Of a DNA stretch of 64,000 nt, positions 1 through 64,000 are shown in pieces (positions within the stretch are counted from its first letter, which is position 1; every line of letters starts with the position of its first letter). The notes below the pieces were generated by a model that saw only the letters and a list, made by a program, of their open reading frames with translations, made no database searches and had not been told where the DNA came from. The DNA comes from Aquisphaera giovannonii. Lineage in GTDB: Bacteria; Planctomycetota; Planctomycetia; Isosphaerales; Isosphaeraceae. The stretch is from NCBI RefSeq assembly GCF_008087625.1, contig NZ_CP042997.1, positions 1,054,001-1,118,000 on the forward strand, read 5' to 3'. The position numbers were made by a program, and so were the translations under genes.

Positions 1-326
1 GAGGTCGCGTCAACGCCGCAGACGACCTATGACCGCCGGTACGGCGAAGCTCCGGCCACGCCGACAGCGTGCGGCGGGCGGCTGGGGCGTCGCCTTCGGC
101 TCCGTCCCAGCCGCCCGGGCCGTTGGAGGCGCCTCCTACGAGGGCCGGTTCTTTTCGCCTCGCAAGCCCTATACGCGCGAGGAGAAGGTGCGGAAGACCC
201 GCGTCACGCTCGCGGCGTGCCCCGGAAGATCCGCAGACGGACGCTGTGGAAGGTGACGTCGGTCGCGGCGGGTCGTCGCCATGGGCGGCACGATCCGAGC
301 GCGCTGGGATCGCGAAAGAGTGCTCC
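1..326. other. Window edge, no gene recognised
   Basis: No convincing protein is encoded here on either strand. The stretch from about 80 to 130 resembles the GC-rich palindromic intergenic sequence that recurs near 15950 and 63000 in this window (a 'gcatcgccttcggctc'-type core). It may be the 3' side of a gene lying outside the window. Confidence 0.4.
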
Positions 327-1682
327 TCAGCGCTTGCCGATGACCCGCAGCCCCTCGCGTCCCTTCCGGAGTTGTTCCACGGCCGCGTCGGTCACTCCCG
401 TGCCGTCGACTTTGAGACTGATCAACACGGGGAGAGTGGCAAGGGCGTCAAGGACGGCGTCGGTCACGGCCGTGTTGCCGAGGTCGAGGTCCTGCAATTC
501 GGTCAAAGCCCCCAGGAGGGGGGCGGCGGAGTCGTCGATCCCGGTATTGCGCAGGTTGAGCTCCTGGAGCTCGGGGAGGCCCGCGAGGTGTCGCAGGCCC
601 GGACCCCGTATGCCGGTTGATTGGAGATTCAGCGAGCGGAGTCGAGGCACCCGCGTGACGGGCTCCAGCCCTTCGTCGGTGCTCGCCGTGGCCGAGAGGA
701 CGAGCCGCCGGAGGGCGGGCATCCCCGCGAGAGTGCGCAGGCCCGCGTCGCTCACCCGCGTCACGCCGAGAGAAAGCTCCTCGAGGGTGGCCTGCACGCC
801 GATCGACGCGAAACCGGCGTCGGTCAGGTCTTCCGAGCTGAGATGGAGCTTCCTGAGAGGCTTCCGCGCGAGGAAGTCGGCGAGGCCCGCGTCGGTCACG
901 GACCTGGCGCCGAGGCTGAGGCCCGACAGCCCGGTGAACGCGACGATCCGGGCGAGGCAGCGGTCGTCGAACTCGTCGCCGGAGACGTCCAGATGGCCCA
1001 CGCTGAGGCGTGCCGCCAGGCTCGACCATCCCTCCGGCGTCAGCCGGGCCCAGGACACCCTCAGATAGTCGAGAGAGCCGAGCCCGTCGAACACCCCGAG
1101 CTGCCGGTTGGACAGGGACCCGGTGGTGAAGGAGACGAAAACGATCCGGCCCGACTCGTCGGTCGTGACGGAATCCCCCACCCAACCGATGGCCTTCCGG
1201 ATCGCGCGGATGCTCCCGTCGCCCGCCGCGGCGCGGAACCTTTCGAGGAGGAACGCCGAGAAGCGGTCGGCCGCGCGGGCCCAGCCGAACTTCGGCCAGT
1301 CATCCTCATCCTCCTCAGGGATCGTGCAGGACTCGTCCCGGGCCGCGATGAACTCGGACTGCACCTCGACCGGCGGGTCGTCCGAGCCGTCCAGGCAGAT
1401 GTACCAGGCGGCGACGCCCTGGCATTCGTCCTGGACGCCGATCATGCCGTGCGCGACCTCGCGCGGGGAGCCCAGCTCCGCGATCGGGCGGAACGGGCCG
1501 AGTCCGCTCGCCTTCTTCATCAGGTCGTCAACCCCTTGCAGCGAATACCATTCGCGCACAGAGGCTGGGAAGCTGATGCCGAGCTCCCTCTCCCGGGCGG
1601 CCACGGCGGCGGCCGCCGCCTTCGACGATTTCGGCGCCTCACCCAGCAGGTCGAACGTCGGCCGGTGATATCTCAGTTTCAT
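327..1682 (-). CDS. SMI1/KNR4-type domain protein with leucine-rich repeats
   Basis: A 451-residue protein. The N-terminal part (about residues 20-190) has the look of the SMI1/KNR4 superfamily: an amphipathic start, the element FPASVREWYSLQGV, an acidic EEDEDDWP stretch and an aromatic-rich core. Residues from about 240 to the end form eight or so leucine-rich repeats of roughly 24 residues (pattern L.L....VTDAGL..L), resembling GALA/RNI-type repeats common in planctomycetes. No signal peptide is visible, so a cytoplasmic location is likely. SMI1 domains often occur in contact-dependent toxin immunity proteins, but no toxin gene is adjacent, so that role is only a possibility. The start was set at the ATG giving MKLRYHRPTF because the open frame upstream of it is low-complexity and shows no family similarity. 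It stands alone on its strand. Confidence 0.75.
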   Translation of the reverse strand: MKLRYHRPTFDLLGEAPKSSKAAAAAVAARERELGISFPASVREWYSLQGVDDLMKKASGLGPFRPIAELGSPREVAHGMIGVQDECQGVAAWYICLDGSDDPPVEVQSEFIAARDESCTIPEEDEDDWPKFGWARAADRFSAFLLERFRAAAGDGSIRAIRKAIGWVGDSVTTDESGRIVFVSFTTGSLSNRQLGVFDGLGSLDYLRVSWARLTPEGWSSLAARLSVGHLDVSGDEFDDRCLARIVAFTGLSGLSLGARSVTDAGLADFLARKPLRKLHLSSEDLTDAGFASIGVQATLEELSLGVTRVSDAGLRTLAGMPALRRLVLSATASTDEGLEPVTRVPRLRSLNLQSTGIRGPGLRHLAGLPELQELNLRNTGIDDSAAPLLGALTELQDLDLGNTAVTDAVLDALATLPVLISLKVDGTGVTDAAVEQLRKGREGLRVIGKR

Positions 1683-2414
1683 GGGGGAGAGTGCCTCAGT
1701 AGTCGGACGGAGGCCGCGTCTTCGACCGGGAAGCGACGCATTTTCTCTGGGCACCGCGGGGTGTGGCAAGGGCGCTACCGTTCCGGTCGGTGGCGGGACG
1801 AAGGTAGGTGTGCCCGGTGCCGGATCCGCCGGCCATGTCGCCACACGGGGCAGGCCGCCGGCGACCTGGATGACGCGACCGATTTGATCGGCCGGGGATT
1901 CGCAGCGGGCGGGATCGTATCCGGGGCCGCGTATCCCTTCGACGCGGCGCTACTCGACCGTTCCGGGCGGTTGTCCTGGTACCGGCGAGGTACCGCAAAA
2001 GACCGTCTTGAGCGAAATATCCGGGGGATTGCGGTTGAAATTCTCATTTTTCTCTCGCAAATACTCCCTTCGTTCGGCACAATCCCATCCACGCCGTACG
2101 TGTATCAGCCAAGAGTCTGGAAGACAAAGCATGCTCTGATGGGCGTTAGGCCCGCGCTCAATGCATCAGTCGCCTTCGGCGGCGCGCCGGGAGGCGAGGC
2201 ACGGCTCCTGGCGTGCTGGGCGTCGTGAACGAGCCGCGTTCGCCCTCGGGGATCGAAAAGTCGGCGTGGTCCGGGGAGTAAGCCGTCCTGCGTGCGGGCC
2301 AACCGTGTACGCGGGCTCGCGGGGCGGCCGCGCGCCTCGTCCGCCGGCTTTCGGGACGCCTGCGGCCGAGGTTTCGAGGCGCGAAGCGGACGCCACTTCG
2401 AGAGGGAGGCACGA
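1683..2414. other. Divergent intergenic region without a recognisable gene
   Basis: About 730 bases between two divergent genes. No open frame here resembles a protein. The part from about 2030 to 2150 is richer in A+T than its surroundings and is the most likely place for the promoter of the rightward gene, but no pair of -35 and -10 boxes stands out with good spacing. Confidence 0.4.
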
Positions 2415-5400
2415 ATGAGCGGGCCGGTCCTGCGGTTTGCGACCCCGATAACCCGGTCGAATCGGACGCGACGCCGCCGTCGCCACCGGCGGCTCGAGAT
2501 GGACCTCCTGGAATGGCGCTGCCTGCTGGCCGGCGGCCTCGTCGCGGCCTACGGCTTCAATGAGGGGAGCGGCGGTTCCCTGGGCGACGCGAGCGGGAAT
2601 GGGAACAACGGCACCATCAGCAACGCCACCTGGGCGACCGGGAAGTTCGGCACCGGCCTGAAGTTCTCCGGGGCGACCAACTCGTACGTGAGTATCCCCG
2701 ATGCTCCCAGCCTCGACCTGACCGGGGCCCTGACCATCGAAGCCTGGGTCGACCCTTCGAGCCTTTCCAGCCCGGAGGCGAACTGGTGCGCGGCCGTCGC
2801 CAAGGATCACCCGAACTCGAGCAACGACATCAGCTACGCGATCTACGCAGCCACCGGCACGTCCACGCCGCCCGGCGCGCATATCCTGGTCAGCGGTGGC
2901 GACAAGGGGGTCCCGGCCAGCTCGAAGCTCACGCTCAACTCGTGGACCCACCTCGCCGCCACCTACGACGGCGCGACGATGAAGATGTACGTCAACGGGA
3001 CGCTGATGAAGAGCCAGGCCCAATCCGGCAGCGTCGTCGAGGTCAATGCGCCACTCAAGATCGGCGGCGACTGGTCGGGCGAGATGTTCGCGGGGATCAT
3101 CGACGAGGTCCGGATCTACAACGTCGCCCTGACGCAGAGCCAGATCCAGGGCGACATGAACGCGCCTGTGGATTCGATCCCCCCGACGGTGGCGATGACG
3201 GCCCCATCCGGCGGCAGCACCGTCTCCGGCAAGGCCGTCACCCTCTCCGCGGACGCCTCGGACAACGTCGGGGTGGCCAGCGTCCAGTTCCTCGTCGATG
3301 GCAAGGGCGTCGGGGCCCCGGTGGCGTCATCCCCCTACCGGTACACCTGGGACACGACGGGGATCGCGAACGGGCCCCACACCCTCGCCGCCAGGGCGAC
3401 CGACCTGGGCGGAAATAGCTCCACATCGGCGGCGGTCTCCGTGACCGTCAGCAATCAGGACGTGACCCCGCCCTCGGTGGGCATCACGGCCCCGGCCGCC
3501 GGGGCCAGCCTGAGCGGCACGACGACGCTCTCGGCCGTCGCGACCGACGACCAGGCCGTCGCCAGCGTCCAGTTCCAGGTCGACGGGGTGGATGTCGGGC
3601 CCGCGCTGACCTCGGCGCCGTACTCAACCTCCTGGGACACGACGGCCGTGTCAGGCGGCGCGCACACGGTCGTCGCGATCGCGACGGACTCCAGCGGCAA
3701 CGTCGCGACGGCCAGCGTGGGCGTGACCGTGAACCAGCAGGGAGACGCCATCCCCCCCTCGGTGGCGATCACGTCCCCCGCGGCGGGAGCCTGGGCCGGC
3801 ACGCTCACCCTCTCCGCGGCGGCGGCCGACAACCTCGCGGTCCGGAGCGTCCAGTTCGCGGTGGACGGGGCCGACGTGGGCCCACCGATCACGACCGGGC
3901 CGTACCAGGCCACCTGGTCCAGTTCGCTCGTTGCGGACGGTCCCCACACGATCACCGCGAAGGCGACCGACACGAGCGGCAATACGGCGACGAGCAGCAT
4001 CTCGATCCAGGTGGTCAACGGCGGGCAATTCGGCTCCGTCATCAACATGCCCGTCGACCCGTATGACAACACGGCCATCGTGCCGATGAACGTGGTCCTC
4101 CTGGACAACGGCAAGATCCTCATGTGGGACGGCGGGCCGGACTGCCTGGGCGGCCAGTCGCCCACGGTTTGGGACCCCGCGGCCGGGACCTTCACGTTCG
4201 TCCCCGAGGTCACGCAGGCGGAGGTCCGGGACCTGTTCTGCTCCGCCCAGACCGTGCTGGCCGACGGCCGCGTCCTGGTCGCGGGGGGGCACGATTGCAC
4301 CAGCACCACCTACATCGGGACCGCCATCGCCAACGTCTTCGACCCCGCCACCGGCACCTGGACGTACCTGCCCGACATGCACGACCGGCGCTGGTATCCC
4401 ACGGCCACGACCCTGCCCAACGGATCGGCGCTCGTGACCGCCGGCTCGGCGAACAACACGCTCGACTACGACCCGATCCCGGAGGTCTATGACCCCGTCG
4501 CGAACACCTGGACCAAGCTCACCGGCGCCAGCCAGGTGATCCCGAATTATCCGTTCATGTTCGTGCTCCCCGACGGCCGCGTCTTCGCCGCCGGCTCCGA
4601 CGAGGCCAAGATGGCCTCCTACGTCCTGAACGTGGCGACCCGGTCGTGGTCGGTCGTCGACCCGACGGCCCTGGACGCCGGCAGCGCGGTGCAGTACCTG
4701 CCCGGCAAGGTCATGAAGGCCGGCAGCTCCTATCTGTCGGCCCCGGCGGACAACGGGGGGGGCACTCCTTCCGCGAACACCACGTACGTCATCGACATGA
4801 ATGGGGCGTCGCCGGCCTGGCAGCAGACGGCCTCGATGGCCAACGCGCGCACGCATTTGAACCTGACCATACTCCCGGACGACACCGTGCTGGCGACGGG
4901 CGGATCGAGCGACATCGGCGGCGTGAACCCGGCCCACGCGGTCTACCCGGCGGAGCTCTGGTCGCCGGTCACGCAGACATGGACGACGATGGCCAGCATG
5001 GTGACCCCGCGGCTCTACCACTCGACCGCGCTCCTCCTGCCCGACGGCCGCGTCGTCGTGGCCGGCGGGGGGCACAACTATTACAACAACATCGCCTACC
5101 CGAGCGCGGAGATTTACTCGCCCGCCTACCTGTTCAAGGGGGCCCGGCCGACCGTCACGTCCTCCCCGAGCACCCTGAGTTACGGCTCCAGCTTCTTCGT
5201 CGGGACGCCCGACGGGTCGAGCATCGCCTCGGTCGCCCTGGTCCGCAACGGCTCGGTCACCCACTCCTTCAACATGGACCAGTCCTACGTCCCGCTGGCC
5301 TTCTCCCAGACGGCCGGCGGGCTGACGGTCCAGGCGCCCTCCGACGCGAACCTCGCACCGCCCGGCTACTACATGCTCTTCCTCGTCAACTCCAACGGCG

Positions 5401-6962
5401 TGCCGTCGATCGCGCCGTTCGTGCGGCTCCCCGCCGGCTACGAAGATACACAGCCCCCCTCGGCGCCGACCGACCTGGCGGCCGGCGGCTCCCCGGGCAG
5501 TGTCAGCCTCTCCTGGGGGGCCGCGACCGACAACGTGGGCGTAGCGAAGTACTACATCTACCGGTCTACCACGCCCGGCTTCACCCCGTCGGGCTCCAAC
5601 CTGATCGGAACGTCCGCGACGACGGGATTCGTGGATTACGTCGCCGCCGGCACCTATTACTACCGGGTCGCGGCCCAGGATGCCGCCGGCAACCTCGGCC
5701 CGGCGTCCGAAGAGGCCGCGGGCACGTCGCTGGCCGACACGGTCGCGCCGACGGTGAGCCTGACGGCCCCCTCGGCGGGGGCGACGGTGTCGGGGACCGT
5801 GCTCGTCTCGGCCGTCGCGTCGGACAACGTGGCCGTGGCCGGGGTCCAGTTCCTGCTCGACGGCCAGTCGCTCGGCTCGATGGTCACGACCGCTCCCTAT
5901 TCGATCTCCTGGGGGACGACGTCGGCGTCGAACGGGGCGCATACCCTCGGGGCCGTCGCCTACGACGCCTCGGGCAATCAGGCGTCCGCCGGCACGATCG
6001 CCATCACCGTCTCGAACGCCGCGCCCACCGGCCTGGTCGCCTCCTATTCCTTCGACGAGGGGGCCGGCGCCGCCCTGAACGACTCGTCCGGCAATGGCAA
6101 CAACGGGGCGATCGCCAACGCCTCGTGGTCCGCGGCCGGCAAATACGCGGGCGCCTTGAGCTTCACGGGGGCGACGACCTCGATGGCGACCGTGCCGGAT
6201 GGCCCCTCGCTACACCTCGCCAAGGGGATGACCCTGGAGGCCTGGGTCAATCCGAGCAGCCTGAACAGCCCCGACCTCGGCTGGTGCGCGGCGATCGCCA
6301 AGGACCATCAGAATTCCTCGAACGATGTCGCCTACGGCCTGTACGCGGCCAGCGGGTCGGGCACCCCCCCGTCGGCCCACATCCTGGTCAGTGGCAAGGA
6401 CTATGCGGCACAGGGGGCGTCGGTGCTGCCGCTCAACGCCTGGACCTTCCTGGCCGCGACCTATGACGGGAGCGTCCTCAAGCTCTACGTCAACGGCAAC
6501 CTCGCCGGCAGCAAGTCCATCAAGGGCAGCATCACGAGCACGACCGATCCGCTGCGGATCGGCGGCGACTGGTCGGGCGAGATGTTCACCGGATTGATCG
6601 ACAACGTGCGGATCTACAGCGTGGCCCTCTCGGCCTCGCAGATCCTCGCGGACCAGTCCACGGCGGCTCCTGCCCTCGCGGCTGCCCCGCTGTCGGCCTC
6701 GGCATCGATCCAGGTCACGCCGAGCCGCCAGGCCGCGATGCTCCCGGCCGCGGGCGTTCTGGCGATAACCACCCTGAGCGGGCCATCGAACGCCAGGGCC
6801 CGGGCCGTCGTCCCCTCGACCGCCATGCAGACCACCGGCCCCGGTACCCCGATGCCCGCGATGGTGCTCGGCGAGGCATGGAAGTCGCGGCCCATGACCC
6901 TGCTCGCCCCGAGGAAGCCATCCGCGATCCACTTCGGCGGCGGAGGCCGACTCTGGGATTGA
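2415..6962 (+). CDS. Extracellular copper-radical oxidase (galactose/glyoxal oxidase type) with LamG, Ig-like and FN3 domains
   Basis: A 1515-residue modular protein. Approximate order: basic leader with the planctomycete export-like motif RLEMDLLEWRCLLAG (residues 17-37), LamG-like domain (39-250), three Ig-like domains with the pattern 'DNVGVASVQFLVDG' (253-535), Kelch-type galactose-oxidase propeller (540-905), DUF1929-type C-terminal domain of that family (909-1010), fibronectin III (1012-1105), fourth Ig-like domain (1110-1202), second LamG (1205-1412) and a 100-residue tail. The radical-copper site looks intact by motif: C609 in LFCSAQ and Y661 in RRWYPTA (the expected Cys-Tyr pair), Y868-H869 in RLYHSTA and H950 in VTHSFNMDQ. 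Such enzymes oxidise primary alcohols or aldehydes with O2 and release H2O2; the substrate cannot be read. The LamG domains suggest glycan binding. Start: ATG 12-15 nt after a GAGGGAGG ribosome-binding site. It converges with the next gene with only 12 bases between. Confidence 0.85.
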   Translation: MSGPVLRFATPITRSNRTRRRRRHRRLEMDLLEWRCLLAGGLVAAYGFNEGSGGSLGDASGNGNNGTISNATWATGKFGTGLKFSGATNSYVSIPDAPSLDLTGALTIEAWVDPSSLSSPEANWCAAVAKDHPNSSNDISYAIYAATGTSTPPGAHILVSGGDKGVPASSKLTLNSWTHLAATYDGATMKMYVNGTLMKSQAQSGSVVEVNAPLKIGGDWSGEMFAGIIDEVRIYNVALTQSQIQGDMNAPVDSIPPTVAMTAPSGGSTVSGKAVTLSADASDNVGVASVQFLVDGKGVGAPVASSPYRYTWDTTGIANGPHTLAARATDLGGNSSTSAAVSVTVSNQDVTPPSVGITAPAAGASLSGTTTLSAVATDDQAVASVQFQVDGVDVGPALTSAPYSTSWDTTAVSGGAHTVVAIATDSSGNVATASVGVTVNQQGDAIPPSVAITSPAAGAWAGTLTLSAAAADNLAVRSVQFAVDGADVGPPITTGPYQATWSSSLVADGPHTITAKATDTSGNTATSSISIQVVNGGQFGSVINMPVDPYDNTAIVPMNVVLLDNGKILMWDGGPDCLGGQSPTVWDPAAGTFTFVPEVTQAEVRDLFCSAQTVLADGRVLVAGGHDCTSTTYIGTAIANVFDPATGTWTYLPDMHDRRWYPTATTLPNGSALVTAGSANNTLDYDPIPEVYDPVANTWTKLTGASQVIPNYPFMFVLPDGRVFAAGSDEAKMASYVLNVATRSWSVVDPTALDAGSAVQYLPGKVMKAGSSYLSAPADNGGGTPSANTTYVIDMNGASPAWQQTASMANARTHLNLTILPDDTVLATGGSSDIGGVNPAHAVYPAELWSPVTQTWTTMASMVTPRLYHSTALLLPDGRVVVAGGGHNYYNNIAYPSAEIYSPAYLFKGARPTVTSSPSTLSYGSSFFVGTPDGSSIASVALVRNGSVTHSFNMDQSYVPLAFSQTAGGLTVQAPSDANLAPPGYYMLFLVNSNGVPSIAPFVRLPAGYEDTQPPSAPTDLAAGGSPGSVSLSWGAATDNVGVAKYYIYRSTTPGFTPSGSNLIGTSATTGFVDYVAAGTYYYRVAAQDAAGNLGPASEEAAGTSLADTVAPTVSLTAPSAGATVSGTVLVSAVASDNVAVAGVQFLLDGQSLGSMVTTAPYSISWGTTSASNGAHTLGAVAYDASGNQASAGTIAITVSNAAPTGLVASYSFDEGAGAALNDSSGNGNNGAIANASWSAAGKYAGALSFTGATTSMATVPDGPSLHLAKGMTLEAWVNPSSLNSPDLGWCAAIAKDHQNSSNDVAYGLYAASGSGTPPSAHILVSGKDYAAQGASVLPLNAWTFLAATYDGSVLKLYVNGNLAGSKSIKGSITSTTDPLRIGGDWSGEMFTGLIDNVRIYSVALSASQILADQSTAAPALAAAPLSASASIQVTPSRQAAMLPAAGVLAITTLSGPSNARARAVVPSTAMQTTGPGTPMPAMVLGEAWKSRPMTLLAPRKPSAIHFGGGGRLWD

Positions 6963-6974
6963 TCCGATTATGGC

Positions 6975-8072
6975 TCACGCCGGCAGCGTCCGCCGGAAGA
7001 ACCGCAGCCAGTTGCCGTGGAAGATGGCGTCGATGGCGGCGGAATCGTAGCCGCGGGCGGAGAGGATGGCGTCGAGCTTCTGGAGGTCGGAGATCCGGTC
7101 CAGGCCGGCGGGGACCTGCTCGGTGCCGAAGCCGCCGTCGAGGTCGCTGCCGATCGCCACGTTCGTCGGCTTGCCGGCGAGCTGGGTGATGTGGTCGATG
7201 TGGTCCGCCAGGGCCTCCAGGCGGACGACCTCGCGCGAGGTCTGGCCGCGGACCCAACCGGGGGCGAGCATCCAGGCGTCGAGGGCCACGCCGATCACCG
7301 CGTCGCGCTCGAGCAGGAGCCGGATCTGGTCGTCGGTGAACTGGCGCTGGTCGGGCACGAGCGAGCGGCAGTTGTTGTGGCTCGCGAGCACCGGGCCGTC
7401 GAACGTGGCCAGGGCCTGGAAGAAGCTCGTGTCGGACAGGTGCGTCGCGTCCAGGATCATCCCCAGCCTCTCGAACTCCTTCAGCAGCCGGACCCCGTCG
7501 GAGGTCAGGGGGCCGTCCGCCCCGGTGCCCACGGCGTAGCGGTTCGCGCCGTAGTGCACCAGGTTCACCGAGCGGAGGCCGAGATTCCACCAAGCCGAGG
7601 CCTGCTCCGGCTCGACGATCGGGTCGGCGCCTTCCATGGCCAGGATGTAGCCGATCGGCGGGGCGGCGGGCCCTTCACCCTCGCCGGACTCCCAGGCGGC
7701 CCAGTGGGCGTCCAGGTGCGAGGCCGTCCGGATCATCTGCAGCAGCCCTCTCCGCTCCAGGAGGAAGTAGTAGGCGAGCTGGCCGCGGGCGTGTGCCGAG
7801 GCGAGGTCGGAGGTGGGGAAGTCCAGGCTCATCCGGGGCGAGCCCTCCGGCTTCCTCGCCTGCGGCCGGCTGCGGGACAGCAGCGTGGCCTGGCAGGCCG
7901 CGATGCCCCCCCGCCGCATCTCCGGCAGGCTGGTCGTCGCCCGCCCGCGCGCCGGGTGGTCGGTCATGCCGGCCTCGGCCCGGTTCATCCGGTCCAGGTC
8001 CAGCGTGAGGTCGCGGTCCCAGGACATCGCATTCCAGGCCAGGTCCAGGTGCCCGTCGAAGATCAATCGCAT
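6975..8072 (-). CDS. Membrane dipeptidase-like hydrolase, peptidase family M19
   Basis: A 365-residue protein of the M19 (renal/membrane dipeptidase) family, a metal-dependent amidohydrolase-fold group that cleaves dipeptides, often with D-residues at the C-terminal position. The N-terminal metal motif is H8-x-D10 in FDGHLDLAWN. Further metal or active-site elements are the glutamate in AMEGADPI, histidines in DATHLSD and LASHNNCRS, and the late aspartate in GSDLDGGFG. The length is normal for the family. No signal peptide is seen from this start, so it is probably cytoplasmic. The ATG giving MRLIFDGHLD was chosen because the family normally starts just before the HxD motif; the open frame continues 160 codons upstream without similarity. 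It is divergent from the GH97 gene. Confidence 0.88.
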   Translation of the reverse strand: MRLIFDGHLDLAWNAMSWDRDLTLDLDRMNRAEAGMTDHPARGRATTSLPEMRRGGIAACQATLLSRSRPQARKPEGSPRMSLDFPTSDLASAHARGQLAYYFLLERRGLLQMIRTASHLDAHWAAWESGEGEGPAAPPIGYILAMEGADPIVEPEQASAWWNLGLRSVNLVHYGANRYAVGTGADGPLTSDGVRLLKEFERLGMILDATHLSDTSFFQALATFDGPVLASHNNCRSLVPDQRQFTDDQIRLLLERDAVIGVALDAWMLAPGWVRGQTSREVVRLEALADHIDHITQLAGKPTNVAIGSDLDGGFGTEQVPAGLDRISDLQKLDAILSARGYDSAAIDAIFHGNWLRFFRRTLPA

Positions 8073-8134
8073 GGCATCTCGCCCCGATCGCCGCGGCGGC
8101 CCGGCCCGTCGCGGGCGGCCGCCGGCCGTGCTAA

Positions 8135-8164
8135 GGTATACACCACGCGGAGCCTCCCCCGCAA
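8135..8164 (-). promoter_or_regulatory. Possible promoter of the M19 dipeptidase gene
   Basis: On the minus strand, TTGCGG (8164-8159) and TATACC (8140-8135) are separated by 18 bases, a fair match to a vegetative promoter. The start codon lies about 60 bases downstream. It sits in the 196-base gap between two divergent genes. It is a motif match only. Confidence 0.3.
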
Positions 8165-8268
8165 CGCCTTGGGTCGAAATATCGAGATCCGTAGATGGCA
8201 GCCGCCGGACCCAGTCGGGCCGCCGGGAGGGCGGCGCGGCCCTCGCCTCGCCCGCAACGAGACACATC

Positions 8269-10230
8269 ATGAAGAGCCTCGTCATGGCCGCCCTCGCGCT
8301 CGCCCTCTCTTCACGCCCCTCGATGGCCGCCGACCCGCCGGGCTGGTCGGTCACCTCGCCCGACGGCAAGGTCGCACTGACCGTCGGCCGGTCCGGCGAG
8401 GGGGACGCCGCCCGGCTCGTGCTCTCGGCCTCGGTGGCGGGAGCTCCGATCCTGGGCGAATCCCCCCTGGGGATCGTGCGCGACGACGCCCGATTCGCGG
8501 AAGGGCTGACGCTCGCCTCCGAGGGGGCGGTGGTGGCGCACGAGTCGAAGTACACGGTCCCCCACGGCAAGCGCCGCGAGGTGGCCGACCGCTACAACGA
8601 GCGGGTCCTCGGCTTCAAGGACGCCCAGGGCCACACGGTCGAGCTGCACCTGAGGGCCTACGACGACGGCGTCGCCTACCGCTACCGCTTCCCGGAGGAC
8701 GGCTCGAAGGCGACGCGGACGGTCCGGGAGGAGCTGTCGGGCTTCCGGCTCCCCGAGGGCTCCACCGTCTGGGCCAATCCCCACGACGACCCGGGCGAGT
8801 ACACCCCCGGCTACGAGACCTTCTGGAAGTACGAGGTCCCCGCCGGCACCCCCGCGCCCAAGGCGGCCGGTTGGTCCTTCCCCCTGCTCTACAAGACGCC
8901 CGCCGGGCGCTGGGGACTGATCACCGAGGCGGCCCTCGACCGGTCGTACTGCGGCGGCCGGCTGGCGGGCGAGGCCCCCGGCGGCCTCTACAAACTGCGG
9001 TTCCCCGACGCCGGCGAAGGGAACAACACCGGCTCCGTCGAGCCGTCCTGGACGCTCCCCTGGGCCACGCCCTGGCGCGTCGTGATCGCCGGCGAGTCCC
9101 CCGCGACGATCGTCGAGTCGACGCTCGTGGAGAACCTCAATCCCCCCTCGCGCGTCGCCGACACGAGCTGGATCAAGCCCGGCCGCTCGTCCTGGAGCTG
9201 GCTCTCGGATCCGCCCAGCCCGCAGGACGCCTCCAAGCTCAAGCCGTTCGCGGACCTCGCCGCCGAGATGGGCTGGGAGTACACCCTGATCGACGCGAAC
9301 TGGGACATCATGCGCAACGGCACCGTCCACGACGTGATCGCTTATGCGAAGTCGAAGGGCGTGGGGGTTCTCATGTGGTACAACTCGGGCGGGCCGCATA
9401 ATTATGTGACGGAGCGTCCTCGGGGGTTGATGGACCTCCGCAAGGTCCGCCGCGCCGAGTTCCAGCGGCTGGCCGAGTGGGGCGTGAAGGGGGTGAAGGT
9501 CGACTTCTTCCAGAGCGACAAGCAGAATGTCATCGCCCTCTACCAGGACATCCTGGAGGACGCGGCCGACTTCAAGATCATGGTGAACTTCCACGGCTGC
9601 ACCCTGCCCCGCGGCTGGTCGCGGACCTATCCGCACCTCATGTCCATGGAGGCCGTCCGCGGCGAGGAGAGCTACCTCTTCGACGAGAAGTATCCCGCCG
9701 AGGCCCCCCGGCACAACGCCATCCAGCCGTTCACCCGGAACGCGGTCGGCCCGATGGACATCACCCCCGTGATGCTCCGCGACAACCGCTACAAGCGGCT
9801 CACGACCGCCGCGCACGAGATGGCCCTGCCGATCGTCTTCGAGACCGGCATCCTCCACTTCGCCGGCACGGTCGGCGAGTACCTCGAGCTACCCCCGGTG
9901 CCGAAGGAGTACCTGAAGTCCATCCCCGTGACCTGGGACGAGACGAAGCTCCTGGCGGGCGAGCCGGGCCGGTTCGCCGCGATTGCCCGGCGGAAGGGCA
10001 GCACCTGGTACCTCGGCGTCATCAACGGCGAGGGCCAGCCTCGCGAGCTCTCGCTGGACCTGAAGCCCCTCGGCGACGGGACGTGGAAGGCCACCATCCT
10101 GGAGGACGGCGAGTCCCATTCCGTCCCGCTCGACCGCAAGGCCGACGTCGCCTCGTCCGAGCCCTTCCGCATCTCCCTCAAGCCCAACGGCGGCCTGGCG
10201 GCCGTGCTGGTGCCGGGCCCCGGACGATGA
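8269..10230 (+). CDS. Glycoside hydrolase family 97 (alpha-glucosidase/alpha-galactosidase type)
   Basis: A 653-residue exported glycosidase. A Sec signal peptide occupies residues 1-21 (MKSLVMAALALALSS, ending SMA-A). The GH97 N-terminal beta-sandwich follows (about 25-270), then the (beta/alpha)8 catalytic barrel with MWYNSGGPHNY and GVKVDFFQSD, and the C-terminal beta domain from about 560. D412 in KVDFF sits where retaining GH97 enzymes carry their nucleophile, which argues for the retaining (alpha-galactosidase-like) branch rather than the inverting SusB branch. Residues in the SMEAVRGEE region would supply further acidic groups. The product probably acts in the periplasm on alpha-linked oligosaccharides. 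The ATG chosen directly precedes the signal peptide. A strong stem-loop follows the stop codon. Confidence 0.9.
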   Translation: MKSLVMAALALALSSRPSMAADPPGWSVTSPDGKVALTVGRSGEGDAARLVLSASVAGAPILGESPLGIVRDDARFAEGLTLASEGAVVAHESKYTVPHGKRREVADRYNERVLGFKDAQGHTVELHLRAYDDGVAYRYRFPEDGSKATRTVREELSGFRLPEGSTVWANPHDDPGEYTPGYETFWKYEVPAGTPAPKAAGWSFPLLYKTPAGRWGLITEAALDRSYCGGRLAGEAPGGLYKLRFPDAGEGNNTGSVEPSWTLPWATPWRVVIAGESPATIVESTLVENLNPPSRVADTSWIKPGRSSWSWLSDPPSPQDASKLKPFADLAAEMGWEYTLIDANWDIMRNGTVHDVIAYAKSKGVGVLMWYNSGGPHNYVTERPRGLMDLRKVRRAEFQRLAEWGVKGVKVDFFQSDKQNVIALYQDILEDAADFKIMVNFHGCTLPRGWSRTYPHLMSMEAVRGEESYLFDEKYPAEAPRHNAIQPFTRNAVGPMDITPVMLRDNRYKRLTTAAHEMALPIVFETGILHFAGTVGEYLELPPVPKEYLKSIPVTWDETKLLAGEPGRFAAIARRKGSTWYLGVINGEGQPRELSLDLKPLGDGTWKATILEDGESHSVPLDRKADVASSEPFRISLKPNGGLAAVLVPGPGR

Positions 10231-10242
10231 GGCGGGGTGGAT

Positions 10243-10284
10243 GCCGCCGCGTCCCGGGCGACGTTCTCGCCCCGGCGCGGCGGC
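10243..10284 (+). terminator. Stem-loop after the GH97 gene
   Basis: GCCGCCGCG (10243-10251) pairs with CGCGGCGGC (10276-10284), with an inner pairing of CCGGGCGA and TCGCCCCGG around a short loop. There is no U tract, so it is terminator-like rather than a classical intrinsic terminator. It separates the GH97 gene from the Uma2 gene. Confidence 0.4.
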
Positions 10285-10348
10285 GGTAGAATGGAGGCGG
10301 ACTCGGCGTGGTCCTTCCTTCGGCCCGACCGTCAGGGGAACCCCTCCC

Positions 10349-11056
10349 ATGAGCACCCCCGTCACCCGATCGCCTCGCCCCGAGATCGTCTATCCGGACA
10401 GCGACGGTGAGCCCATGGCGGACAACAACCTCCAGTACGAGTGGATCGTCACCATCACGGGCAACCTCGAGATCCTCTTCCGGGACGATCCGAACGTCTT
10501 CGTCGTGGGCAACATGCTCTGGTATCCGATCGAGGGGGACAACAAGACGCGGATCGCTCCGGACACGATGGTGGCGTTCGGCCGGCCCAAGGGCTATCGC
10601 GGCTCGTACATGCAGTGGATCGAGGACGGCATCGCGCCGCAGGTCGTCTTCGAGATCCTCTCGCCCGGGAATTCCGGGCCGGAGATGACGCGGAAGCGAG
10701 AGGCCTATGAGCGATTCGGGGTCGAGGAATACTACGTCTATGACCCGGACGAAGACATCCTGACGGGCTGGATCCGCCGGGGGGATCGGCTCGTCGCGAT
10801 CCCGGACATGGAAAGCTGGGTCAGCCCTCGCCTCGAGATCCGGTTCGACACGACGACCCGTCCCATGACGATCTACCGCCCCGACGGCAAGCGGTTCCTC
10901 ACCATGTCCGAGCTCGCGGTCCGGGCGGACGAGGCCGTGGAGGAGCGAGACGCGGCGGTCCGTCAGCGAGACGAGGCGATGGAGGAGCGAGACGCGGCCC
11001 TCCGCGAACGGGATCTCCTCCTGGCGAAGCTCCGGCAACTCGGCATCGAACCCTGA
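10349..11056 (+). CDS. Uma2 family (DUF820) restriction-endonuclease-like protein
   Basis: A 235-residue protein with the PD-(D/E)XK nuclease-like fold of the Uma2 family, which is greatly expanded in planctomycetes and cyanobacteria and whose substrate is unknown. Visible signatures are IAPDTMVAFG, VVFEILSPGNSG (the E..S element near the active site) and YERFGVEEYYVYDPD. The last 45 residues are a charged repeat built on 'RDEAVEERDAA', predicted to be a coiled coil and typical of the family. The start ATG gives MSTPVTRSPRP; the open frame upstream reads through the stem-loop of the previous gene and is unlikely to be coding. It is a single gene between a terminator-like hairpin and the ubiquitin-like operon. 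Confidence 0.85.
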   Translation: MSTPVTRSPRPEIVYPDSDGEPMADNNLQYEWIVTITGNLEILFRDDPNVFVVGNMLWYPIEGDNKTRIAPDTMVAFGRPKGYRGSYMQWIEDGIAPQVVFEILSPGNSGPEMTRKREAYERFGVEEYYVYDPDEDILTGWIRRGDRLVAIPDMESWVSPRLEIRFDTTTRPMTIYRPDGKRFLTMSELAVRADEAVEERDAAVRQRDEAMEERDAALRERDLLLAKLRQLGIEP

Positions 11057-11586
11057 CGGACGAGAGGGACTTCCGTCATGCGGAGCAGCCTCGCGGCCCT
11101 GCCTGAGGTGATGTCCGGCCTTTCCGCGGCGAAGGGGGACGAGGGGCCAACCTTTTGCGGACGGACGCCAGATGACCGACCCGGAAGCCTCGGATGAGGC
11201 GAGCCGCGACGTCGATCTTCGGCGGGCCTGCTTGGCGCTCTCCTGTCTCGACCCGGAGACTCGCGTCGAGGTCCCGGACCTCGTCGATGCGGTCAAGCCG
11301 GTTCGGTGCGCAAACGATGCGGTCCATGCCCTGCCCTGGAGGAACTCGCGCCGGAGCAGGTGGGGCCGAGCCGCGGCGCCAGCCGTTGAGCAAGTCGGCT
11401 GCCCGCATCGCGCGTTGCATTTCTCGGAGGACCGATTCCCACCGGGCCGGGCGGGACGTTATCCTGATAGGGGTGTTCGGGTGGGCAGGGCCCGGGTCGT
11501 CGTCGGGCCGGGGGGCGGAAAACGCCGGCTCCCGAGCCAATATCGGGGCGCGGCGGCCGAAAGCCTGACGAGGAGGTATCCCGATC
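11057..11586. other. Leader region of the ubiquitin-like operon
   Basis: About 530 bases without a recognised gene. Open frames on both strands are compositionally biased and do not resemble known proteins. It must contain the promoter of the Ubl-E2-E1-JAB operon unless that is read from the Uma2 gene, but no convincing promoter boxes were identified. Confidence 0.4.
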
Positions 11587-11886
11587 ATGTCATACGGCGG
11601 CAATGCCGATCCCACGGGGATCCAGGTGACGTTCCTGGACCAGACCGGTTCCAAGTCGGTCAAGGCGGTCATCGCCTACACGGTCCCCGTGAGCCGGATC
11701 ATCCCGAACATCATCACCAAGATGAACCTGCCGGCGACCAGCCCGGACGGCCAACCCATGAGCTACGCGCTGGACCACAAGGAGGGGGGCCGGCGATTGC
11801 TCGAGAACTGGACCCTCGTCGAGGCCGGCATCCAGAACGGCGACCACCTGATCGTCTATCCGGAAGTCGTGGCCGGCCGCCCCTGA
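11587..11886 (+). CDS. Ubiquitin-like (beta-grasp) protein
   Basis: A 99-residue protein. Secondary-structure reading gives a beta-hairpin (IQVTFLDQTGSKSVKAVI), a helix (VSRIIPNIITKM), then strands and the end 'TLVEAGIQNGDHLIVYPEV'. That last element is typical of ubiquitin and YukD-type folds (leucine, then a G-x-x-x-G-D-x-L turn). The tail ends VVAGRP, so there is no C-terminal di-glycine. A strong ribosome-binding site AGGAGG lies at 11571-11576, 10 bases before the ATG. It is followed after 129 bases by an E2-like gene, then an E1-like and a JAMM protease gene, all on the same strand. The role as a protein modifier is inferred from this neighbourhood. An alternative is an EsaB/YukD-like accessory protein, but no type VII secretion genes are present. 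Confidence 0.75.
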   Translation: MSYGGNADPTGIQVTFLDQTGSKSVKAVIAYTVPVSRIIPNIITKMNLPATSPDGQPMSYALDHKEGGRRLLENWTLVEAGIQNGDHLIVYPEVVAGRP

Positions 11887-12015
11887 TCGGACGGGAATGG
11901 ACCCGACGGCCCGGCCGGTGCCCCGATTCGGCCGGGCCCCTTTCCCCATCCGACACGGCGCCCGCGAACCCTGGAGAGAGGACGGCGACGCCCCGTCGCG
12001 GGTCGCCGCCAGAGC

Positions 12016-13002
12016 ATGTACGAATCCCCTCGCATCCGGCGGCTCAAGAATGACCTCGCGGCGCTCGAGCGCCTCGCCGCGGAGAGCTCCATCTTCCGCT
12101 TCCAGGCCGCCGGGAAGCCCCCGAACGCCTACACGATCACCTTCAACGGCAAGGGCCTGTCCCGCGACCGCGGCAAGGTCCGCGTCGTCCACTCGCACAA
12201 GGTGGAGATCAAGCTGGGGGTCTCCTACCCCCGGACGATCCCGGAGCTCCGGTGGCTGACGCCCGTCTACCACCCGAACATCTCCGAGATCGGCATGATC
12301 TGCCTGGGGGGGTACGGCACCCACTGGGTCCCCAGCGTGCAGCTCGACGAGCTCTGCACGATGCTCTGGGACATGGCCCGCTACCACAACTACGACATCC
12401 GCAGCCCGTACAACCGCGACGCGGCCCTCTGGGTGGCCAACCAGTCCGCGATCCTCTTCCCGACGGACCCGCGCCCGCTGCGCGACCTCCGCGCGGCCCA
12501 GGGCCGGGTCGCGGAGCCGGCCGGCGCCAACGGCCGGCAGGCCGATTCCGATGACGCCCGTTCCCGCCGCCGCGGCCTCTTCCGCATCGGCTCCGACTCC
12601 GGGCCGCCCACCCCCATCGAGCGCGTCCGCCGCTTCATGGAGGGATACGGCTGGTCGCGATCCGAGGACGAGTCGATGCCCCGGCCCTCCCCGGGGCCCG
12701 ACGGCCTCGCCGCCCGGGACGGGGAGGTATGGCAATCCGCGGGCGCCGGCCCGATCGAAGGGCTCGCGATCGACGAGTCGGCCGCGGCCCCTGCCCCTCC
12801 CGGGACGCCCGTCGAGGAGGCCCCGCCGCCGTCCCCGTCCGGAGGAGACCAGACGCCGGCGAGCGCCCCGCCGCCGGCCGCCGATCCGCCCCTCCCCGCG
12901 GACGAGCCCGAGCCGGTCCTCATCCTCGACTGGGACGCGCCGACCCCGGCCGCCTCGCCCCGGCCGTCGCCCGGGGGCGAGGAGATCCTGTTCATCGAAT
13001 GA
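12016..13002 (+). CDS. E2-like (ubiquitin-conjugating enzyme fold) protein
   Basis: A 328-residue protein. Residues 1-165 look like a UBC-fold E2. H86-P87-N88-I89 is followed by C96 in MICLGG and W104 in THWVP. The Asn-to-Cys and Cys-to-Trp spacings (8 and 8) equal those of eukaryotic E2s such as the UbcH5 group, so C96 is the expected thioester cysteine and N88 the oxyanion residue. The fold is also supported by the strand KVEIKLGVSYPRTIPELRW. Residues 166-328 form a long Pro/Ala/acidic tail, probably disordered, ending EEILFIE. No ribosome-binding site is evident close to the ATG; GGAGAGAGG lies about 37 bases upstream. It would receive an activated ubiquitin-like protein from the E1 encoded next. 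The family is confident; the target of transfer is unknown. Confidence 0.85.
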   Translation: MYESPRIRRLKNDLAALERLAAESSIFRFQAAGKPPNAYTITFNGKGLSRDRGKVRVVHSHKVEIKLGVSYPRTIPELRWLTPVYHPNISEIGMICLGGYGTHWVPSVQLDELCTMLWDMARYHNYDIRSPYNRDAALWVANQSAILFPTDPRPLRDLRAAQGRVAEPAGANGRQADSDDARSRRRGLFRIGSDSGPPTPIERVRRFMEGYGWSRSEDESMPRPSPGPDGLAARDGEVWQSAGAGPIEGLAIDESAAAPAPPGTPVEEAPPPSPSGGDQTPASAPPPAADPPLPADEPEPVLILDWDAPTPAASPRPSPGGEEILFIE

Positions 13003-13071
13003 TGACGTGAAAGGATGCGACGGGGCCGACTCGTCGCATCCCCCGCCCCGCGCGCGAGGAGCCCCAGCTCG

Positions 13072-14352
13072 ATGAAGACGGACCAGCCCGCCGCATCCCC
13101 CACGCCGGCCGGTGCGGACGCCGGGGCCGAGGCCGAATCCGCCCCCCTGCGGATCGACGACGACGACCGCTACGGCCGCCTGCGGCTCATCTCGTGGTGG
13201 CGGCAGGAGCGGCTCGCCGCCGCCCGGATCCTGGTCGTCGGCGCGGGGGCGCTGGGCAACGAGGTCCTCAAGAACCTCGCCCTCGTCGGCGTCGGCACGA
13301 CCTACGTCATCGACCTGGACGACGTGGACACCTCCAACCTCTCCCGCTCGGTCCTCTTCCGCGCGGGGGACTCCGGCTCGTCCAAGGCCGAGGTCGCCGC
13401 CCGCCGGGCCCTGGAGCTGAACCCGGAGATCGCCATCCACCCGATCCACGGCGACGTGATCACGGACCTGGGCCTGGGCCTGTTCGCCGACGTGGACCTC
13501 GTCGTCGGGTGCCTGGACAATCGCGAGGCCCGGCTGTGGGTCAATCGGCAGTGCTGGAAGGTCGGCACGCCCTGGGTGGACGCCGGCATCCAGGAGATCC
13601 AGGGCGTGGTCAAGGTCTTCGTGCCGCCGGACTCGGCCTGCTACGAATGCGCCATGACCGAGCGGGACTACCAGCTCCTGAACCTCCGCTACAGTTGCCC
13701 GCTCCTGAAGCGGGACGAGATCCTCGCCGGCAAGGTCCCCACCGCGCCGACGATCGCGTCCATGATGGCCGCGCTGGAGGTCCAGGAGGCCCTGAAGATC
13801 CTCCACGGCATGCCCGTGGCCGCCGGATCCGCCCTGGTCTTCAACGGCGTGGCGAACCAGTTCTACGCGACGCGGCTCCCCCGCCGCGAGGACTGCCTGA
13901 GCCACGAGACCTACCCGGAGCCGACGGAGGCCCCCCTGGGCCACGCGGACTCCGTGGCCGAGGTGTTCGAGCTCGCCCGGCGGCCCCACGGCGACGAGCC
14001 CGGCCTGGAGGGGCCGCTCAGCCTGGCCCTGGAGCGGGAGCTCGTCGCCGCGCTGGACTGCCCGCGGTGCGGCTGGCACGCCGCGGTGAACCGGCCGCGG
14101 ACGAAGGTCCGGCAGTCCGAGGCGACCTGCCCGAATTGCCGCGAGGCCGCGCGGCCGGAGATCCTCAGCAGCGTGGAGGAAGGCTCGCCCCACGCCGCCG
14201 GGGCGTTGAAGGACGCCGGCGTGCCGGCTTACGATATCGTCCGCGTGGACGGCGCGGAGGGCTCCCGGTTCTTCCTGCTGGCCGGCGACCGGCCGGCCGC
14301 CCTCCGGGGGCGCGGCCTCGACCTGAAGTACGACGGGGAGACGGGCCGTTGA
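13072..14352 (+). CDS. E1-like/ThiF-family adenylating enzyme with C-terminal zinc ribbon
   Basis: A 426-residue protein. The ThiF/E1 adenylation domain (about 30-290) has the nucleotide motif VVGAGALGNEV, the D-x-D-x-V-x-x-S-N-L-x-R element (DLDDVDTSNLSR), the DNREARLWVN motif and the typical late helix APTIASMMAALEVQEALKIL. C190 and C193 (CYEC) form the usual first zinc pair. C209 in YSCPLLKR lies where E1 enzymes of the UBA3/MoeB group place the catalytic cysteine. Unusually, the C-terminal region adds C330/C333 and C353/C356 as a second pair set, a zinc ribbon. It is expected to adenylate the C terminus of the ubiquitin-like protein and pass it to the E2. The ATG is preceded by GAGGAG about 13 bases upstream. 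The JAMM gene follows 11 bases downstream. Confidence 0.87.
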   Translation: MKTDQPAASPTPAGADAGAEAESAPLRIDDDDRYGRLRLISWWRQERLAAARILVVGAGALGNEVLKNLALVGVGTTYVIDLDDVDTSNLSRSVLFRAGDSGSSKAEVAARRALELNPEIAIHPIHGDVITDLGLGLFADVDLVVGCLDNREARLWVNRQCWKVGTPWVDAGIQEIQGVVKVFVPPDSACYECAMTERDYQLLNLRYSCPLLKRDEILAGKVPTAPTIASMMAALEVQEALKILHGMPVAAGSALVFNGVANQFYATRLPRREDCLSHETYPEPTEAPLGHADSVAEVFELARRPHGDEPGLEGPLSLALERELVAALDCPRCGWHAAVNRPRTKVRQSEATCPNCREAARPEILSSVEEGSPHAAGALKDAGVPAYDIVRVDGAEGSRFFLLAGDRPAALRGRGLDLKYDGETGR

Positions 14353-14363
14353 GCGGCGACGAG

Positions 14364-15755
14364 ATGAGCTTCGAGGAGGTCCGCTACCGCGAGCCCGTGC
14401 GGATGCTCCGGCCCGATCGCGACGTCCAGTTCGCCTGCCTCTCCTACCAGGTCCCCGGCCAGGCCGACCTCCCCATCTTCGTCGACCATCGCGCCGCCGA
14501 CGCCATGGAGCGGCACGCCCTCTCGGACACGTCGGTGGAGCTCGGCGGCATCCTCCTGGGCAAGGAGTGCGTGGACGAGCGGACGAACACCCCGTTCGTC
14601 TGGGTCACGCAGTCCCTGGAGGCCAAGCACTACGCCAACACCCAGGCGAGCTTCACCTACACCCACGACTCCTGGGAGGAGATCAGCCGCGAGCGCGACC
14701 GGAAGTTCCCGGACCTGGACATCGTGGGCTGGTACCACACCCACCCGAGCTTCGGCATCTTCCTCTCGCATCACGACCTGTTCATCCACGAGCACTTCTT
14801 CGCCCAGCCGCTCCAGTTGGCCTACGTCATCGACCCGATCCAGCAGACGCGCGGGTTCTTCCAGTGGCGCGACCGGCGGATGGTGCAGGTGGAGGGCTTC
14901 TACCTGACGGCCGACCGCGGCGACCGCATGGACCTGGCGCGGGTGGCCAATGAAATCGAGAACTTCCCCAGCCCCCAAGGCCAAGGAGGCGGTGGCCTGT
15001 CCCCCCGCCTCGAGGCGGAGCTCATCAAGATGCTCTCTCGACCCGCGGCGCCCGCGTACGTCCCGTCCCCGGCCGACCGGGCCCAGGCGGCCGTCACCTT
15101 CGGCCTGCTCGGGATGCTCCTGGGCATGATCGGGATCATCGGCGCGCTCTGGATGTACCAGCTCAACGCGCGGATGCAGGAGCAGGCCGACACCCTGAAG
15201 ACGCTCGCCGGCGCCGTGGACCGGACCGCGGGCAGCCAGCGGCTGGCCGTGGACACCCTGCTGGACCGGGCCGGCAAGGAGTCCCCGGCGGACTTCCAGG
15301 AGCGCTACGAGCGCGTGGGCAAGGCCCGCGACGAGGCCCGCGCGAAGGCCGCCGCGCAGGAGGCCGTCATCGTGGCGCTGGGCGAGCGGACCAAGGACCT
15401 GGAGCAGCGGTCCGCCAAGCTCGCCGAGGACCTCGCCGCCGAGAAGGAGAAGGCGGAGGCCAACGAGGCCGACGCCAAGCTCACCCGCAAGCTGCGGGAC
15501 CGGGTCGCCGACCTCGAGTCGGACCACGACCGGCTCAAGGCCATCTCCGAGACCGTCGAGGGGAAGGCCGCCGACGAGGCCCTCCGCCGCCTGGGCGTCT
15601 TCAAGACCGCGACCTACGCCCTCGGCTTCCTGAGCCTGGCCCTCGCCGCCGCCCTCGCCATCGTCTACACGAGGTCGATCGACGAGCCGGCGTCCGCGCC
15701 GTCCCCGACGCCCCCCCCCCGCCCCTCCGAGCCGACGACCCACCGCATCACATGA
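14364..15755 (+). CDS. Membrane-anchored JAB/MPN+ (JAMM) metalloprotease
   Basis: A 463-residue protein. The JAB/MPN domain (about 25-190) has a complete JAMM zinc site: E59 in SVELGGILLG and H125-x-H127-P with D138 in HTHPSFGIFLSHHD. Members with this site remove ubiquitin-like proteins or trim their precursors. The domain is followed by a transmembrane segment (about 242-265, FGLLGMLLGMIGIIGALWMY), a long charged coiled coil (about 270-405), a second hydrophobic segment (about 414-435) and a proline-rich tail. The protease would therefore be tethered to a membrane, unlike usual bacterial JAB proteins. A TTG codon 15 bases upstream overlapping the E1 stop is an alternative start. The stop codon overlaps an ATG of the next open frame as ATGA. 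Confidence 0.87.
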   Translation: MSFEEVRYREPVRMLRPDRDVQFACLSYQVPGQADLPIFVDHRAADAMERHALSDTSVELGGILLGKECVDERTNTPFVWVTQSLEAKHYANTQASFTYTHDSWEEISRERDRKFPDLDIVGWYHTHPSFGIFLSHHDLFIHEHFFAQPLQLAYVIDPIQQTRGFFQWRDRRMVQVEGFYLTADRGDRMDLARVANEIENFPSPQGQGGGGLSPRLEAELIKMLSRPAAPAYVPSPADRAQAAVTFGLLGMLLGMIGIIGALWMYQLNARMQEQADTLKTLAGAVDRTAGSQRLAVDTLLDRAGKESPADFQERYERVGKARDEARAKAAAQEAVIVALGERTKDLEQRSAKLAEDLAAEKEKAEANEADAKLTRKLRDRVADLESDHDRLKAISETVEGKAADEALRRLGVFKTATYALGFLSLALAAALAIVYTRSIDEPASAPSPTPPPRPSEPTTHRIT

Positions 15756-17467
15756 CGCCGACGGGAACGTGGAATCCAATGGCCGTAGCGCATGATGGTT
15801 GCCTGGCGCACGAGGGCCGGACCTTGTGGGATGGCCGAGCCCCGTGGGAGCCGGCTCCGTCCGGCGACCGCGCGAGCCAAAGCCCGCGGAACGGGTTAGC
15901 TGTGATGACGCGCAGCGGCACCACGGTCGGACAGGCCAAGGCGAGAGGACAGGCTTCGCCGCATCGCCGAGGCGATCCCGTGGCATCGCCTTCGGCTCTG
16001 CCACAGCCACCCGTCTCTCGACGGCCGGGGAAGGCCGTATCCGATTCTCACTTTACAAAGTGGGGACACAGGTGGGAGCTTCGATCGCCTGGGCCCGCGT
16101 CATACACCCCCTCTAACTCCCCCTTCGTAAGGGGGAGAACCGAACTCGCTTCCCCTCGTCCGGGGGTACGCCCGGACGATCTCGTTCGTGGGACGAGCTC
16201 CAACACGTCCGCCCTCCTGGCCCTCGCCATCTTTCTCCTGATGCTCGCGCCGCACGCCACCGCCGAGCCGCCCCCCACCCCCGGGGCCTCGACCGCTGCC
16301 GCCGCCCCGGGCGCGGACGAGCTGACGCCCGTGGAGGTCCCCGCGCCCACGGAGAAGGCCCTCCGGTACTACGAGGGCAACATGCGGCTCTGGGCCTTCC
16401 ACGTCGCCTGGTCCATCCTGGTGCCGGCCGCGATCTTTTTCAGCGGCCTCTCCGCGCGGATCCGGGACCTGGCTCGGCGGATCGGCCGCGGCTGGCTGCC
16501 CACGGTGGCGATCTACCTCGTGCTCTACCTGGGTCTGAACGCCGCGCTCGACCTGCCGTTCGACTATTACGCCGGGTTCGTGCGCCAGCATGCCTACGGG
16601 ATGTCCAACCAGACCTTCGCCAAGTGGCTGACCGACCTCGTGCTCGGCCTGGGCGTGGACATGCTCGGCGCCGCGGCCTTCGGCTGGGTGCCGTTCCTGC
16701 TGCTCGCCCGCTCGCCCCGCCGCTGGTGGCTGTACGTGGCGATCCTCTGGGTGCCCTTCCTGTTCTTCGTCGTGCTCATCAAGCCGATCTGGATCGACCC
16801 GCTGTTCAACACGTTCGGCCCGATGAAGGACCCGGCGCTCGAGCGGTCGATCCTCGACCTGGCCTCGCGGGCGGGGATCGAAGGGGGCCGGGTCTTCGAG
16901 GTGGCCAAGCGGGTGGACACGAACGCGATGAACGCCTACGTGACCGGCCTGGGGGGCACCAAGCGGATCGTCCTCTGGGACACCCTGATCGCCGGCCTGG
17001 GCGAGCGCGAGCTCCTCGTGGTGATGGGCCACGAGATGGGCCATTACGTCCTGGGCCACGTCCTCCGGACGATCCTCCTCTCCTCGCTCGTCATGCTCCT
17101 GGGCCTGTTCCTCGTGGACCGCGTCGGGCGGGCCGTCCTGGCGAAGTTCGCGAGCCGGGCCGGCGTGCACGACCTGGCCGACGTCGCCTCGGTCCCGCTC
17201 CTCGCCCTGCTCATCGCCGTCAACGGCCTGCTCCTGGGCCCCATCGCGATGGCCTACAGCCGCCACCAGGAGCACGAGGCCGACCGCTTCGCGCTCGACC
17301 TGACGCACGCCAACCACTCCGCCGGGATGGCCTTCGCGAAGCTCCAGAGAGAGAACCTGGGCAACCCCCGCCCCGGCCCGATCTACACGTTCTTCCGGGC
17401 CAGCCACCCGAGCATCGGCGACCGGATCGACTTCTCGAACGCCTACCACCCCTGGGCCGACCGGTGA
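15752..17467 (+). CDS. M48 family (Ste24/HtpX-type) integral membrane metalloprotease, start uncertain
   Basis: The conserved protein begins near 16190 with a Sec signal-like segment (SALLALAIFLLMLAPHATA) and continues through several membrane segments to the zinc motif HEMGH (near 17030) and the second motif EHEADRFALDL (near 17275). This is the plan of CAAX prenyl protease 1/HtpX-like M48 enzymes, which cleave within or near membranes. The open frame runs back without a stop to an ATG at 15752 that overlaps the JAB stop as ATGA, but the 150 residues so added are repeat-derived DNA with no protein similarity. In-frame ATGs at 16241 and 16383 are alternatives, and neither has a ribosome-binding site. 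I infer that the original start lay at the JAB junction and that repeat DNA was later inserted. It converges with the next gene. Confidence 0.8.
   Translation: MTPTGTWNPMAVAHDGCLAHEGRTLWDGRAPWEPAPSGDRASQSPRNGLAVMTRSGTTVGQAKARGQASPHRRGDPVASPSALPQPPVSRRPGKAVSDSHFTKWGHRWELRSPGPASYTPSNSPFVRGRTELASPRPGVRPDDLVRGTSSNTSALLALAIFLLMLAPHATAEPPPTPGASTAAAAPGADELTPVEVPAPTEKALRYYEGNMRLWAFHVAWSILVPAAIFFSGLSARIRDLARRIGRGWLPTVAIYLVLYLGLNAALDLPFDYYAGFVRQHAYGMSNQTFAKWLTDLVLGLGVDMLGAAAFGWVPFLLLARSPRRWWLYVAILWVPFLFFVVLIKPIWIDPLFNTFGPMKDPALERSILDLASRAGIEGGRVFEVAKRVDTNAMNAYVTGLGGTKRIVLWDTLIAGLGERELLVVMGHEMGHYVLGHVLRTILLSSLVMLLGLFLVDRVGRAVLAKFASRAGVHDLADVASVPLLALLIAVNGLLLGPIAMAYSRHQEHEADRFALDLTHANHSAGMAFAKLQRENLGNPRPGPIYTFFRASHPSIGDRIDFSNAYHPWADR
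15919..16020. repeat. Dispersed GC-rich intergenic repeat, copy 1
   Basis: The segment starts CACCACGGTCGG and continues through 'gccgaggcgatcccgtggc' and a 'ggctctgccacagccaccc' type palindrome core. The same order of motifs recurs at 62924-63066, where the first motif appears twice. It lies between the JAB gene and the conserved part of the M48 gene. Confidence 0.5.
16117..16137. repeat. Perfect 9-bp-arm palindrome
   Basis: CTCCCCCTT and AAGGGGGAG flank a 3-base loop. It is a short hairpin of the kind found in planctomycete intergenic repeats, immediately upstream of the conserved part of the M48 protease gene. Confidence 0.6.
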
Positions 17468-17542
17468 GGCGGAAGCCCCGACGGTCCCTCGGCGGGGAAG
17501 GATCGGTGGCGGCCTGCGCGGGTGAAATCCACGGCTCGGGGC

Positions 17543-17570
17543 GGAGGGGGCCGGGGCCCGGCCCCCCTCC
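17543..17570. terminator. Bidirectional terminator-like hairpin
   Basis: GGAGGGGGCCGGG pairs with CCCGGCCCCCCTCC almost perfectly, one base differing in the G run. It lies in the 126-base gap between two converging genes (M48 protease and the giant repeat protein). It lacks a U tract. Confidence 0.5.
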
Positions 17571-17593
17571 AGCCCGTTGAACGCCGGCTCGCA

Positions 17594-20500
17594 TCAGAAC
17601 CTGATCAGCGTCACGCTGTCCGAGAATATGTCGACTTGACGCTTCGCCATCCGGATGCCGGCGGGCACCCACGTCCATCCCCAGAGATATGTGTTGACCT
17701 TGGCGTAGTGGATCTCCGGGGCGAGGTAGGAGATGGAGCCCTTGAATCCGCCGTCCACCTGCCCTCCCACCTGGATAGACGCCGCGCGATTCAGCAACTG
17801 CGTCACGGTTACACCGCTCGCCCCCCCGGGGCCGACGAGGTTGGCGTGGACGTGGGCGTCGAGCGAGCCCGTGATCTGAGGGGTCAGGATCGAGAACCCG
17901 CCGTAGCCCACCGAGAGCGAGCCCTTCAGCGCCAGGCTCGCGTCGGCGGTCAGGCTCGCGTTCTGGATCCGGATCGCGTCGGCGAGCCGGCCCGGGGCGT
18001 TGATCAAGGCCGAGCCGGCGCACGCCACCGTCACCTGGGCCGCGAAGGCATAGCTGAAGTCGGCGCTCACGCTCGCCGAGATCCCGGGGATCGGGGTCGG
18101 GACGTTGCTCGCGATCGGCAAGCTGATGGTATTGCGGAGGGAGGGAAGGCTCTCGGTGAAGGTGAAGAGGTTGATGCCCTCCTGGCCGATCGCGATCCTG
18201 AAGAGGTTCAGGGCGTCGTCGAAGATCGGGAAGACGAGCCCTCCCGATCGGAGCTGGCCGATCGCGAGGCCGAGGGGGCCGGGGAGCATCGAGGCCAGGC
18301 TGAACGAGCCTCGGCCCGTGAGGGCCGCCGTCGAGCCGGCCGAGACCGTGAGCGAGATGTTGCCCAGGTTGATCGGGCCGTCGCCCCCGAAGGACTTGCA
18401 GGCGTTGATCGCCTCGATGCCGTTCGCGATCGCCGACACCTTCCCGCCGAGCAGGCCGGCCAGGGTGATCGTCGGCAGGTGGGCGAGGTCGGTGAGGTAG
18501 GAGACCACGGGGAGAGGCTTCGTGAGGAACTCGGCGAGCGACTCCAGCGGCTTCGTGAGCCGCTGGATGTCGACGAGGATCGGGTTCAGGTAATTCCGCT
18601 CGAGGGCGTCGAGGTCGAGCTGGACGTCGTCGAGGGTGATCGAGACAGCCCCGGTCGTCTGGTTCAGGCTCGCCTCGACCTTCGCGACGTGGACGAACGA
18701 GGGCAGTTGCGCCAGCGAGATCGATTGGCCGTTGGCGAGCACGCGGGAGAGCTGGCCGGTGACGCCGACGACGACCTTGCTGTTATCGGCGAGGGGCACC
18801 GGCGTGGTCGCGGATGAGAGCAGCGCCGGGGGCAGGACGTAATTCGCGCCGCGCGGGAGTGCGTTGATCCGCGACGGCGGCAGGCCCTGCACCGCGGGCG
18901 AGCCGAGCGCCTTCCAGTCGGACGCGGTGATCGGGTGGGTCTGCCCCTGCTGGACGATCAGGAGCCCGGGGGTGCCGTCGGCGTACGAGACGACGGTCCC
19001 CTCGGGGATGAAGATCCGGAAGTTGGAGTTGTCGGAGGCCTGCCAGCTCGTGCCGCCGGCGAACCTGTAGGCGTTATGGTCGCCGTCGCTCAACGCGTAG
19101 AGGCTGCCGCCCAGGGTCGTGATCTGGTCGGCCGTGATCGCCAGGCTCGGCCAGATGACGCCGCCGGCGTAGCGGACGGCCTGGCGACTCGTCGCGCTCA
19201 GTCCGTAGAGCGTACCCAGCCCGTCGACCGCGATCAGGTTGTAGATGTCGTACGGGGAGACGTTCGGCCACGTCACCCCGCCGGCGTACTTCGAGACCTG
19301 GTGGCTGATGCTGCTCAGGCCGTACAGGGCCCCCAGCGCGTCGACGCCGATCTGGCTGTAATTGTCGTAGGGCGAGACGGTCGGCCAGTTGACGCCGCCG
19401 GCGTAGCGGGCGACCTGATGGCTCGTGATGCTGAGGCCGTAGAGGGCCCCGACCGCGTCGACGCCGACCTGGCTGTAGACGTCGTAGGGCGACACGTTCG
19501 TCCAGATCACGCCGCCGCTGTACCGCCCGACCTGCCGGCTCATCATGCTCAGGCCGTAGAGGCTGCCGCCGGCATCGACGCCGATCTGGCTGTAGACGTC
19601 GTAGGGCGAGACGTTGGTCCAGATCACGCCCCCGGCGTACCTCGACACCTGATGGCTGACGCTGCTGAGCCCGTACAGGGCGCCGGTTGCATCGACGCCG
19701 ATCTGGCTGTAATTGTCGTACGGCGACGCGGAGTTCCAGATCACGCCGCCGCTGTACCGGGCGACCTGGTGGCTGGTCGCGCTCAGGCCGTAGAGGTTGC
19801 CCCCCGCGTCGACGCCGATCTGCCCGTACACGTCGTACGGCGAGACATTGGTCCATGCGGCGCCGGGGTCCAGGCGGAACACCTGATGGCTGGTCCCGCT
19901 CAGGGCGTAGAGGTTGCCCGTGGCATCCACGCCGATCTGGCCGTACACGTCGTAGGGCGAGATGTTCGTCCAGCTCGTCCCGCCGGAATACCGGACGACC
20001 TGCCGGCTGGTCGCGCTCAGGCCGTACAGCTTGCCGTCGAAATCGACACCGATGCCGCCGAAGACGTCGTACGGCGAGATGTTGGTCCAGTTCGTCCCGC
20101 CCAGGTACTTCGTCACCTGATGGCTGACGGCGCTGAGGCCGTACAGCGTGCCCGAGGCGTCGACGCCGATCTGGCCGTACGCGTCGTACGGCGAGACGTC
20201 GGTCCAGCCCGTCCCCCCCGCGTAGCGGAACACGTGGCGGCTGATCGCGCTGAGGGCGTAGAGGTTGCCCGTGGCGTCGACGCCGATCTGGCCGTACGCG
20301 TCGTAGGGTGAGATATTGGTCCAGTCCGTCCCGCCCAGATACTTCCAGACCTGATGGCCCGTCGCGCTGAGGGCGTAGAGGTTGCCCGAGGTGTCGACGC
20401 CGATCTGGCCGATCGCGTCATACGGCGAGACGTTCGTCCAGCCGGTCCCCCCCGCATAGCGGAAGACCTGATGGCCCGTCGCGCTGAGGGCGTAGAGGTT

Positions 20501-21874
20501 GCCCGAGGTGTCGACGCCGATCTGGCTGAAGGCGTCGTACGGCGAGACGTTCGCCGGGGCCGCCCCCTGGCTGTAGCGATAGACCTGCTTGTCGCCCGCG
20601 ATCAGGGCGAAGAGATCGCCCCCGACGACCACGCCGGTGCCGATCGTGCGTTCGCCGGCCGAAGGGCTGTAGGTCAGCAGGCGTCGGGTCGTGAGGTTGA
20701 GATAGTAGAGGGTCCCGTCGCCCCCCACGCTCATGCGGGCCACGCCGCCCGCGACGAGGGCCTCGCCGCCGGTCGGGCTGTACGTCAGGAGGGCGTGCGT
20801 CGACCCGTTGAGGTAGTAGAGGGTGCCGCCGTTGGCGACGCCCATCTGTGCGACCTTGCCGGCGATGTAGGTCGTCGTCCTGGTCCCCGCGTCGTAACGG
20901 TACAGGCCCGATAGGCTGTTCGCATAGTAGAGCGTCCCCCCATTCGCGAGAACGACCTGGGTCACCTTCCCGGCGAGCAACGTCTGGTCCTTGCCGTCGA
21001 CCATCGTGAGGTTGCCGTTCGCGGACAGGGCGGCGACGGCGCCGTTCGTCAGGGGGGTGATCGAGGTGATCCCCCCCGAGACGAGCGCCCAGCGCTTCCC
21101 GTCGAACGTCTGGAGCTGCTGATTGCCCAGGAGCACGGCCACCGAGCCGCCGGGCAGCGGCAGCATCTGCGAGGCTCCGCCGGTCTGCGTGGTCCAGCGC
21201 TGCCCGTCGAAGGTCTGGATCTGCCAGGCGCCCGAGTGCACGGCGACCGATCCGTCGGGCAGCGGTGCGATCGACTTCACGCCGCTCGCCCGGGTCGTCC
21301 AGCCCTGGCCGTCGAAGGCCTCCAGCCGGCCGTCGGCGCGGAGCACCGTCAGGCGCCCACCGGGGAGCGGGGCCGTCGCCTGGACGTCGGTCGTCAAGGG
21401 GCCGAACCGGCGCCCGTCGTAGCCGAGCTGGACGCCGTCCGTCAGCGTGAACGCGATCGACCCGTCGGACTGCGAGGCCAGCGACTTGACGCCCCACGTG
21501 AGGTCGGACCACCTGCTCCCGTCGTAGGCCTGCAGGTCGCCGTTCGAGGGCAAGGCCGCGATCTTGTTGCCCGGCAATGGCGCGATCGACGTGATCCCGC
21601 CCGAGAGGGTCGCCCAGTGCTGGCCGTCGAAGGTCCGGAGCTGCTGGTTGCCCAGGAGCACCGCCGCCTTGCCGCCGGGGAGCGGGTCCAGGGCGACCAC
21701 GCCGCCGGTCTGGAACACCTGCTGGCCCCCCCGAGTCACATAGAGCTCGTGGGACGTGTTCACGTAGGCGAGCGAGCCGTCGGCCAGGGGGATGCCCGAC
21801 AGCAGCTCCCGCTTCGGCAGCCCGTCCGCGTCCGGACGGAACGCCCGGCGCGATCGACCCGGACGACGCGACAT
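17594..21874 (-). CDS. Giant extracellular repeat protein (beta-propeller-like)
   Basis: A 1426-residue protein of unknown function. The N terminus is basic and ends LPKRELLSG, resembling the planctomycete 'LExR-LL' export signature also seen in the oxidase at 2415. Residues about 30-440 are propeller-like repeats of the form 'FDGQRWTTQTGG...PLPGGSVAVLLGNQQL', about 40-44 residues each. Residues about 444-911 are twelve near-identical 39-residue units, consensus SPYDvygQIGVDa.G.LYgLS..shQv.rY.GG..W, with a degenerate thirteenth. The C-terminal third (about 1040-1426) has helical and beta-rich stretches without recognisable similarity. Each unit resembles one propeller blade or a TECPR/NHL-like strand set, so a surface binding or adhesive role is plausible but not shown. 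Start: the ATG giving MSRRPGRSRR, just before the basic leader. Confidence 0.75.
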   Translation of the reverse strand: MSRRPGRSRRAFRPDADGLPKRELLSGIPLADGSLAYVNTSHELYVTRGGQQVFQTGGVVALDPLPGGKAAVLLGNQQLRTFDGQHWATLSGGITSIAPLPGNKIAALPSNGDLQAYDGSRWSDLTWGVKSLASQSDGSIAFTLTDGVQLGYDGRRFGPLTTDVQATAPLPGGRLTVLRADGRLEAFDGQGWTTRASGVKSIAPLPDGSVAVHSGAWQIQTFDGQRWTTQTGGASQMLPLPGGSVAVLLGNQQLQTFDGKRWALVSGGITSITPLTNGAVAALSANGNLTMVDGKDQTLLAGKVTQVVLANGGTLYYANSLSGLYRYDAGTRTTTYIAGKVAQMGVANGGTLYYLNGSTHALLTYSPTGGEALVAGGVARMSVGGDGTLYYLNLTTRRLLTYSPSAGERTIGTGVVVGGDLFALIAGDKQVYRYSQGAAPANVSPYDAFSQIGVDTSGNLYALSATGHQVFRYAGGTGWTNVSPYDAIGQIGVDTSGNLYALSATGHQVWKYLGGTDWTNISPYDAYGQIGVDATGNLYALSAISRHVFRYAGGTGWTDVSPYDAYGQIGVDASGTLYGLSAVSHQVTKYLGGTNWTNISPYDVFGGIGVDFDGKLYGLSATSRQVVRYSGGTSWTNISPYDVYGQIGVDATGNLYALSGTSHQVFRLDPGAAWTNVSPYDVYGQIGVDAGGNLYGLSATSHQVARYSGGVIWNSASPYDNYSQIGVDATGALYGLSSVSHQVSRYAGGVIWTNVSPYDVYSQIGVDAGGSLYGLSMMSRQVGRYSGGVIWTNVSPYDVYSQVGVDAVGALYGLSITSHQVARYAGGVNWPTVSPYDNYSQIGVDALGALYGLSSISHQVSKYAGGVTWPNVSPYDIYNLIAVDGLGTLYGLSATSRQAVRYAGGVIWPSLAITADQITTLGGSLYALSDGDHNAYRFAGGTSWQASDNSNFRIFIPEGTVVSYADGTPGLLIVQQGQTHPITASDWKALGSPAVQGLPPSRINALPRGANYVLPPALLSSATTPVPLADNSKVVVGVTGQLSRVLANGQSISLAQLPSFVHVAKVEASLNQTTGAVSITLDDVQLDLDALERNYLNPILVDIQRLTKPLESLAEFLTKPLPVVSYLTDLAHLPTITLAGLLGGKVSAIANGIEAINACKSFGGDGPINLGNISLTVSAGSTAALTGRGSFSLASMLPGPLGLAIGQLRSGGLVFPIFDDALNLFRIAIGQEGINLFTFTESLPSLRNTISLPIASNVPTPIPGISASVSADFSYAFAAQVTVACAGSALINAPGRLADAIRIQNASLTADASLALKGSLSVGYGGFSILTPQITGSLDAHVHANLVGPGGASGVTVTQLLNRAASIQVGGQVDGGFKGSISYLAPEIHYAKVNTYLWGWTWVPAGIRMAKRQVDIFSDSVTLIRF
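19142..20545 (-). repeat. Twelve tandem 117-bp coding repeats
   Basis: Twelve consecutive 117-bp units encode the SPYD...W repeat of the giant protein. The nucleotide sequence is highly conserved between units, notably 'tcgtacggcgaga', which suggests recent expansion or ongoing gene conversion. Such arrays are prone to copy-number change and misassembly. Confidence 0.9.
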
Positions 21875-22187
21875 CGACGCCTTGCTCGGACGGAGATCCA
21901 CGGCCCACCCCCTCGCGGAACAGATCGCCACGCTTCGCCGCCCGCCCCACGGCGGGCCACGCCGGGGACTCGACGACGGCGCCCGGAATGTGCAAGCGGC
22001 CGCGGGCTTTCCCCGGCCGCTTCGGATCGAGGGGCCGCTCGTGACGCCTGTGCGGGCCGCGAGGGCGCGGGGTTCTCCCCGGGAGGGGTTGCACGGTCCT
22101 GGCCGTTTCGGCGAGAAGAGGGGAAGGCCGCAGGGCCGGGAGCCGAGGCGGGCGATGCCGCCGGCCCGTTGGAATGGAGAGGGTGTA

Positions 22188-23453
22188 ATGATGTTTTTGA
22201 TTCAGGCCTGGCCGGTGACACTCGCCGCGGCCGTCCTCGCGATACTCCCCCCGGCGCCCGGGCGCCGGGACTCGGGGCCGGTCTGGCCGAACGCCGAGAG
22301 CCGGGCCAACTCCGACCCCTGGATCGCCGCCAACCACGACCGCATCCGGGAGATGCGGCCGTCCGTGCTCGTGCTCAATTTCGTCAACGGGCTGAGCCCG
22401 GCAGGGGCCCGCGCGCAGGCCGAGCGGCTGGCCGCCCTGCTCGAGGAAGGGTCGCGCTACCACGGCCACGCCGACCCGGCCGCGTCGGCGTTCCTCCGCT
22501 ACCGGGTCTTCAAGGTGGTCGACCTCACCGACCCCGGCCACGGACGGGGGCGGCCCCTCGCCAACAGCTCGGCCTACCCGCGCGTCGCCGGCTGGGACGG
22601 GGGAGACTTCGGCAACTTCCGCTATGCCGAGCTGTTCGGCGGGCGGTTCGCCCGGCGCTACGGCGTCGCCGACCCGGATCGCCCCGGGGCGTGGCTCGAC
22701 CTGAAGGGGCTCGTCGACCGGGGGATCGTCCACGAGGTCTGGATGGTCTGCATCCACGAGAAGACGGGCGGGCCGTTCGAATCGACCGAGGTGAAGCAGG
22801 CGTACGACGAGCGGTCCGCGAAGGTCCCCGGCCGCTGGGTCCAGGCGGGCAACGGAGGCAGCCCCGACCAGCCATTCATCGGCCGGAGCTTGCGCATCGC
22901 CTTCCTGAACGCCGAGCGCGGCCCCGGCTGCGCCCTGGAGAGCCTCAGCCACTCGATGGAGGGCATGGCGTCCTCCGGCGCCATCCCGTACTTCACGCGT
23001 TACTTCAACGAGTACGCCGGCTTCGATCTCAAGGAGCGATACGGCCTGCCGTTCCGTTCGCTCTACGGCCGCGAGCCGGGGACGGAGGTCTCGTACCCGG
23101 CGCCGACGACCCTGCGCTACTCATGGGGCGGGTCGTCGCGGACGCTCGACGGGTATCGGCCGGCGGGGGGGAACGTCCATTTCATGCCCTCGGGCCGGCG
23201 GGACTACGACCTGGACAACCCCGCGACGGTGCTCAGTACGGCCGAGCACTTCCGCCTGGGCGACGGGGCCGACGGCCGCGACCGGGCCGAGCCCTGGACC
23301 GGCGAGCGGTTCGCCCGCTTCCGCGAGTGCGCCGGCGACTGCATGGGCCCCTGGCTGGTCTACTGGCGCCAGAACATGCCCGGACTCGACAACCCGGCCC
23401 GCGACGACCAGGGCAAGCCGATGAAGAACTGGTGGCCCTTCCTGTTCTACTGA
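22188..23453 (+). CDS. Secreted protein of unknown function
   Basis: A 421-residue protein I do not recognise. Residues 1-25 (MMFLIQAWPVTLAAAVLAILPP) form a signal peptide. The mature part is a single globular domain with conserved-looking aromatic and acidic elements: LNFVNGLSPAGARAQ, FRYAELFGG, VHEVWMVCIHEKTG, HSMEGMASSGAIPYFTRYFNEY, NVHFMPSGRRDYD and a C-terminal cluster with two cysteines (RECAGDCMGPW). The combination of WMVCIHEK and HSMEG could be part of a hydrolase active site, but this is a guess. The ATG (or the one 3 bases later) follows GGAGAGGG. It is divergent from the giant repeat protein and converges with a kinase gene 17 bases away. No regulatory motif was seen. Confidence 0.7.
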   Translation: MMFLIQAWPVTLAAAVLAILPPAPGRRDSGPVWPNAESRANSDPWIAANHDRIREMRPSVLVLNFVNGLSPAGARAQAERLAALLEEGSRYHGHADPAASAFLRYRVFKVVDLTDPGHGRGRPLANSSAYPRVAGWDGGDFGNFRYAELFGGRFARRYGVADPDRPGAWLDLKGLVDRGIVHEVWMVCIHEKTGGPFESTEVKQAYDERSAKVPGRWVQAGNGGSPDQPFIGRSLRIAFLNAERGPGCALESLSHSMEGMASSGAIPYFTRYFNEYAGFDLKERYGLPFRSLYGREPGTEVSYPAPTTLRYSWGGSSRTLDGYRPAGGNVHFMPSGRRDYDLDNPATVLSTAEHFRLGDGADGRDRAEPWTGERFARFRECAGDCMGPWLVYWRQNMPGLDNPARDDQGKPMKNWWPFLFY

Positions 23454-23470
23454 CCCGGCCTCGACGGTCC

Positions 23471-26400
23471 TCACCGCCGCACGGCGGCCGCCCCGGCCGG
23501 CTCGGTCATCCCCGTGCGGCGTTGCAGAGAGGCGTAGTGCGAGGCGACCTCCGCCCGGGCGGGGCTCTCGGCCGGCAGCTTCGCGCAGAGGTCGACGGCC
23601 CTGCGGAGGAGCGGCTCGGCGTCGGCCACGCGGCCCTGGGCGTCGAGGATCTCCGCCAGGGTGTCCAGGTAGAAGCCCAGTCGGACGTCGTCGGCGGGGA
23701 GGTCGGCCTCGGCGAGCGTCACGGCCTGCCGGGCGAGCGGCTCCCCCTCGGCGGCCCGCCCCCGCTTGCAGAGCAGATAGGCCAGGTTGTTCGCGGCCAG
23801 CATCAGGCCGCGCCGGGCGCTGACGTCGTCCGCGTGCGACTCGATGCGGCGGCGGAAGAGCCCCACGGCGCGCCGGTAGGCTCCCTCGGCCGTGCCCGAG
23901 GCCGTCTCGGGGAGGCCGTCGGCGAGGTCCGCCAGCGCCGGGGCGAGCCCGGGGAGGTCCTCGGCCGCGTCCGGGCCCGCCGCGTCGAGGTCCCGCCAGG
24001 CCTCCTCCGCGTGCGAGAGCCGGAGCAGGACGAGGGCCCGGCGGGCTTGCCATTCCGCCGCACTCGCCTCCCGCGGGGCGCCGCGATGGCCCGCCAGGAG
24101 GCGGTCCAGGTGCCATCGGGCGGCGAACCAGTCGCTCGCCTGCTCGGCCGCCAGCGATTCGCGCTCGTGCCAATCGGCCGCCGCCATCCGGGGGCGGAAG
24201 ACCTCCTCCGCGTCGCCCGGGGCGTGGTCCCGGCCCCAGCGAGCGGGGCCGATCGGCCAGTATCCGAGGTCCTCGCTCGGGACGATGCCGATCGCCGCGC
24301 CGAGCCGGCGGGCGAGCGGGGCCGGCTCCGCCGTGCTGGGCGAGGGAAGCGTGAGGGATCGGACGGCGTGGATGTCGCAGGCGAGCAGCTCGCCGGCGAC
24401 CTGGTCGAAGGCGATCGATTCGGGGTCGGAGTCCATGAGGATCTTCGGGCCGACGGGGAGGCCGGTGGCATGGTCCCAGAGCCGGACGGACCGGTCGCGG
24501 CACCCGGTGGCCAGCAGGCCGCCGTCGGGGCTGAGGGCGACGGCCACCACGACGGCGGGGTGGGCCAGCGGCGGCCCGACCGGCCGGCCGGTCGCCGACT
24601 CCCAGACCCGGGCCGTCATGTCGTGGCTGCCCGTGGCCACGAGCCGGCCGGCCGGCCCGAACGCCAGCCCGTAGACCCAGCCCCGGTGCGTCAACGGGGG
24701 CCCGATCGCCGCGCCGGTGGCCACGTCCCAGAGCCGCGCGACGTTGTCGGTGCCGGCGGTGGCCGCGACCGCCGCGGCCGGGTGGAACGCGGCGGCGGCG
24801 ATCCATTGCCGGTGGCGGGCCACCAGCGGCCCGGAGGGTTCGCCCGTGGCCGCCGAGTAGCACCGGCCCGCGCCCTCGGTCCCGCCGACGAGCAGCGCCC
24901 CCCCGTCCGGGGAGAAGGCCAGGTTGTGCTGGCCCCCCGCGTGCCGGATGACCGGCCCGACCCGCCGGCCGCGGTCGGTCTCCCAGAACTCGATCGTGCC
25001 GTCGAGCTTGCCCACCGCGGCCAGCGCGCCGTCGTCCCGGAAGGCCGCGGCCCGGAAGAAGGTGCCGAGCGTGGCCGACGCCGCCGCCAGCGGCCCGCGG
25101 CCCGGGGTCGGCAGCGGCAGGAACAGGCTCTCGTCCCGCGCGTGGTCGCCGATCAGGACGGCCCGGCGCCTCGGGTCCAGGGCGGCCCGGGAGGCCGTCC
25201 ACGGGAAGGCCCGGGGGGCCGAGGCGGCGGGCCCGTCCGCCAGGTCCCAGACCCGCACGGCCGCGTCGTTGCCCGCGGTGACGAGCGTCCGGCCGTCGGG
25301 GCCGAAGGCCACGCCCGTCACCCAGCCGTCGTGCATCAGGACCTGGCCGAGCGGCCGGCCCGTGGCCAGCTCCCAGACCCTCGCCGTGTTGTCGACGAAC
25401 CCGCCCAGCACGAGCCGCCCGTCGGGGCTGAAGGCCAGCGAGCGGCAGACCAGGTGGAGGCCGGGCGGCCGGCCCGCGGGGCGGCCCGTCGCGATGTCCC
25501 AGTAGAGGATCTCGCGCGCCTCGCCCCCGGCCGCCAGGAGCCGGCCGTCGGGGTGGAAGGCGAGGGCATTGACGTGGCTGCCGTGGCGGAACGGGGGGGA
25601 GGCCGCGGCACCGTCGGAGACCTTCCAGAGCCTGGCGGTGGCGTCGGCCCCTCCCGAGGCCAGGAGCGTGCCGTCCGGGCTGAAGGCCAGGGCCTTGATC
25701 TTGCCCGCGCCGTGCCTCATCTTGGGCCCGATCCGCCGGCCCGTCGCGGCGTCCCAGAGCCGGACGACGCCGTCGGCGTCTCCGGTGCCCACAAGCGTGC
25801 CGTCGGGGCTGAAGGCCACGGCGAAAGCCGGGCTCGGGTGGTCGAGCGCGACCCCGGCCGGCCGGCCCGTCGCGGCATCCCAGAGGCGGACCGCCGGGTC
25901 GCCGACGGCGGCGGCGAGCGTCCTCCCGTCGGGGCTGAAGGCGACGCCGAAGAACAGGTCCGTCACCCGACGGGGCAGGCCCGGGCCGATCGAGGGGCCG
26001 AGCGGGAGGCCGGTCGCGAGGTCCCAGCGGTGGACCCGGCCGTCGTCGCCGGCCACCGCCAGGACGCGGCCGTCCGGCCGGACGGCCAGGCCGCCGGGAT
26101 GGGCCGGATGTTCCAGCACCCGGCGCAGGCGGTGCGCCTGGCGGCCCCAGGCCGCCAGGTTGAGGCGGGCCGCCCGTTCGAGCCGGGGCTCGGCCCTGGC
26201 ACCGGCCTCGACGGCGAGGGCCATGCTGAGCAGGCCCGGCCCGATCCGGTCGTTCTCGCAGTCCTGGATCCCGCGCTCGAGGGCCAGCCGGGCCGACTCG
26301 GCCCGCGCCCGGCGGTGCTCGGTCGCCGCGGCCCGGGCGCTGTTCTCGGCATCGATCCGGTGGCTGTCGGCCTCGGCCCTGAGCCCCTCGGCCCGTCGCC

Positions 26401-27694
26401 AGAGGGTGACCACGACGAGGAACGCCGCGACGATCAGGGCCGCCAGGGTGCCGAGCAGGCCGGCGACGACCGGGTTGCGGCGCCCCCACCGCCAGGCACG
26501 CTCGGCGGCGGAGGCGGGCCGCGCCCGGATCGCCCGGCCCGACACGAACCGCCGCAGCTCCTCGGCGAGCTCGACGGCCGTCGCGTAACGCCCCCCCGGC
26601 TCCTTGCTCAGGCACTTCAGGCAGATCGTCTCCGCGTCGCGCGGCAGGCCGGGCTGGAGCCGCGTCGGCGGGATCGGCTCGGCGTTGCGGACCTGATCCA
26701 GCGTCTGGAGCACCGTCGCCCCCCGGAAGGGCGGGCGGCCGGTCAGCATTTCGTAGAAGATCGCCCCCATCGCGTAGACGTCGGCCGCCACGCCGACGTC
26801 GCGCGAGGCGCCGTCGGCCTGCTCCGGCGCCATGTAGCTGGGGGAGCCGAGCACGGACCGGGTGCGGGTCAGGTCGCCGGCGCCGAGGGTCTTGGCCAGG
26901 CCGAAGTCGGCGACCTTGGGCCGCCCGTCGGAGGTCAGCAGGATGTTGGCCGGCTTCAGGTCGCGATGGACGATCCCCTGCCGGTGCGCCTCGCCGACCG
27001 CCTCGGCCACCTCCCGGACCAGCTCCGCCGCCTCCCGCGCCGGCCGAGGGGGCCCGTCCATCGCCTGCGCGAGGCTGCCCCCTTCGACGTACTCCAGCTC
27101 GATGTAGGGAGACCCCTCGTGCTCGCCGAGGCCGTAGACCTGGACGATGCCCGGGTGGCGGAGCCGGGCGATCGTCCGCGCCTCGGCCAGGAACCGGGCG
27201 GCCGCCTCGGGGCCGGAGTGGCGCCCGGCCAGGATCATCTTCAGGGCGCAAGGGCGGCCCAGCCCGGAGCGGCGGGCCAGGTAGACGACCCCCATCCCCC
27301 CGCGCCCGAGCTCGGAGAGCGCCTCGAAGCCCGGGATTTCCGGCGGGCCCACGTCGGCGGCCTCCCGCCGTGCTCCCGCGGCGGCCTCGGGCTCGGTGAC
27401 GCCCTCGTGGCCGGCGAACGCGGCGGCGACGGTCGCGGGGGAGTCCGGGAACCGGTCGAGATAGTCCGCCGCCGGCGGGGCCTCTCCCCGGCGCCGCCGG
27501 AGCTCCAGCTCCAGGGCGAGGAGCTCCCGGAAGAGGGCCGGGCGGTCCGCGTCGGCCACCTCGGCCAGGAATCGTTCGATCCGAGGAAGCTCGCCCGACC
27601 GGGCCAGCCCCTCGAAACGGTCGCAGGCCTCCACGATGCGCTCGAACCGCGACAGGTCCGAGGGCCCGTGGCCCGAGGCGTCCGGCCGACTCAT
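23471..27694 (-). CDS. Ser/Thr protein kinase with transmembrane segment and WD40 repeats
   Basis: A 1407-residue receptor-like kinase. The Pkn2/PknB-type kinase domain spans about 120-390: glycine loop GRGGMGVVY, catalytic D245 in VHRDLKPAN, DFG in ADFGLAKTL and GSPSYMAPEQ. A membrane segment follows (about 405-428, LLGTLAALIVAAFLVVV). Then come about 13 WD40-like repeats (about 528-1090) with the usual 'VAFSPDGRTLA...VRLWDAATG', and a C-terminal helical, TPR-like region with HEREELAADQ-type spacing. The start ATG overlaps the stop of the upstream ECF sigma gene as ATGA, so the two are translationally coupled. This arrangement suggests that the kinase controls or is controlled with the sigma factor, as known for other planctomycete ECF/kinase pairs. 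The outer WD40 part may sense a ligand. Confidence 0.9.
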   Translation of the reverse strand: MSRPDASGHGPSDLSRFERIVEACDRFEGLARSGELPRIERFLAEVADADRPALFRELLALELELRRRRGEAPPAADYLDRFPDSPATVAAAFAGHEGVTEPEAAAGARREAADVGPPEIPGFEALSELGRGGMGVVYLARRSGLGRPCALKMILAGRHSGPEAAARFLAEARTIARLRHPGIVQVYGLGEHEGSPYIELEYVEGGSLAQAMDGPPRPAREAAELVREVAEAVGEAHRQGIVHRDLKPANILLTSDGRPKVADFGLAKTLGAGDLTRTRSVLGSPSYMAPEQADGASRDVGVAADVYAMGAIFYEMLTGRPPFRGATVLQTLDQVRNAEPIPPTRLQPGLPRDAETICLKCLSKEPGGRYATAVELAEELRRFVSGRAIRARPASAAERAWRWGRRNPVVAGLLGTLAALIVAAFLVVVTLWRRAEGLRAEADSHRIDAENSARAAATEHRRARAESARLALERGIQDCENDRIGPGLLSMALAVEAGARAEPRLERAARLNLAAWGRQAHRLRRVLEHPAHPGGLAVRPDGRVLAVAGDDGRVHRWDLATGLPLGPSIGPGLPRRVTDLFFGVAFSPDGRTLAAAVGDPAVRLWDAATGRPAGVALDHPSPAFAVAFSPDGTLVGTGDADGVVRLWDAATGRRIGPKMRHGAGKIKALAFSPDGTLLASGGADATARLWKVSDGAAASPPFRHGSHVNALAFHPDGRLLAAGGEAREILYWDIATGRPAGRPPGLHLVCRSLAFSPDGRLVLGGFVDNTARVWELATGRPLGQVLMHDGWVTGVAFGPDGRTLVTAGNDAAVRVWDLADGPAASAPRAFPWTASRAALDPRRRAVLIGDHARDESLFLPLPTPGRGPLAAASATLGTFFRAAAFRDDGALAAVGKLDGTIEFWETDRGRRVGPVIRHAGGQHNLAFSPDGGALLVGGTEGAGRCYSAATGEPSGPLVARHRQWIAAAAFHPAAAVAATAGTDNVARLWDVATGAAIGPPLTHRGWVYGLAFGPAGRLVATGSHDMTARVWESATGRPVGPPLAHPAVVVAVALSPDGGLLATGCRDRSVRLWDHATGLPVGPKILMDSDPESIAFDQVAGELLACDIHAVRSLTLPSPSTAEPAPLARRLGAAIGIVPSEDLGYWPIGPARWGRDHAPGDAEEVFRPRMAAADWHERESLAAEQASDWFAARWHLDRLLAGHRGAPREASAAEWQARRALVLLRLSHAEEAWRDLDAAGPDAAEDLPGLAPALADLADGLPETASGTAEGAYRRAVGLFRRRIESHADDVSARRGLMLAANNLAYLLCKRGRAAEGEPLARQAVTLAEADLPADDVRLGFYLDTLAEILDAQGRVADAEPLLRRAVDLCAKLPAESPARAEVASHYASLQRRTGMTEPAGAAAVRR

Positions 27695-28311
27695 GGGGCG
27701 TCTCGCTCCCACTTCATGCGGATCAGCTTCAGCTTGTTCGCGACCGTCCGGAGCGAACACCCGAGCCGGCCGGCGATCGCCTCGCCGGTCTCCCCGTCCA
27801 TGCGCAGGAGGGCGATCTGCCGGAGGGTGTCGTCGCCGAGCGCGTCGAGGAGCCTCTGGCACTCCTCCGCCGCCATGGCGAGGAACGCGGGGTCGGTCTC
27901 GTCGCCGGCGATCGCGTCGAGCCCCCCGGCGCGTTCGGACGCCCGGTCGCCGACCAGCGCCGACTCGTCGAGCACGCGCCCGCCTCCCCGCTTCTGCCGG
28001 CAACCCCGCTTCACCTGGTCGATCGCCTTGCGGGACGTGATGACGACCAGCAGTTGCCACAGGTCGTCCCGGTCGTCGAGCCGCGCGAACTGGCCCTGAG
28101 CGGCCCCCTGGCAGAGGCTCTGGAAGGCGCTGAGGGCGACGTCCTCCTCGTCCTCGGCGGCCCCGACGGGCCGGCCGCCACGGAGTCGCCGCCGCGCCAG
28201 GCCGACCATGCGGCCGAAGTAGCGATCGCACAGGTGATGGGCAGCGAGGGGGTCGCCCGCCTTGAGGTGGCCGATCCAGACGGTTACCGACCCTTCGCCT
28301 CGATCGGCCAT
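27691..28311 (-). CDS. ECF-family RNA polymerase sigma factor
   Basis: A 206-residue sigma factor of the ECF subfamily. Region 2 lies at about 25-95 (CDRYFGRMVGLARRRL, then DEEDVALSAFQSLCQGAAQGQF, with the WQLLVVITSRKAIDQVKR element). Region 4 lies at about 145-200 (LLRMDGETGEAIAGRLGCSLRTVANKLKLIRMKWE), with a clear helix-turn-helix. No anti-sigma gene is adjacent; instead the stop overlaps the start of the kinase gene by 4 bases (ATGA). This fits ECF groups whose activity is set by a cognate Ser/Thr kinase. The start ATG gives MADRGEGS; the open frame upstream is GC-rich shadow sequence. Confidence 0.9.
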   Translation of the reverse strand: MADRGEGSVTVWIGHLKAGDPLAAHHLCDRYFGRMVGLARRRLRGGRPVGAAEDEEDVALSAFQSLCQGAAQGQFARLDDRDDLWQLLVVITSRKAIDQVKRGCRQKRGGGRVLDESALVGDRASERAGGLDAIAGDETDPAFLAMAAEECQRLLDALGDDTLRQIALLRMDGETGEAIAGRLGCSLRTVANKLKLIRMKWERDAP

Positions 28312-28438
28312 CTTCGACTCCCAAGGGCGACCACGCGGCCGTCGCGGCCGGATTGCTCGCCCCGGGGGGCCGCATGGCCGGGAAACTATCGTCCCCGGCC
28401 TGCGCGTCTCTGCAACCAATTTGACACGCGAGCGGACA

Positions 28439-28966
28439 TTATCGCCCGGCCGCCAGCTGGTCGCCGATCCCTTCGAGCTCGGCCTGGAGCCGATCGATCT
28501 CGCCGCGCAGCCACCAGCGACGGACGTGGGCGTCGGGCGCCATCTCTTCCAGGCGACGGTGCATGCGGGGGATCTCGCGGCGGAGGTAGCTCTGGCGTTC
28601 GAGGATCTGCTCATGGTGGGCCGCCGCCGCCAGGCGGGCCTGCTGCTCGTAGGCCTGCCGGGCCAGGGCCTGCTGCTGCCGGGCGATGATGTTCTGGCGG
28701 ATGAGGAGTTCTTGCTCGGCCCGGATGCCCTGCCGGATCCCCCACGCCTCCTGAGGGGTGACCGGGTGGGGAGCGACGAAGCCGCCGGCCCCGATCGCCA
28801 TCCCCTCCTGGAAGCCCCTGCCGAACATCCTGGGGCCATACGGGTTGGGGCCGAGAGGGTTCCACGGGCCGGGCCCCTGGGCGAATGTGTGGGCGGAGGG
28901 GGCAAGCAGCCCCAGGCCGAGTATCGCGGCGAGCGTGGTCGGCATCGGAAGTCTCGTCAGGCGCAT
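28439..28966 (-). CDS. Small secreted coiled-coil protein
   Basis: A 175-residue protein not assigned to a family. Residues 1-29 are a Sec signal peptide (MPTTLAAILGLGLLAPSAHTFAQ, cleavage after FAQ). A Gly/Pro-rich stretch (PGPWNPLGPNPYGPRMFGRG) follows, and then from residue about 65 to the end a continuous amphipathic helix rich in Gln, Arg and Ala (QEAWGIRQGIRAEQELLIRQ and onwards), likely a periplasmic coiled coil. ATGs at 28966 and 28981 are both possible starts; the first has AAGAAG close upstream. It is located just upstream of the ECF/kinase pair on the same strand with a 127-base gap, so it may or may not be co-transcribed. Confidence 0.65.
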   Translation of the reverse strand: MRLTRLPMPTTLAAILGLGLLAPSAHTFAQGPGPWNPLGPNPYGPRMFGRGFQEGMAIGAGGFVAPHPVTPQEAWGIRQGIRAEQELLIRQNIIARQQQALARQAYEQQARLAAAAHHEQILERQSYLRREIPRMHRRLEEMAPDAHVRRWWLRGEIDRLQAELEGIGDQLAAGR

Positions 28967-29723
28967 GGCTTCTTGCTCCATTCTGCGGGTCGAGATCACC
29001 ACCGTGGCCGCCCGTGGCCGCCACGCCTCCGCCTCGACAACGGCGGCCGGCGCGTGCAAGCCCCCGGGATTTTCCGGGCACTCGCCGCGCGTCGTCGCGG
29101 CGAGCTGGCGGCGGGCGGATTCGCGAGCCGCGAGGCCTCGGGCGGCCGGACCGGTCGTCGGCGGGAGGGCCCGAGCATTCGGCGACGGGTGGTCGATACC
29201 GCGCCTCGCCCCCGGCCGGGATCGGTCGCCACGCAGTGCGGCGATCCCGCCGAAGCCCATCTCGGTCCCGCGGCGTCGTCAGGTCCGGCCGCCGGGGGGC
29301 GTATCCCAGGGACCTCGGCCCGCCGGATCGAGCCCGGGGGGACCGCGGATGCGGGGGATGACAAGGCGTCGCCGGGCGGGCGGACCGGGGCGAGACGAAC
29401 GCGTCAGCGTCCGGCCTGGGGGCATCAGGCGGGGCGATCTTCGGGACCCGCTTCCCGGCGGCCTGGACGAGCGCGAGCTCCTCGTGGTGCTGGGCCACGG
29501 GGCGGGCCGCCATGCCCTGCGGTCGACCCTCCTCCCCTCGGTCGTCGCGCTCCCGGGACCCTCGGGCGGTGAGCCGTGCGGCCATCCGTCGGACACGATG
29601 GGCCCGCCCGACGGGCCCTCGCGGCCGATCGGGGGCTCGCCAGGGCCGTTGCCGCGGGACATAATGGGGGGAGGTCGTCTCGCAGGTCTCGACGCTCCGA
29701 TTCGGCCCCCGGCGGGGGAGGTC
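28967..29723. other. Divergent intergenic region with a gene remnant
   Basis: About 750 bases between the secreted coiled-coil gene and the second ECF sigma gene. Apart from the M48 fragment listed separately there is no recognisable coding sequence. Promoters for both directions should lie here, but none is obvious. Confidence 0.4.
29392..29550 (+). pseudogene. Decayed fragment of an M48 metalloprotease gene
   Basis: Translation in one frame gives DERELLVVLGHGAGRHALRS, which aligns with GERELLVVMGHEMGHYVLGH of the intact M48 gene in this window (about 17000-17060). At the DNA level, a 42-base core differs at only a handful of positions, and similarity extends about 90 bases upstream in the same register. 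The zinc motif HEMGH has become HGAGR, and an indel precedes the following helix. The rest of the gene is missing. It is a partial duplicate or the relic of a paralogue. Confidence 0.65.
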
Positions 29724-30464
29724 ATGCCGCAGCTTCAACCCGAAGGTCATGCGCCGGGCCGGTTCCCCACGACGCAATGGAGCCGGGTCGTCACGGCCGC
29801 CAGCCGGGATGCGACGGAGGCCAGGGAGGCGTTGTCGGGCCTCTGCGAGGCGTACTGGTATCCGATCTATGCGTACGTCCGGCACCGCGGCTACGCGCCC
29901 GAGCAGGCGAGGGACCTGACCCAGGACTTCTTCGCCTACCTCCTGGAGCGCGACCTCATCGCCCGGGCCGACCCCGCGCGGGGGCGGTTCCGCGCCTTCC
30001 TCCGCACGGTCTGTGCGCGCAGCCTGGCGGACCGTCGGGACCGGGAGAACGCGGCCAAGCGGGGCGGCGGGCGGCCCGTGCTGTCGATCGACCCGGGCGA
30101 CGCCGAACGACGGTACGCCCGGGAGCCCGCGCACGAGCTGACCCCCGAGCGGATCTTCGACCGGACGTGGGCGCTGACCCTCCTGGGCCGGGTCGTCGAG
30201 CGGCTCCGCCGCGAGTACGACGACGCGGGGCGGGCGGCCCGGTTCGCGGAGCTGATCGCCGTGATGACCCGCGACCCGGGTTCGGCCTCCTACGCGGAGG
30301 TCGCGGGCCGGCTGGGGACCACCGAGGGCAACGTCCGCGTCGCCGTCCACCGCCTCCGGGGCCGGTACGGCCTCCTCCTTCGCGAGGAGATCGCGGCGAC
30401 CGTCGGCGACGCGGCGCAGGTGGACGACGAGATCCGCACCCTCTTCGCCGCCCTCGGGGGCTGA
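29724..30464 (+). CDS. ECF-family RNA polymerase sigma factor
   Basis: A 246-residue sigma factor of a planctomycete ECF type. Its N terminus is characteristic (RFPTTQWSRVVTAASRDATEAREALSGLCEAYWYPIYAYVRHRGY), followed by region 2 with DLTQDFFAYLLER and FRAFLRTVCARSLADRRDRE. A linker and region 4 (SYAEVAGRLGTTEGNVRVAVHRLRGRYGLLLREEI) complete it. The ATG follows GGGGGAGG by 5 bases. The kinase gene starts 95 bases downstream on the same strand, so they form a second sigma/kinase module. In related modules the kinase phosphorylates or otherwise gates the sigma factor; this is inference here. Confidence 0.9.
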   Translation: MPQLQPEGHAPGRFPTTQWSRVVTAASRDATEAREALSGLCEAYWYPIYAYVRHRGYAPEQARDLTQDFFAYLLERDLIARADPARGRFRAFLRTVCARSLADRRDRENAAKRGGGRPVLSIDPGDAERRYAREPAHELTPERIFDRTWALTLLGRVVERLRREYDDAGRAARFAELIAVMTRDPGSASYAEVAGRLGTTEGNVRVAVHRLRGRYGLLLREEIAATVGDAAQVDDEIRTLFAALGG

Positions 30465-30559
30465 GCGGAATCGCGTCGAGGCCCGTGACGTTCGCCGCCG
30501 GAATCCGAACCTGGGAGACGGGCCCGGGCGTCGGGGCGGGCCGGAGGGGAGCCGTGGGG

Positions 30560-33500
30560 ATGATCGCCGCCGAGACCTGCCCCGATTGCGACGCCCCCCT
30601 GCCGGCCGACGCGCCGGCGGGGCTCTGCCCCCGTTGCCTGCTGCGGCTGGGGGCCGCCCTGCCGGAGGACCCGCCCGGGCGCCCCGGCCTGCGGGACGCG
30701 ACCGGGGCGGGCGAGCCTCGCGACGGCAGCCGGGGCGCCTTGATGGACGGCGGCCCGCGCATCCACCTCAGGGAGACCGTCGAGGACGCGCCCCTGATCC
30801 GGCCCGCATGGCCCGGCATGCCCGACGCCCCGGGCCGGCCGTCGCGCTACCAGCTCGTCGGCGAGATCGCCCGGGGCGGCATGGGCGCGATCTTCCAGGG
30901 GCGCGACCTGGAGCTGGGCCGGGACCTCGCCGTGAAGGTGATCCGGGAGGAGCACCGCGACGACCCCGAGATGGTGCGCCGGTTCGTGGAGGAGGCCCAG
31001 ATCGGCGGCCAGCTCCAGCACCCCGGGATCGTCCCCGTCCACGAGCTGGGCCGCCTGCCCGACGGCCGGGTGTTCATCGCCATGAAGCTCGTCCGCGGCC
31101 GGACCCTGGCGGCGCTGCTGGCGGCGCGACGCGGCCCCGACGACGACCGGGTGCGGTTCCTGTCGATCTTCGAGCGGGTCTGCCAGGCGATGGCGTATGC
31201 CCACGCGCGGGGCGTGGTCCACCGCGACCTGAAGCCGTCGAACATCATGGTCGGCGCCTTCGGCGAGGCCCAGATCATGGACTGGGGGCTGGCGAAGGTC
31301 CTGGACCAGGGGGGCGTGGCCGACGAGGGGCGCGAGGCCCGGCCGAGGGACGACCCCGCCGTGTGGACGCTGCGGAGCCGTTCGGCGGCCATGGAGTCGC
31401 GGCCCGGCTCGGTGCTGGGCACGCCGGCCTACATGGCGCCCGAGCAGGCCCGGGGCGAGCTGGACACCCTCGACGAGCGCGCGGACGTCTTCGCGCTGGG
31501 CTCGATCCTCTGCGAGGTCCTCACCGGCGTGCCGGCCTTCGCGGGCGAGTCCGGGGCCGAGGCGTACCGGAAGGCGGAGCGGGCCGACCTCTCCGAGGCG
31601 TCCGCCCGGCTCGACGCCTGCGACGCCGACGCGGAGCTGGTGGGCCTGGCTCGCGCCTGCCTGGCCGCCGCGCCGAAGCACCGGCCGAGGGACGCGGGCG
31701 TCGTGGTGGCCCGGCTGACCGCCTACCTGCGCGGCGTCGAGGGGCGGCTGCGCGAGGCCGAGCTGGCCCAGGCGAGGGCGGAGACCCGCGCCGCCGACGA
31801 GCGGCGGCGACGCCGGCTGACGCTGGCGCTGGCCGCCTCGGTGCTCGCGGCCGTCGGGATCGGCTCCGCCGGCTGGGGCCGGATCGAGCGCGAGCGCCGG
31901 TCCCGCGAGGAGCGGACGCGGGGGGCGGTCGACGCGGCGCTGGCCGACGCCTCCGCGAGGCGCCAGCGGGCGCTCGCCGCCGGCGGCGACCCGGTCCCCT
32001 GGATCGAGGCGGTCGAGGCGGCCCGCCGCGCCGAATCGGCCCTGGCGAGCGGCGACGCGGGCGACGCGTCGGGCGCCCGCGTGCGTGCCTTCCTGGCCGA
32101 CGTGACCCGCGAGCGCGACGCCGCCGAGGCCGCCGAGAAGGACCGCCGGATCGTCGAGCGGGTCGCCGCGATCCTCAACGACTTCGGGGTCCACGCCGAC
32201 GACCGCAGGGCCGACGCGGAGTACGACGCCGCCTTCCGCGCCTACGGGCTCGACCTGGACGCGACGGATCCGGCCGCCGCCGGGCGGGCGCTCGCGACCA
32301 GCCCGGCCGCCGCGGAGCTGGCCAGCGCCCTGGACCAGTGGGCGTTCCTGCGGCGGGGGCGGACCCTGCGCGACGCGGCCGGCGCGGAGCGGCTGGTCGC
32401 GATGGCCCGGGCCGCGGACCCGGACCCGTGGAGGGACCGCCTGAGGGACACGCTGGGCCGGAGGGAGGGCGGGCCGGCCCGCCGGGTCGAGGCCCTGGAG
32501 CGGCTCGCCGCCACCGCCGACGTCGAGCACCTGCCGGTGACCAGCGTCACCCGCCTCGCCGCGTCGCTCGCGTTCCTCGGGCGCAGGGGGACGGCCATCG
32601 CCCTGCTCCGCCGGGCCCAGGCCTCGCACCGCGACGACTTCTGGGTCAACGCCGACCTGGCCCGCGAGCTGATGGCCACCGGCCGCGCCGAGGACGCGGC
32701 GCGGTTCTTCTCCGTCGCCGCGGGCGTCCGGCCCCGGAGCGGCCTGGCCCTGGCCGGGCTCGGCAAGGCGCTCCTCCAGGCCGGCCAGCCGGCCGAGGCC
32801 GCCGACGCCTTCCGCGAGGTGACGCGGCTCCGGCCCGACGACGGACCGGCCCGCGTCGCCCTGGGGGCGGCGCTGCTCGCGCTCGGGGAGCCCCAGGAGG
32901 CCGACCTCGAATTCGCCGAGGCGAGGCGGCTGAGGCCCGACGACTGGTCGGTCCGCGACCAGATCGCCCTGGCGCACTCCGAGCGGGGCGAGTGGGCCGA
33001 CGCGGTCGACGAGCAGAGGGCGTCCGCCCGCCGATTCCCGAACCTTCCGGTCGCCCACAAGGCGCTCGCCCACGCGCTGCAGGCGTCGGGCCGCCTCGAC
33101 GAGGCCGTCGCGGAGTTCCGCGAGGCCGCCCGCCTGGATCCGCATTTCTCGGCGGCGCACCTCTACCTGGGGAGGGCCCTGATCGAGGCGGGCGAGCCCC
33201 GGGCGGCGCTCGATTCCCTGGCCCGCGTCGAGGCCGGCCCCCCGCCGGACCCGGTCCTGACCGCGCCTTCGCTGATCGCCCGCGCCGAGCGGATGATCGC
33301 GTTGGAGGCCCGGCTCCCCGAGGTCTTAGCGGGGCGCGACCGGCCGTCGGACCCTGGGGACCTCGCGGCGCTCGCCCAGCTCGCCTTCGCGCGACGCCGG
33401 CACGCGGCGTCGGCCCGCCTGTGGGCCGACGCGTTCGACGCGTCGCCGGCGCTCGCGGCCGACCTCGCCGCGTCGAACCGGCTCCAGGCCGCCCGCGCCG

Positions 33501-33856
33501 CCGCGATGGCCGGCGCCGAGGGGGGGGCGGGAGGGGCTCCCTCCGGCGGGCGATCCCCGGCACAATGGCGGCAGCAGGCCCTCGCCTGGCTCGAGGCCGA
33601 CCTCGCCGCCTCCTCGTCCGCGATCGATTCGAGCGGCGTCCCGCAGCGGGCCGCGGTCGCGCGGAGGCTCGGGCGCTGGCTGGTCGACCCGGCCTTCGCG
33701 GCGATCCGCGACGAGCCGATCCCCGGCGCGATGTCCGAATCCGAGCGGCAGTCGCTCCGCGGCTTCTGGGGCAGGGTCGTTGCCCTCCGCGCGAGGGCGA
33801 CCTCCGCCGACGCGGAGGGCGGGGCCGCGCCCGGAAATCCGTGGGCGCGGCTGTAA
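30560..33856 (+). CDS. Ser/Thr protein kinase with zinc ribbon, membrane segment and TPR repeats
   Basis: A 1098-residue protein. An N-terminal zinc ribbon (C7, C10, C23, C26) is followed by the kinase domain (about 97-390): RGGMGAIFQG glycine loop, VKVIREEH lysine, catalytic D223 in VHRDLKPSN, and GTPAYMAPEQ. The metal-binding DFG is DWG (IMDWGLAKV), as in a common planctomycete kinase subgroup. A membrane segment lies at about 419-440 (LTLALAASVLAAVGIGSAGW). The C-terminal half has TPR repeats (about 655-910), for example GLALAGLGKALLQAGQPAEA, then a helical tail. The ATG follows GGAGGGGA. It probably works with the sigma factor encoded 95 bases upstream. Confidence 0.9.
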   Translation: MIAAETCPDCDAPLPADAPAGLCPRCLLRLGAALPEDPPGRPGLRDATGAGEPRDGSRGALMDGGPRIHLRETVEDAPLIRPAWPGMPDAPGRPSRYQLVGEIARGGMGAIFQGRDLELGRDLAVKVIREEHRDDPEMVRRFVEEAQIGGQLQHPGIVPVHELGRLPDGRVFIAMKLVRGRTLAALLAARRGPDDDRVRFLSIFERVCQAMAYAHARGVVHRDLKPSNIMVGAFGEAQIMDWGLAKVLDQGGVADEGREARPRDDPAVWTLRSRSAAMESRPGSVLGTPAYMAPEQARGELDTLDERADVFALGSILCEVLTGVPAFAGESGAEAYRKAERADLSEASARLDACDADAELVGLARACLAAAPKHRPRDAGVVVARLTAYLRGVEGRLREAELAQARAETRAADERRRRRLTLALAASVLAAVGIGSAGWGRIERERRSREERTRGAVDAALADASARRQRALAAGGDPVPWIEAVEAARRAESALASGDAGDASGARVRAFLADVTRERDAAEAAEKDRRIVERVAAILNDFGVHADDRRADAEYDAAFRAYGLDLDATDPAAAGRALATSPAAAELASALDQWAFLRRGRTLRDAAGAERLVAMARAADPDPWRDRLRDTLGRREGGPARRVEALERLAATADVEHLPVTSVTRLAASLAFLGRRGTAIALLRRAQASHRDDFWVNADLARELMATGRAEDAARFFSVAAGVRPRSGLALAGLGKALLQAGQPAEAADAFREVTRLRPDDGPARVALGAALLALGEPQEADLEFAEARRLRPDDWSVRDQIALAHSERGEWADAVDEQRASARRFPNLPVAHKALAHALQASGRLDEAVAEFREAARLDPHFSAAHLYLGRALIEAGEPRAALDSLARVEAGPPPDPVLTAPSLIARAERMIALEARLPEVLAGRDRPSDPGDLAALAQLAFARRRHAASARLWADAFDASPALAADLAASNRLQAARAAAMAGAEGGAGGAPSGGRSPAQWRQQALAWLEADLAASSSAIDSSGVPQRAAVARRLGRWLVDPAFAAIRDEPIPGAMSESERQSLRGFWGRVVALRARATSADAEGGAAPGNPWARL

Positions 33857-34154
33857 CAACCGGGGGATTTTCCCCAAGAGGAGGCATGAGGCGTCGGCAC
33901 CCGGTCCGAGGTCCCGCCGCCCCGGGTCGCCCGCGGTCGTGAGGACAATCTCCTTCGCATCACCCATCGGATGCACGCTCGTCCGAAGGGTGAGCAGGCC
34001 CGCGCCCCGGGACGCCGACGGCGTTCACCGTGGCACGGCCGGCGGAGGAACAACGCCGATTCTTTCGCCCAGCAGATCTCTCGTTGGCGGGTTCGATTCG
34101 CCATCGTCTCGACGGCTCGCATCGGTCGAGCACCGGTGATGAAGGAGGTGGTAC

Positions 34155-35603
34155 GTGTTCCACGGGAATCTATCTCGGCGAGGTTTCCTCCAGCATTCGC
34201 TGGGAGTCCTCACCGCCGCGGGGCTGCCGACGTGGTATGCCCGGCAGCTCCTGGCCGCGCAGGCGGACGGGTCCAGGAAGTCGTCGGCCAACGATCGCCT
34301 CACGATGGGCATCGTGGGCGTCGGCAGCCCGGCGAGCCGGAGCCTCCAGGTCGTCGGCGAGTCGAGCCCCAGCGTGAAGTCGGGGCAGTTGACGTTCACC
34401 CTGGGCTGCGACGTGGACGCGTCCCATCGCAAGCACGCCACGGAGACGATGCGCAAGCGAGGGTTCAAGGAGTTCGAGGCCAAGACCGGGGACTTCCGCG
34501 AGCTCGTCCACGACAAGTCGCTCGACTGCGTGCTCGTCGCCACGCCCGATCACTGGCACGCCCAGGTGGCGATCGAGGCGCTCAAGGCCGGCAAGGACGT
34601 CTACTGCGAGAAGCCGCTCACGCTGACCGTCGCCGAGGCGCTGGCGGTGCAGAAGGTGGTGGCGGAGACCGGCCGGATCCTCCAGACCGGCAGCCAGCAG
34701 CGCACCGACTTCCGCGGCCTCTTCCGCCTGGCGGTCGAGCTCGTCCGCGCCGGCCGCCTCGGCAAGATCCAGACCATCGAGTGCCGCCTCAACGGCAGCC
34801 CGACGAGCGGCCCGCTCCCGGCGGTGCCCGTCCCCGAGGGCCTGGACTGGGACCGCTGGCTCGGCCCGACCCCGAAGGTCCCCTATCGCAAGAAGGGCAA
34901 TCAATCGAATTGCCATTATGAGTTCCGCTGGTGGTATGAGTACTCCGGCGGCAAGATGACCGACTGGGGTGCCCACCACCTGGACACCGCGCAGTGGGCG
35001 CTGAACAAGGACGGCAGCGGGCCCGTCGCCGTGGAGGTGCTCAAGGCGGCCGAGCCCTACAAGGGGGGCGACGGCTACGACTGCCACCCGAGCTTCCAGG
35101 TGCAGTACACGTATGACGACGGCACGAAGGTGATCGCCATGAGCGGCGGCGGCACCGACATGGGGACGAAGCTCGTCAATAAAGACGGCAAGGTCCCCGA
35201 GCAGAGGTTCGGGCCGAATCGCGGCAAGCCCATGCGCGTGGGCCCGGACGAGAACGGCGTCCTCTTCCTGGGCGAGCACGGCAGCCTCTTCGTCAGCCGC
35301 GGCACGATCCTCGCCAGCGACGCCAAGATCCTCTCGGAGCCGCTCAAGGACGACCCGAAGGTGTACGACGGCCGGCCGACCAACCAGATGCAGAACTTCG
35401 TCGATTGCGTCAAGAGCCGCAAGCCGCCGATCGCCAGCGCCACGGTCGGCGGCAGCTCGGTGATCGTCTGCCACATCGGCGTGATCGCCCTGCGGACCGG
35501 CAAGAAGCTGAAATGGGACCCCGTCGCGCACCGGTTCGACGACGCGGAGGCCAACGCGATGCTCTCCCGGCCGCGCCGCGACCCCTGGCAGCTCCCGGTC
35601 TGA
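34155..35603 (+). CDS. Tat-exported Gfo/Idh/MocA family oxidoreductase
   Basis: A 482-residue NAD(P)-dependent oxidoreductase-like protein. The Tat motif SRRGFLQ (R8, R9) is followed by a hydrophobic stretch, so export of a folded enzyme is expected. The Rossmann domain has [23 protein letters not shown] and the family motif E152-K153-P154 in VYCEKPLT. The C-terminal alpha/beta domain contains [25 protein letters not shown], matching the planctomycete-expanded subgroup with a GAHHLD active-site histidine. Substrates are probably sugars or polyols; the exact one is unknown. It starts with GTG, chosen because AAGGAGGT lies 5 bases upstream at 34142-34149 and the Tat motif follows at once. An esterase gene follows after 114 bases. 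Confidence 0.9.
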
Positions 35604-35717
35604 CCCGATCGATCCGCACGCGCCGCGTCCCGCCGCCCGTCACCGGCGGCGGGGCGGCGACCCCATCCGCCTGCGTCCGCCGTCCCCCCTCTTCATCCAG
35701 GACCGAGGAGCATCGTC

Positions 35718-36980
35718 GTGAGAGCAGCGTCCATGGGTCTCCTGTTGATCCCCCTGGTGGCCGGCCGGATGGCGCCGGCCCAGACTCCGCCGGCCCAGGC
35801 GGCCCCGTCGCCGGCCACGGCCGCGCCGGCAACGCCCGCACAGGCCGCGCCGGCCGTGGAGGACTTCAAGCCGGCGTCCTCCAACCAGGGGGGCAAGGAC
35901 TATCCCCAGGTCAACTCCGAGCGTCGCGCCCGCTTCCGGATCGTCGCGCCCCAGGCCCAGAGCGTGAAGGTGCCGGAGTGGGGCGGGGTCAACCTGACGA
36001 AGGGGGAGGACGGGGCCTGGGTCGGCACCACGCGGCCCCTGGACGAGGGGTTCCATTACTACCGGATCAACATCGACGGCGCGGAGGTCCCGGACCCGGG
36101 AAGCAAGCCCTACTTCGGCGCCGGCCGCTGGGGCAGCGCCATCGAGATCCCGGCCCAGGACGAGGAGTTCTACGCCGTCAAGGACGTCCCGCACGGCCAG
36201 GTCCGCCGGACCCTCTACTTCTCCAAGAGCACCAACGCCACGCGCCGCTGCTTCGTCTACACGCCGCCCGACTACGACAAGGACACCACCAGGCGCTACC
36301 CGGTGCTGTACCTCCAGCACGGGGCGTTCGAGGACGAGACCGGGTGGGGCGACCAGGGGCGCGCGAACCTGATCATGGATAACCTGATCGCGGCGGGCAA
36401 GTGCAAGCCGTTCCTCGTCGTGATGGACAACGGCGGCAACAACTTCGCCGGCGGGCCGCGACGCGGTGGCCCCCCCGCCCCGGGCCCCGGACGGCCCGGC
36501 CCCGGCCCCGGCGGACCCGGCCCCGGCGGACCCGGCCCGGGCGGCCGCCCGAGGTTCGACTTCTCCGGCTTCGCGAAGATCATGATCGAGGAGCTGATCC
36601 CCTTCATCGACGCCAACTATCGGACGCTCGCCGACCAGCCTCATCGGGCCATGGCGGGGCTGTCGATGGGCGGCGCCCAGACCAGGCAGATCACCCTGGC
36701 CAACCTCGACAAGTTCTCGCACATCGGGCTCTTCAGCGGCGGCAGCATCGCGGCCAATGATCCCGCGCTCGCCGACCCCTCGGCCTTTAAGGAGAAGGTT
36801 AAGGTGCTGTTCGTCAGCTACGGCAGCCGGGAGAACACCGCCGCCGCGAAGGCGAACCACGAGGCGCTCGAGAAGCTGGGCATCAAGAACACGTACTACG
36901 AATCGCCGAACACCGCCCACGAGTGGCAGACCTGGCGGCGGAGCCTCTACCAGTTCGCGCCGCTGGTGTTCCAGGATTAG
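35718..36980 (+). CDS. Exported esterase of the esterase D/feruloyl esterase type (CE1-like)
   Basis: A 420-residue alpha/beta hydrolase. Signal peptide (MGLLLIPLVAGRMAPAQ), Ala/Pro linker, an N-terminal E-set/CBM48-like domain (about 60-155; ARFRIVAPQAQSVKV, GFHYYRINIDG), then the esterase domain. The nucleophile is S316 in AGLSMGGAQT and the histidine H401 in TAHEWQTW; the acid is probably in the SYGSRENT region. Such enzymes release acyl groups (acetyl, feruloyl) from plant polysaccharides. A 30-residue Gly/Pro-rich insert (about 245-278, PGPGRPGPGPGG type) sits between the helix after the oxyanion region and the nucleophile strand. It starts with GTG, 7 bases after GAGGAG. Confidence 0.87.
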   Translation: MRAASMGLLLIPLVAGRMAPAQTPPAQAAPSPATAAPATPAQAAPAVEDFKPASSNQGGKDYPQVNSERRARFRIVAPQAQSVKVPEWGGVNLTKGEDGAWVGTTRPLDEGFHYYRINIDGAEVPDPGSKPYFGAGRWGSAIEIPAQDEEFYAVKDVPHGQVRRTLYFSKSTNATRRCFVYTPPDYDKDTTRRYPVLYLQHGAFEDETGWGDQGRANLIMDNLIAAGKCKPFLVVMDNGGNNFAGGPRRGGPPAPGPGRPGPGPGGPGPGGPGPGGRPRFDFSGFAKIMIEELIPFIDANYRTLADQPHRAMAGLSMGGAQTRQITLANLDKFSHIGLFSGGSIAANDPALADPSAFKEKVKVLFVSYGSRENTAAAKANHEALEKLGIKNTYYESPNTAHEWQTWRRSLYQFAPLVFQD

Positions 36981-37011
36981 GGCATCGGACGGGTTGGTGT
37001 CCTGGTCATTA

Positions 37012-37072
37012 CCGGGAGGGCGAGGCTCCTGCCGAGCCGTGCGGGGGCTCGGCAGGAGCCTCGCCCTCCCGG
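37012..37072. repeat. Perfect 27-bp inverted repeat (stem-loop)
   Basis: Two perfectly complementary 27-base arms (37012-37038 and 37046-37072) enclose a 7-base loop. The core GGCGAGGCTCCTGCCGAGCC occurs in both arms. It could end transcription of the esterase gene. Its length and perfection are more like a mobile or REP-type repeat than a simple terminator. Confidence 0.9.
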
Positions 37073-37152
37073 GGTGAAAACGTGACGGACCACGAGTCTG
37101 CCTCCCTTCCCATGCGGGCCCGCGAACGCCTCCTCGACCAGGGACGAGCACG

Positions 37153-39918
37153 ATGTGCCACCGATCTCCCGGGCACGGCCGGGGTTGCTCCCACCTCCGA
37201 GCGCTCGGCCTCGCGATGCTGGCCCTGCTCGGGGGCCGGTCGGTGGTCGCTGACGGGGCGGCCGGGCCCGACGAGGGCTTCGTCGGCGACCACTGCGTGG
37301 CCTGCCACGACGGCGCCACCAGGAAGGGCCAGCTCGACCTGACCGCCTTGAAGTTCGTCGCGGGCGACCCCGCCAGCCGGGCCGTCTGGATCAAGGTGCA
37401 CGACCGCGTGAAGGCGGGCGAGATGCCGCCGAAGGGCGAGGAGCGGCCCGACGCGGGCCGGCAGGCCGCCTTCCTGGAGGGCCTGGCGCGGGCCATCGCC
37501 TCGTCGGAGCGGGCGGAGCTGGCCGGCGAGGGCCGGGCGACGCAGCGTCGGCTCAATCGCCAGGAATATGAGAACGCCCTCCGCGACCTGCTGGGCGTCC
37601 CGTGGGCCCAGGTCGCGAGCCGCCTGCCCGAGGACGGCGAGGCCAACCACTTCAACAAGAGCGCCGAGGCCCTCGACGTCTCCTACCTCCAGATCGCCCG
37701 GTTCATGGACTCGGCGGATTACGCCATGCGCCAGGCGATGGCGAGGCACCTCAACCGGCCGCCGAAGGCGACCCGCCGGCTGCATGCCCGCGACGAGCCC
37801 AGCCTGCGCAACTGGGTGCCTCGCGAGAACGGCACCCTGCCCGACCGCCTGTCGTTCCCGGTGCTCGACTCGCACGCCCAGCCGGACGTGCGGGCCGGAC
37901 GCGCCCCGGCGACGAGCCCGGCGATGCGTGAGCGCGAGGCGGTCGGGCGGGTGTCGAGCATCTTCAGCGACGCGGGCGGCTACGGCTGGAACGGCTGGCG
38001 GGCGCCGGCCCCGGGGCGCTACAAGCTCCGGATTGCCGGCTACACGATCTGGGTCGCCGGCGGCGGCGTGGCGCGATGGTTCTACGAGGGCCAGGGGGCC
38101 GCGAAAGCGCCGGTGTACCACACGCTCCTCTGGCACCGGCCGAACCTGGACGAGGTCTACCCGGGCCGCCGGGACGAGCCGATCGGCGTGTACGCCCAGG
38201 GGGGCGGCCAGACCCGGCCGATCGGCGGCGTGGACTTCACGCCGAAGTCGACCGTGAGCGAGATCGAGGTGGATCTCCTGGCGGGCGAGGTCATCCGGAC
38301 CGACGGCTCGCGGCTCTTCCGGACGCGGGTCAACGGCACGGACGAGCAGTACGTGAACCCCCTGGCCACCGAGGACGGCATGCCGGGCTACGCCGTCCAG
38401 TGGATCGAGGTCGAGGGCCCGCTCGACGCCGGCCCGGACGCCGACGTCGGCTATGCCCGGCTGTTCGGCGACCTGCGGCTCGTGCCGTCCGACCCGACGC
38501 GCGGGGGCGTGTCGCTGGAAGTCGGCCCGGCCGACCCCGGCCCGGCGCCGGGGCCCGGCGGCCGACGCGGGCCGGGGCCGGGGATGGGACGCGGCGGCCC
38601 GCGCGAGGCGCTCTTCGAGGTCGAATCCTCGGCGCCGCGACACGACGCGGAGCGGCTCCTGCGGTCGTTCCTGAAGCGGGCGTACCGCCGGCCGGTGGAG
38701 GAGGGCGAGGTGCGGCGGTTCCTGGCCCTGTACGAGGACCAGGCCCGCAAGGGGGCCGGCTTCGGCCGGTCGATGCTCGCGGCCTACACGGCCGTCCTGG
38801 CGTCGCCGGGGTTCGTGTTCGTGGAGGAGAAGCCGGGCCGGCTCGACGACCGGGCGCTGGCCACCCGGCTGGCCCTCTTCCTGTGGAACTCCGCACCCGA
38901 CGACGCCCTGCGGGACCTGGCCGACCGCGGCGAGCTGGCCAGGCCCGAGGTGCTCCGGGCCCAGGCCGGGCGGATGCTCGACGACCCGAAGTCCCGCCGC
39001 CTCGTCGAGGCGTTCACCGACTACTGGCTCGACCTCCGGAAGATCGACGACACCGCGCCGTCCACCACGCTCTACAACGACTACGAGCTCGACGACCCGC
39101 TGAAGCTGGCCGCGATCGAGGAGACCCGGCTCTTCTTCGCCGAGCTCCTGCGCGGGGACCTGCCGGCCCGCAACGTCGTCGATTCCGACTTCACCTTCCT
39201 GAACGGGCGGCTGGCCGAGCACTACGGCATCGCCGGCGTCTCGGGCGTGGCCTTCCGACGGGTGGAGCTGCCCCCCGAGAGCCTCCGCGGCGGGGTGATG
39301 ACGCAGGCGAGCGTGCTCAAGGTCACGGCCAACGGCACGACCACCTCGCCCGTGATCCGCGGCCACTGGATCACCGAGCGGATCCTGGGCCTGGAGACGC
39401 CGCCCCCGCCGCCGACCGTCGAGGCCGTCGAGCCGGACATCCGCGGCGCGGTGACGATCCGCCAGCAGCTCGACAAGCATCGCACGAACTTCAGTTGCGC
39501 CTCCTGCCACCGCAAGATGGACCCGCCGGGCTTCGCGCTGGAGAGCTTCGACGTGATGGGCGGATTTCGGGACCGCTACCGCGCGGTGTCCGAGAAGGTC
39601 GCCCCGGTCAAAGGGTACGGCATCAACGGGCAGGCGTTCGCGTTCCACCTCGCCCTGCCGGTCGATTCGGCCGGCGCCCTGCCCGACGGCCGGCCGTTCC
39701 GGGATATCCGCGAGTTGAAGAAGCTGCTCGCGCAGGACGAGCGCCTCATCGCCAGGAACCTGGCCCGGCAGTTGACGGCCTACGCCACCGGCGCGCCGGT
39801 GCGGTTCTCCGATCGGGAGGCGATCGAGGCCATCCTCGACGCGACCGAGGGGAGTCATTACGGCCTGCGCGGCATCGTCCTCGCGATCATCCAGGTCGAC
39901 CTTTTCCGCAACAAGTAG
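37153..39918 (+). CDS. DUF1592-family c-type cytochrome-like protein (planctomycete PSD1/DUF1587-DUF1585 set)
   Basis: A 921-residue exported protein. A signal-like segment is followed by a heme-binding motif C48-V-A-C51-H52. Approximate domain order: cytochrome-like (40-110), DUF1587 (about 130-200, [18 protein letters not shown]), a PA14/carbohydrate-binding-like beta domain (275-430), DUF1595 (490-545, [11 protein letters not shown]), DUF1592 (545-672), DUF1588 (676-785, with a [12 protein letters not shown] second motif) and DUF1585 (853-915). These proteins are very numerous in planctomycetes and are always paired with a DUF1552 protein, as here, 11 bases downstream. Their role is thought to be oxidative degradation of a complex carbon source, but it is not established. 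A start ATG is chosen before the signal-like segment; the ribosome-binding site is weak. Confidence 0.9.
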
Positions 39919-39929
39919 GAGGCCCGGCG

Positions 39930-41273
39930 ATGTCCCCGCAGATCGGCCCCGAGTCCGCGGCCCCGTTCGCATCCAGGCGCCGTCCGATCTCCCGGCGGCG
40001 GTTCCTCCGCGGCCCGGCCGTGGCGATGGCGCTGCCGCTCCTGGAATCGATGCGGGCCCCGTTCGCACGCGCGACCGAAGGCGTCGGGCCGGGGGCGCCC
40101 ACGCCGCGGCGGATGCTCTGCATCTGCAACAACCTCGGCGTGCTGCCGAAGCCGTTCTTCCCCGAGGGCACCGGCCGCGGCTACACGCTGTCGCCGTACC
40201 TGAAGCACCTGGAGGCGCACCGCGAGGACTTCACCGTCCTGAGCGGCGTGTCGCACCCGTACGTCGACGGCGGCCACCCGTCGGACATCTGCTTCCTGAC
40301 CGCGGCCCCGCACCCGGCCAGCAGCTCGTTCCGCAACTCGATCTCGCTCGACCAGCTCGTGGCCGAGCGGATCGGGACGCTCACGCGGTTCCCGTCGCTC
40401 ACGCTGGCCGTCAACGGCGGCCGCAGCCTGTCGTGGACGCGGACGGGCGTGGCGATCCCGCCGGAGGGCCGGGCGGCCGCCGTGTTCAACCAGCTCTTCC
40501 TCCAGGGGACGCCCGCCGAGGTCCAGCGGCAGGTCCGCGAGATCGACGCGGGGCGGAGCATCCTGGACATGGTCTCCGAGCAGACCAGGGAACTCGGGCG
40601 GAACGTCGGCGCCCGCGACCGGGCCCGGCTCGACCAGTACTACACGAGCGTCCGCGACCTCGAGCACCGGCTCCAGGAGTCCCGCGGCTGGGCCGAGAGG
40701 CCCAAGCCGACGGTCAAGGCCCGCCCGCCCGTGGACCCGTCCAGCCCGGCCCAGTACATGGCCAAGGTGCAGGTCATGTACGACCTGGCCCGCCTCGCCT
40801 TCGAGACCGACTCCACCCGCGTGATCACGCTGATGCTCAACAGCGTCGGCACCCCCGTCGTGCAGATCGACGGCGCGACGATCACCGACAGCTACCACAA
40901 CCTGTCCCACCACGGCATGGCCGAGGACAAGCTGGCCCAGTTGAAGACCATCGACGAGATGCACATGAAGCGGCTCGCCGGCCTGCTGGGCGGCCTGGAG
41001 TCCACCCGGGAAGGGGGCGCGACCTTGCTGGACCGCACGATGGTCCTCTACGGCTCCAACCTCGGCGACGCGAACGCCCACTCGACGACGAACCTGCCGA
41101 CGCTGATCGCCGGCGGCGGCTTCCGCCACGGCCAGCACCTGGCCTTCGACCGCGCCCGCAACTATCCCCTGCCGAACCTGTTCGTCTCGATGCTCCGGCG
41201 GATGGGCATCGAGGAGGCCGGCTTCGGCCCCTCCACGGGCACGATGACCGGCCTGGAGATGGCCCGACGATGA
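39930..41273 (+). CDS. DUF1552 family exported protein
   Basis: A 447-residue protein of the DUF1552 family, partner of the DUF1592 cytochrome-like protein. A twin-arginine-type leader ([21 protein letters not shown]) shows export. Family elements include [62 protein letters not shown] and [27 protein letters not shown]; the last resembles the alkaline-phosphatase-like DUF1501 group. AGGAGG overlaps the preceding stop and lies 7 bases before the ATG. Its own stop codon shares ATGA with a former start codon of the next gene (see the insertion at 41254-41590). Confidence 0.93.
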
Positions 41274-41590
41274 CCCACGCGCATCATCAAGTTGTGCGCC
41301 TCGCCGCGGCGGCGAAAGCCTCCCATGGTCGGTCACCTCGAGCGAGGCGTCGATGGATCGGCATTGGCAGGGTGCGTCAAGCGGAGCGCGGACGCACCGG
41401 ACCGCCTCGACATGAAGACCGTGCGTCGATGAGCCGGGATGCCGCCCCGGTTTGCGAAGGAGCCGAGCCACCCGTGAGGACGAGCCGATCCGGTGCGTCC
41501 TCGCTGCGCTTGACGCACCCTACAAAAGTCAGACGTGGCGATCGGAGCGGAGCCTGATGGCTATGGAGATGGCCCGACGATGACCCACGC
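41254..41590. repeat. Segment flanked by 27-bp direct repeats
   Basis: The 27 bases at 41254-41280 recur exactly at 41564-41590. They contain the end of the DUF1552 gene and the ATGACCCACGC start of the next gene. Between them are 283 bases that include a MITE-like element. Removing one repeat and the insert restores an ATGA overlap between the two genes, so the insert is probably recent. Confidence 0.88.
41369..41521. mobile_element. MITE-like element, copy 1 (terminal inverted repeats)
   Basis: A 153-base element without a coding gene. Its ends begin AGGGTGCGTCAAGCG and finish with the reverse complement CGCTTGACGCACCCT; the inverted repeats extend to about 36 bases with 3 mismatches and include GGACGCACCGGA. 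The central ~80 bases differ from copy 2 (60370-60523). Both copies are followed by ACAAAAG. The moving enzyme is not in the window. Confidence 0.8.
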
Positions 41591-42155
41591 CCGAGTCCTC
41601 TTCCTGGCTCTGCTCGGCGGCCTCGGCGTGCCCGCCGACGGCCCGACGGTCATCACCTTCGATGCCGCCGAGGCCGGCAAGCCGATGCCGAGCTACACGG
41701 ACAGGGGCGTCGCGTTCGCGCCGGCGCACCCGCCCAAGAAGAGCCGCGCCGCCGGGCGTGTGATGTTCTTCCCGCACCTGAAGACGCCGCGCAAGGGCAT
41801 CCTCAACGCGATCGCCAACGAGTCGATCCCCGTCGAGGTCCGCTTCCCGAAGCCGGTGGCGAGCGTCACCCTCACGCTCTGGGGGGCGATCGGCAGCGGG
41901 GCGGTCGTCGAGGCGTACGGCGCCGACGGGAAGGTCGCGGACCGCGCGTCCCGCGAGCGGGTGCCGGAACGGACCGGGCCGGAGCAGCCGATCCCCAGCT
42001 TCGACCTGACGGTGAAGGCCCCGGCGATCGCCTACGTCCGGTTCTCCGGCGCACCGCCGGGCGGCTACCTGGTCTGCGACGAGGTCCGCTTCACGCCGGC
42101 GGATGCCCCGGCATCGCCCCCGGACTCTACGCAGGCTCCTCCGCCCCCGCGGTGA
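41580..42155 (+). CDS. Small secreted protein of unknown function
   Basis: A 191-residue protein. Signal peptide (MTHARVLFLALLGGLGVPADG) followed by one beta-rich domain: VITFDAAEAGKPMPSYTDRGVAFAPAHP, VEVRFPKPVASVTLTLWG, FDLTVKAPAIAYVRFSGAPPGGYLVCDEVRF. This pattern is like the jelly-roll domains annotated as PEP-CTERM or 'carbohydrate-binding' in planctomycetes, but I cannot name the family. Its ATG was probably coupled to the DUF1552 stop before a 310-base insertion placed a duplicate start in front. The last 29 bases overlap the convergent MFS gene. Confidence 0.75.
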   Translation: MTHARVLFLALLGGLGVPADGPTVITFDAAEAGKPMPSYTDRGVAFAPAHPPKKSRAAGRVMFFPHLKTPRKGILNAIANESIPVEVRFPKPVASVTLTLWGAIGSGAVVEAYGADGKVADRASRERVPERTGPEQPIPSFDLTVKAPAIAYVRFSGAPPGGYLVCDEVRFTPADAPASPPDSTQAPPPPR

Positions 42156-43413
42156 TCGTCCTCGGCACGTGAGCCGCCGGCTGGATGGGGATGGCCCGCA
42201 GGCCGGCGACGGCCGAGAGGCCGACGATCAGGGGCGTGAGCAGCCCGCCGAGCGTGCCGATCCAGAGCGCCGTGCGGGCGTCGCTCGCGGCGGCGATCAG
42301 GCCGGCGACGACGGCGCCCAGCGGGAGGAGGAGCCCGGACGAGACGTGGAAGACGGCGTTGGCCCGGCCGAGGGCCTCCTGCCGGAGCACGGACTGTCGC
42401 AGGCTCACCGCCAGGATGGAGGAGGCGACGAGGAACCCGTCGCCCACGAGCTGGTGGCCGACGAGGCAGGAGTAGGCCAGCCACTCCGGCCCGCGTGCCA
42501 GGGGGATCAGCAGCCCGGCGGCGCGGCCGATCGCCAGGCAGGCGACCATCGCCGGGCCGAAGCCGAGCCGTCGGGCCAGGCGGCCCGCGAGCATCGCCCC
42601 GAACAGGGCGCCGACGCCCCCGCAGCCGATGACCGCCCCCAGCCCCGCGGGCGACAGCCCGAGCGTCCGGATCGCGTAGATCGTGTACAGCCCCACGAAG
42701 GCGCCGCTGGACAGGGACGCGACGGCCTCCGCCAGGAACTCCGGCCGGACGAGCGGATTCCCGAGCACCGCCCGGAGCCCGAAGCGCAGGTCTCCCAGGG
42801 CCGTCGGCCGATCCTCGACCCCGGCCGCCGGCACCTCGTCCCGACGGATCGAGGCGAGCAGGACCGCGGAGGCGAGGAACGAGACGGCGTCGAGGACGAT
42901 CGCCAGCGGCGCCGTGATCGCCTGGACGAGGATCCCGCCGAGCGCGGGCCCGCTGATCTCGGCGATCGCCTCGGTCGTCTCCAGCTTGGAGTTCCCCTCG
43001 ACCAGGAGCTCCCGGCCGATGAGCGTCGGCAGGTACGCGTTGTCGGCGATCGCGAAGAGCGAGTAGGCCGCCCCGTTGATCGCCGCGACGACGTAGAGCT
43101 GGCCCATGCCCAGGACTCCGAGCCAGGCCGCGGCCGGCACCGTCAGCAGCAGCCCCGCGCGGACGAGGTCCGAGCCGATCAGGAGCGGCCGCTTCCTCCG
43201 CCGATCGACGTGCCCTCCCATCGTCAGCCCGACGAGCACCCCGGGCGCCATCGCGATCGCCGAGAGCGTCGCGACCGCCTCCTCCGTGGCCCCGATCGTC
43301 ATCACCGCCAGGATCGGCAGCGCCGTCGTCGTGATCCGGCTCCCGACCGCGCTGATCGCCTGCGCCGACCAGAACCTCAGGAAGGCCCCCTCGCCACTTA
43401 AACCCGCCGCCAT
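42127..43413 (-). CDS. MFS transporter, drug/macrolide exporter type
   Basis: A 428-residue membrane protein with about 12 hydrophobic segments. The N terminus FLRFWSAQAISAVGSRITTTALPILAV and the loop GGHVDRRRKRPLLIGSDLVRA are typical of the MefA/DHA3-like branch of the major facilitator family, which exports small lipophilic compounds by proton antiport. The start ATG gives MAAGLSGEG. Its gene is divergent from the TetR regulator with 206 bases between, so the TetR operator at 43575-43600 could also affect it, though it is 160 bases from this start. It overlaps the end of the small secreted gene by 29 bases, tail to tail. Confidence 0.87.
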   Translation of the reverse strand: MAAGLSGEGAFLRFWSAQAISAVGSRITTTALPILAVMTIGATEEAVATLSAIAMAPGVLVGLTMGGHVDRRRKRPLLIGSDLVRAGLLLTVPAAAWLGVLGMGQLYVVAAINGAAYSLFAIADNAYLPTLIGRELLVEGNSKLETTEAIAEISGPALGGILVQAITAPLAIVLDAVSFLASAVLLASIRRDEVPAAGVEDRPTALGDLRFGLRAVLGNPLVRPEFLAEAVASLSSGAFVGLYTIYAIRTLGLSPAGLGAVIGCGGVGALFGAMLAGRLARRLGFGPAMVACLAIGRAAGLLIPLARGPEWLAYSCLVGHQLVGDGFLVASSILAVSLRQSVLRQEALGRANAVFHVSSGLLLPLGAVVAGLIAAASDARTALWIGTLGGLLTPLIVGLSAVAGLRAIPIQPAAHVPRTITAGAEEPA

Positions 43414-43545
43414 GCAACGACCCTCGGAACGGCCGACCCGCCTCGACTCCCGCCGGACCATTGTGCGCTGGCCGATCCGCCTTTTCGACGCCCCGACGGA
43501 CGTCCCCGGCCGGATCCGCGCGGGGCCGGGCGGATCCGACTCCGC

Positions 43546-43600
43546 TTGACTTCTCGGGCGGGGAGCGTAGGATCTTAATAACTGACCGATCAGTTAGTAA
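43546..43600 (+). promoter_or_regulatory. Promoter and TetR-type operator
   Basis: TTGACT (43546-43551) and TAGGAT (43568-43573) are spaced 16 bases apart. A palindrome at 43575-43600, arms TTAATAACTGA and TCAGTTAGTAA around CCGA, with one mismatch, lies directly after the -10 box, where a repressor would block RNA polymerase. The half-site ACTGA/TCAGT is common for TetR/AcrR regulators. It is 20 bases before the regulator's start, so autoregulation of the whole efflux operon is likely. Confidence 0.75.
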
Positions 43601-43619
43601 GAGGCGAGGGAGTCCGTCC

Positions 43620-44321
43620 ATGTCCCGGAATGGGGTCCAGGATGAGGCCGCGGCGGGGCCCGAGAAGAGATGGGCCCGGCGCAAGCACGCGAGGCCGGGC
43701 GAGCTGATCGCCGCGGCCCTCGATTGCTTCGCGGAGCGGGGCTTCGCGGCGACGAGGCTGGAGGAGGTTGCGGCGCGGGCGGGGGTGACGAAGGGGACGG
43801 TCTACCTGTATTTCCCCAACAAGGAGGAGCTGTTCAAGGCCGTCGTCCGGGAGTCGCTGATCGCCAACCTGGAGAAGGCCCTCGAGGGCGTGGCACCGGC
43901 CGGCGACGACCCGGAGGCGCGGCTCCGGCGGCTGGTGGACTTCATGATCGGGAAGGTGCTGGACTCCCCCCTGGCGGTCATCCCCAAGCTCGTGATCGCC
44001 GAGGCGTCGAACTTCCCGGAACTCGCGAAGTTCTACCTCGACGAGGTGATCGGCCGCGGCCGCCGCCACGTCGCGGCCGCCATCCGCGAGGGCATCGAGC
44101 GCGGGCAGTTCCGCCCGGTGGACCCGGAGCACGCCTTCTTCAGCTTCGTCGCGCCGATCCTGCTGGCGGCGATCTGGAGCAGGACCTTCGGCCCGGTGGA
44201 CGACCGTCCGCTCGACGGCCCGGCGATGATCCGCGATCACCTCGAGCTCTTCTTCCGCGGCCTCGCGCCGGGACCGGCGACGACGGCCCGCGCGAGCGAG
44301 ACGAAAAGGAGGAAGCGATGA
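43620..44321 (+). CDS. TetR/AcrR family transcriptional repressor
   Basis: A 233-residue regulator. The N-terminal helix-turn-helix (about 25-80) contains IAAALDCFAERGFAATRLEEVAARAGVTKGTVYLYFPNKEELF, the classic TetR signature. The C-terminal ligand domain (about 90-215) resembles the TetR_C group with VIPKLVIAEASNFPELAKFYLDEVIGRGR. It is the first gene of an operon with a HlyD-type adaptor, an ABC ATPase and two permeases, as in the E. coli CecR (YbiH)-YbhGFSR set. Its stop overlaps the next start as ATGA. An operator palindrome just upstream suggests autoregulation and release by a toxic ligand. Confidence 0.92.
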   Translation: MSRNGVQDEAAAGPEKRWARRKHARPGELIAAALDCFAERGFAATRLEEVAARAGVTKGTVYLYFPNKEELFKAVVRESLIANLEKALEGVAPAGDDPEARLRRLVDFMIGKVLDSPLAVIPKLVIAEASNFPELAKFYLDEVIGRGRRHVAAAIREGIERGQFRPVDPEHAFFSFVAPILLAAIWSRTFGPVDDRPLDGPAMIRDHLELFFRGLAPGPATTARASETKRRKR

Positions 44322-45466
44322 ACGGGACGCTCGCCGTCGAGAGGCCGCCCGCCGCTCGCGGGCCGCAGGCGCCAGGGCCGGGCCAGTCCGGCCCCCCTGC
44401 CCCGCCACCGTCGCCGTCGCGGCACGGGCCGCCTCGGATCGTGATCCTCCTCCTCGTCCTGGCCGCGGCCGGAGGAGGGGCGTGGTCTTTCGGCTTCCTG
44501 GACGTGGGCAAGATCCGCGATCGGCTCCCCTGGAAGGCGAAGGAGGACCGCTCGACGATCGTGATGCTGGGCAACGTGGACGTCCGCCAGGTGAACCTCG
44601 CGTTCAAGGTGGACGGGCGGATCCAGGCCCTCGCCGTGGACGAGGGGGACGCGGTGAAGGCCGGGTCCGTGATCGCCTCGCTGGACCGGCGCTATTTCGA
44701 CGACGAGGTCCGCACCGCGAAGGCCCGGCGCGACGCCCTGGCCGCGACGCTCGCCCGGCTCGAGCACGGCTCGCGTCCCGAGGAGATCGCCCAGGCGAGG
44801 GCCCTGGTGGACCAGCGGGCCGCCGAGGTCCACCGGGCGCAGGTGGACTTCCGGCGGAGCGAGAACCTGCTGGAGCGGCAATCGGTCTCCCGGCAGGAAT
44901 ATGACCACGACGAGGCCGCCGCCCGCGAGGCGGTCGCCCAGCTCGCCTACGCCCGCGAGGCCTTGCGGCTCGCGGAGATCGGGCCCCGCGTCGAGGACAT
45001 CGCGAACGCCCGCGCCCAGCTCGCCGAGGCCGACGCCGAACTCGTCCGGATCGATCGGAGGCTCGCGGATTCCCGCCTCATCGCCCCCGGCGACGGCGTG
45101 ATCCTCACGAGGGCCCGGGAGGTCGGCGCGATCGTCCAGCCGGGCGAGGTCGTCTTCACGCTCACCCTCGCCACGCCGGTCTGGGTCCGGACCTACATCG
45201 ACGAGCCCGACCTGGGGGACGTCCGTCCGGGCGCCGAGGTCGAGGTCGTGACCGACTCCCGGCCGTCGAGCCCCTGCCGAGGCCACGTCGGCTACATCTC
45301 GCCGACCGCGGAGTTCACGCCCAAGACCGTGGAGACGCCGGAGCTCCGCACGCAGCTCGTCTACCGGGTCCGGGTCGTCGTGGACAACCCCGACGGAGGC
45401 CTCCGCCAGGGGATGCCGGTGACCGTGCGCTTGCCGAGGCCGCGGGGGGAGGTGTCCACGCCATGA
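44318..45466 (+). CDS. HlyD-family periplasmic adaptor (membrane fusion protein), YbhG-like
   Basis: A 382-residue protein. After a proline-rich cytoplasmic head comes one membrane segment (about 41-60, IVILLLVLAAAGGGAWSFGF). The HlyD/RND_mfp core follows: lipoyl-like half (VDVRQVNLAFKVDGRIQALAVDEGDAVKAG), a coiled-coil hairpin (about 125-225, with ARALVDQRAAEVHRAQVDFRRSENLLERQSVSRQEYDH), the second lipoyl half (LIAPGDGVILTRAREVGAIVQPGEVVFTL) and a beta-barrel domain. It would connect the ABC-2 transporter encoded downstream to the outer membrane. The start overlaps the TetR stop (ATGA). Confidence 0.92.
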   Translation: MNGTLAVERPPAARGPQAPGPGQSGPPAPPPSPSRHGPPRIVILLLVLAAAGGGAWSFGFLDVGKIRDRLPWKAKEDRSTIVMLGNVDVRQVNLAFKVDGRIQALAVDEGDAVKAGSVIASLDRRYFDDEVRTAKARRDALAATLARLEHGSRPEEIAQARALVDQRAAEVHRAQVDFRRSENLLERQSVSRQEYDHDEAAAREAVAQLAYAREALRLAEIGPRVEDIANARAQLAEADAELVRIDRRLADSRLIAPGDGVILTRAREVGAIVQPGEVVFTLTLATPVWVRTYIDEPDLGDVRPGAEVEVVTDSRPSSPCRGHVGYISPTAEFTPKTVETPELRTQLVYRVRVVVDNPDGGLRQGMPVTVRLPRPRGEVSTP

Positions 45467-45812
45467 GAAATCACCTGGCCTATGATCTTGCCATTCGACA
45501 CCACGACTCCTCCGTCCTCGGCGCCGGCTCGATCGACGAAGTCACGTCTGTCCCCTCTCCCGCTCGGCGGGAGAGGGCTAGGGTGAGGGTCTTCCTGACT
45601 TCATCCGGGGCTCGCCCCACCCTCACCCCACCCCTCTCCCGCAAGCGGGAGAGGGAGAGGATTTTCTGCCCGCGGCTCGGGGTTATAAAGGGCTCAGGAG
45701 TTCGGAACAGGGGAATTCGGTCGCACGCAAGAATTAGCCATCCTGGGGGACGGCATACCTGGGCGGCCTGCGTGTGCAAGCCTCCCGCGCCTCCGCATCG
45801 GAGGCCCCGCGC
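45467..45812. other. Gap inside the efflux operon carrying an inserted repeat
   Basis: 346 bases with no gene, interrupting an operon whose other members touch or overlap. It carries the palindromic repeat at 45551-45660. The ABC gene start is preceded by GGAGG at 45800-45804. Confidence 0.5.
45551..45660. repeat. Palindromic intergenic repeat (CCCTCTCCCGC type)
   Basis: CCCTCTCCCGC pairs with GCGGGAGAGGG within each half, and GGGTGAGGG pairs with CCCTCACCC across the middle. It resembles widespread BIME/REP-like intergenic palindromes. It sits between the HlyD-like and ABC genes and could reduce read-through or stabilise the mRNA. Confidence 0.75.
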
Positions 45813-47555
45813 ATGAGCTACGCCGACGCCCCCCTCGTGATCGCCGACGCCCTGACGAAGCGGTTCGACGCCGCCTCGCCGCCGGCCGTGGACGCGCTGA
45901 GCTTCTCGATCGAGCCCGGGCGGGTGACGGGGCTGGTCGGGCCCGACGGGGCGGGGAAGACGACGCTGTTGCGGCTGATCGCGGGGCTGCTCCTCCCCAC
46001 CTCCGGGTCGGTCCGCGCCTGCGGGCTGGACACCCGGACGGGCCTGGAGGCGATCCGCCGGGCGGTCAGCTACATGCCGCAGCGGTTCGGGCTGTACGAG
46101 GACCTCACCGTGGCGGAAAACCTCGCGCTCCACGCCGACCTCCGGGCGGTCGTCGGCGAGGAGCGGCGGCGGACGGTGGCCCGGCTGCTGGAGTTCACGG
46201 GCCTTGGACCGTTCACCGGGCGGCTCGCCGGCCGGCTCTCGGGCGGGATGAAGCAGAAGCTCGGGCTGGCGTGTGCCCTCGTCCGCAGGCCGGATCTCCT
46301 GCTGCTGGACGAGCCGAGCGTCGGCGTGGACCCGATCTCCCGCCGCGAGCTCTGGAAGCTCGTGTACGACCTGGTGGACCAGGGGATCGCCGTCGTCTGG
46401 AGCACGGCCTACCTGGATGAGGCGGAGCGATGCGGCTCCGTGCTCACGCTGGACAAGGGCCGCATCCTCTACGACGGCCCGCCCCGCGACCTGACCGCCC
46501 GCGTCGAGGGCCGCTGCTACCTCGTCCGCGGGGCCGAGCACCGGCGCCGGGTGCTCGCCTCGGCGATGCGACGGCCCGGGGTCGTGGACGGCGTGATCCA
46601 GGGCCGGAGCGTCCGGCTGGTGATGGCCCGGGGGCAGTCGCCGCCCGCGCCCGCCGAGCTCGAGGGGGCGGGCGAGCACGCGGAGGTCGTCGCCACGCCG
46701 CCCCGATTCGAGGACGCGTTCGTGAACCTCCTGGGAGGCGGGCCGAAGGAGGAATCTCCGCTGGCCGGCGAGGTCCGCGGGCCGTCGGCGGGCGAGGGCC
46801 CGGTGGTCGAGGCCCGCGGCCTGACCAAGCGGTTCGGCGCGTTCACGGCCGCCGACCGCGTGAGCTTCCGCATCGGCCGCGGCGAGATCTTCGGCCTGCT
46901 CGGCCCCAATGGCGCGGGGAAGTCCACGACGTTCAAGATGCTCTGCGGCCTGCTGAAGCCCACGGAAGGCTCCGCGCGGGTGGCGGGCGCGGACCTCGCC
47001 CGCGCCGGCGGGGCGGCCCGCGCCCGGCTCGGCTACATGGCCCAGAAGTTCTCGCTCTACGGCGACCTCAGCACCCGCCAGAACCTCGACTTCTTCTCCG
47101 GGGTGTATGGCCTCGCGGGCGCCCGGCGGCGGGCGGCGATCGACCGCATGGTGGGGGCCTTCGAGCTGGGCCCTTACATGGACAGCGGCGCCGGGGGCCT
47201 GCCGCTCGGCTACAAGCAGCGGCTGGCGCTCGCCTGCGCGATCCTCCACGACCCGCCGGTCCTCTTCCTGGACGAGCCGACCAGCGGCGTCGACCCGCTC
47301 ACGCGCCGCGAGTTCTGGTCGCACATCAACGCCATGGTGGAGCGCGGGGCCACGGTGCTCGTGACGACCCACTTCCTGGACGAGGCCGAGTACTGCGACC
47401 GCGTCGCGCTCGTCTACCGCGGCCGGGTCATCGCGGCCGGCTCGCCCGACGACCTGAAGGACTCGGTGAGGACCGCCGCGAACCCGGATCCGACGTTCGA
47501 GGACGCATTCGTGGACCTGGTGGCCGCGTTCGACGCGGGGCGGGGGGCGGCATGA
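45813..47555 (+). CDS. Fused two-domain ABC transporter ATPase, YbhF-like
   Basis: A 580-residue protein with two nucleotide-binding domains. NBD1 (about 5-235) has Walker A GPDGAGKTT, signature LSGGMKQK and Walker B LLLLDEPSVGVDP. NBD2 (about 329-565) has Walker A GPNGAGKST, Walker B LFLDEPTSGVDP, but a changed signature LPLGYKQ in place of LSGGxKQ, as in YbhF-type proteins. ATP hydrolysis powers the two ABC-2 permeases encoded next. The ATG giving MSYADAPLV follows GGAGG. Its stop overlaps the first permease start as ATGA. Confidence 0.93.
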   Translation: MSYADAPLVIADALTKRFDAASPPAVDALSFSIEPGRVTGLVGPDGAGKTTLLRLIAGLLLPTSGSVRACGLDTRTGLEAIRRAVSYMPQRFGLYEDLTVAENLALHADLRAVVGEERRRTVARLLEFTGLGPFTGRLAGRLSGGMKQKLGLACALVRRPDLLLLDEPSVGVDPISRRELWKLVYDLVDQGIAVVWSTAYLDEAERCGSVLTLDKGRILYDGPPRDLTARVEGRCYLVRGAEHRRRVLASAMRRPGVVDGVIQGRSVRLVMARGQSPPAPAELEGAGEHAEVVATPPRFEDAFVNLLGGGPKEESPLAGEVRGPSAGEGPVVEARGLTKRFGAFTAADRVSFRIGRGEIFGLLGPNGAGKSTTFKMLCGLLKPTEGSARVAGADLARAGGAARARLGYMAQKFSLYGDLSTRQNLDFFSGVYGLAGARRRAAIDRMVGAFELGPYMDSGAGGLPLGYKQRLALACAILHDPPVLFLDEPTSGVDPLTRREFWSHINAMVERGATVLVTTHFLDEAEYCDRVALVYRGRVIAAGSPDDLKDSVRTAANPDPTFEDAFVDLVAAFDAGRGAA

Positions 47556-48706
47556 GCGGTATCGCCGGGGCCGGCGCCAGCCTGCTGAGGGTCCGGGCCC
47601 TCGTCCGCAAGGAGTGCCTCCAGATCCTCCGCGACCCGAGCGCCTTCCTGATCGCCGGGGCGCTGCCGCTGCTCCTGCTGTTCATCTTCGGCACGGGGGT
47701 CTCCCTGGACCTCCGCCGGGTCCGGCTGGCGGTCGTGGTCGAGCAGCCGAGCCCGGAGGCCTCCAGCCTCGTGGACGCCTTCCGCAACTCGCCGTACTTC
47801 GACGTCCGCTTCGCGCGGCATCGGGGCGAGGTGGACGTCGACCTCGTGGACGGCCGGCTCGCCGGGATCGTCGTCCTCCGCGGCGACTTCGCGGAGCGGC
47901 TGGGCCGCGGCGAGGAGGCCCCCATCCAGGTCATCGTGGACGGCAGCGACCCGAACACCGCGGCGCTCGTGCAGGGCTATGTCCAGGGCGTCTGGCAGGG
48001 CTGGGTCGTGCAGGAATCCACGTCGCGGGCGAGCCTGGCGGACCGGCCCACCGCCCATCCACGCCTCTCGGCCGAGCCGAGGTTCTGGTTCAACGCGAAC
48101 CTGGACAGCCGGGCCTCGCTCCTGCCCGGGGCCGTGGCCATCAACCTCACGCTCATCGGCACGCTGCTCACGGCGCTCGTCGTCGCCCGCGAGTGGGAGC
48201 GGGGGACGATGGAATCGCTCCTGTCCACTCCGGCCAGGCGGTGGGAGATGCTCGTCGGCAAGATCGTGCCGTACCTGGGCCTCGGCCTGATCGCGATGGC
48301 GGTCTCCGTCGCCGCCGCGGTCTGGCTGTTCGACGTCCCGTTCCGCGGTTCGGTCGGGGCCCTCGTCGCGCTCTCGCTGGCGTACCTGGCGACGATGCTG
48401 ACGCTCGGCCTGCTCATCTCCACGAAGACGCGGAACCAGTTCGTCGCCTGCCAGGCCGCGCTCATCGCGGGCTTCCTGCCGGCGTTCGAGCTCTCCGGCT
48501 TCGTCTTCGAGATCGACGCCATGCCCGCGCCGATCCGCCTCCTCACGCGGATCCTGCCGCCGCGGTACTTCGTCTCGTCGCTCCAGACGATCTTCCTCGC
48601 GGGGGACGTGCCGTCGATCCTGATCCCCAACGGGCTGGTGCTGCTCGCGTTCGCGACCCTCTTCCTGACGCTCCTGGTCCGATCGACGCCCTCGCGGCTG
48701 GAGTGA
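47552..48706 (+). CDS. ABC-2 family transporter permease, YbhS-like
   Basis: A 384-residue membrane protein. One N-terminal helix (FLIAGALPLLLLFIFGTGVSL), a large periplasmic domain (about 50-180) and five C-terminal membrane helices including LIGTLLTALVVAREWERGTMESLLSTPARRWEMLVGK, the ABC-2 signature region. It pairs with the next permease to form the membrane channel of a YbhGFSR-type exporter. Translationally coupled to the ATPase (ATGA). Confidence 0.92.
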   Translation: MSGIAGAGASLLRVRALVRKECLQILRDPSAFLIAGALPLLLLFIFGTGVSLDLRRVRLAVVVEQPSPEASSLVDAFRNSPYFDVRFARHRGEVDVDLVDGRLAGIVVLRGDFAERLGRGEEAPIQVIVDGSDPNTAALVQGYVQGVWQGWVVQESTSRASLADRPTAHPRLSAEPRFWFNANLDSRASLLPGAVAINLTLIGTLLTALVVAREWERGTMESLLSTPARRWEMLVGKIVPYLGLGLIAMAVSVAAAVWLFDVPFRGSVGALVALSLAYLATMLTLGLLISTKTRNQFVACQAALIAGFLPAFELSGFVFEIDAMPAPIRLLTRILPPRYFVSSLQTIFLAGDVPSILIPNGLVLLAFATLFLTLLVRSTPSRLE

Positions 48707-48712
48707 CCTGCC

Positions 48713-49822
48713 ATGCTCGGACGCGTGCGGTGCCTGATCGTGAAGGAGTTCCTGGCCGTCTGGCGGGATAAGAAGAGCCGCATCATCCTCATCGTGCCGC
48801 CGCTGATCCAGATGACGGTCTTCACCTTCGCCGCGACACAGGAGGTGAAGGACGTGCCGGTGGCCGTCTACGACCAGGACCCGGGCACGTCCGGGCGCGA
48901 CCTCCTGATGCTCTTCGAGGGCTCGCCCAACTTCTCGAAGGTGATCCGCGTCCGCTCCGACGCCGAGGCCGCGCGGGCGCTCGGCGACCAGGACGCGGTG
49001 ATGGTCGTCCGCGTCGGCCAGGATTTCTCGCGGGAGCTCGCCGCCGGCCGCCCGGGGAAGGTGCAGCTCCTCCTGGACGGGCGGAGGTCGAACGCCTCGC
49101 GCGTGCTCTCCGGCTACGCCGCGGAGATCGTCGCCCGCTACGACGCCCGGCTCGCGGCCGCTCGCCGCGGGCCGCCGCCCGCGAGCACCGTGGTCGCCCG
49201 GGCGTGGTTCAACCCGAACCTGGAGGCGAAGTGGAGCACCGTCCCGGCGCTCGTGGCGATCCTCAGCACGCTGATGGGCCTGATGATCACGGGCATGTCC
49301 GTCGCCCGCGAGCGCGAGCTCGGCACGTTCGACCAGGTGCTCGTCTCCCCGCTCTCGCCGACCGAGATCCTGATCGGCAAGAGCATCCCCGCGATGGTCA
49401 TCGGCCTGGGCGAGGCGACCGGCATGATCCTCGTCGGCGTCCTCGTCTTCGGCGTCCCCTTCCGCGGCTCGATCCCGCTGCTCTACGTGAGCATCGCCGT
49501 GTACCTGTCCGCCCTGATCGGCGTCGGCCTGCTCGTCTCGAGCGTCGCGAGGACCCAGCAGCAGGCGATCCTCTACTCGTTCATGTTCATGGTCCCGGCG
49601 ATGCTCCTCTCCGGCTTCGCCACGCCGGTGGAGAACATGCCCGACTGGCTCCAGGCGGTCACCCTGGCCAACCCGGTCCGCCACTTCCTGGGGATCCTCA
49701 AGGGCCTCTTCCTCAAGGACCTCCCCGCCGCCGAGGTCGCCCGCCGGCTCGTCCCCCTCCTGATCATCGCGGCGTGCACGCTGACCTCGGCGAGCTGGCT
49801 CTTCCGCAGGCGGCTGGAGTGA
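48713..49822 (+). CDS. ABC-2 family transporter permease, YbhR-like
   Basis: A 369-residue membrane protein with the same plan as its neighbour: N-terminal helix (RIILIVPPLIQMTVFTFA), periplasmic domain, then five C-terminal helices with SVARERELGTFDQVLVSPLSPTEILIGK and LLSGFATPVENMPDWLQ. Starts 6 bases after the previous stop. It is the last gene of the operon, followed by a short hairpin. Confidence 0.92.
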   Translation: MLGRVRCLIVKEFLAVWRDKKSRIILIVPPLIQMTVFTFAATQEVKDVPVAVYDQDPGTSGRDLLMLFEGSPNFSKVIRVRSDAEAARALGDQDAVMVVRVGQDFSRELAAGRPGKVQLLLDGRRSNASRVLSGYAAEIVARYDARLAAARRGPPPASTVVARAWFNPNLEAKWSTVPALVAILSTLMGLMITGMSVARERELGTFDQVLVSPLSPTEILIGKSIPAMVIGLGEATGMILVGVLVFGVPFRGSIPLLYVSIAVYLSALIGVGLLVSSVARTQQQAILYSFMFMVPAMLLSGFATPVENMPDWLQAVTLANPVRHFLGILKGLFLKDLPAAEVARRLVPLLIIAACTLTSASWLFRRRLE

Positions 49823-49848
49823 CGCGGAGTCCCTCGTGCCATCCGTGC

Positions 49849-49864
49849 CCTGCCGACCGGCAGG
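49849..49864 (+). terminator. Short hairpin after the efflux operon
   Basis: CCTGCCG and CGGCAGG form a compact palindrome 27 bases after the last permease stop. There is no U tract, so it is only a terminator candidate. Confidence 0.3.
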
Positions 49865-50051
49865 CTCATCCTTGAATCGAGGGGGGCTCCCCGTCCGACC
49901 GGCGTTGGGATGACGGCCCTGGCCGGCCGCGGTGGACAGGCATCAGCAGTTCAATGATCCCTGGAATTGAGTGAATTCTTGTGGGATCCTGCTGATTGTA
50001 CGAGGCGGTCGGCGGACGATCGCGATCGGCGATGGACGACGGAGGCTTGCC

Positions 50052-50522
50052 ATGAAGCGCACACGGCGAGTCGTCGGGAAGGCCCCCGACCTCATCTATG
50101 AAGTCACCGAGGAGTTTCTGCCCGGCGGGCGGTTCCGTACACTCTCGATCGAGGGCAATGTCCGGCTGACGCCCGGGCGGAACCCGCACTCGGGGAATTA
50201 TCGTTCCCCGTTTGACCATCACGGCCATCTCATCGCCGATGAGTTCGGGGGCCCGGGGGACGCGGACAGCGGCAACATCGTCGCCATGCACGGGCATGCC
50301 AACAACGGGGCCGGCGGGGAGTATCGAGCGATGGAACGCGCCGTCAGGCAACTCCTCGGGAATCAGACCGGCAGGATGCGAGTGGAGGTCGGGTACAAGG
50401 GCACCGTCGACGAACGGCCTCACGTCTTCGAGATCGAGGTGTGGTTCGCCAACGGCATGCGTTCGAGGTGGAAGGTCTTCAACTTCTATCCTTACTTGCC
50501 GAATCCCTCCCGAGCGCGTTGA
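50052..50522 (+). CDS. DNA/RNA non-specific endonuclease-like domain protein
   Basis: A 156-residue protein. The central part DHHGHLIADEFGGPGDADS, followed by NIVAMHGHANNGAGGEYRAME, matches the pattern of the second DNA/RNA non-specific endonuclease family found in polymorphic toxins (GHLIA.RFGGPG...N.VP....N.G.YR.LE), with the DHHGH region as the presumed catalytic histidine site. The protein is only the nuclease-like domain: no signal peptide, no delivery domain. GGAGG lies 6 bases before the ATG giving MKRTRRVVG. The upstream 80 bases are relatively AT-rich and could hold a promoter. No immunity gene is adjacent, so a toxin role is unproven. Confidence 0.6.
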   Translation: MKRTRRVVGKAPDLIYEVTEEFLPGGRFRTLSIEGNVRLTPGRNPHSGNYRSPFDHHGHLIADEFGGPGDADSGNIVAMHGHANNGAGGEYRAMERAVRQLLGNQTGRMRVEVGYKGTVDERPHVFEIEVWFANGMRSRWKVFNFYPYLPNPSRAR

Positions 50523-50715
50523 GGCGGCCGCCGCGACGACCGAGACCCGCGACCCGGCTGTGGGAGCGAGGGCTCGCCGATCGGCGGGCGAGATGGAGGC
50601 GCTCTCGGAGGAACGAAGTAGACCATCTCTTCTGACCCTCACCCATGTCATTCGGGCGATGATGACGCGCCGCGATCGGCGTCGCCTTGACGACTCTGCC
50701 GATCGAGGAGGCCCC

Positions 50716-53700
50716 TCATCCGACCTCGGGGGCCGGCCCGTCCGCCCGCGGGGAAGGCGCCCCCGGGTCGAACCAGGCGTAGAGGGCCGGCAGGACGACG
50801 AGCTTCAGGAGGGTGCTCGTGATCAGGCCGCCGATGACGACCGTGGCCAGCGGCCGCTGGACCTCCGCGCCGGATCCGTGGGAGAGGGCCATGGGGACGA
50901 AGCCCAGGCTGGCCACCAGGCCGGTCATCAGGATCGGCCGCAGTCGCGCCATGGAGGCCTCGCCCACGGCCCGGAGGACCGGGGTCCCCTGCTCCACGAG
51001 CTGGCGGATCGCCGAGACGAGGACCAGGCCGTCGAGGACCGCCACGCCCGAGAGGGCGATGAAGCCGACGCCCGCGGAGATGCTGAAGTTCAGCCCGCGC
51101 AGCCAGAGCGCCAGCACCCCGCCGATCGCCCCCAGCGGGACCGACAGGAAGATCAGCATCGCCAGGCTCACCGAGCCGAACGTCGCGTAGAGAAGGAGCA
51201 TGATCAGCGACAGCGCGATCGGCACGACGATCGTCAGCCGCCTGGTGGCCGATTGGAGGTTCTCGAACGTGCCGCCCCATTCCACCCTGTAGCCGCGGGG
51301 CAGGGTGACCTCGGCGGCCACCCGCCGCTGCGCCTCGGCGACGAACGAGGCGAGGTCGCGGTCGCGGACGTTGCACTGGACCATCGCCCGCCGCCGCCGG
51401 TCCTTCCGCCAGACCTCGTACACGCCGTCCACCATCTTGATGTCGGCGACCGACTCCAGGGCCACCTGCTTGCCGGCCGACGTGGTCAGCAGCAGGTTGC
51501 GGATCGCGTCCACGTCCTGGCGGTACTCCGGCGCGATGCGGACCTGGAGGTCGAACCGCCGCTCGCCCTCCACGACCTGGCCGACGACCTTGCCGCCCAG
51601 CGCGGCGCCGACGTCGAGGACCTCCGCGCCGTCGATCCCGCGGCGGTCGATCCGGTCGCGGTCGATGTCGATCTGGAGGAAGGGCAGCCCGCCCAGCGAC
51701 TGGGCCTTCACCTCGCTGGCCCCCGGGACGGACCGGAGCACCTCGGCCAGGGCGTTCGACTTCTCCTGGAGGACGCCCAGGTCGTCGCCGAAGAGGCTCA
51801 GCCCCACGTCGGCCCGCACGCCGGCCAGCAGGTCGTTGAACCGCAGCTCGATCGGCTGCGTGAACGCCAGGAAGGTCCCGGGCAGGACGCGGCCGCCGAG
51901 CTCCTCGATGGCCCGGATCAGCCCGTCCCGGTCGTGCACCCTCGTCCATCGCTCGGGGGGCTGGAGCAGGACGAACACGTCGGTCAGGTTCACCCCCGCG
52001 GGGTCGATGCCGATCTCCGGCCGGCCGGTCCGGCTGACCACCGACTTGATCTCGTCCGGGAAGGCCTCCCGCAGCGCCCGCTCGAAGTGGGTCGTGTCCT
52101 GGATCCCCTCGGAGAGCGCCGCGTCGGGGGGGCGGACGAGGACGACCACGAGGTCCCCCTCGTCGAGCTTGGGGATGAACTCGCCGCCCAGGGAGAGGGC
52201 GATCGGCACGGTCGCCGCCAGGGCGGCGATCGCCATGAGCGCGACGGGGATCGGGCGGCGGATCGCCCAGCCCAGCGGCGCGCGGTAGGCGCGCTTCGCC
52301 AGGCGGATCGGCAGCGTCTCCCGCTCCGACGCCCCGGGCCGCAGGAAGAAGGAGGCCAGGACCGGGGTGGCGGTCAGGGACAGCAGCAGCGACCCGCTCA
52401 GCGCGAAGATCACCGTGAGGGCCATCGGCCGGAACATCTTCCCCTCCACCCCCTCCAGGGCGAGGATCGGCAGGTGGACCAGAGTGATGATCCCGACGCC
52501 GAAGACGACCGGCTTGCGCACCTCCCTCGTCGCCGCGCGGACCACCTCCGCCGCCGCCTCGCCCGGGCGGGCGTGGGAGAGGCGGTGGACGATGTTCTCC
52601 ATGACGATCACGGCGCTGTCGACGATCAGGCCGAAGTCGATGGCCCCCAGGCTCATCAGGCTGCCCGCCACGCCGAAGTAGAGCATCAGCTCGCCCGCGA
52701 AGAGCATGGAGAGCGGGATCGCGAGCGCCACGATCAGGCCGGCCCGGAGGTTCCCCAGCAGCACGAGCAGCACGGCGACGACCAGCACGCCCCCCTCGGC
52801 CAGGTTCCGCGACACGGTGGCGATGGTCCGCTCGATGAGCGCGGCCCGGTCGTAGAAGGGGTCGATGACGACCCCCTCCGGGAGGCCCTCCTGGATCTCC
52901 GCCAGCTTCTCCTTGATCCGGTCGACCACCACGCGGGAGTTCTCGCCCATGAGCATCAGCACCGTCGCGGTCGCGGCCTCGCCCCGGCCGTCCCGCGTGA
53001 CGGCGCCGGCCCGGATCATCGGGGCGAACCGCACCTCCGCCACGTCCCGGACGTGGATCGGCGTGCCGCTCGGCGTGGCCTCCAGGAGCACGTCGCCCAG
53101 CTCGTCCAGGTCGTTGATCAGGCCGACGGTGCGGATGACCCGCTGCTGGCCGTTGCGCTCCAGGTAGCCGCCGCCGGCGCTGCCGTTGTTCCGGGCGATC
53201 GCCTGGAAGACCCGGTTGACCGAGATCCCCCGGCTCATGAGCTTCTGGGGATCCAGCCGCACCTCGTACGTCTTCAGCTCGCCGCCGAAGGCATTGACCT
53301 CCACCACGCCGGGGATGCTCTTCAGCGGCCTCGCGACCTCCCAGTCGAGGATGGTCCGCAGGTCCATCAGCGACCGCCTCGTCGGGGCGTCGTCGGCGTT
53401 GCGGACCTCGAACTGGAAGACCTCGCCCAGGCCGGTGGCGATCGGGCCCATCTCCGGCTGGCCGTACTCGGCGGGGATCTGCGAGCGGACCAGGGCCAGC
53501 CGCTCGCCCACCTGCTGCCGGGCCCAGTAGATGTCCACGCCCTCCTCGAAGACCACGGTGACGCCCGAGATGCCGAACTGCGAGAAGGAGCGGACCTCCT
53601 GGACCCGCGGGATGCCGTTCATCGCGTTCTCGACCGGGACCGTGATGAACCGCTCGACCTCCTCGGGCCCGAGCGCCGGGGCGTTCGTCAGCGCCATGAC

Positions 53701-53838
53701 CTGGACGTTGGTGATGTCCGGCACCGCGTCGATCGGCAGCCGCATCAGGGCGTAGGCTCCGGAGCCGGCGAGGGCCAGCAGCACGAGGAGGACCAACGGG
53801 CGATTCCGCAGCGAGGCGTCGATGAGGCGGTCGAACAT
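50716..53838 (-). CDS. RND efflux transporter, CusA/CzcA heavy-metal type
   Basis: A 1040-residue inner membrane pump. Twelve membrane segments in the RND arrangement; the N terminus MFDRLIDASLRNRPLVLLVLLALAGSGAYALMRLPIDAVPDITNVQV is typical of the CzcA/CusA branch. The TM4 signature GAIDFGLIVDSAVIVMEN contains the proton-relay aspartate of metal-type RND pumps. Two large periplasmic loops form the porter domain. Normal partners are a membrane fusion protein and an outer membrane factor; neither is present nearby. On the same strand upstream is only a small secreted open frame. Metal specificity cannot be read. Confidence 0.92.
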   Translation of the reverse strand: MFDRLIDASLRNRPLVLLVLLALAGSGAYALMRLPIDAVPDITNVQVMALTNAPALGPEEVERFITVPVENAMNGIPRVQEVRSFSQFGISGVTVVFEEGVDIYWARQQVGERLALVRSQIPAEYGQPEMGPIATGLGEVFQFEVRNADDAPTRRSLMDLRTILDWEVARPLKSIPGVVEVNAFGGELKTYEVRLDPQKLMSRGISVNRVFQAIARNNGSAGGGYLERNGQQRVIRTVGLINDLDELGDVLLEATPSGTPIHVRDVAEVRFAPMIRAGAVTRDGRGEAATATVLMLMGENSRVVVDRIKEKLAEIQEGLPEGVVIDPFYDRAALIERTIATVSRNLAEGGVLVVAVLLVLLGNLRAGLIVALAIPLSMLFAGELMLYFGVAGSLMSLGAIDFGLIVDSAVIVMENIVHRLSHARPGEAAAEVVRAATREVRKPVVFGVGIITLVHLPILALEGVEGKMFRPMALTVIFALSGSLLLSLTATPVLASFFLRPGASERETLPIRLAKRAYRAPLGWAIRRPIPVALMAIAALAATVPIALSLGGEFIPKLDEGDLVVVLVRPPDAALSEGIQDTTHFERALREAFPDEIKSVVSRTGRPEIGIDPAGVNLTDVFVLLQPPERWTRVHDRDGLIRAIEELGGRVLPGTFLAFTQPIELRFNDLLAGVRADVGLSLFGDDLGVLQEKSNALAEVLRSVPGASEVKAQSLGGLPFLQIDIDRDRIDRRGIDGAEVLDVGAALGGKVVGQVVEGERRFDLQVRIAPEYRQDVDAIRNLLLTTSAGKQVALESVADIKMVDGVYEVWRKDRRRRAMVQCNVRDRDLASFVAEAQRRVAAEVTLPRGYRVEWGGTFENLQSATRRLTIVVPIALSLIMLLLYATFGSVSLAMLIFLSVPLGAIGGVLALWLRGLNFSISAGVGFIALSGVAVLDGLVLVSAIRQLVEQGTPVLRAVGEASMARLRPILMTGLVASLGFVPMALSHGSGAEVQRPLATVVIGGLITSTLLKLVVLPALYAWFDPGAPSPRADGPAPEVG

Positions 53839-54061
53839 GGGGGCGACCTCGACGGAGATGATGGGGGCGAGTCGTGACGAATGGCCGGCGGGCGAGGCCC
53901 TCGGCCTCGATCGCACTCCGGGCAGCCTCGCTCGCGGCTCGACGGCCCGATGCGCGGGACCTGCACCGGCGAGGCGGCCGGCGGCCGGGGGAAACGGCGG
54001 TGGCGCGTCGCCGCCCGGGGAGGAGGGCGTGAGGCGACGTCCGGGACCGGCGGGGCGTGGA

Positions 54062-54475
54062 TCAGATCAGGAGGCGGCAGAGGTGCACGAAGCAGGGGCC
54101 TCGCGCCGTCGCGTCCCGGACGACCGGCGTGGCGCCCAACGGCGATGGCCCGGCGACGAGGGCCGACGGCGCCGGGGAGAATGCGGGCTCGACCCGGCTC
54201 CGGCCGGGGTCAAGGGCGTCGCCCGGGTCATCCGGCCGATCGTCCTCGGGCTCGTCGGGGATCTCCACCTCGTCATCCCACGCCGAGAGCATGCCGCTCG
54301 AGGCGGCCCGCGCCATGCCGGCCGCGCGGACGTCCCGCGGCCCCGTCGCGTCGGTCGACGGCCCGCAAGCGAGCACGCCCGAGCCGCCGAGATCGCGCGC
54401 GGATCCGGCCGGCGCGGTGGCGGGCGTGGCCGGGTGGGCGAGGATCAGGGCGAGGAGGAGGACAACATCCGGCAT
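54062..54475 (-). CDS. Possible small secreted protein upstream of the RND pump
   Basis: A 137-residue open frame with a plausible signal peptide (MPDVVLLLALILAHPATPATA) and an acidic, proline-rich mature part ending CFVHLCRLLI, including a cysteine pair. It lies on the same strand, 223 bases before the RND pump gene. No ribosome-binding site is seen and the family is unknown. A small periplasmic metal-binding partner would fit, but this is speculative. Confidence 0.4.
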   Translation of the reverse strand: MPDVVLLLALILAHPATPATAPAGSARDLGGSGVLACGPSTDATGPRDVRAAGMARAASSGMLSAWDDEVEIPDEPEDDRPDDPGDALDPGRSRVEPAFSPAPSALVAGPSPLGATPVVRDATARGPCFVHLCRLLI

Positions 54476-54708
54476 GGGCGGTGTGGGCTCGACGATCCGG
54501 CCGGGGCCGGCGGTGTCACGGACCGGGCTCTCCCTTCGGATTGTAAGGATCGTGCCCTCGGGCGTCCAGCGATGAACGCCCGGCGCGTGGGCTCGCGGGC
54601 GGCCCCGGGATGCCCGTCGTCCCCCGGCAACCCGGCGGTCGACGGGCCCGCGGCGAGACGGGGCGCGAAGGCCGGGTATCGCCCCGGCACGCCCGGTCGT
54701 GGGCGGGA

Positions 54709-57700
54709 TCAGCGGGGATCGTCTCGGCTTCCCCTCCAGAGGATGACGGAGCCGTCGTGGCTCGCGGAGGCGAGGGTCCGGCCGTCGGGCGAGAAGGCGA
54801 CGGCATTGACCCGCTTCGCGTGGCCGTCCAGGACCAGGGTCATCTGGCCCGTGGCGGGGTCCCACAGGCGGACCTTCGCGTCGCCGCAGGCGGCCGCGAG
54901 CGTCCGGCCGTCGGGCGAGAAGGCGAGGCCCCAGACGGCCGCGTCGGAGCCCTTGACGAGCCGGCGCCGCGACCAGGCGGCCGCGTCCCAGATCGACAGG
55001 TTGCCCCAGTCGTCGCCGACGGCGAGGAGGGCGCCGTCGGAGGAGAAGGCGAGCGAGCCGACCTGCCGCGGGGACCTGAGCGAGGCGACCTCGCGGCCGC
55101 CGGGCAGCTCGACGACGCGGATCGTCCGGTCGTTGCCGGAGGAGGCCAGGAGCGGGCCGGCCGGCGCGAAGGCCAGGGCGCGGACCGTGTCGGTATGGCC
55201 CGAGAATTCGGCCATCGGCCGGCCATGGGCCGCGTCCCAGAGCCGGACGGTGCCGTCCGAGCCGGCGGAGGCCACGAGCCTGCCGTCGGGCGAGATCGCC
55301 ACCGCGCGCACCCGGTCGGTGTGCCCGGAGAGCACGGCGCGCGGCCGGCCGGCGGGGAGGTCCCAGAGCCGGACCTTGTTCTCGAAGCCGGCGGACGCCA
55401 GGGTATGGCCGTCGGGCGAGATCGCCACGCCGGCCACCAGCGCGCCATGGCCCTTGAGCACGGCTGTTCGCGAGCCCTCGCGGGCGTCCCAGAGCCCGAT
55501 GGTGTGGTCGTCGGCGGAGGTGGCGAGCGTCGAGCCGTCGGGCGAGAAGGCCAGGCCCCAGACCTCCGCCCGGTGGGCGGCGATGCGGGTGAACGACTCG
55601 GACGATCGGCCGAGGTGCCAGGCGCGGAGCCGGCCGTCTGCGGCCTTGAAGACCAGCGAGCCGCCGTCGGCCGTGAAGGCCAGGCAGCGGACGGTGCCGG
55701 CCCCGGCGGGGTACGCGGCCCGCTTCCTCCCCGTGCCCGCGTCCCAGATGGCGGCCCCCTGCTTGATCCCGCCGCAGGCGAGCTGCCGGCCGTCGGGAGA
55801 GAGCGCCACGCTCAGGCCCTCGCCCAGGATCCCCTCCAGCGGGATCCGCCGGGGGGCCTTCCGGATGTCCGCGATCAGGACCGCGTCACTGCCCAGCACG
55901 GGGTCGCCGGCGAACCGGCCGCCGTCGGCGGAGAATTCGCCGTGCTTGAGCATGGGGATCGGCAGCGAGCCGAGCTCGCGGCGGGACGGGACGTCCCAGA
56001 ATGTGATCATCCAGGAGAACGACGCGAGGGTGCGGCCGTCGGGCGAGAAGGCGAGGCCGCCGACCTCGGGCTGGCGGTGCATCAGCGTCGCCTCGGGCCG
56101 GCCCGTCGCCGCGTCGCGGAGCGTCACCACCGGGCCGTCGAGCCCGGCCGTGGCCATCCATCGGCCGTCGGGGGAGTACGCCATCCGGTCGCAGGGGATG
56201 GGGGCGATCGCGGGCGAGGGCCTGACCGCTCCGCCCGCCAGGATCCAGAACCTGGCCGCGTTCCGCGACCGATCCCCCTTCATGCCGCGTTCCTGGACGG
56301 CGATCGTCCGGCCGTCGGCGGAGAAGGCGACGCCCTCGACGGCCGCCCCGGCCCGCGGGAAGGTGGCGAGGGCGCGGCCGTCGGCCGCATCCCAGAGCCG
56401 GGCCTCGCCGGGCCCGTCGCCGCCATTCATCCAGGACGCGAGCACGCGGCCGTCCGGCGAGAGGGCCAGGCCGGAGACTTCCCCCGGATGCGCCGGGACG
56501 CGCGCGACCTCGCGGCCGGCGGCCGGGTCGTAGAGGAGGAGCGAGCCGTCGCCGCCCCCCGAGGCCAGCAGCCGGCCGCCCGGGGCGGCGAGCATGGCCG
56601 TCGCCTCGTGGTCGGCGAGGACCGAGACGTCGCGGCGGCTCGCCCGGTCCAGGTGTCGCCACTCGAAGCCGCGGAGGTCGAGGCCGTCGGCCCCCGGGGC
56701 GAGGCCGGAGAGGATCTCCTGGGCGAGCTCCGCCTGCCCCGAGGCGTGGGCCTGCTGGGCCAGCCTCATCTGGGAGTCGTACAGGAGGCGGCGGGTGGAT
56801 TGCTCGTTGCGCTCGGCCCGCGAGAGCGCCTCCTTCAGCTCCCGGTTGTGGCCGCGGAGCATGCCGTCGCGCCAGACGACGAGGCCGCCGGCGGCGAGGA
56901 TCGCCGCGAGGACGGCCGCCAGGCCCGCCGCGACCGCCCACCGATTCCGCCGGGCCCACCGCGCGGCGAGGTCGAGCGGGCCGGGCGGCCGCGCCAGGAT
57001 GGGCCGCCCCTCGAGGAACCGCCCGAGGTCCTCGGCCATCTCGCCGGCCGTCGCGTAGCGGCCCGCCGGGTCCTTGGACAGGGCCTTCAGGACGATCGTC
57101 TCCAGGTCGCGAGGGACCGAGGGGTCGATGAGCCTGGGCCTGCGGGGCTGGCCGTCGGCGACCTGGCGGAGCAGGCCCAGGCGGCTGTCCCCGTCGGCTT
57201 CGAAGACCGGCCGGCCGGCGATCAGCTCGTAGAGCGTGGCGCCCAGGGAGTAGACGTCGGTGCGGTGGTCCACGACCGAGCGGGCCCCGGCCGCCTGCTC
57301 CGGGCTCATGTAGCGGAGCGTGCCGAGGATGGCGCCGGACTGCGTGAGGTCGGACTGGCCCGCCATGCGGGCGAGGCCGAAGTCGCCCACCCAGAGCCAG
57401 CCGGATTCGTCCACGAGGAGGTTCGACGGCTTGACGTCCCGGTGGACGACCCCCTGCTCGTGCGCGTACTGGAGCGCGAGCGCCGCCTGGCGGCCCAGCT
57501 CCGCCGCCTCGCGGTGGGGGGGCCTGCTCGCGGCGACCGCGGCCAGGGTGCGGCCCTCGATGAGCTGCATCGCGTAGAAGTGGCAGTCGCCCTCCGAGCC
57601 GGTCAGGTAGACCGGGACGATGTGCGGGTGGCGGAGGCAGGCGGCGGCCATCGCCTCGACGCGGAAGCGCTGGAGCTTGCGGGGGTCGTCGGGGGCCGCG

Positions 57701-57987
57701 GGGAGGATCTTCAGCGCCACGCGACGGCCCAGCGAGCGCTGGACGGCCTCGTAGACGACGCCCATCCCCCCGCGGCCGATCACCCGGACGATCGAGAAAT
57801 CGCCGAGGGCATCGGGCGCCCCCGGCCCCCCGCCGGGCCGCCCCATCTCCCGGCCGGCGCGGTCGAGGAGCTCCATCACGGCGATCAGCTCCAACATCGC
57901 CGTGTCGCCGGTGGCCTCGTCCTCGGTGGCCGGGCCCGCCGGCCCTCGACGGTCGCCGGCCTCGGGGTCGCCGAGCGGGGCGTTCAC
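54709..57987 (-). CDS. Ser/Thr protein kinase with membrane segment and WD40 repeats
   Basis: A 1092-residue protein. Kinase domain about 63-327: IGRGGMGVVYEAV, VALKILP lysine, catalytic D184 in VHRDVKPSN, DFG in GDFGLARM, and GTLRYMSPEQ. Membrane segment about 348-373 (AVAAGLAAVLAAILAAGGLVVW), a short coiled coil, then about 14 WD40-like repeats (about 456-1086; VAFSPDGRTLASASHDGSVI). It starts with GTG, chosen because it overlaps the stop of the upstream ECF sigma gene as GTGA. This is the third sigma/kinase pair in the window, and the layout copies the pair at 23.5-28.3 kb. Confidence 0.9.
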   Translation of the reverse strand: MNAPLGDPEAGDRRGPAGPATEDEATGDTAMLELIAVMELLDRAGREMGRPGGGPGAPDALGDFSIVRVIGRGGMGVVYEAVQRSLGRRVALKILPAAPDDPRKLQRFRVEAMAAACLRHPHIVPVYLTGSEGDCHFYAMQLIEGRTLAAVAASRPPHREAAELGRQAALALQYAHEQGVVHRDVKPSNLLVDESGWLWVGDFGLARMAGQSDLTQSGAILGTLRYMSPEQAAGARSVVDHRTDVYSLGATLYELIAGRPVFEADGDSRLGLLRQVADGQPRRPRLIDPSVPRDLETIVLKALSKDPAGRYATAGEMAEDLGRFLEGRPILARPPGPLDLAARWARRNRWAVAAGLAAVLAAILAAGGLVVWRDGMLRGHNRELKEALSRAERNEQSTRRLLYDSQMRLAQQAHASGQAELAQEILSGLAPGADGLDLRGFEWRHLDRASRRDVSVLADHEATAMLAAPGGRLLASGGGDGSLLLYDPAAGREVARVPAHPGEVSGLALSPDGRVLASWMNGGDGPGEARLWDAADGRALATFPRAGAAVEGVAFSADGRTIAVQERGMKGDRSRNAARFWILAGGAVRPSPAIAPIPCDRMAYSPDGRWMATAGLDGPVVTLRDAATGRPEATLMHRQPEVGGLAFSPDGRTLASFSWMITFWDVPSRRELGSLPIPMLKHGEFSADGGRFAGDPVLGSDAVLIADIRKAPRRIPLEGILGEGLSVALSPDGRQLACGGIKQGAAIWDAGTGRKRAAYPAGAGTVRCLAFTADGGSLVFKAADGRLRAWHLGRSSESFTRIAAHRAEVWGLAFSPDGSTLATSADDHTIGLWDAREGSRTAVLKGHGALVAGVAISPDGHTLASAGFENKVRLWDLPAGRPRAVLSGHTDRVRAVAISPDGRLVASAGSDGTVRLWDAAHGRPMAEFSGHTDTVRALAFAPAGPLLASSGNDRTIRVVELPGGREVASLRSPRQVGSLAFSSDGALLAVGDDWGNLSIWDAAAWSRRRLVKGSDAAVWGLAFSPDGRTLAAACGDAKVRLWDPATGQMTLVLDGHAKRVNAVAFSPDGRTLASASHDGSVILWRGSRDDPR

Positions 57988-58613
57988 GACGCCGGCCCCC
58001 CCGCGTCGCCTTCCAGCCGACGGCGGAACCGCCGCAGGGCCCGGGCGTGCCGCATCTTGGCCGCATCCGCGCCGACCCCGAGCCGCACGCCGATCTCCGC
58101 CATGGAGAGCCGCTCGATGTAACGGAGGGTGAGGACCTCGCGGTCGGCCGGCGCAAGCCTCGCGAGGACCGATCGGACCAGCTCGCACTCGTCGTCGCGG
58201 GCCGCGGCCTCGCTCGGGCCGGTCCGGGGATCGGGCGGGGACGGGGACGTCGGGCCGACGGAGCCGGACGCCGCGGGCCGCTCGCACGCCTCCCGCGCGG
58301 CGGACCGCTTGCCGGCCCCCAGGTGGAAGCGGTGCAGCCAGCCCAGGCGAGTCAGCGCCTGGCGTCGCAGCCAGCAGGAGAACGGGACCGGCCGCTCGCG
58401 GGCGAAGCCGGAGACCCCGAGGCAGGCGATGCCCATCGCGTCCTGGACGACGTCCGAGGGGTCGAGCCGGGCCGCGACGCGGCGGTCGAGCCGCCTGGCC
58501 ACGAGCCGCCTCAGCCGCCCGCGATGCCGCTCGAGCAGCCGGCCGGCGGCGTCCCGATCCCCCCCGGCCACCCGCCGCAGCAGCTCCTCCGTCTCCCGAC
58601 CGTCGAGCCCCAT
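57984..58613 (-). CDS. ECF-family RNA polymerase sigma factor
   Basis: A 209-residue ECF sigma factor. Region 2 about 25-95 (ERHRGRLRRLVARRLDRRVAARLDPSDVVQDAM) is of the type often called the planctomycete RpoE-like/ECF01 group, with PFSCWLRRQALTRLGWLHRFHL. Region 4 about 145-205 (LAPADREVLTLRYIERLSMAEIGVRLGVGADAAKMRHARALRRFRRRL) has the helix-turn-helix. Its stop overlaps the kinase start (GTGA), so the two are co-translated. No anti-sigma gene is seen. Confidence 0.9.
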   Translation of the reverse strand: MGLDGRETEELLRRVAGGDRDAAGRLLERHRGRLRRLVARRLDRRVAARLDPSDVVQDAMGIACLGVSGFARERPVPFSCWLRRQALTRLGWLHRFHLGAGKRSAAREACERPAASGSVGPTSPSPPDPRTGPSEAAARDDECELVRSVLARLAPADREVLTLRYIERLSMAEIGVRLGVGADAAKMRHARALRRFRRRLEGDAGGPAS

Positions 58614-59321
58614 CGCCACCCCCTGACCCCCGCCGCCCGGCCCGCTCGGGGGCCGACGATGCGCCGCGATCGGTCGCGGCCCCACCCCGACGCCATCGGC
58701 GCCGGCGGGAAATTCCGGCCCGCCGGTTACCTCCGCGAGCGTTTCGCAAAACCCCTTGCAGGGCCCATCACGACGGAGATCGTCGCGGAGCCGGACGGGA
58801 CCGATCCTAATTCGGAGCACGGGTGCATGCCTGAAAGCTACCCCTCCGGCCGCGGAATCACAAGCCAAATACACCAAACGTCGCACATATTCAGCTAACA
58901 GCAAGTTCATGATATCTGGGCCCGCATCCCGGGCCGCGGGCGTGCTCGCGGCACGGACGGCCCGCGCGGCGGAATCGGGGAGACTGACTCGCGGGGCGTG
59001 GGATACGACTTGACGCTTATCCCTGAGTTCCCCGGGCGGTGGCGGGCTGCGAGCGTGGCCCAGGGGGGGACCGCCGCGACCACGGCGGGGACCCATGATT
59101 CGGACTTCAGCACGGGGGACCTCATCTCCGCGGTGAGCGGGACCTCCGCCGACGCGGCCGTGGCGTTCATCGACGTCGAGTGGCTGGCCTCGGCCTTGCC
59201 GCCGGGCGCGGCGGCCATCAGGTCCAGCGTCGAGGCGCCGGCCGGCGCCGCGGCCGTCCCCGAGCCGCCGTCGGTCGTGGCCCCGTCCCTCGGGCGAGGC
59301 CCGACGCCGGCCCAGCCCGAC
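58614..59321. other. Intergenic region, no recognised gene
   Basis: About 700 bases upstream of the third sigma gene and downstream of the GyrI-like gene. The stretch 58790-58920 is richer in A+T than the rest and may hold the sigma gene promoter. A plus-strand open frame from 58998 (MGYDLTLIPEF, later AAVPEPPSVVAPS) has amino-acid composition like an exported protein remnant but no recognisable family. Confidence 0.35.
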
Positions 59322-59786
59322 TCACCCCTCGATCGGCAGGTTCAGCTCCGTCCGCCAGTTGGACGGGTCGGGCCCGGACTCCGGGCCCTCCTGGTAGCAT
59401 TCCCAGAGGCCGCCGGCGGGGGTGAGGCCCTCCGACCGGACGAGGGCGGTGAAGACGCCCCACGCATGGTGCAGGTTCTCGTAGGGCCCGAAGTGGACCG
59501 TGCGGGCCACCTTCGCCGCGGGCAACTCGCCCGGTCGCACCCGTCCGGAGGGCTCGATCGGGGCGTCGATCGGGAAGCCGGTCTCGAAGTCGAAGAGGCC
59601 CGAATCCATGCTCAGATAATGATTGAAGAGCGGCCCGGCCGGCTTCACGCCCTGCGCCTTCAGGACGGCGAGGATCTCGTCGATGGCCGGCTTCATCACC
59701 GACGGCATCTCGCGCTGGGGGACCGTCATGCGGATCACCGCGGCGGCCCGCGCCGGGGAATCGACCACCTGGATGACTCGGGACAT
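59322..59786 (-). CDS. GyrI-like (small-molecule-binding) domain protein
   Basis: A 154-residue protein of the GyrI-like/effector-binding fold. Elements: VIRMTVPQREMPSVMKPAIDEILAVLKAQGV, PAGPLFNHYLSMD, FDFETGFPID and VARTVHFGPYENLHHAWGVF, ending WRTELNLPIEG. Such stand-alone domains bind or hydrolyse small hydrophobic cations; the activity here is unknown. It follows the VOC protein by 52 bases on the same strand and is probably co-transcribed. GGAG lies upstream of the ATG. Confidence 0.85.
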   Translation of the reverse strand: MSRVIQVVDSPARAAAVIRMTVPQREMPSVMKPAIDEILAVLKAQGVKPAGPLFNHYLSMDSGLFDFETGFPIDAPIEPSGRVRPGELPAAKVARTVHFGPYENLHHAWGVFTALVRSEGLTPAGGLWECYQEGPESGPDPSNWRTELNLPIEG

Positions 59787-59838
59787 GGCAGGGCTCCGTG
59801 AGGGAGGCGGCGGGCGTTGCGGCCCGGTTCGGCGCGGG

Positions 59839-60234
59839 TCAGGGCACGTTGAGCTGCCAGGATACGCCGTAGCGGTCGCTGATCCAGGCGAACTTCCGGC
59901 TGAACCCGTAGTTCCCCGGCGGCATCAGCACGCCCCCGCCCTCCCCGAGCGTCGCGAAGGCCCGGTCGAACTCCGCCTCGTCCGCGCAATCGACGAACAG
60001 GGAGACGGACGGCGTGAAGGTGAACCCGTGCTTCATCGGGCTGTCGATGCACTTCATCCGATGCCCCGCCAGCGCGAACTCCGCCACCTTGATCGACCCT
60101 TCCGCGCCCGGCTCGCCCGGGCCGTACTTCTCGACCGAGATCACCTGCGAGCCGGCGAAGACGGAGACGTAGAGCGTCATCGCCTCCTCGGCCTTCCCCT
60201 CGAACATCAGGAACGTCGCGATCTGGACGGGCAT
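59839..60234 (-). CDS. VOC superfamily (PhnB/3-demethylubiquinone methyltransferase-like) protein
   Basis: A 131-residue protein of the VOC (glyoxalase/dioxygenase) superfamily, PhnB-like branch: QIATFLMFEGKAEEAMTLYVSVFAGSQV, EFALAGHRMKCIDS, SLFVDCADEAEFDRAF and FAWISDRYGVSWQLN. These are small beta-alpha-beta-beta-beta proteins of mostly unknown reaction. The ATG giving MPVQIATF follows GGAGGTG. It is the first gene of a pair with the GyrI-like gene, and both resemble the stress or antibiotic-response cassettes seen next to AraC/TetR regulators elsewhere, though no regulator is here. Confidence 0.88.
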   Translation of the reverse strand: MPVQIATFLMFEGKAEEAMTLYVSVFAGSQVISVEKYGPGEPGAEGSIKVAEFALAGHRMKCIDSPMKHGFTFTPSVSLFVDCADEAEFDRAFATLGEGGGVLMPPGNYGFSRKFAWISDRYGVSWQLNVP

Positions 60235-60369
60235 TTTCGGCACCTCCGTTTCGATATTGCCACCCGGTTTTCCATTATCGGTCTCAAAAGGCATGATCAT
60301 GGAGGGTATTTGTTCAGGCACGTCCCGTCGTTCTTGAGCCCGGCTTCGGAGGCGAACTCGGCCTTTTTC

Positions 60370-60523
60370 AGGGTGCGTCAAGCGCGGCGCGGACGCACCG
60401 GACCGCCGGGTGACATGGATGGACGCGGGCGATGAGGGATTCAGGCCTCGCGTGGGCACGCAGACGGGGCCATCCTCGGTGACGAGCCGGTCCGGTGCGT
60501 CCGCGCTACGCTTGACGCACCCT
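60370..60523. mobile_element. MITE-like element, copy 2 (terminal inverted repeats)
   Basis: A 154-base element with the same ends as the copy at 41369-41521 (AGGGTGCGTCAAGCG ... CGCTTGACGCACCCT). The inverted repeats are about 36 bases with only 2 mismatches. It lies between the start of the VOC gene and the end of the fucosidase gene, both read leftward. It is followed by ACAAAAG as in copy 1. Confidence 0.82.
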
Positions 60524-60540
60524 ACAAAAGAGCATGGCCA

Positions 60541-62022
60541 TTACTTGCTGGGTTTCCCCGCCGCGGGCGAGGCATGCAGGCCCAGCTCGGCGAGCGCCGG
60601 GCAGGCCGCGGACGTCAGCCGCAGGCGGACGCGGGTCGTGGTCACGGGCGGGACGCGGACGAGGCGGCGGCTGCCGATGCTCGTCCCCCGGGCGAACTCC
60701 CGCCAGGCGCCGTCGGCCCAGCGGTCCAGGGCGAACGACTCGATGCGCTGGCCGAGCGGGAGGAACTCGCGGAGGCTGATCACGTCGAAGGCGACGGGCG
60801 AGTCGAAGTCCAGCGTCAGCTCGGGGCCCTTCGCGTCGTCGTCGGTGGACCAGTACGTGTCCCGACGGCCGTCCAGGAGGTTGGCGGTGCCGTACGCGCC
60901 CGAGCCGCCGCGGACGTTCGAGGCGACGATCCGCGCGGATCGGGCGAGGTCCTTCGCGAAGGTCGCGTCCAGGATCGCGCGGAAGCCCCGGAGGGACTCC
61001 ACGTCCGGGTCGGCGATCCGGCCCCGGCGGTCGGGCGGGATGTTCAGATTGAGCGAGGCGCCGCGGCCGACGGACTTGAAGTAAATGTCGATGAGTTGAT
61101 CCGGAGTCTTGACCTTCGCGTCCTCGGACGGGTGGTAGAACCAGCCGGGGCGGATGGAGACGTCGCACTCCGCGGGGATCCACGCGGTGCCGGGCCGCTC
61201 GCCGGAGTTGAGCCCCACGCTGGTCCCGCCGGGGTGGCGGCCGGGGCGGGTCATGTCGAGCGTGGCCCAGCACGGGTCGCCGGCGGTGCCGCTCTCGTTG
61301 CCGACCCAGCGGAAGTCCGGCCCGGCGTCGCTGAAGAAGCAGGCCATGGGCTGGAGCGTGCGGAGCATCGCCCAGGTGTTCGGCCAGTCGTAATAGGTGC
61401 GGTTGTCGATCCGCCGCGTCTCCCGGGCGCCGCCGTAGTAGCCGTCGCCCCCGTTGGCGCCGTCGAACCAGACGCAGAAGAGCGGGCCGTACTGCGTGGC
61501 CAGCTCGCGGGCCTGGTCGCGGTAGTAGCCGATGTACGACGGCCGGCCGTAGTCCGCGCGATTGCGGTCCCAGGGGGAGAGGTAGACGCCGAACTTCAGC
61601 CCCTGCGCCTTGCAGGCGTCGGCCATCTCCCGGACGACGTCCCCCCTGCCCCCCTTCCAGGGCGAGTTCTTCACCGAGTGCTCGGTGTACTTGCTGGGCC
61701 AGAGGCAGAAGCCGTCGTGGTGCTTCGCCGTGAGGATCAGCCCGGCCATGCCCGCCTCGCGGGCCGTCCGCGCGACCTGGCCGGCGTCGAAGTCGGTCGG
61801 GTTGAACACGGCCGGCGACTCGTCGCCGTTGCCCCACTCCCGGTCGGTGAACGTGTTCACGGTGAAGTGGACGAACCCGTAGAACTCCATCTCATGCCAG
61901 GCGAGCTGCCGGGCGCTCGGAGTCGGGCCGTGGGGCGCCGGGGGCGGCACGTCGCCGGCCCCGGCCGTCGCGGCGAGGGCGGACGCCGCGACCATCGCGG
62001 CGAGGAGGTTCGTGGTGCGCAT
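60541..62022 (-). CDS. Exported alpha-L-fucosidase, glycoside hydrolase family 29
   Basis: A 493-residue enzyme that removes terminal alpha-L-fucose from glycans. Signal peptide residues 1-23 (LLAAMVAASALAATAGAG). The GH29 barrel (about 30-345) contains YGFVHFTVNTFTDREWG, LILTAKHHDGFCLWPSKYTEHS, YLSPWDRN and D187 in CVWFDGANG, the expected nucleophile. The C-terminal region (about 355-490) is an F5/8-type-C/beta-sandwich domain (ANLLDGRRDTYWSTDDD, VISLREFLPLGQRIESF), probably binding glycans. The start ATG gives MRTTNLLAAM. It fits with the GH97 and esterase genes as part of a polysaccharide-degrading repertoire. Confidence 0.93.
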   Translation of the reverse strand: MRTTNLLAAMVAASALAATAGAGDVPPPAPHGPTPSARQLAWHEMEFYGFVHFTVNTFTDREWGNGDESPAVFNPTDFDAGQVARTAREAGMAGLILTAKHHDGFCLWPSKYTEHSVKNSPWKGGRGDVVREMADACKAQGLKFGVYLSPWDRNRADYGRPSYIGYYRDQARELATQYGPLFCVWFDGANGGDGYYGGARETRRIDNRTYYDWPNTWAMLRTLQPMACFFSDAGPDFRWVGNESGTAGDPCWATLDMTRPGRHPGGTSVGLNSGERPGTAWIPAECDVSIRPGWFYHPSEDAKVKTPDQLIDIYFKSVGRGASLNLNIPPDRRGRIADPDVESLRGFRAILDATFAKDLARSARIVASNVRGGSGAYGTANLLDGRRDTYWSTDDDAKGPELTLDFDSPVAFDVISLREFLPLGQRIESFALDRWADGAWREFARGTSIGSRRLVRVPPVTTTRVRLRLTSAACPALAELGLHASPAAGKPSK

Positions 62023-63313
62023 GACGTTCCTGGTCTCTCGGGGATTCGGGGCGGCGTGGCGACGATTGGTCCTCCCATCCTGACAGCCTCCCCGGGTCGA
62101 GCAAGGCGGTAGTCCCCACGCACGCCCCCGGCCCGATCGGCTTTGATTGTCGCGAAAGAGGTCCTTTATGCGAATCGCATCCTCTTTCCTGGGTAAGCCT
62201 TGTGTTGATTTCGGGCGGCTTTGATGTCGGTGGGCTTTTTGCCCCCCGCTGGACTGTCCCGCACTATCCCGACCTCGCCGTGATCCGCCCGGCCGACCAC
62301 CGCCGTGGCCCAGGCTCCGATCCCCGGCCAGGCCCCTCGGTGGCCTCGCTTGTCGCGCAGGTGTTTTTGCATGCGTGGCGCAGCGGTTCAACATGGAAGG
62401 ACTTGTGTCGATTCTGGAATGGCTTCGCCGTCGTCATTTCGCGTGAGTCCCGCCGGCCCATGCTTCCTCCGGCCGGTCCCGATGCCCCCGGTCATCGACT
62501 CTCGGGGTGCCAGATCCGGGCCGAGGGCGCCATACGCCGCCCGCGCGACGAGCCCTCCCCGGATGACGATCCGCGCGAAGACGCCGCCGGTTTCACGCAC
62601 TCGGAGCGAAATCGCGCGATCTCCGCCGTCCATCGCCGCGACCCGGAGGGTCGACCGCCGGGGAGCCCGCGGGCATGGACGATCGCCCCGAGCGATCCCC
62701 TGCCGTCACCCTTCCGTCCTTCGCGAATCGCGATCCCTCTATGGAGTACTGGCGCCATGTTCGTCGGTTTTCGCGGCCCGTCCGGCAAATTCTCGGTTCA
62801 TCCAGCAGAAGCGCAGGCCGCCCGGGCCTTGATGCCGTGCCGTGAGGGATGATCCAGGCCGTGGGCGCGTCCTCACGGCCACATCCGAACGACACCTTGG
62901 GTGGCCATGGCGAAGCGCCGGGACACCACGGTCGGTCGGGCCGGTGCGAGAGGCCGAGGCCCGCTCGCACGCCGAGGCGATCCCATGGCGTCGCTGCGCT
63001 TCCGCCCTGCGGCTGGTTCGCCAGCCCGGGTGGCTGTGGCGGAGCCCCGCGACGCCACGGTCGGTCGGGGTCGGAGCGAGGATCGAAGGCCGGCCCGCCG
63101 GCCTCAGCGAGCCCCTCGCGACGCTCCGCCTGCCGGGCCCCGGTTCGCGGCGGACCTGGGCGGGGCCGGTCGGTGCAGGTCATCGACAGAGGCCGGCGGC
63201 GTCCGGTGTACCAGCCTGCCCAAGAGCTCGACCGCATATGGCGATTTCTCCGCGATGCAATGGATTCGCGACCCTCTCGCCTTTGAGGTCGCCATTCCCA
63301 TGGTTTGCCGCTC
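62023..63313. other. Repeat-rich non-coding region with mobile-element debris
   Basis: About 1.3 kb without a credible intact gene. The segment 62150-62450 is less GC-rich and has a different texture from the rest of the window. The segment 62924-63066 carries the dispersed repeat listed separately. A transposase-like remnant and a broken deaminase follow on the right. Confidence 0.45.
62924..63066. repeat. Dispersed GC-rich intergenic repeat, copy 2
   Basis: CACCACGGTCGG at 62924-62935 and a variant at 63053-63064 bracket a segment with 'gccgaggcgatcccatggc' and a 'gggtggctgtggcggag' palindrome arm. The motif order matches the repeat at 15919-16020. Confidence 0.5.
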
Positions 63314-63459
63314 ATGACGCAAGCCGACCTCGCCAATCCGGGGAGCGACGAGCTGGTGGTGCTCATCCTCAAGCAGGCCGCCTTGCTCGAGAAGCAGGCC
63401 GCCCCGGTCGCGGCGCTTCGGGCGAAGGCCGAAGAGCGGACGCGGTCGGGCAAGCGGCA
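63314..63459 (+). pseudogene. N-terminal remnant of an IS66-type transposase
   Basis: The frame from ATG 63314 reads MTQADLANPGSDELVVLILKQ, then an Ala/Leu-rich coiled coil, matching the start of IS66-like transposases (pattern 'ADL..L..DELI.LIL.QAA..E'). It ends after about 45 residues, where the deaminase fragment starts in another frame. Neither the zinc domain nor the DDE catalytic domain is present. The assignment is by eye only. Confidence 0.4.
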
Positions 63460-63834
63460 GGGGAACACCCCGTCGGCAGCGTCGTCGTTCTTGACGACGC
63501 GATCCTCGGCGAGGGAGTCGTGGCGGGCGCCATCACCGGCCACGCCGAGACGCTCGCCTGCCAGGTGGCCCTCGACGCCGCGGGCCGCGGGGACCTCGCG
63601 GGGGCGGCCCTCGACACCACGGCCGAGACCTGCTTCATATGCGGCTATGCGATTCCCGAGCTCCGCGTCGGCCTGGTGGTCTGCGGCAAGGACGCGCCGA
63701 TTATCGAGGCGGTTACCTCGGCCCATCCGGTCCTGACCGACCCGGCCCTCGACGGGTGGCGCCTGGCTCCGGCGGTGATCGGCGGTGAGCTGCGGGAGGA
63801 GTGCGAGGGGCTGAAGCGGAAGCCCGGCGCATGA
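63460..63834 (+). pseudogene. N-terminally truncated nucleoside/cytidine deaminase
   Basis: From GEHPVGSVVV the frame reads on through the zinc motif H-A-E (GHAETLACQ) and T-C-x-x-C (ETCFICGYAI) to HPVLTDPALDGWRLAPAVIGGELREECEGL. That is a near-complete zinc-dependent nucleoside deaminase of the family with a 'LTDP' C terminus. The first 20-30 residues expected before GEHPVG are absent and replaced by transposase-like DNA in a different frame, so no normal start exists. The usual Pro-Cys of the second motif is Thr-Cys. It is probably inactive unless a fusion start upstream is used. Confidence 0.65.
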
Positions 63835-63886
63835 CGACGCCCCGGGGCGACTCCCGAGGGGCTCGGAGTCGTCACCGCGGCCGGAC

Positions 63887-64000
63887 CTACGCGTCGCCTT
63901 CCTTCTTCGTGCCCTTGAGCAGCGCCACGATGGCCATGGCATGCCCGTGGCCGAGCTCGTATTCCTCCTTCAGCCATGCGGTCACCTGGCCCGCCTTGAT
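63887..64000 (-). CDS. DUF4287 protein, 3' end only
   Basis: The last 37 codons of a gene that continues beyond the right edge. The residues read as KAGQVTAWLKEEYELGHGHA followed by MAIVALLKG and a short charged tail (KKEGDA). This is typical of the small DUF4287 domain, whose members share GLGHGHAMAI. Function unknown; the 5' part is outside the window. Confidence 0.8.
   Translation of the reverse strand: MKAGQVTAWLKEEYELGHGHAMAIVALLKGTKKEGDA

Follow-up and report, generated by a model that had tools for sequence, protein, structure and literature searches.

The 64-kb stretch of DNA analysed here (the window; positions 1,054,001-1,118,000 of NZ_CP042997.1, NCBI RefSeq GCF_008087625.1, Aquisphaera giovannonii) contains a four-gene operon for a ubiquitin-like protein (Ubl), an E2, an E1 and a JAMM protease. 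It probably represents a working, membrane-associated ubiquitin-like conjugation pathway and a core function of the Isosphaeraceae. The operon is confirmed as real, and the sequence data from the family point to a working conjugation cascade.

The operon and its inheritance

As the preliminary description had stated, the four genes lie consecutively on one strand. Each ORF is present and has a Pfam match above the curated cut-off; they are given here with the gene that follows them.

11587-11886, + strand: Ubl, YukD-type beta-grasp, 99 aa, predicted mature form residues 1-97 (YukD, 2.2e-14)
12016-13002, + strand: E2 conjugating enzyme, 328 aa, UBC domain at about residues 1-160, then a Pro/Ala-rich low-complexity tail (UQ_con, 2.7e-11)
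13072-14352, + strand: E1 activating enzyme, 426 aa, one adenylation domain and a C-terminal Zn-ribbon/UFD-like part (ThiF, 1.3e-54)
14349-15755, + strand: JAMM protease, 468 aa from TTG, start overlapping the E1 stop (JAB, 9.9e-10)
15752-17467, + strand: M48 (Ste24/CAAX-type) membrane protease, conserved neighbour, real start downstream of 15752 (Peptidase_M48, 5.5e-33)

The gaps of 129 and 69 bases first given for the operon are right if the E1 starts at 13072 (an alternative in-frame ATG lies at 13015), but the 11-base gap between E1 and JAB (start at 14364) is probably wrong. An NTG start overlapping the E1 stop (TTGA at 14349) recurs in 16 of the 27 type-A loci listed and thus favours a JAB start at 14349 and a protein of 468 aa.

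Gene order, whose absence in relatives had been named as grounds for abandoning the operon reading, is kept in about 30 Isosphaeraceae loci, and a gene-neighbourhood survey found the same four components, rearranged, in other Planctomycetota. Flanking genes in this survey were called with a simple GC3 heuristic that chose an antisense ORF over JAB at the A. giovannonii locus, so its JAB counts are too low. Of 45 Isosphaeraceae genomes, 38 carry both E1 and E2, with neither found in the other seven; the identity between E1s follows that between DnaBs (Spearman 0.71), and loci of different genera often have flanking genes in common. These family and synteny counts come from kin genomes that are not phylogenetically independent. 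Together, they suggest that the set is vertically kept, unlike a defence island. Its retention in the chromosome by nearly the whole family makes it look more like housekeeping than a phage-defence add-on. The M48 protease gene adjoins 18 of the 32 type-A loci and is a putative partner only. The same genome also carries a paralogous locus (3.66-3.67 Mb) with genes for a YukD-like Ubl, E2, E1, JAB and Prok-RING_1, and in addition FHA and trypsin genes.

Components of the predicted cascade

The preliminary description had made the operon depend on the 99-residue protein folding as a beta-grasp domain, and the AlphaFold2 model has this fold (pLDDT 88), with strands at residues 11-17 and 24-30, a helix at 35-45 and strands at 57-64 and 87-94. 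The model resembles SUMO1, Caldiarchaeum ubiquitin and the Ubl domains of EccD, and SUMO1 tops the Foldseek list. Two features mark its end.

11866-11877, + strand: VVAG, predicted mature C-terminus (Ala96-Gly97)
11878-11883, + strand: Arg-Pro tail, predicted JAMM cleavage product

All but one of the 50 distinct Ubls have Ala-Gly here (A96 is invariant and G97 at least 90% conserved), the exception (L039) ending in Ala-Ala. Sixteen of these 49 end exactly there and 33 bear a tail, as ubiquitin precursors do, that varies freely in sequence and length among relatives (0-11 aa, two cases longer). The Ubl of A. insulae is identical at 97 of 97 residues before the tail and differs only in the last residue; dN/dS between the two is 0.027.

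The E1 model (AlphaFold2, pLDDT 90) has a ThiF/MoeB/UBA3 fold, and the protein probably acts as a homodimer, as ThiF, MoeB and UBA5 do. A C-terminal UFD is a trait of E1s in the predicted RING/YukD-Ubl class discussed below; VIA alignments of this E1 to UBA3, SAE2 and UBA1 reach residue 406 of the model, and the C-terminal part was folded only within the whole model. Conservation highlights two regions.

13639-13707, + strand: zinc-binding CYEC (residues 190-193) and candidate thioester Cys209 in YSCPLL
14059-14139, + strand: second zinc site, C330/C333 and C353/C356, at least 90% conserved

C190, C193 and C209 are invariant in 50 E1s, and the loop that carries the candidate Cys209 spans about 30 residues of lower pLDDT (70-75).

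Among the PDB matches listed, the nearest solved relatives of the E2 are Ubc13/UBE2N. Its conserved elements comprise an active site and two motifs in the tail.

12271-12303, + strand: E2 active site, HPN (residues 86-88) and catalytic Cys96
12904-12936, + strand: internal SIM-like motif EPEPVLILDWD in the E2 tail
12979-12999, + strand: C-terminal SIM-like motif EEILFIE at the E2 end

H86, P87, N88 and W104 are invariant and C96 is conserved in at least 90% of 45 E2s. The internal motif was detected in 25 of 32 type-A tails against 2.1 expected from shuffles, and the C-terminal motif in 31 of 32 type-A E2s against 0.0015 expected from shuffled tails. In the Ubl, a basic pair (R37/K45) that aligns with K46/R54 of SUMO1 is kept in the tail-bearing types and is Glu/Glu in a type with tailless E2s. 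These observations would also fit a less likely reading in which a bacterial SUMO-like system has a SUMO-type Ubl groove that binds the SIM-like motifs of the E2's own tail, as a SIM-guided pair within a core membrane pathway. According to a 2025 review of SUMO (PMC12687455), no prokaryotic system so far shares SUMO's SIM-binding groove.

The JAMM protease combines a complete catalytic motif with a predicted membrane anchor.

14736-14777, + strand: JAMM motif HTHPSFGIFLSHHD, with the catalytic Glu in VELGG at 14535-14549
15093-15665, + strand: membrane anchor from hydropathy, TM1 (15093-15149), a putative coiled coil of about 150 aa and TM2 (15609-15665)

E59, H125, H127, S135 and D138 (numbered from 14364) are invariant in 40 JABs, and hydropathy indicates at least two such hydrophobic segments in most type-A JABs. 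Its nearest solved relatives among the PDB matches are Caldiarchaeum and eukaryotic Rpn11, and the best PDB sequence matches of both the Ubl and JAB profiles are Caldiarchaeum proteins.

The operon had been called complete, and its four genes are present, but 19 related genomes add a gene for a membrane-anchored RING protein directly upstream. The A. giovannonii RING gene is unlinked (C1:4377893-4378885, about 3.3 Mb from the operon), as it is in some other genera. The protein (Prok-RING_1, 7.3e-9) has conserved zinc ligands and one predicted TM segment near its N-terminus. An orthologue is present in 36 of the 38 E2-bearing Isosphaeraceae genomes and also in three draft genomes where no E2 was found; none was found in the genus that lacks E1 and E2. 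With its upstream position in the 19 relatives, this distribution suggests that a candidate E3 exists. Conjugation could also proceed with the SIM-like E2 tail itself positioning the donor Ubl in place of an E3, consistent with the missing RING in the A. giovannonii operon, the near-constant tail ends of type-A E2s and the match between the Ubl basic pair and E2 tails. We consider this unlikely, because the co-occurrence of the RING orthologue argues that an E3 is probably used.

Comparison with known systems

In 2011, Burroughs, Iyer and Aravind reportedly predicted RING/E2/E1/JAB systems of prokaryotes whose Ubls are YukD-like, and the assignment of the operon to this kind is supported by its complete Ubl-E2-E1-JAMM set. 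The system class itself (RING plus YukD-like Ubl systems) is an earlier prediction. Shared with it are the YukD-like Ubl beside E1, E2 and JAB, the classic E2, the ThiF-type E1 and an associated Prok-RING_1; the A. giovannonii operon differs in having no RING in cis. Probably new here, with the 2011 class compared by its description, are the Ala-Gly terminus and tail pattern, the core status, the RING link, and the SIM-like E2 tail ends with the SUMO-like basic pair of the Ubl; the TM-coiled coil-TM JAB was likewise measured here.

UBA5 is a single-domain homodimeric E1 whose crossover loop holds the Cys; its Ubl, UFM1, has a single terminal Gly followed by a two-residue tail. The present E1 and Ubl are alike in these respects (one domain with a loop Cys; one terminal Gly and a two-residue tail). 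The system differs from UFM1/UBA5/UFC1 and SUMO/UBC9 in being a bacterial operon, in the SIM-like motifs on its E2 and in a JAMM rather than cysteine proteases. Conserved sequence features of eukaryotic- and archaeal-type cascades are found: the E1 Cys, the E2 Cys (at least 90%) with HPN, a full JAMM and the Ubl Gly (49 of 50). Caldiarchaeum subterraneum offers a precedent, in that it uses an Rpn11-like JAMM to trim its pro-ubiquitin, and its operon shares E1, E2, a small RING and an Rpn11-type JAMM with the present system; it differs in being archaeal, with a Gly-Gly terminus and the RING inside the operon, and the portion of the report consulted mentions no JAMM membrane anchor (PMC5654768). 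A proteasome partner was considered and rejected, as the single PF00227 match in the genome (194-aa frame) is probably HslV, so that no 20S-type pair was found.

The preliminary description had likened the operon to anti-phage BIL/Bub-type sets and left its family open. BIL systems likewise encode Ubl, E1, E2 and JAMM in one operon, with a JAMM that exposes the C-terminal Gly. Their hallmarks are a tandem Ubl (BilA), an E2 with CEHH residues (BilB; Cys138, Glu144, His146, His151) and an E1 with an inactive and an active adenylation domain and a helical Cys domain of about 80 aa (BilD; PMC11354881). We found instead a single 99-aa beta-grasp, HPN with Cys96 followed at +6 and +8 by Thr and Trp rather than Glu and His, and a 426-aa E1 with one ThiF domain (39-275) and the loop of about 30 residues. 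Bub systems also share Ubl, E1, E2 and protease (PMC12687455), and their operons often, not universally, adjoin capW, capH+capP or capK+capS (PMC13373217); here the upstream genes are Uma2 and GH97, an arrangement still compatible with a Bub operon. No Bub chain stood out among the best 60 PDB matches for each of E1 and E2.

A defence role, in which the Ubl would be conjugated to phage or host proteins upon infection, is improbable. It would account for the four component types shared with BIL, for weak matches of the E1 to the BilD and Cap2 (E1-E2) profiles and for a related E1-Ubl-Ubl-E2-JAB set on a mobilizable cyanobacterial plasmid. Against it stand the absent BIL features and the near-universal, vertical presence of the locus in the family, often in a conserved non-defence context. 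PADLOC gave no match for 45 Ubls or for the operon's E2 and none named BilA, BilB or BilC (its library may hold no such models), the lone BIL-named match being BilD (2.6e-7, residues 49-172 of the E1). Searches of plasmids and phages gave no E1 match covering 80% of the query. PADLOC matches, copies on phages or plasmids and a patchy distribution were all looked for, and the anti-phage role first suggested is not supported.

A sulfur-carrier or cofactor pathway (ThiS/MoaD-like), with the Ubl adenylated by the E1 to carry sulfur and E2 and JAB as accessories, would fit the ThiF/MoeB-like fold and conserved adenylation residues of the E1. It is very improbable, as sulfur carriage offers no task for an E2 with HPN and Cys or for a complete JAMM, and a further E1-like gene, more distantly related, is present in this genome (C1:3325183). 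Scarcely credible is a non-covalent YukD role in type VII secretion with E1, E2 and JAB as chance neighbours: the Pfam YukD assignment and the similar fold of EccD Ubl domains agree with it, but it leaves the conserved C-terminal Gly and the disposable tail unexplained, the Ubl-E1-E2-JAB association is conserved across Planctomycetota, the genome's only WXG100 match lies more than 6 Mb away, and the annotated neighbours (Uma2, GH97, M48) include no EssC-type ATPase.

A proposed membrane-associated pathway

In the conjugation pathway that we favour, the JAMM protease would cut the Ubl after Ala-Gly, as the tail pattern suggests, releasing two residues here and none in many relatives. The E1, with its observed residues, would then adenylate the Ubl Gly and take the Ubl on Cys209, and the Ubl would be handed to Cys96 of the E2 with help from the HPN Asn, both residues being observed. 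The membrane-anchored RING protein, given its co-occurrence and conserved zinc ligands, may act as the E3 towards target lysines, and the membrane-anchored JAMM could remove the tag. The SIM-like ends of the E2 tail may grip the Ubl non-covalently. Points that weigh against this pathway are the Ala-Gly terminus in place of Gly-Gly, the one Ubl ending in Ala-Ala, and the RING gene's unlinked position in Aquisphaera and some other genera and its presence in three drafts where no E2 was found.

With the E3 candidate and the protease both predicted to sit in the membrane, a role in quality control of the envelope or of membrane proteins, or in signalling, is favoured over phage defence; the quality-control role is suggested by this topology and by the neighbouring M48 protease, found at only about half of the loci. 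No experimental work on such loci was found in the openly accessible literature that was searched.

The ubiquitin-like pathways that have been characterised in bacteria to date are linked for the most part to defence against phages. A vertically inherited core system with E1, E2, a RING E3 candidate and a deconjugase would allow ubiquitin-type tagging to be asked about in an uninfected bacterium. Singulisphaera, Aquisphaera and Paludisphaera are named strains, not metagenome bins, so that conjugates can be sought. The pairing of E2 tail and Ubl would likewise make it possible to test whether recognition of the SIM type predates eukaryotes or arose outside them.

Operon genes and paralogous loci

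The four open reading frames that the preliminary description had read as a ubiquitin-like (Ubl) conjugation operon are present in the window at the positions proposed, and their products contain YukD, UQ_con, ThiF and JAB domains, each exceeding the Pfam curated cut-offs. The predicted model of the Ubl is likewise a beta-grasp, with SUMO1 structures, Caldiarchaeum ubiquitin and EccD Ubl domains as its best Foldseek matches. The JAB start probably lies at the TTG at 14349 instead of the proposed position, because 16 of the 27 type-A loci listed share an NTG that overlaps the E1 stop codon, usually with an SGDE-like peptide after it. Two starts are possible for E1 (13015 or 13072); the upstream ATG is absent from A. 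insulae, which favours 13072.

11587-11886, + strand, Ubl
12016-13002, + strand, E2
13072-14352, + strand, E1
14349-15755, + strand, JAB/JAMM protease

Homologous loci were gathered from Planctomycetota genomes and then searched with the window and paralogue proteins. They form three main groups, labelled here type A (Ubl-E2-E1-JAB, in Isosphaeraceae, with reordered relatives elsewhere such as E1-Ubl-E2-JAB), type B (Ubl-E1-JAB-...-E2, with RING, FHA and trypsin genes in between in A. giovannonii) and 'F' type (E1-Ubl-E2-JAB, with short E2s). The A. giovannonii genome (10.5 Mb, three contigs) contains one type A locus, that of the window, and one Pfam-annotated type B locus (L006), a second, paralogous Ubl system:

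L006 4490-12803 (contig C1, ~3.662-3.671 Mb), Ubl with an in-frame fusion to a zinc-ribbon/membrane segment, E1, JAB-TM, FHA membrane protein, two Prok-RING_1 proteins (trypsin in one), E2, DUF2752

A six-gene version (Ubl, E2, short JAB, E1, long TM JAB, second E2) is found at L062 6523-11482.

Conserved residues of the four proteins

Among 50 E1s, the nucleotide-binding residues, the first zinc pair and Cys209 are invariant. Cys209 lies 16 residues past the CYEC pair, within a predicted loop of lower model confidence; the reactive cysteines of ThiF and UBA2 have a similar spacing. Structure comparison matched the E1 model with ThiF, MoeB, UBA3 and SAE2. In 45 E2s, His86-Pro87-Asn88 is invariant and Cys96 is at least 90% conserved; in at least one, the distant E2 of locus L048 with no E1 nearby, the catalytic Cys is lost (LHV), and this protein is possibly inactive. 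The planctomycete E2-like genes of L041, L045 and L048 have no E1 or Ubl within ~8 kb. All 40 JABs compared share the catalytic Glu, both His, Ser and Asp. Among solved structures, profile searches placed the Ubl closest to Caldiarchaeum ubiquitin (E 0.002), JAB to Caldiarchaeum and eukaryotic Rpn11, E1 to eukaryotic E1s and E2 to Ubc13/UBE2N.

Ala-Gly stands at the end of the fold in 49 of 50 distinct Ubls; 16 stop there, 31 add 1-11 residues and two add 51 and 146, the longest extension being the in-frame fusion of the A. giovannonii paralogue. The tails vary among close relatives and the core is nearly unchanged: between the window and A. insulae, residues 1-97 are identical and the last residue is the sole difference (dN/dS 0.027 for Ubl, 0.19 for E1). 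Together, the Ala-Gly end, freely varying tail and near-constant core are what a modifier precursor trimmed to its C-terminal glycine should look like. One Ubl alone ends in Ala-Ala (L039 8797-9096); its locus yielded no E1, so it may be degenerate or mis-sequenced.

The Pro/Ala-rich tail of type-A E2s differs greatly in length. An acidic-hydrophobic motif ends 31 of 32 (EEILFIE in the window; 0.0015 expected from shuffled tails) and 25 of 32 have a further, internal copy (2.1 expected), an excess that overstates the surprise, as the patterns were written after viewing the sequences and these are related. The conservation itself is directly observed, and the motifs resemble SUMO-interacting motifs (SIMs). 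Ubl R37 and K45 align with SUMO1 K46 and R54. Nearly all Ubls of types A and B have basic residues at both positions, and those of the F type, whose E2s have no SIM-like tail, have Glu/Glu; this pairing of basic residues with the E2 tail is suggestive only.

Distribution and a candidate E3

An E2 was detected in 35 genomes of a Planctomycetota sample of 392, and in 38 of 45 Isosphaeraceae genomes. The same 38 encode a type-A E1, and no full-copy type-A E1 was found in the other seven. Across 32 genomes, the identity of E1 to the window protein rises with that of DnaB (Spearman 0.71; descriptive, as relatives are not independent). The operon is followed by an M48 protease gene in 18 of 32 loci and by an MMPL-type one in 16; in one genome (L125), a block of JAB, M48 and MMPL is inverted. 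Shared E1/E2 presence, the DnaB correlation and recurrent neighbours are as expected of a core locus passed on vertically. In the window, the M48 (Ste24/CAAX-type) protease gene (15752-17467) lies downstream of the operon, and its product is a possible functional partner.

In plasmid and phage collections, no match reached 80% coverage of the E1 query. The wider class of Ubl sets can move, because a related E1-Ubl-Ubl-E2-JAB set sits on a mobilizable plasmid of a cyanobacterium:

L140 7995-11472 (Crinalium epipsammum plasmid pCRI9333.03), E1, two Ubl genes (ends GGY and VS), E2, JAB-TM

Immediately 5' of Ubl in Singulisphaera and other genera is a gene for a candidate E3, a protein of ~275 residues that has a hydrophobic segment in its N-terminal part and a C-terminal Prok-RING_1 domain (7.3e-9). 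Orthologues occur in 36 of the 38 Isosphaeraceae genomes that have an E2 (missing, or a weak fragment, only in two incomplete drafts), and zinc ligands are conserved in 19 orthologues. By coordinates, the gene lies at most ~2 kb upstream of E2 on the same strand in 19 genomes. No copy turned up in genus g283, where E1 and E2 are both absent. Three drafts without a detected E2 do have the gene, one of them also with a partial E1 at the end of a contig. Co-occurrence with E2 gives a Fisher's exact p of 0.003, phylogeny ignored. In A. giovannonii the gene is solitary, and the only other Prok-RING_1 matches are the two of the type B locus:

C1:4377893-4378885 (L154), RING gene

Class and proposed function

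On the features tested, the window operon is not a BIL system. A class with RING and YukD-like Ubls was reportedly predicted in a 2011 study. The class to which the operon belongs was predicted in 2006 (PMC1779556).

From components whose identities, conserved residues, conserved association and distribution are established here, we propose that the JAMM protease would trim the Ubl precursor, the Ubl would pass along a thioester relay, the RING protein would act as E3 and the targets would be located at the membrane. In JAB, two predicted TM segments flank a long region that is a putative coiled coil; in the RING protein, a single predicted segment lies close to the N-terminus. These segments would place the ligase candidate and the protease both at the membrane, and our leading guess for the function of the system is therefore envelope-related regulation.
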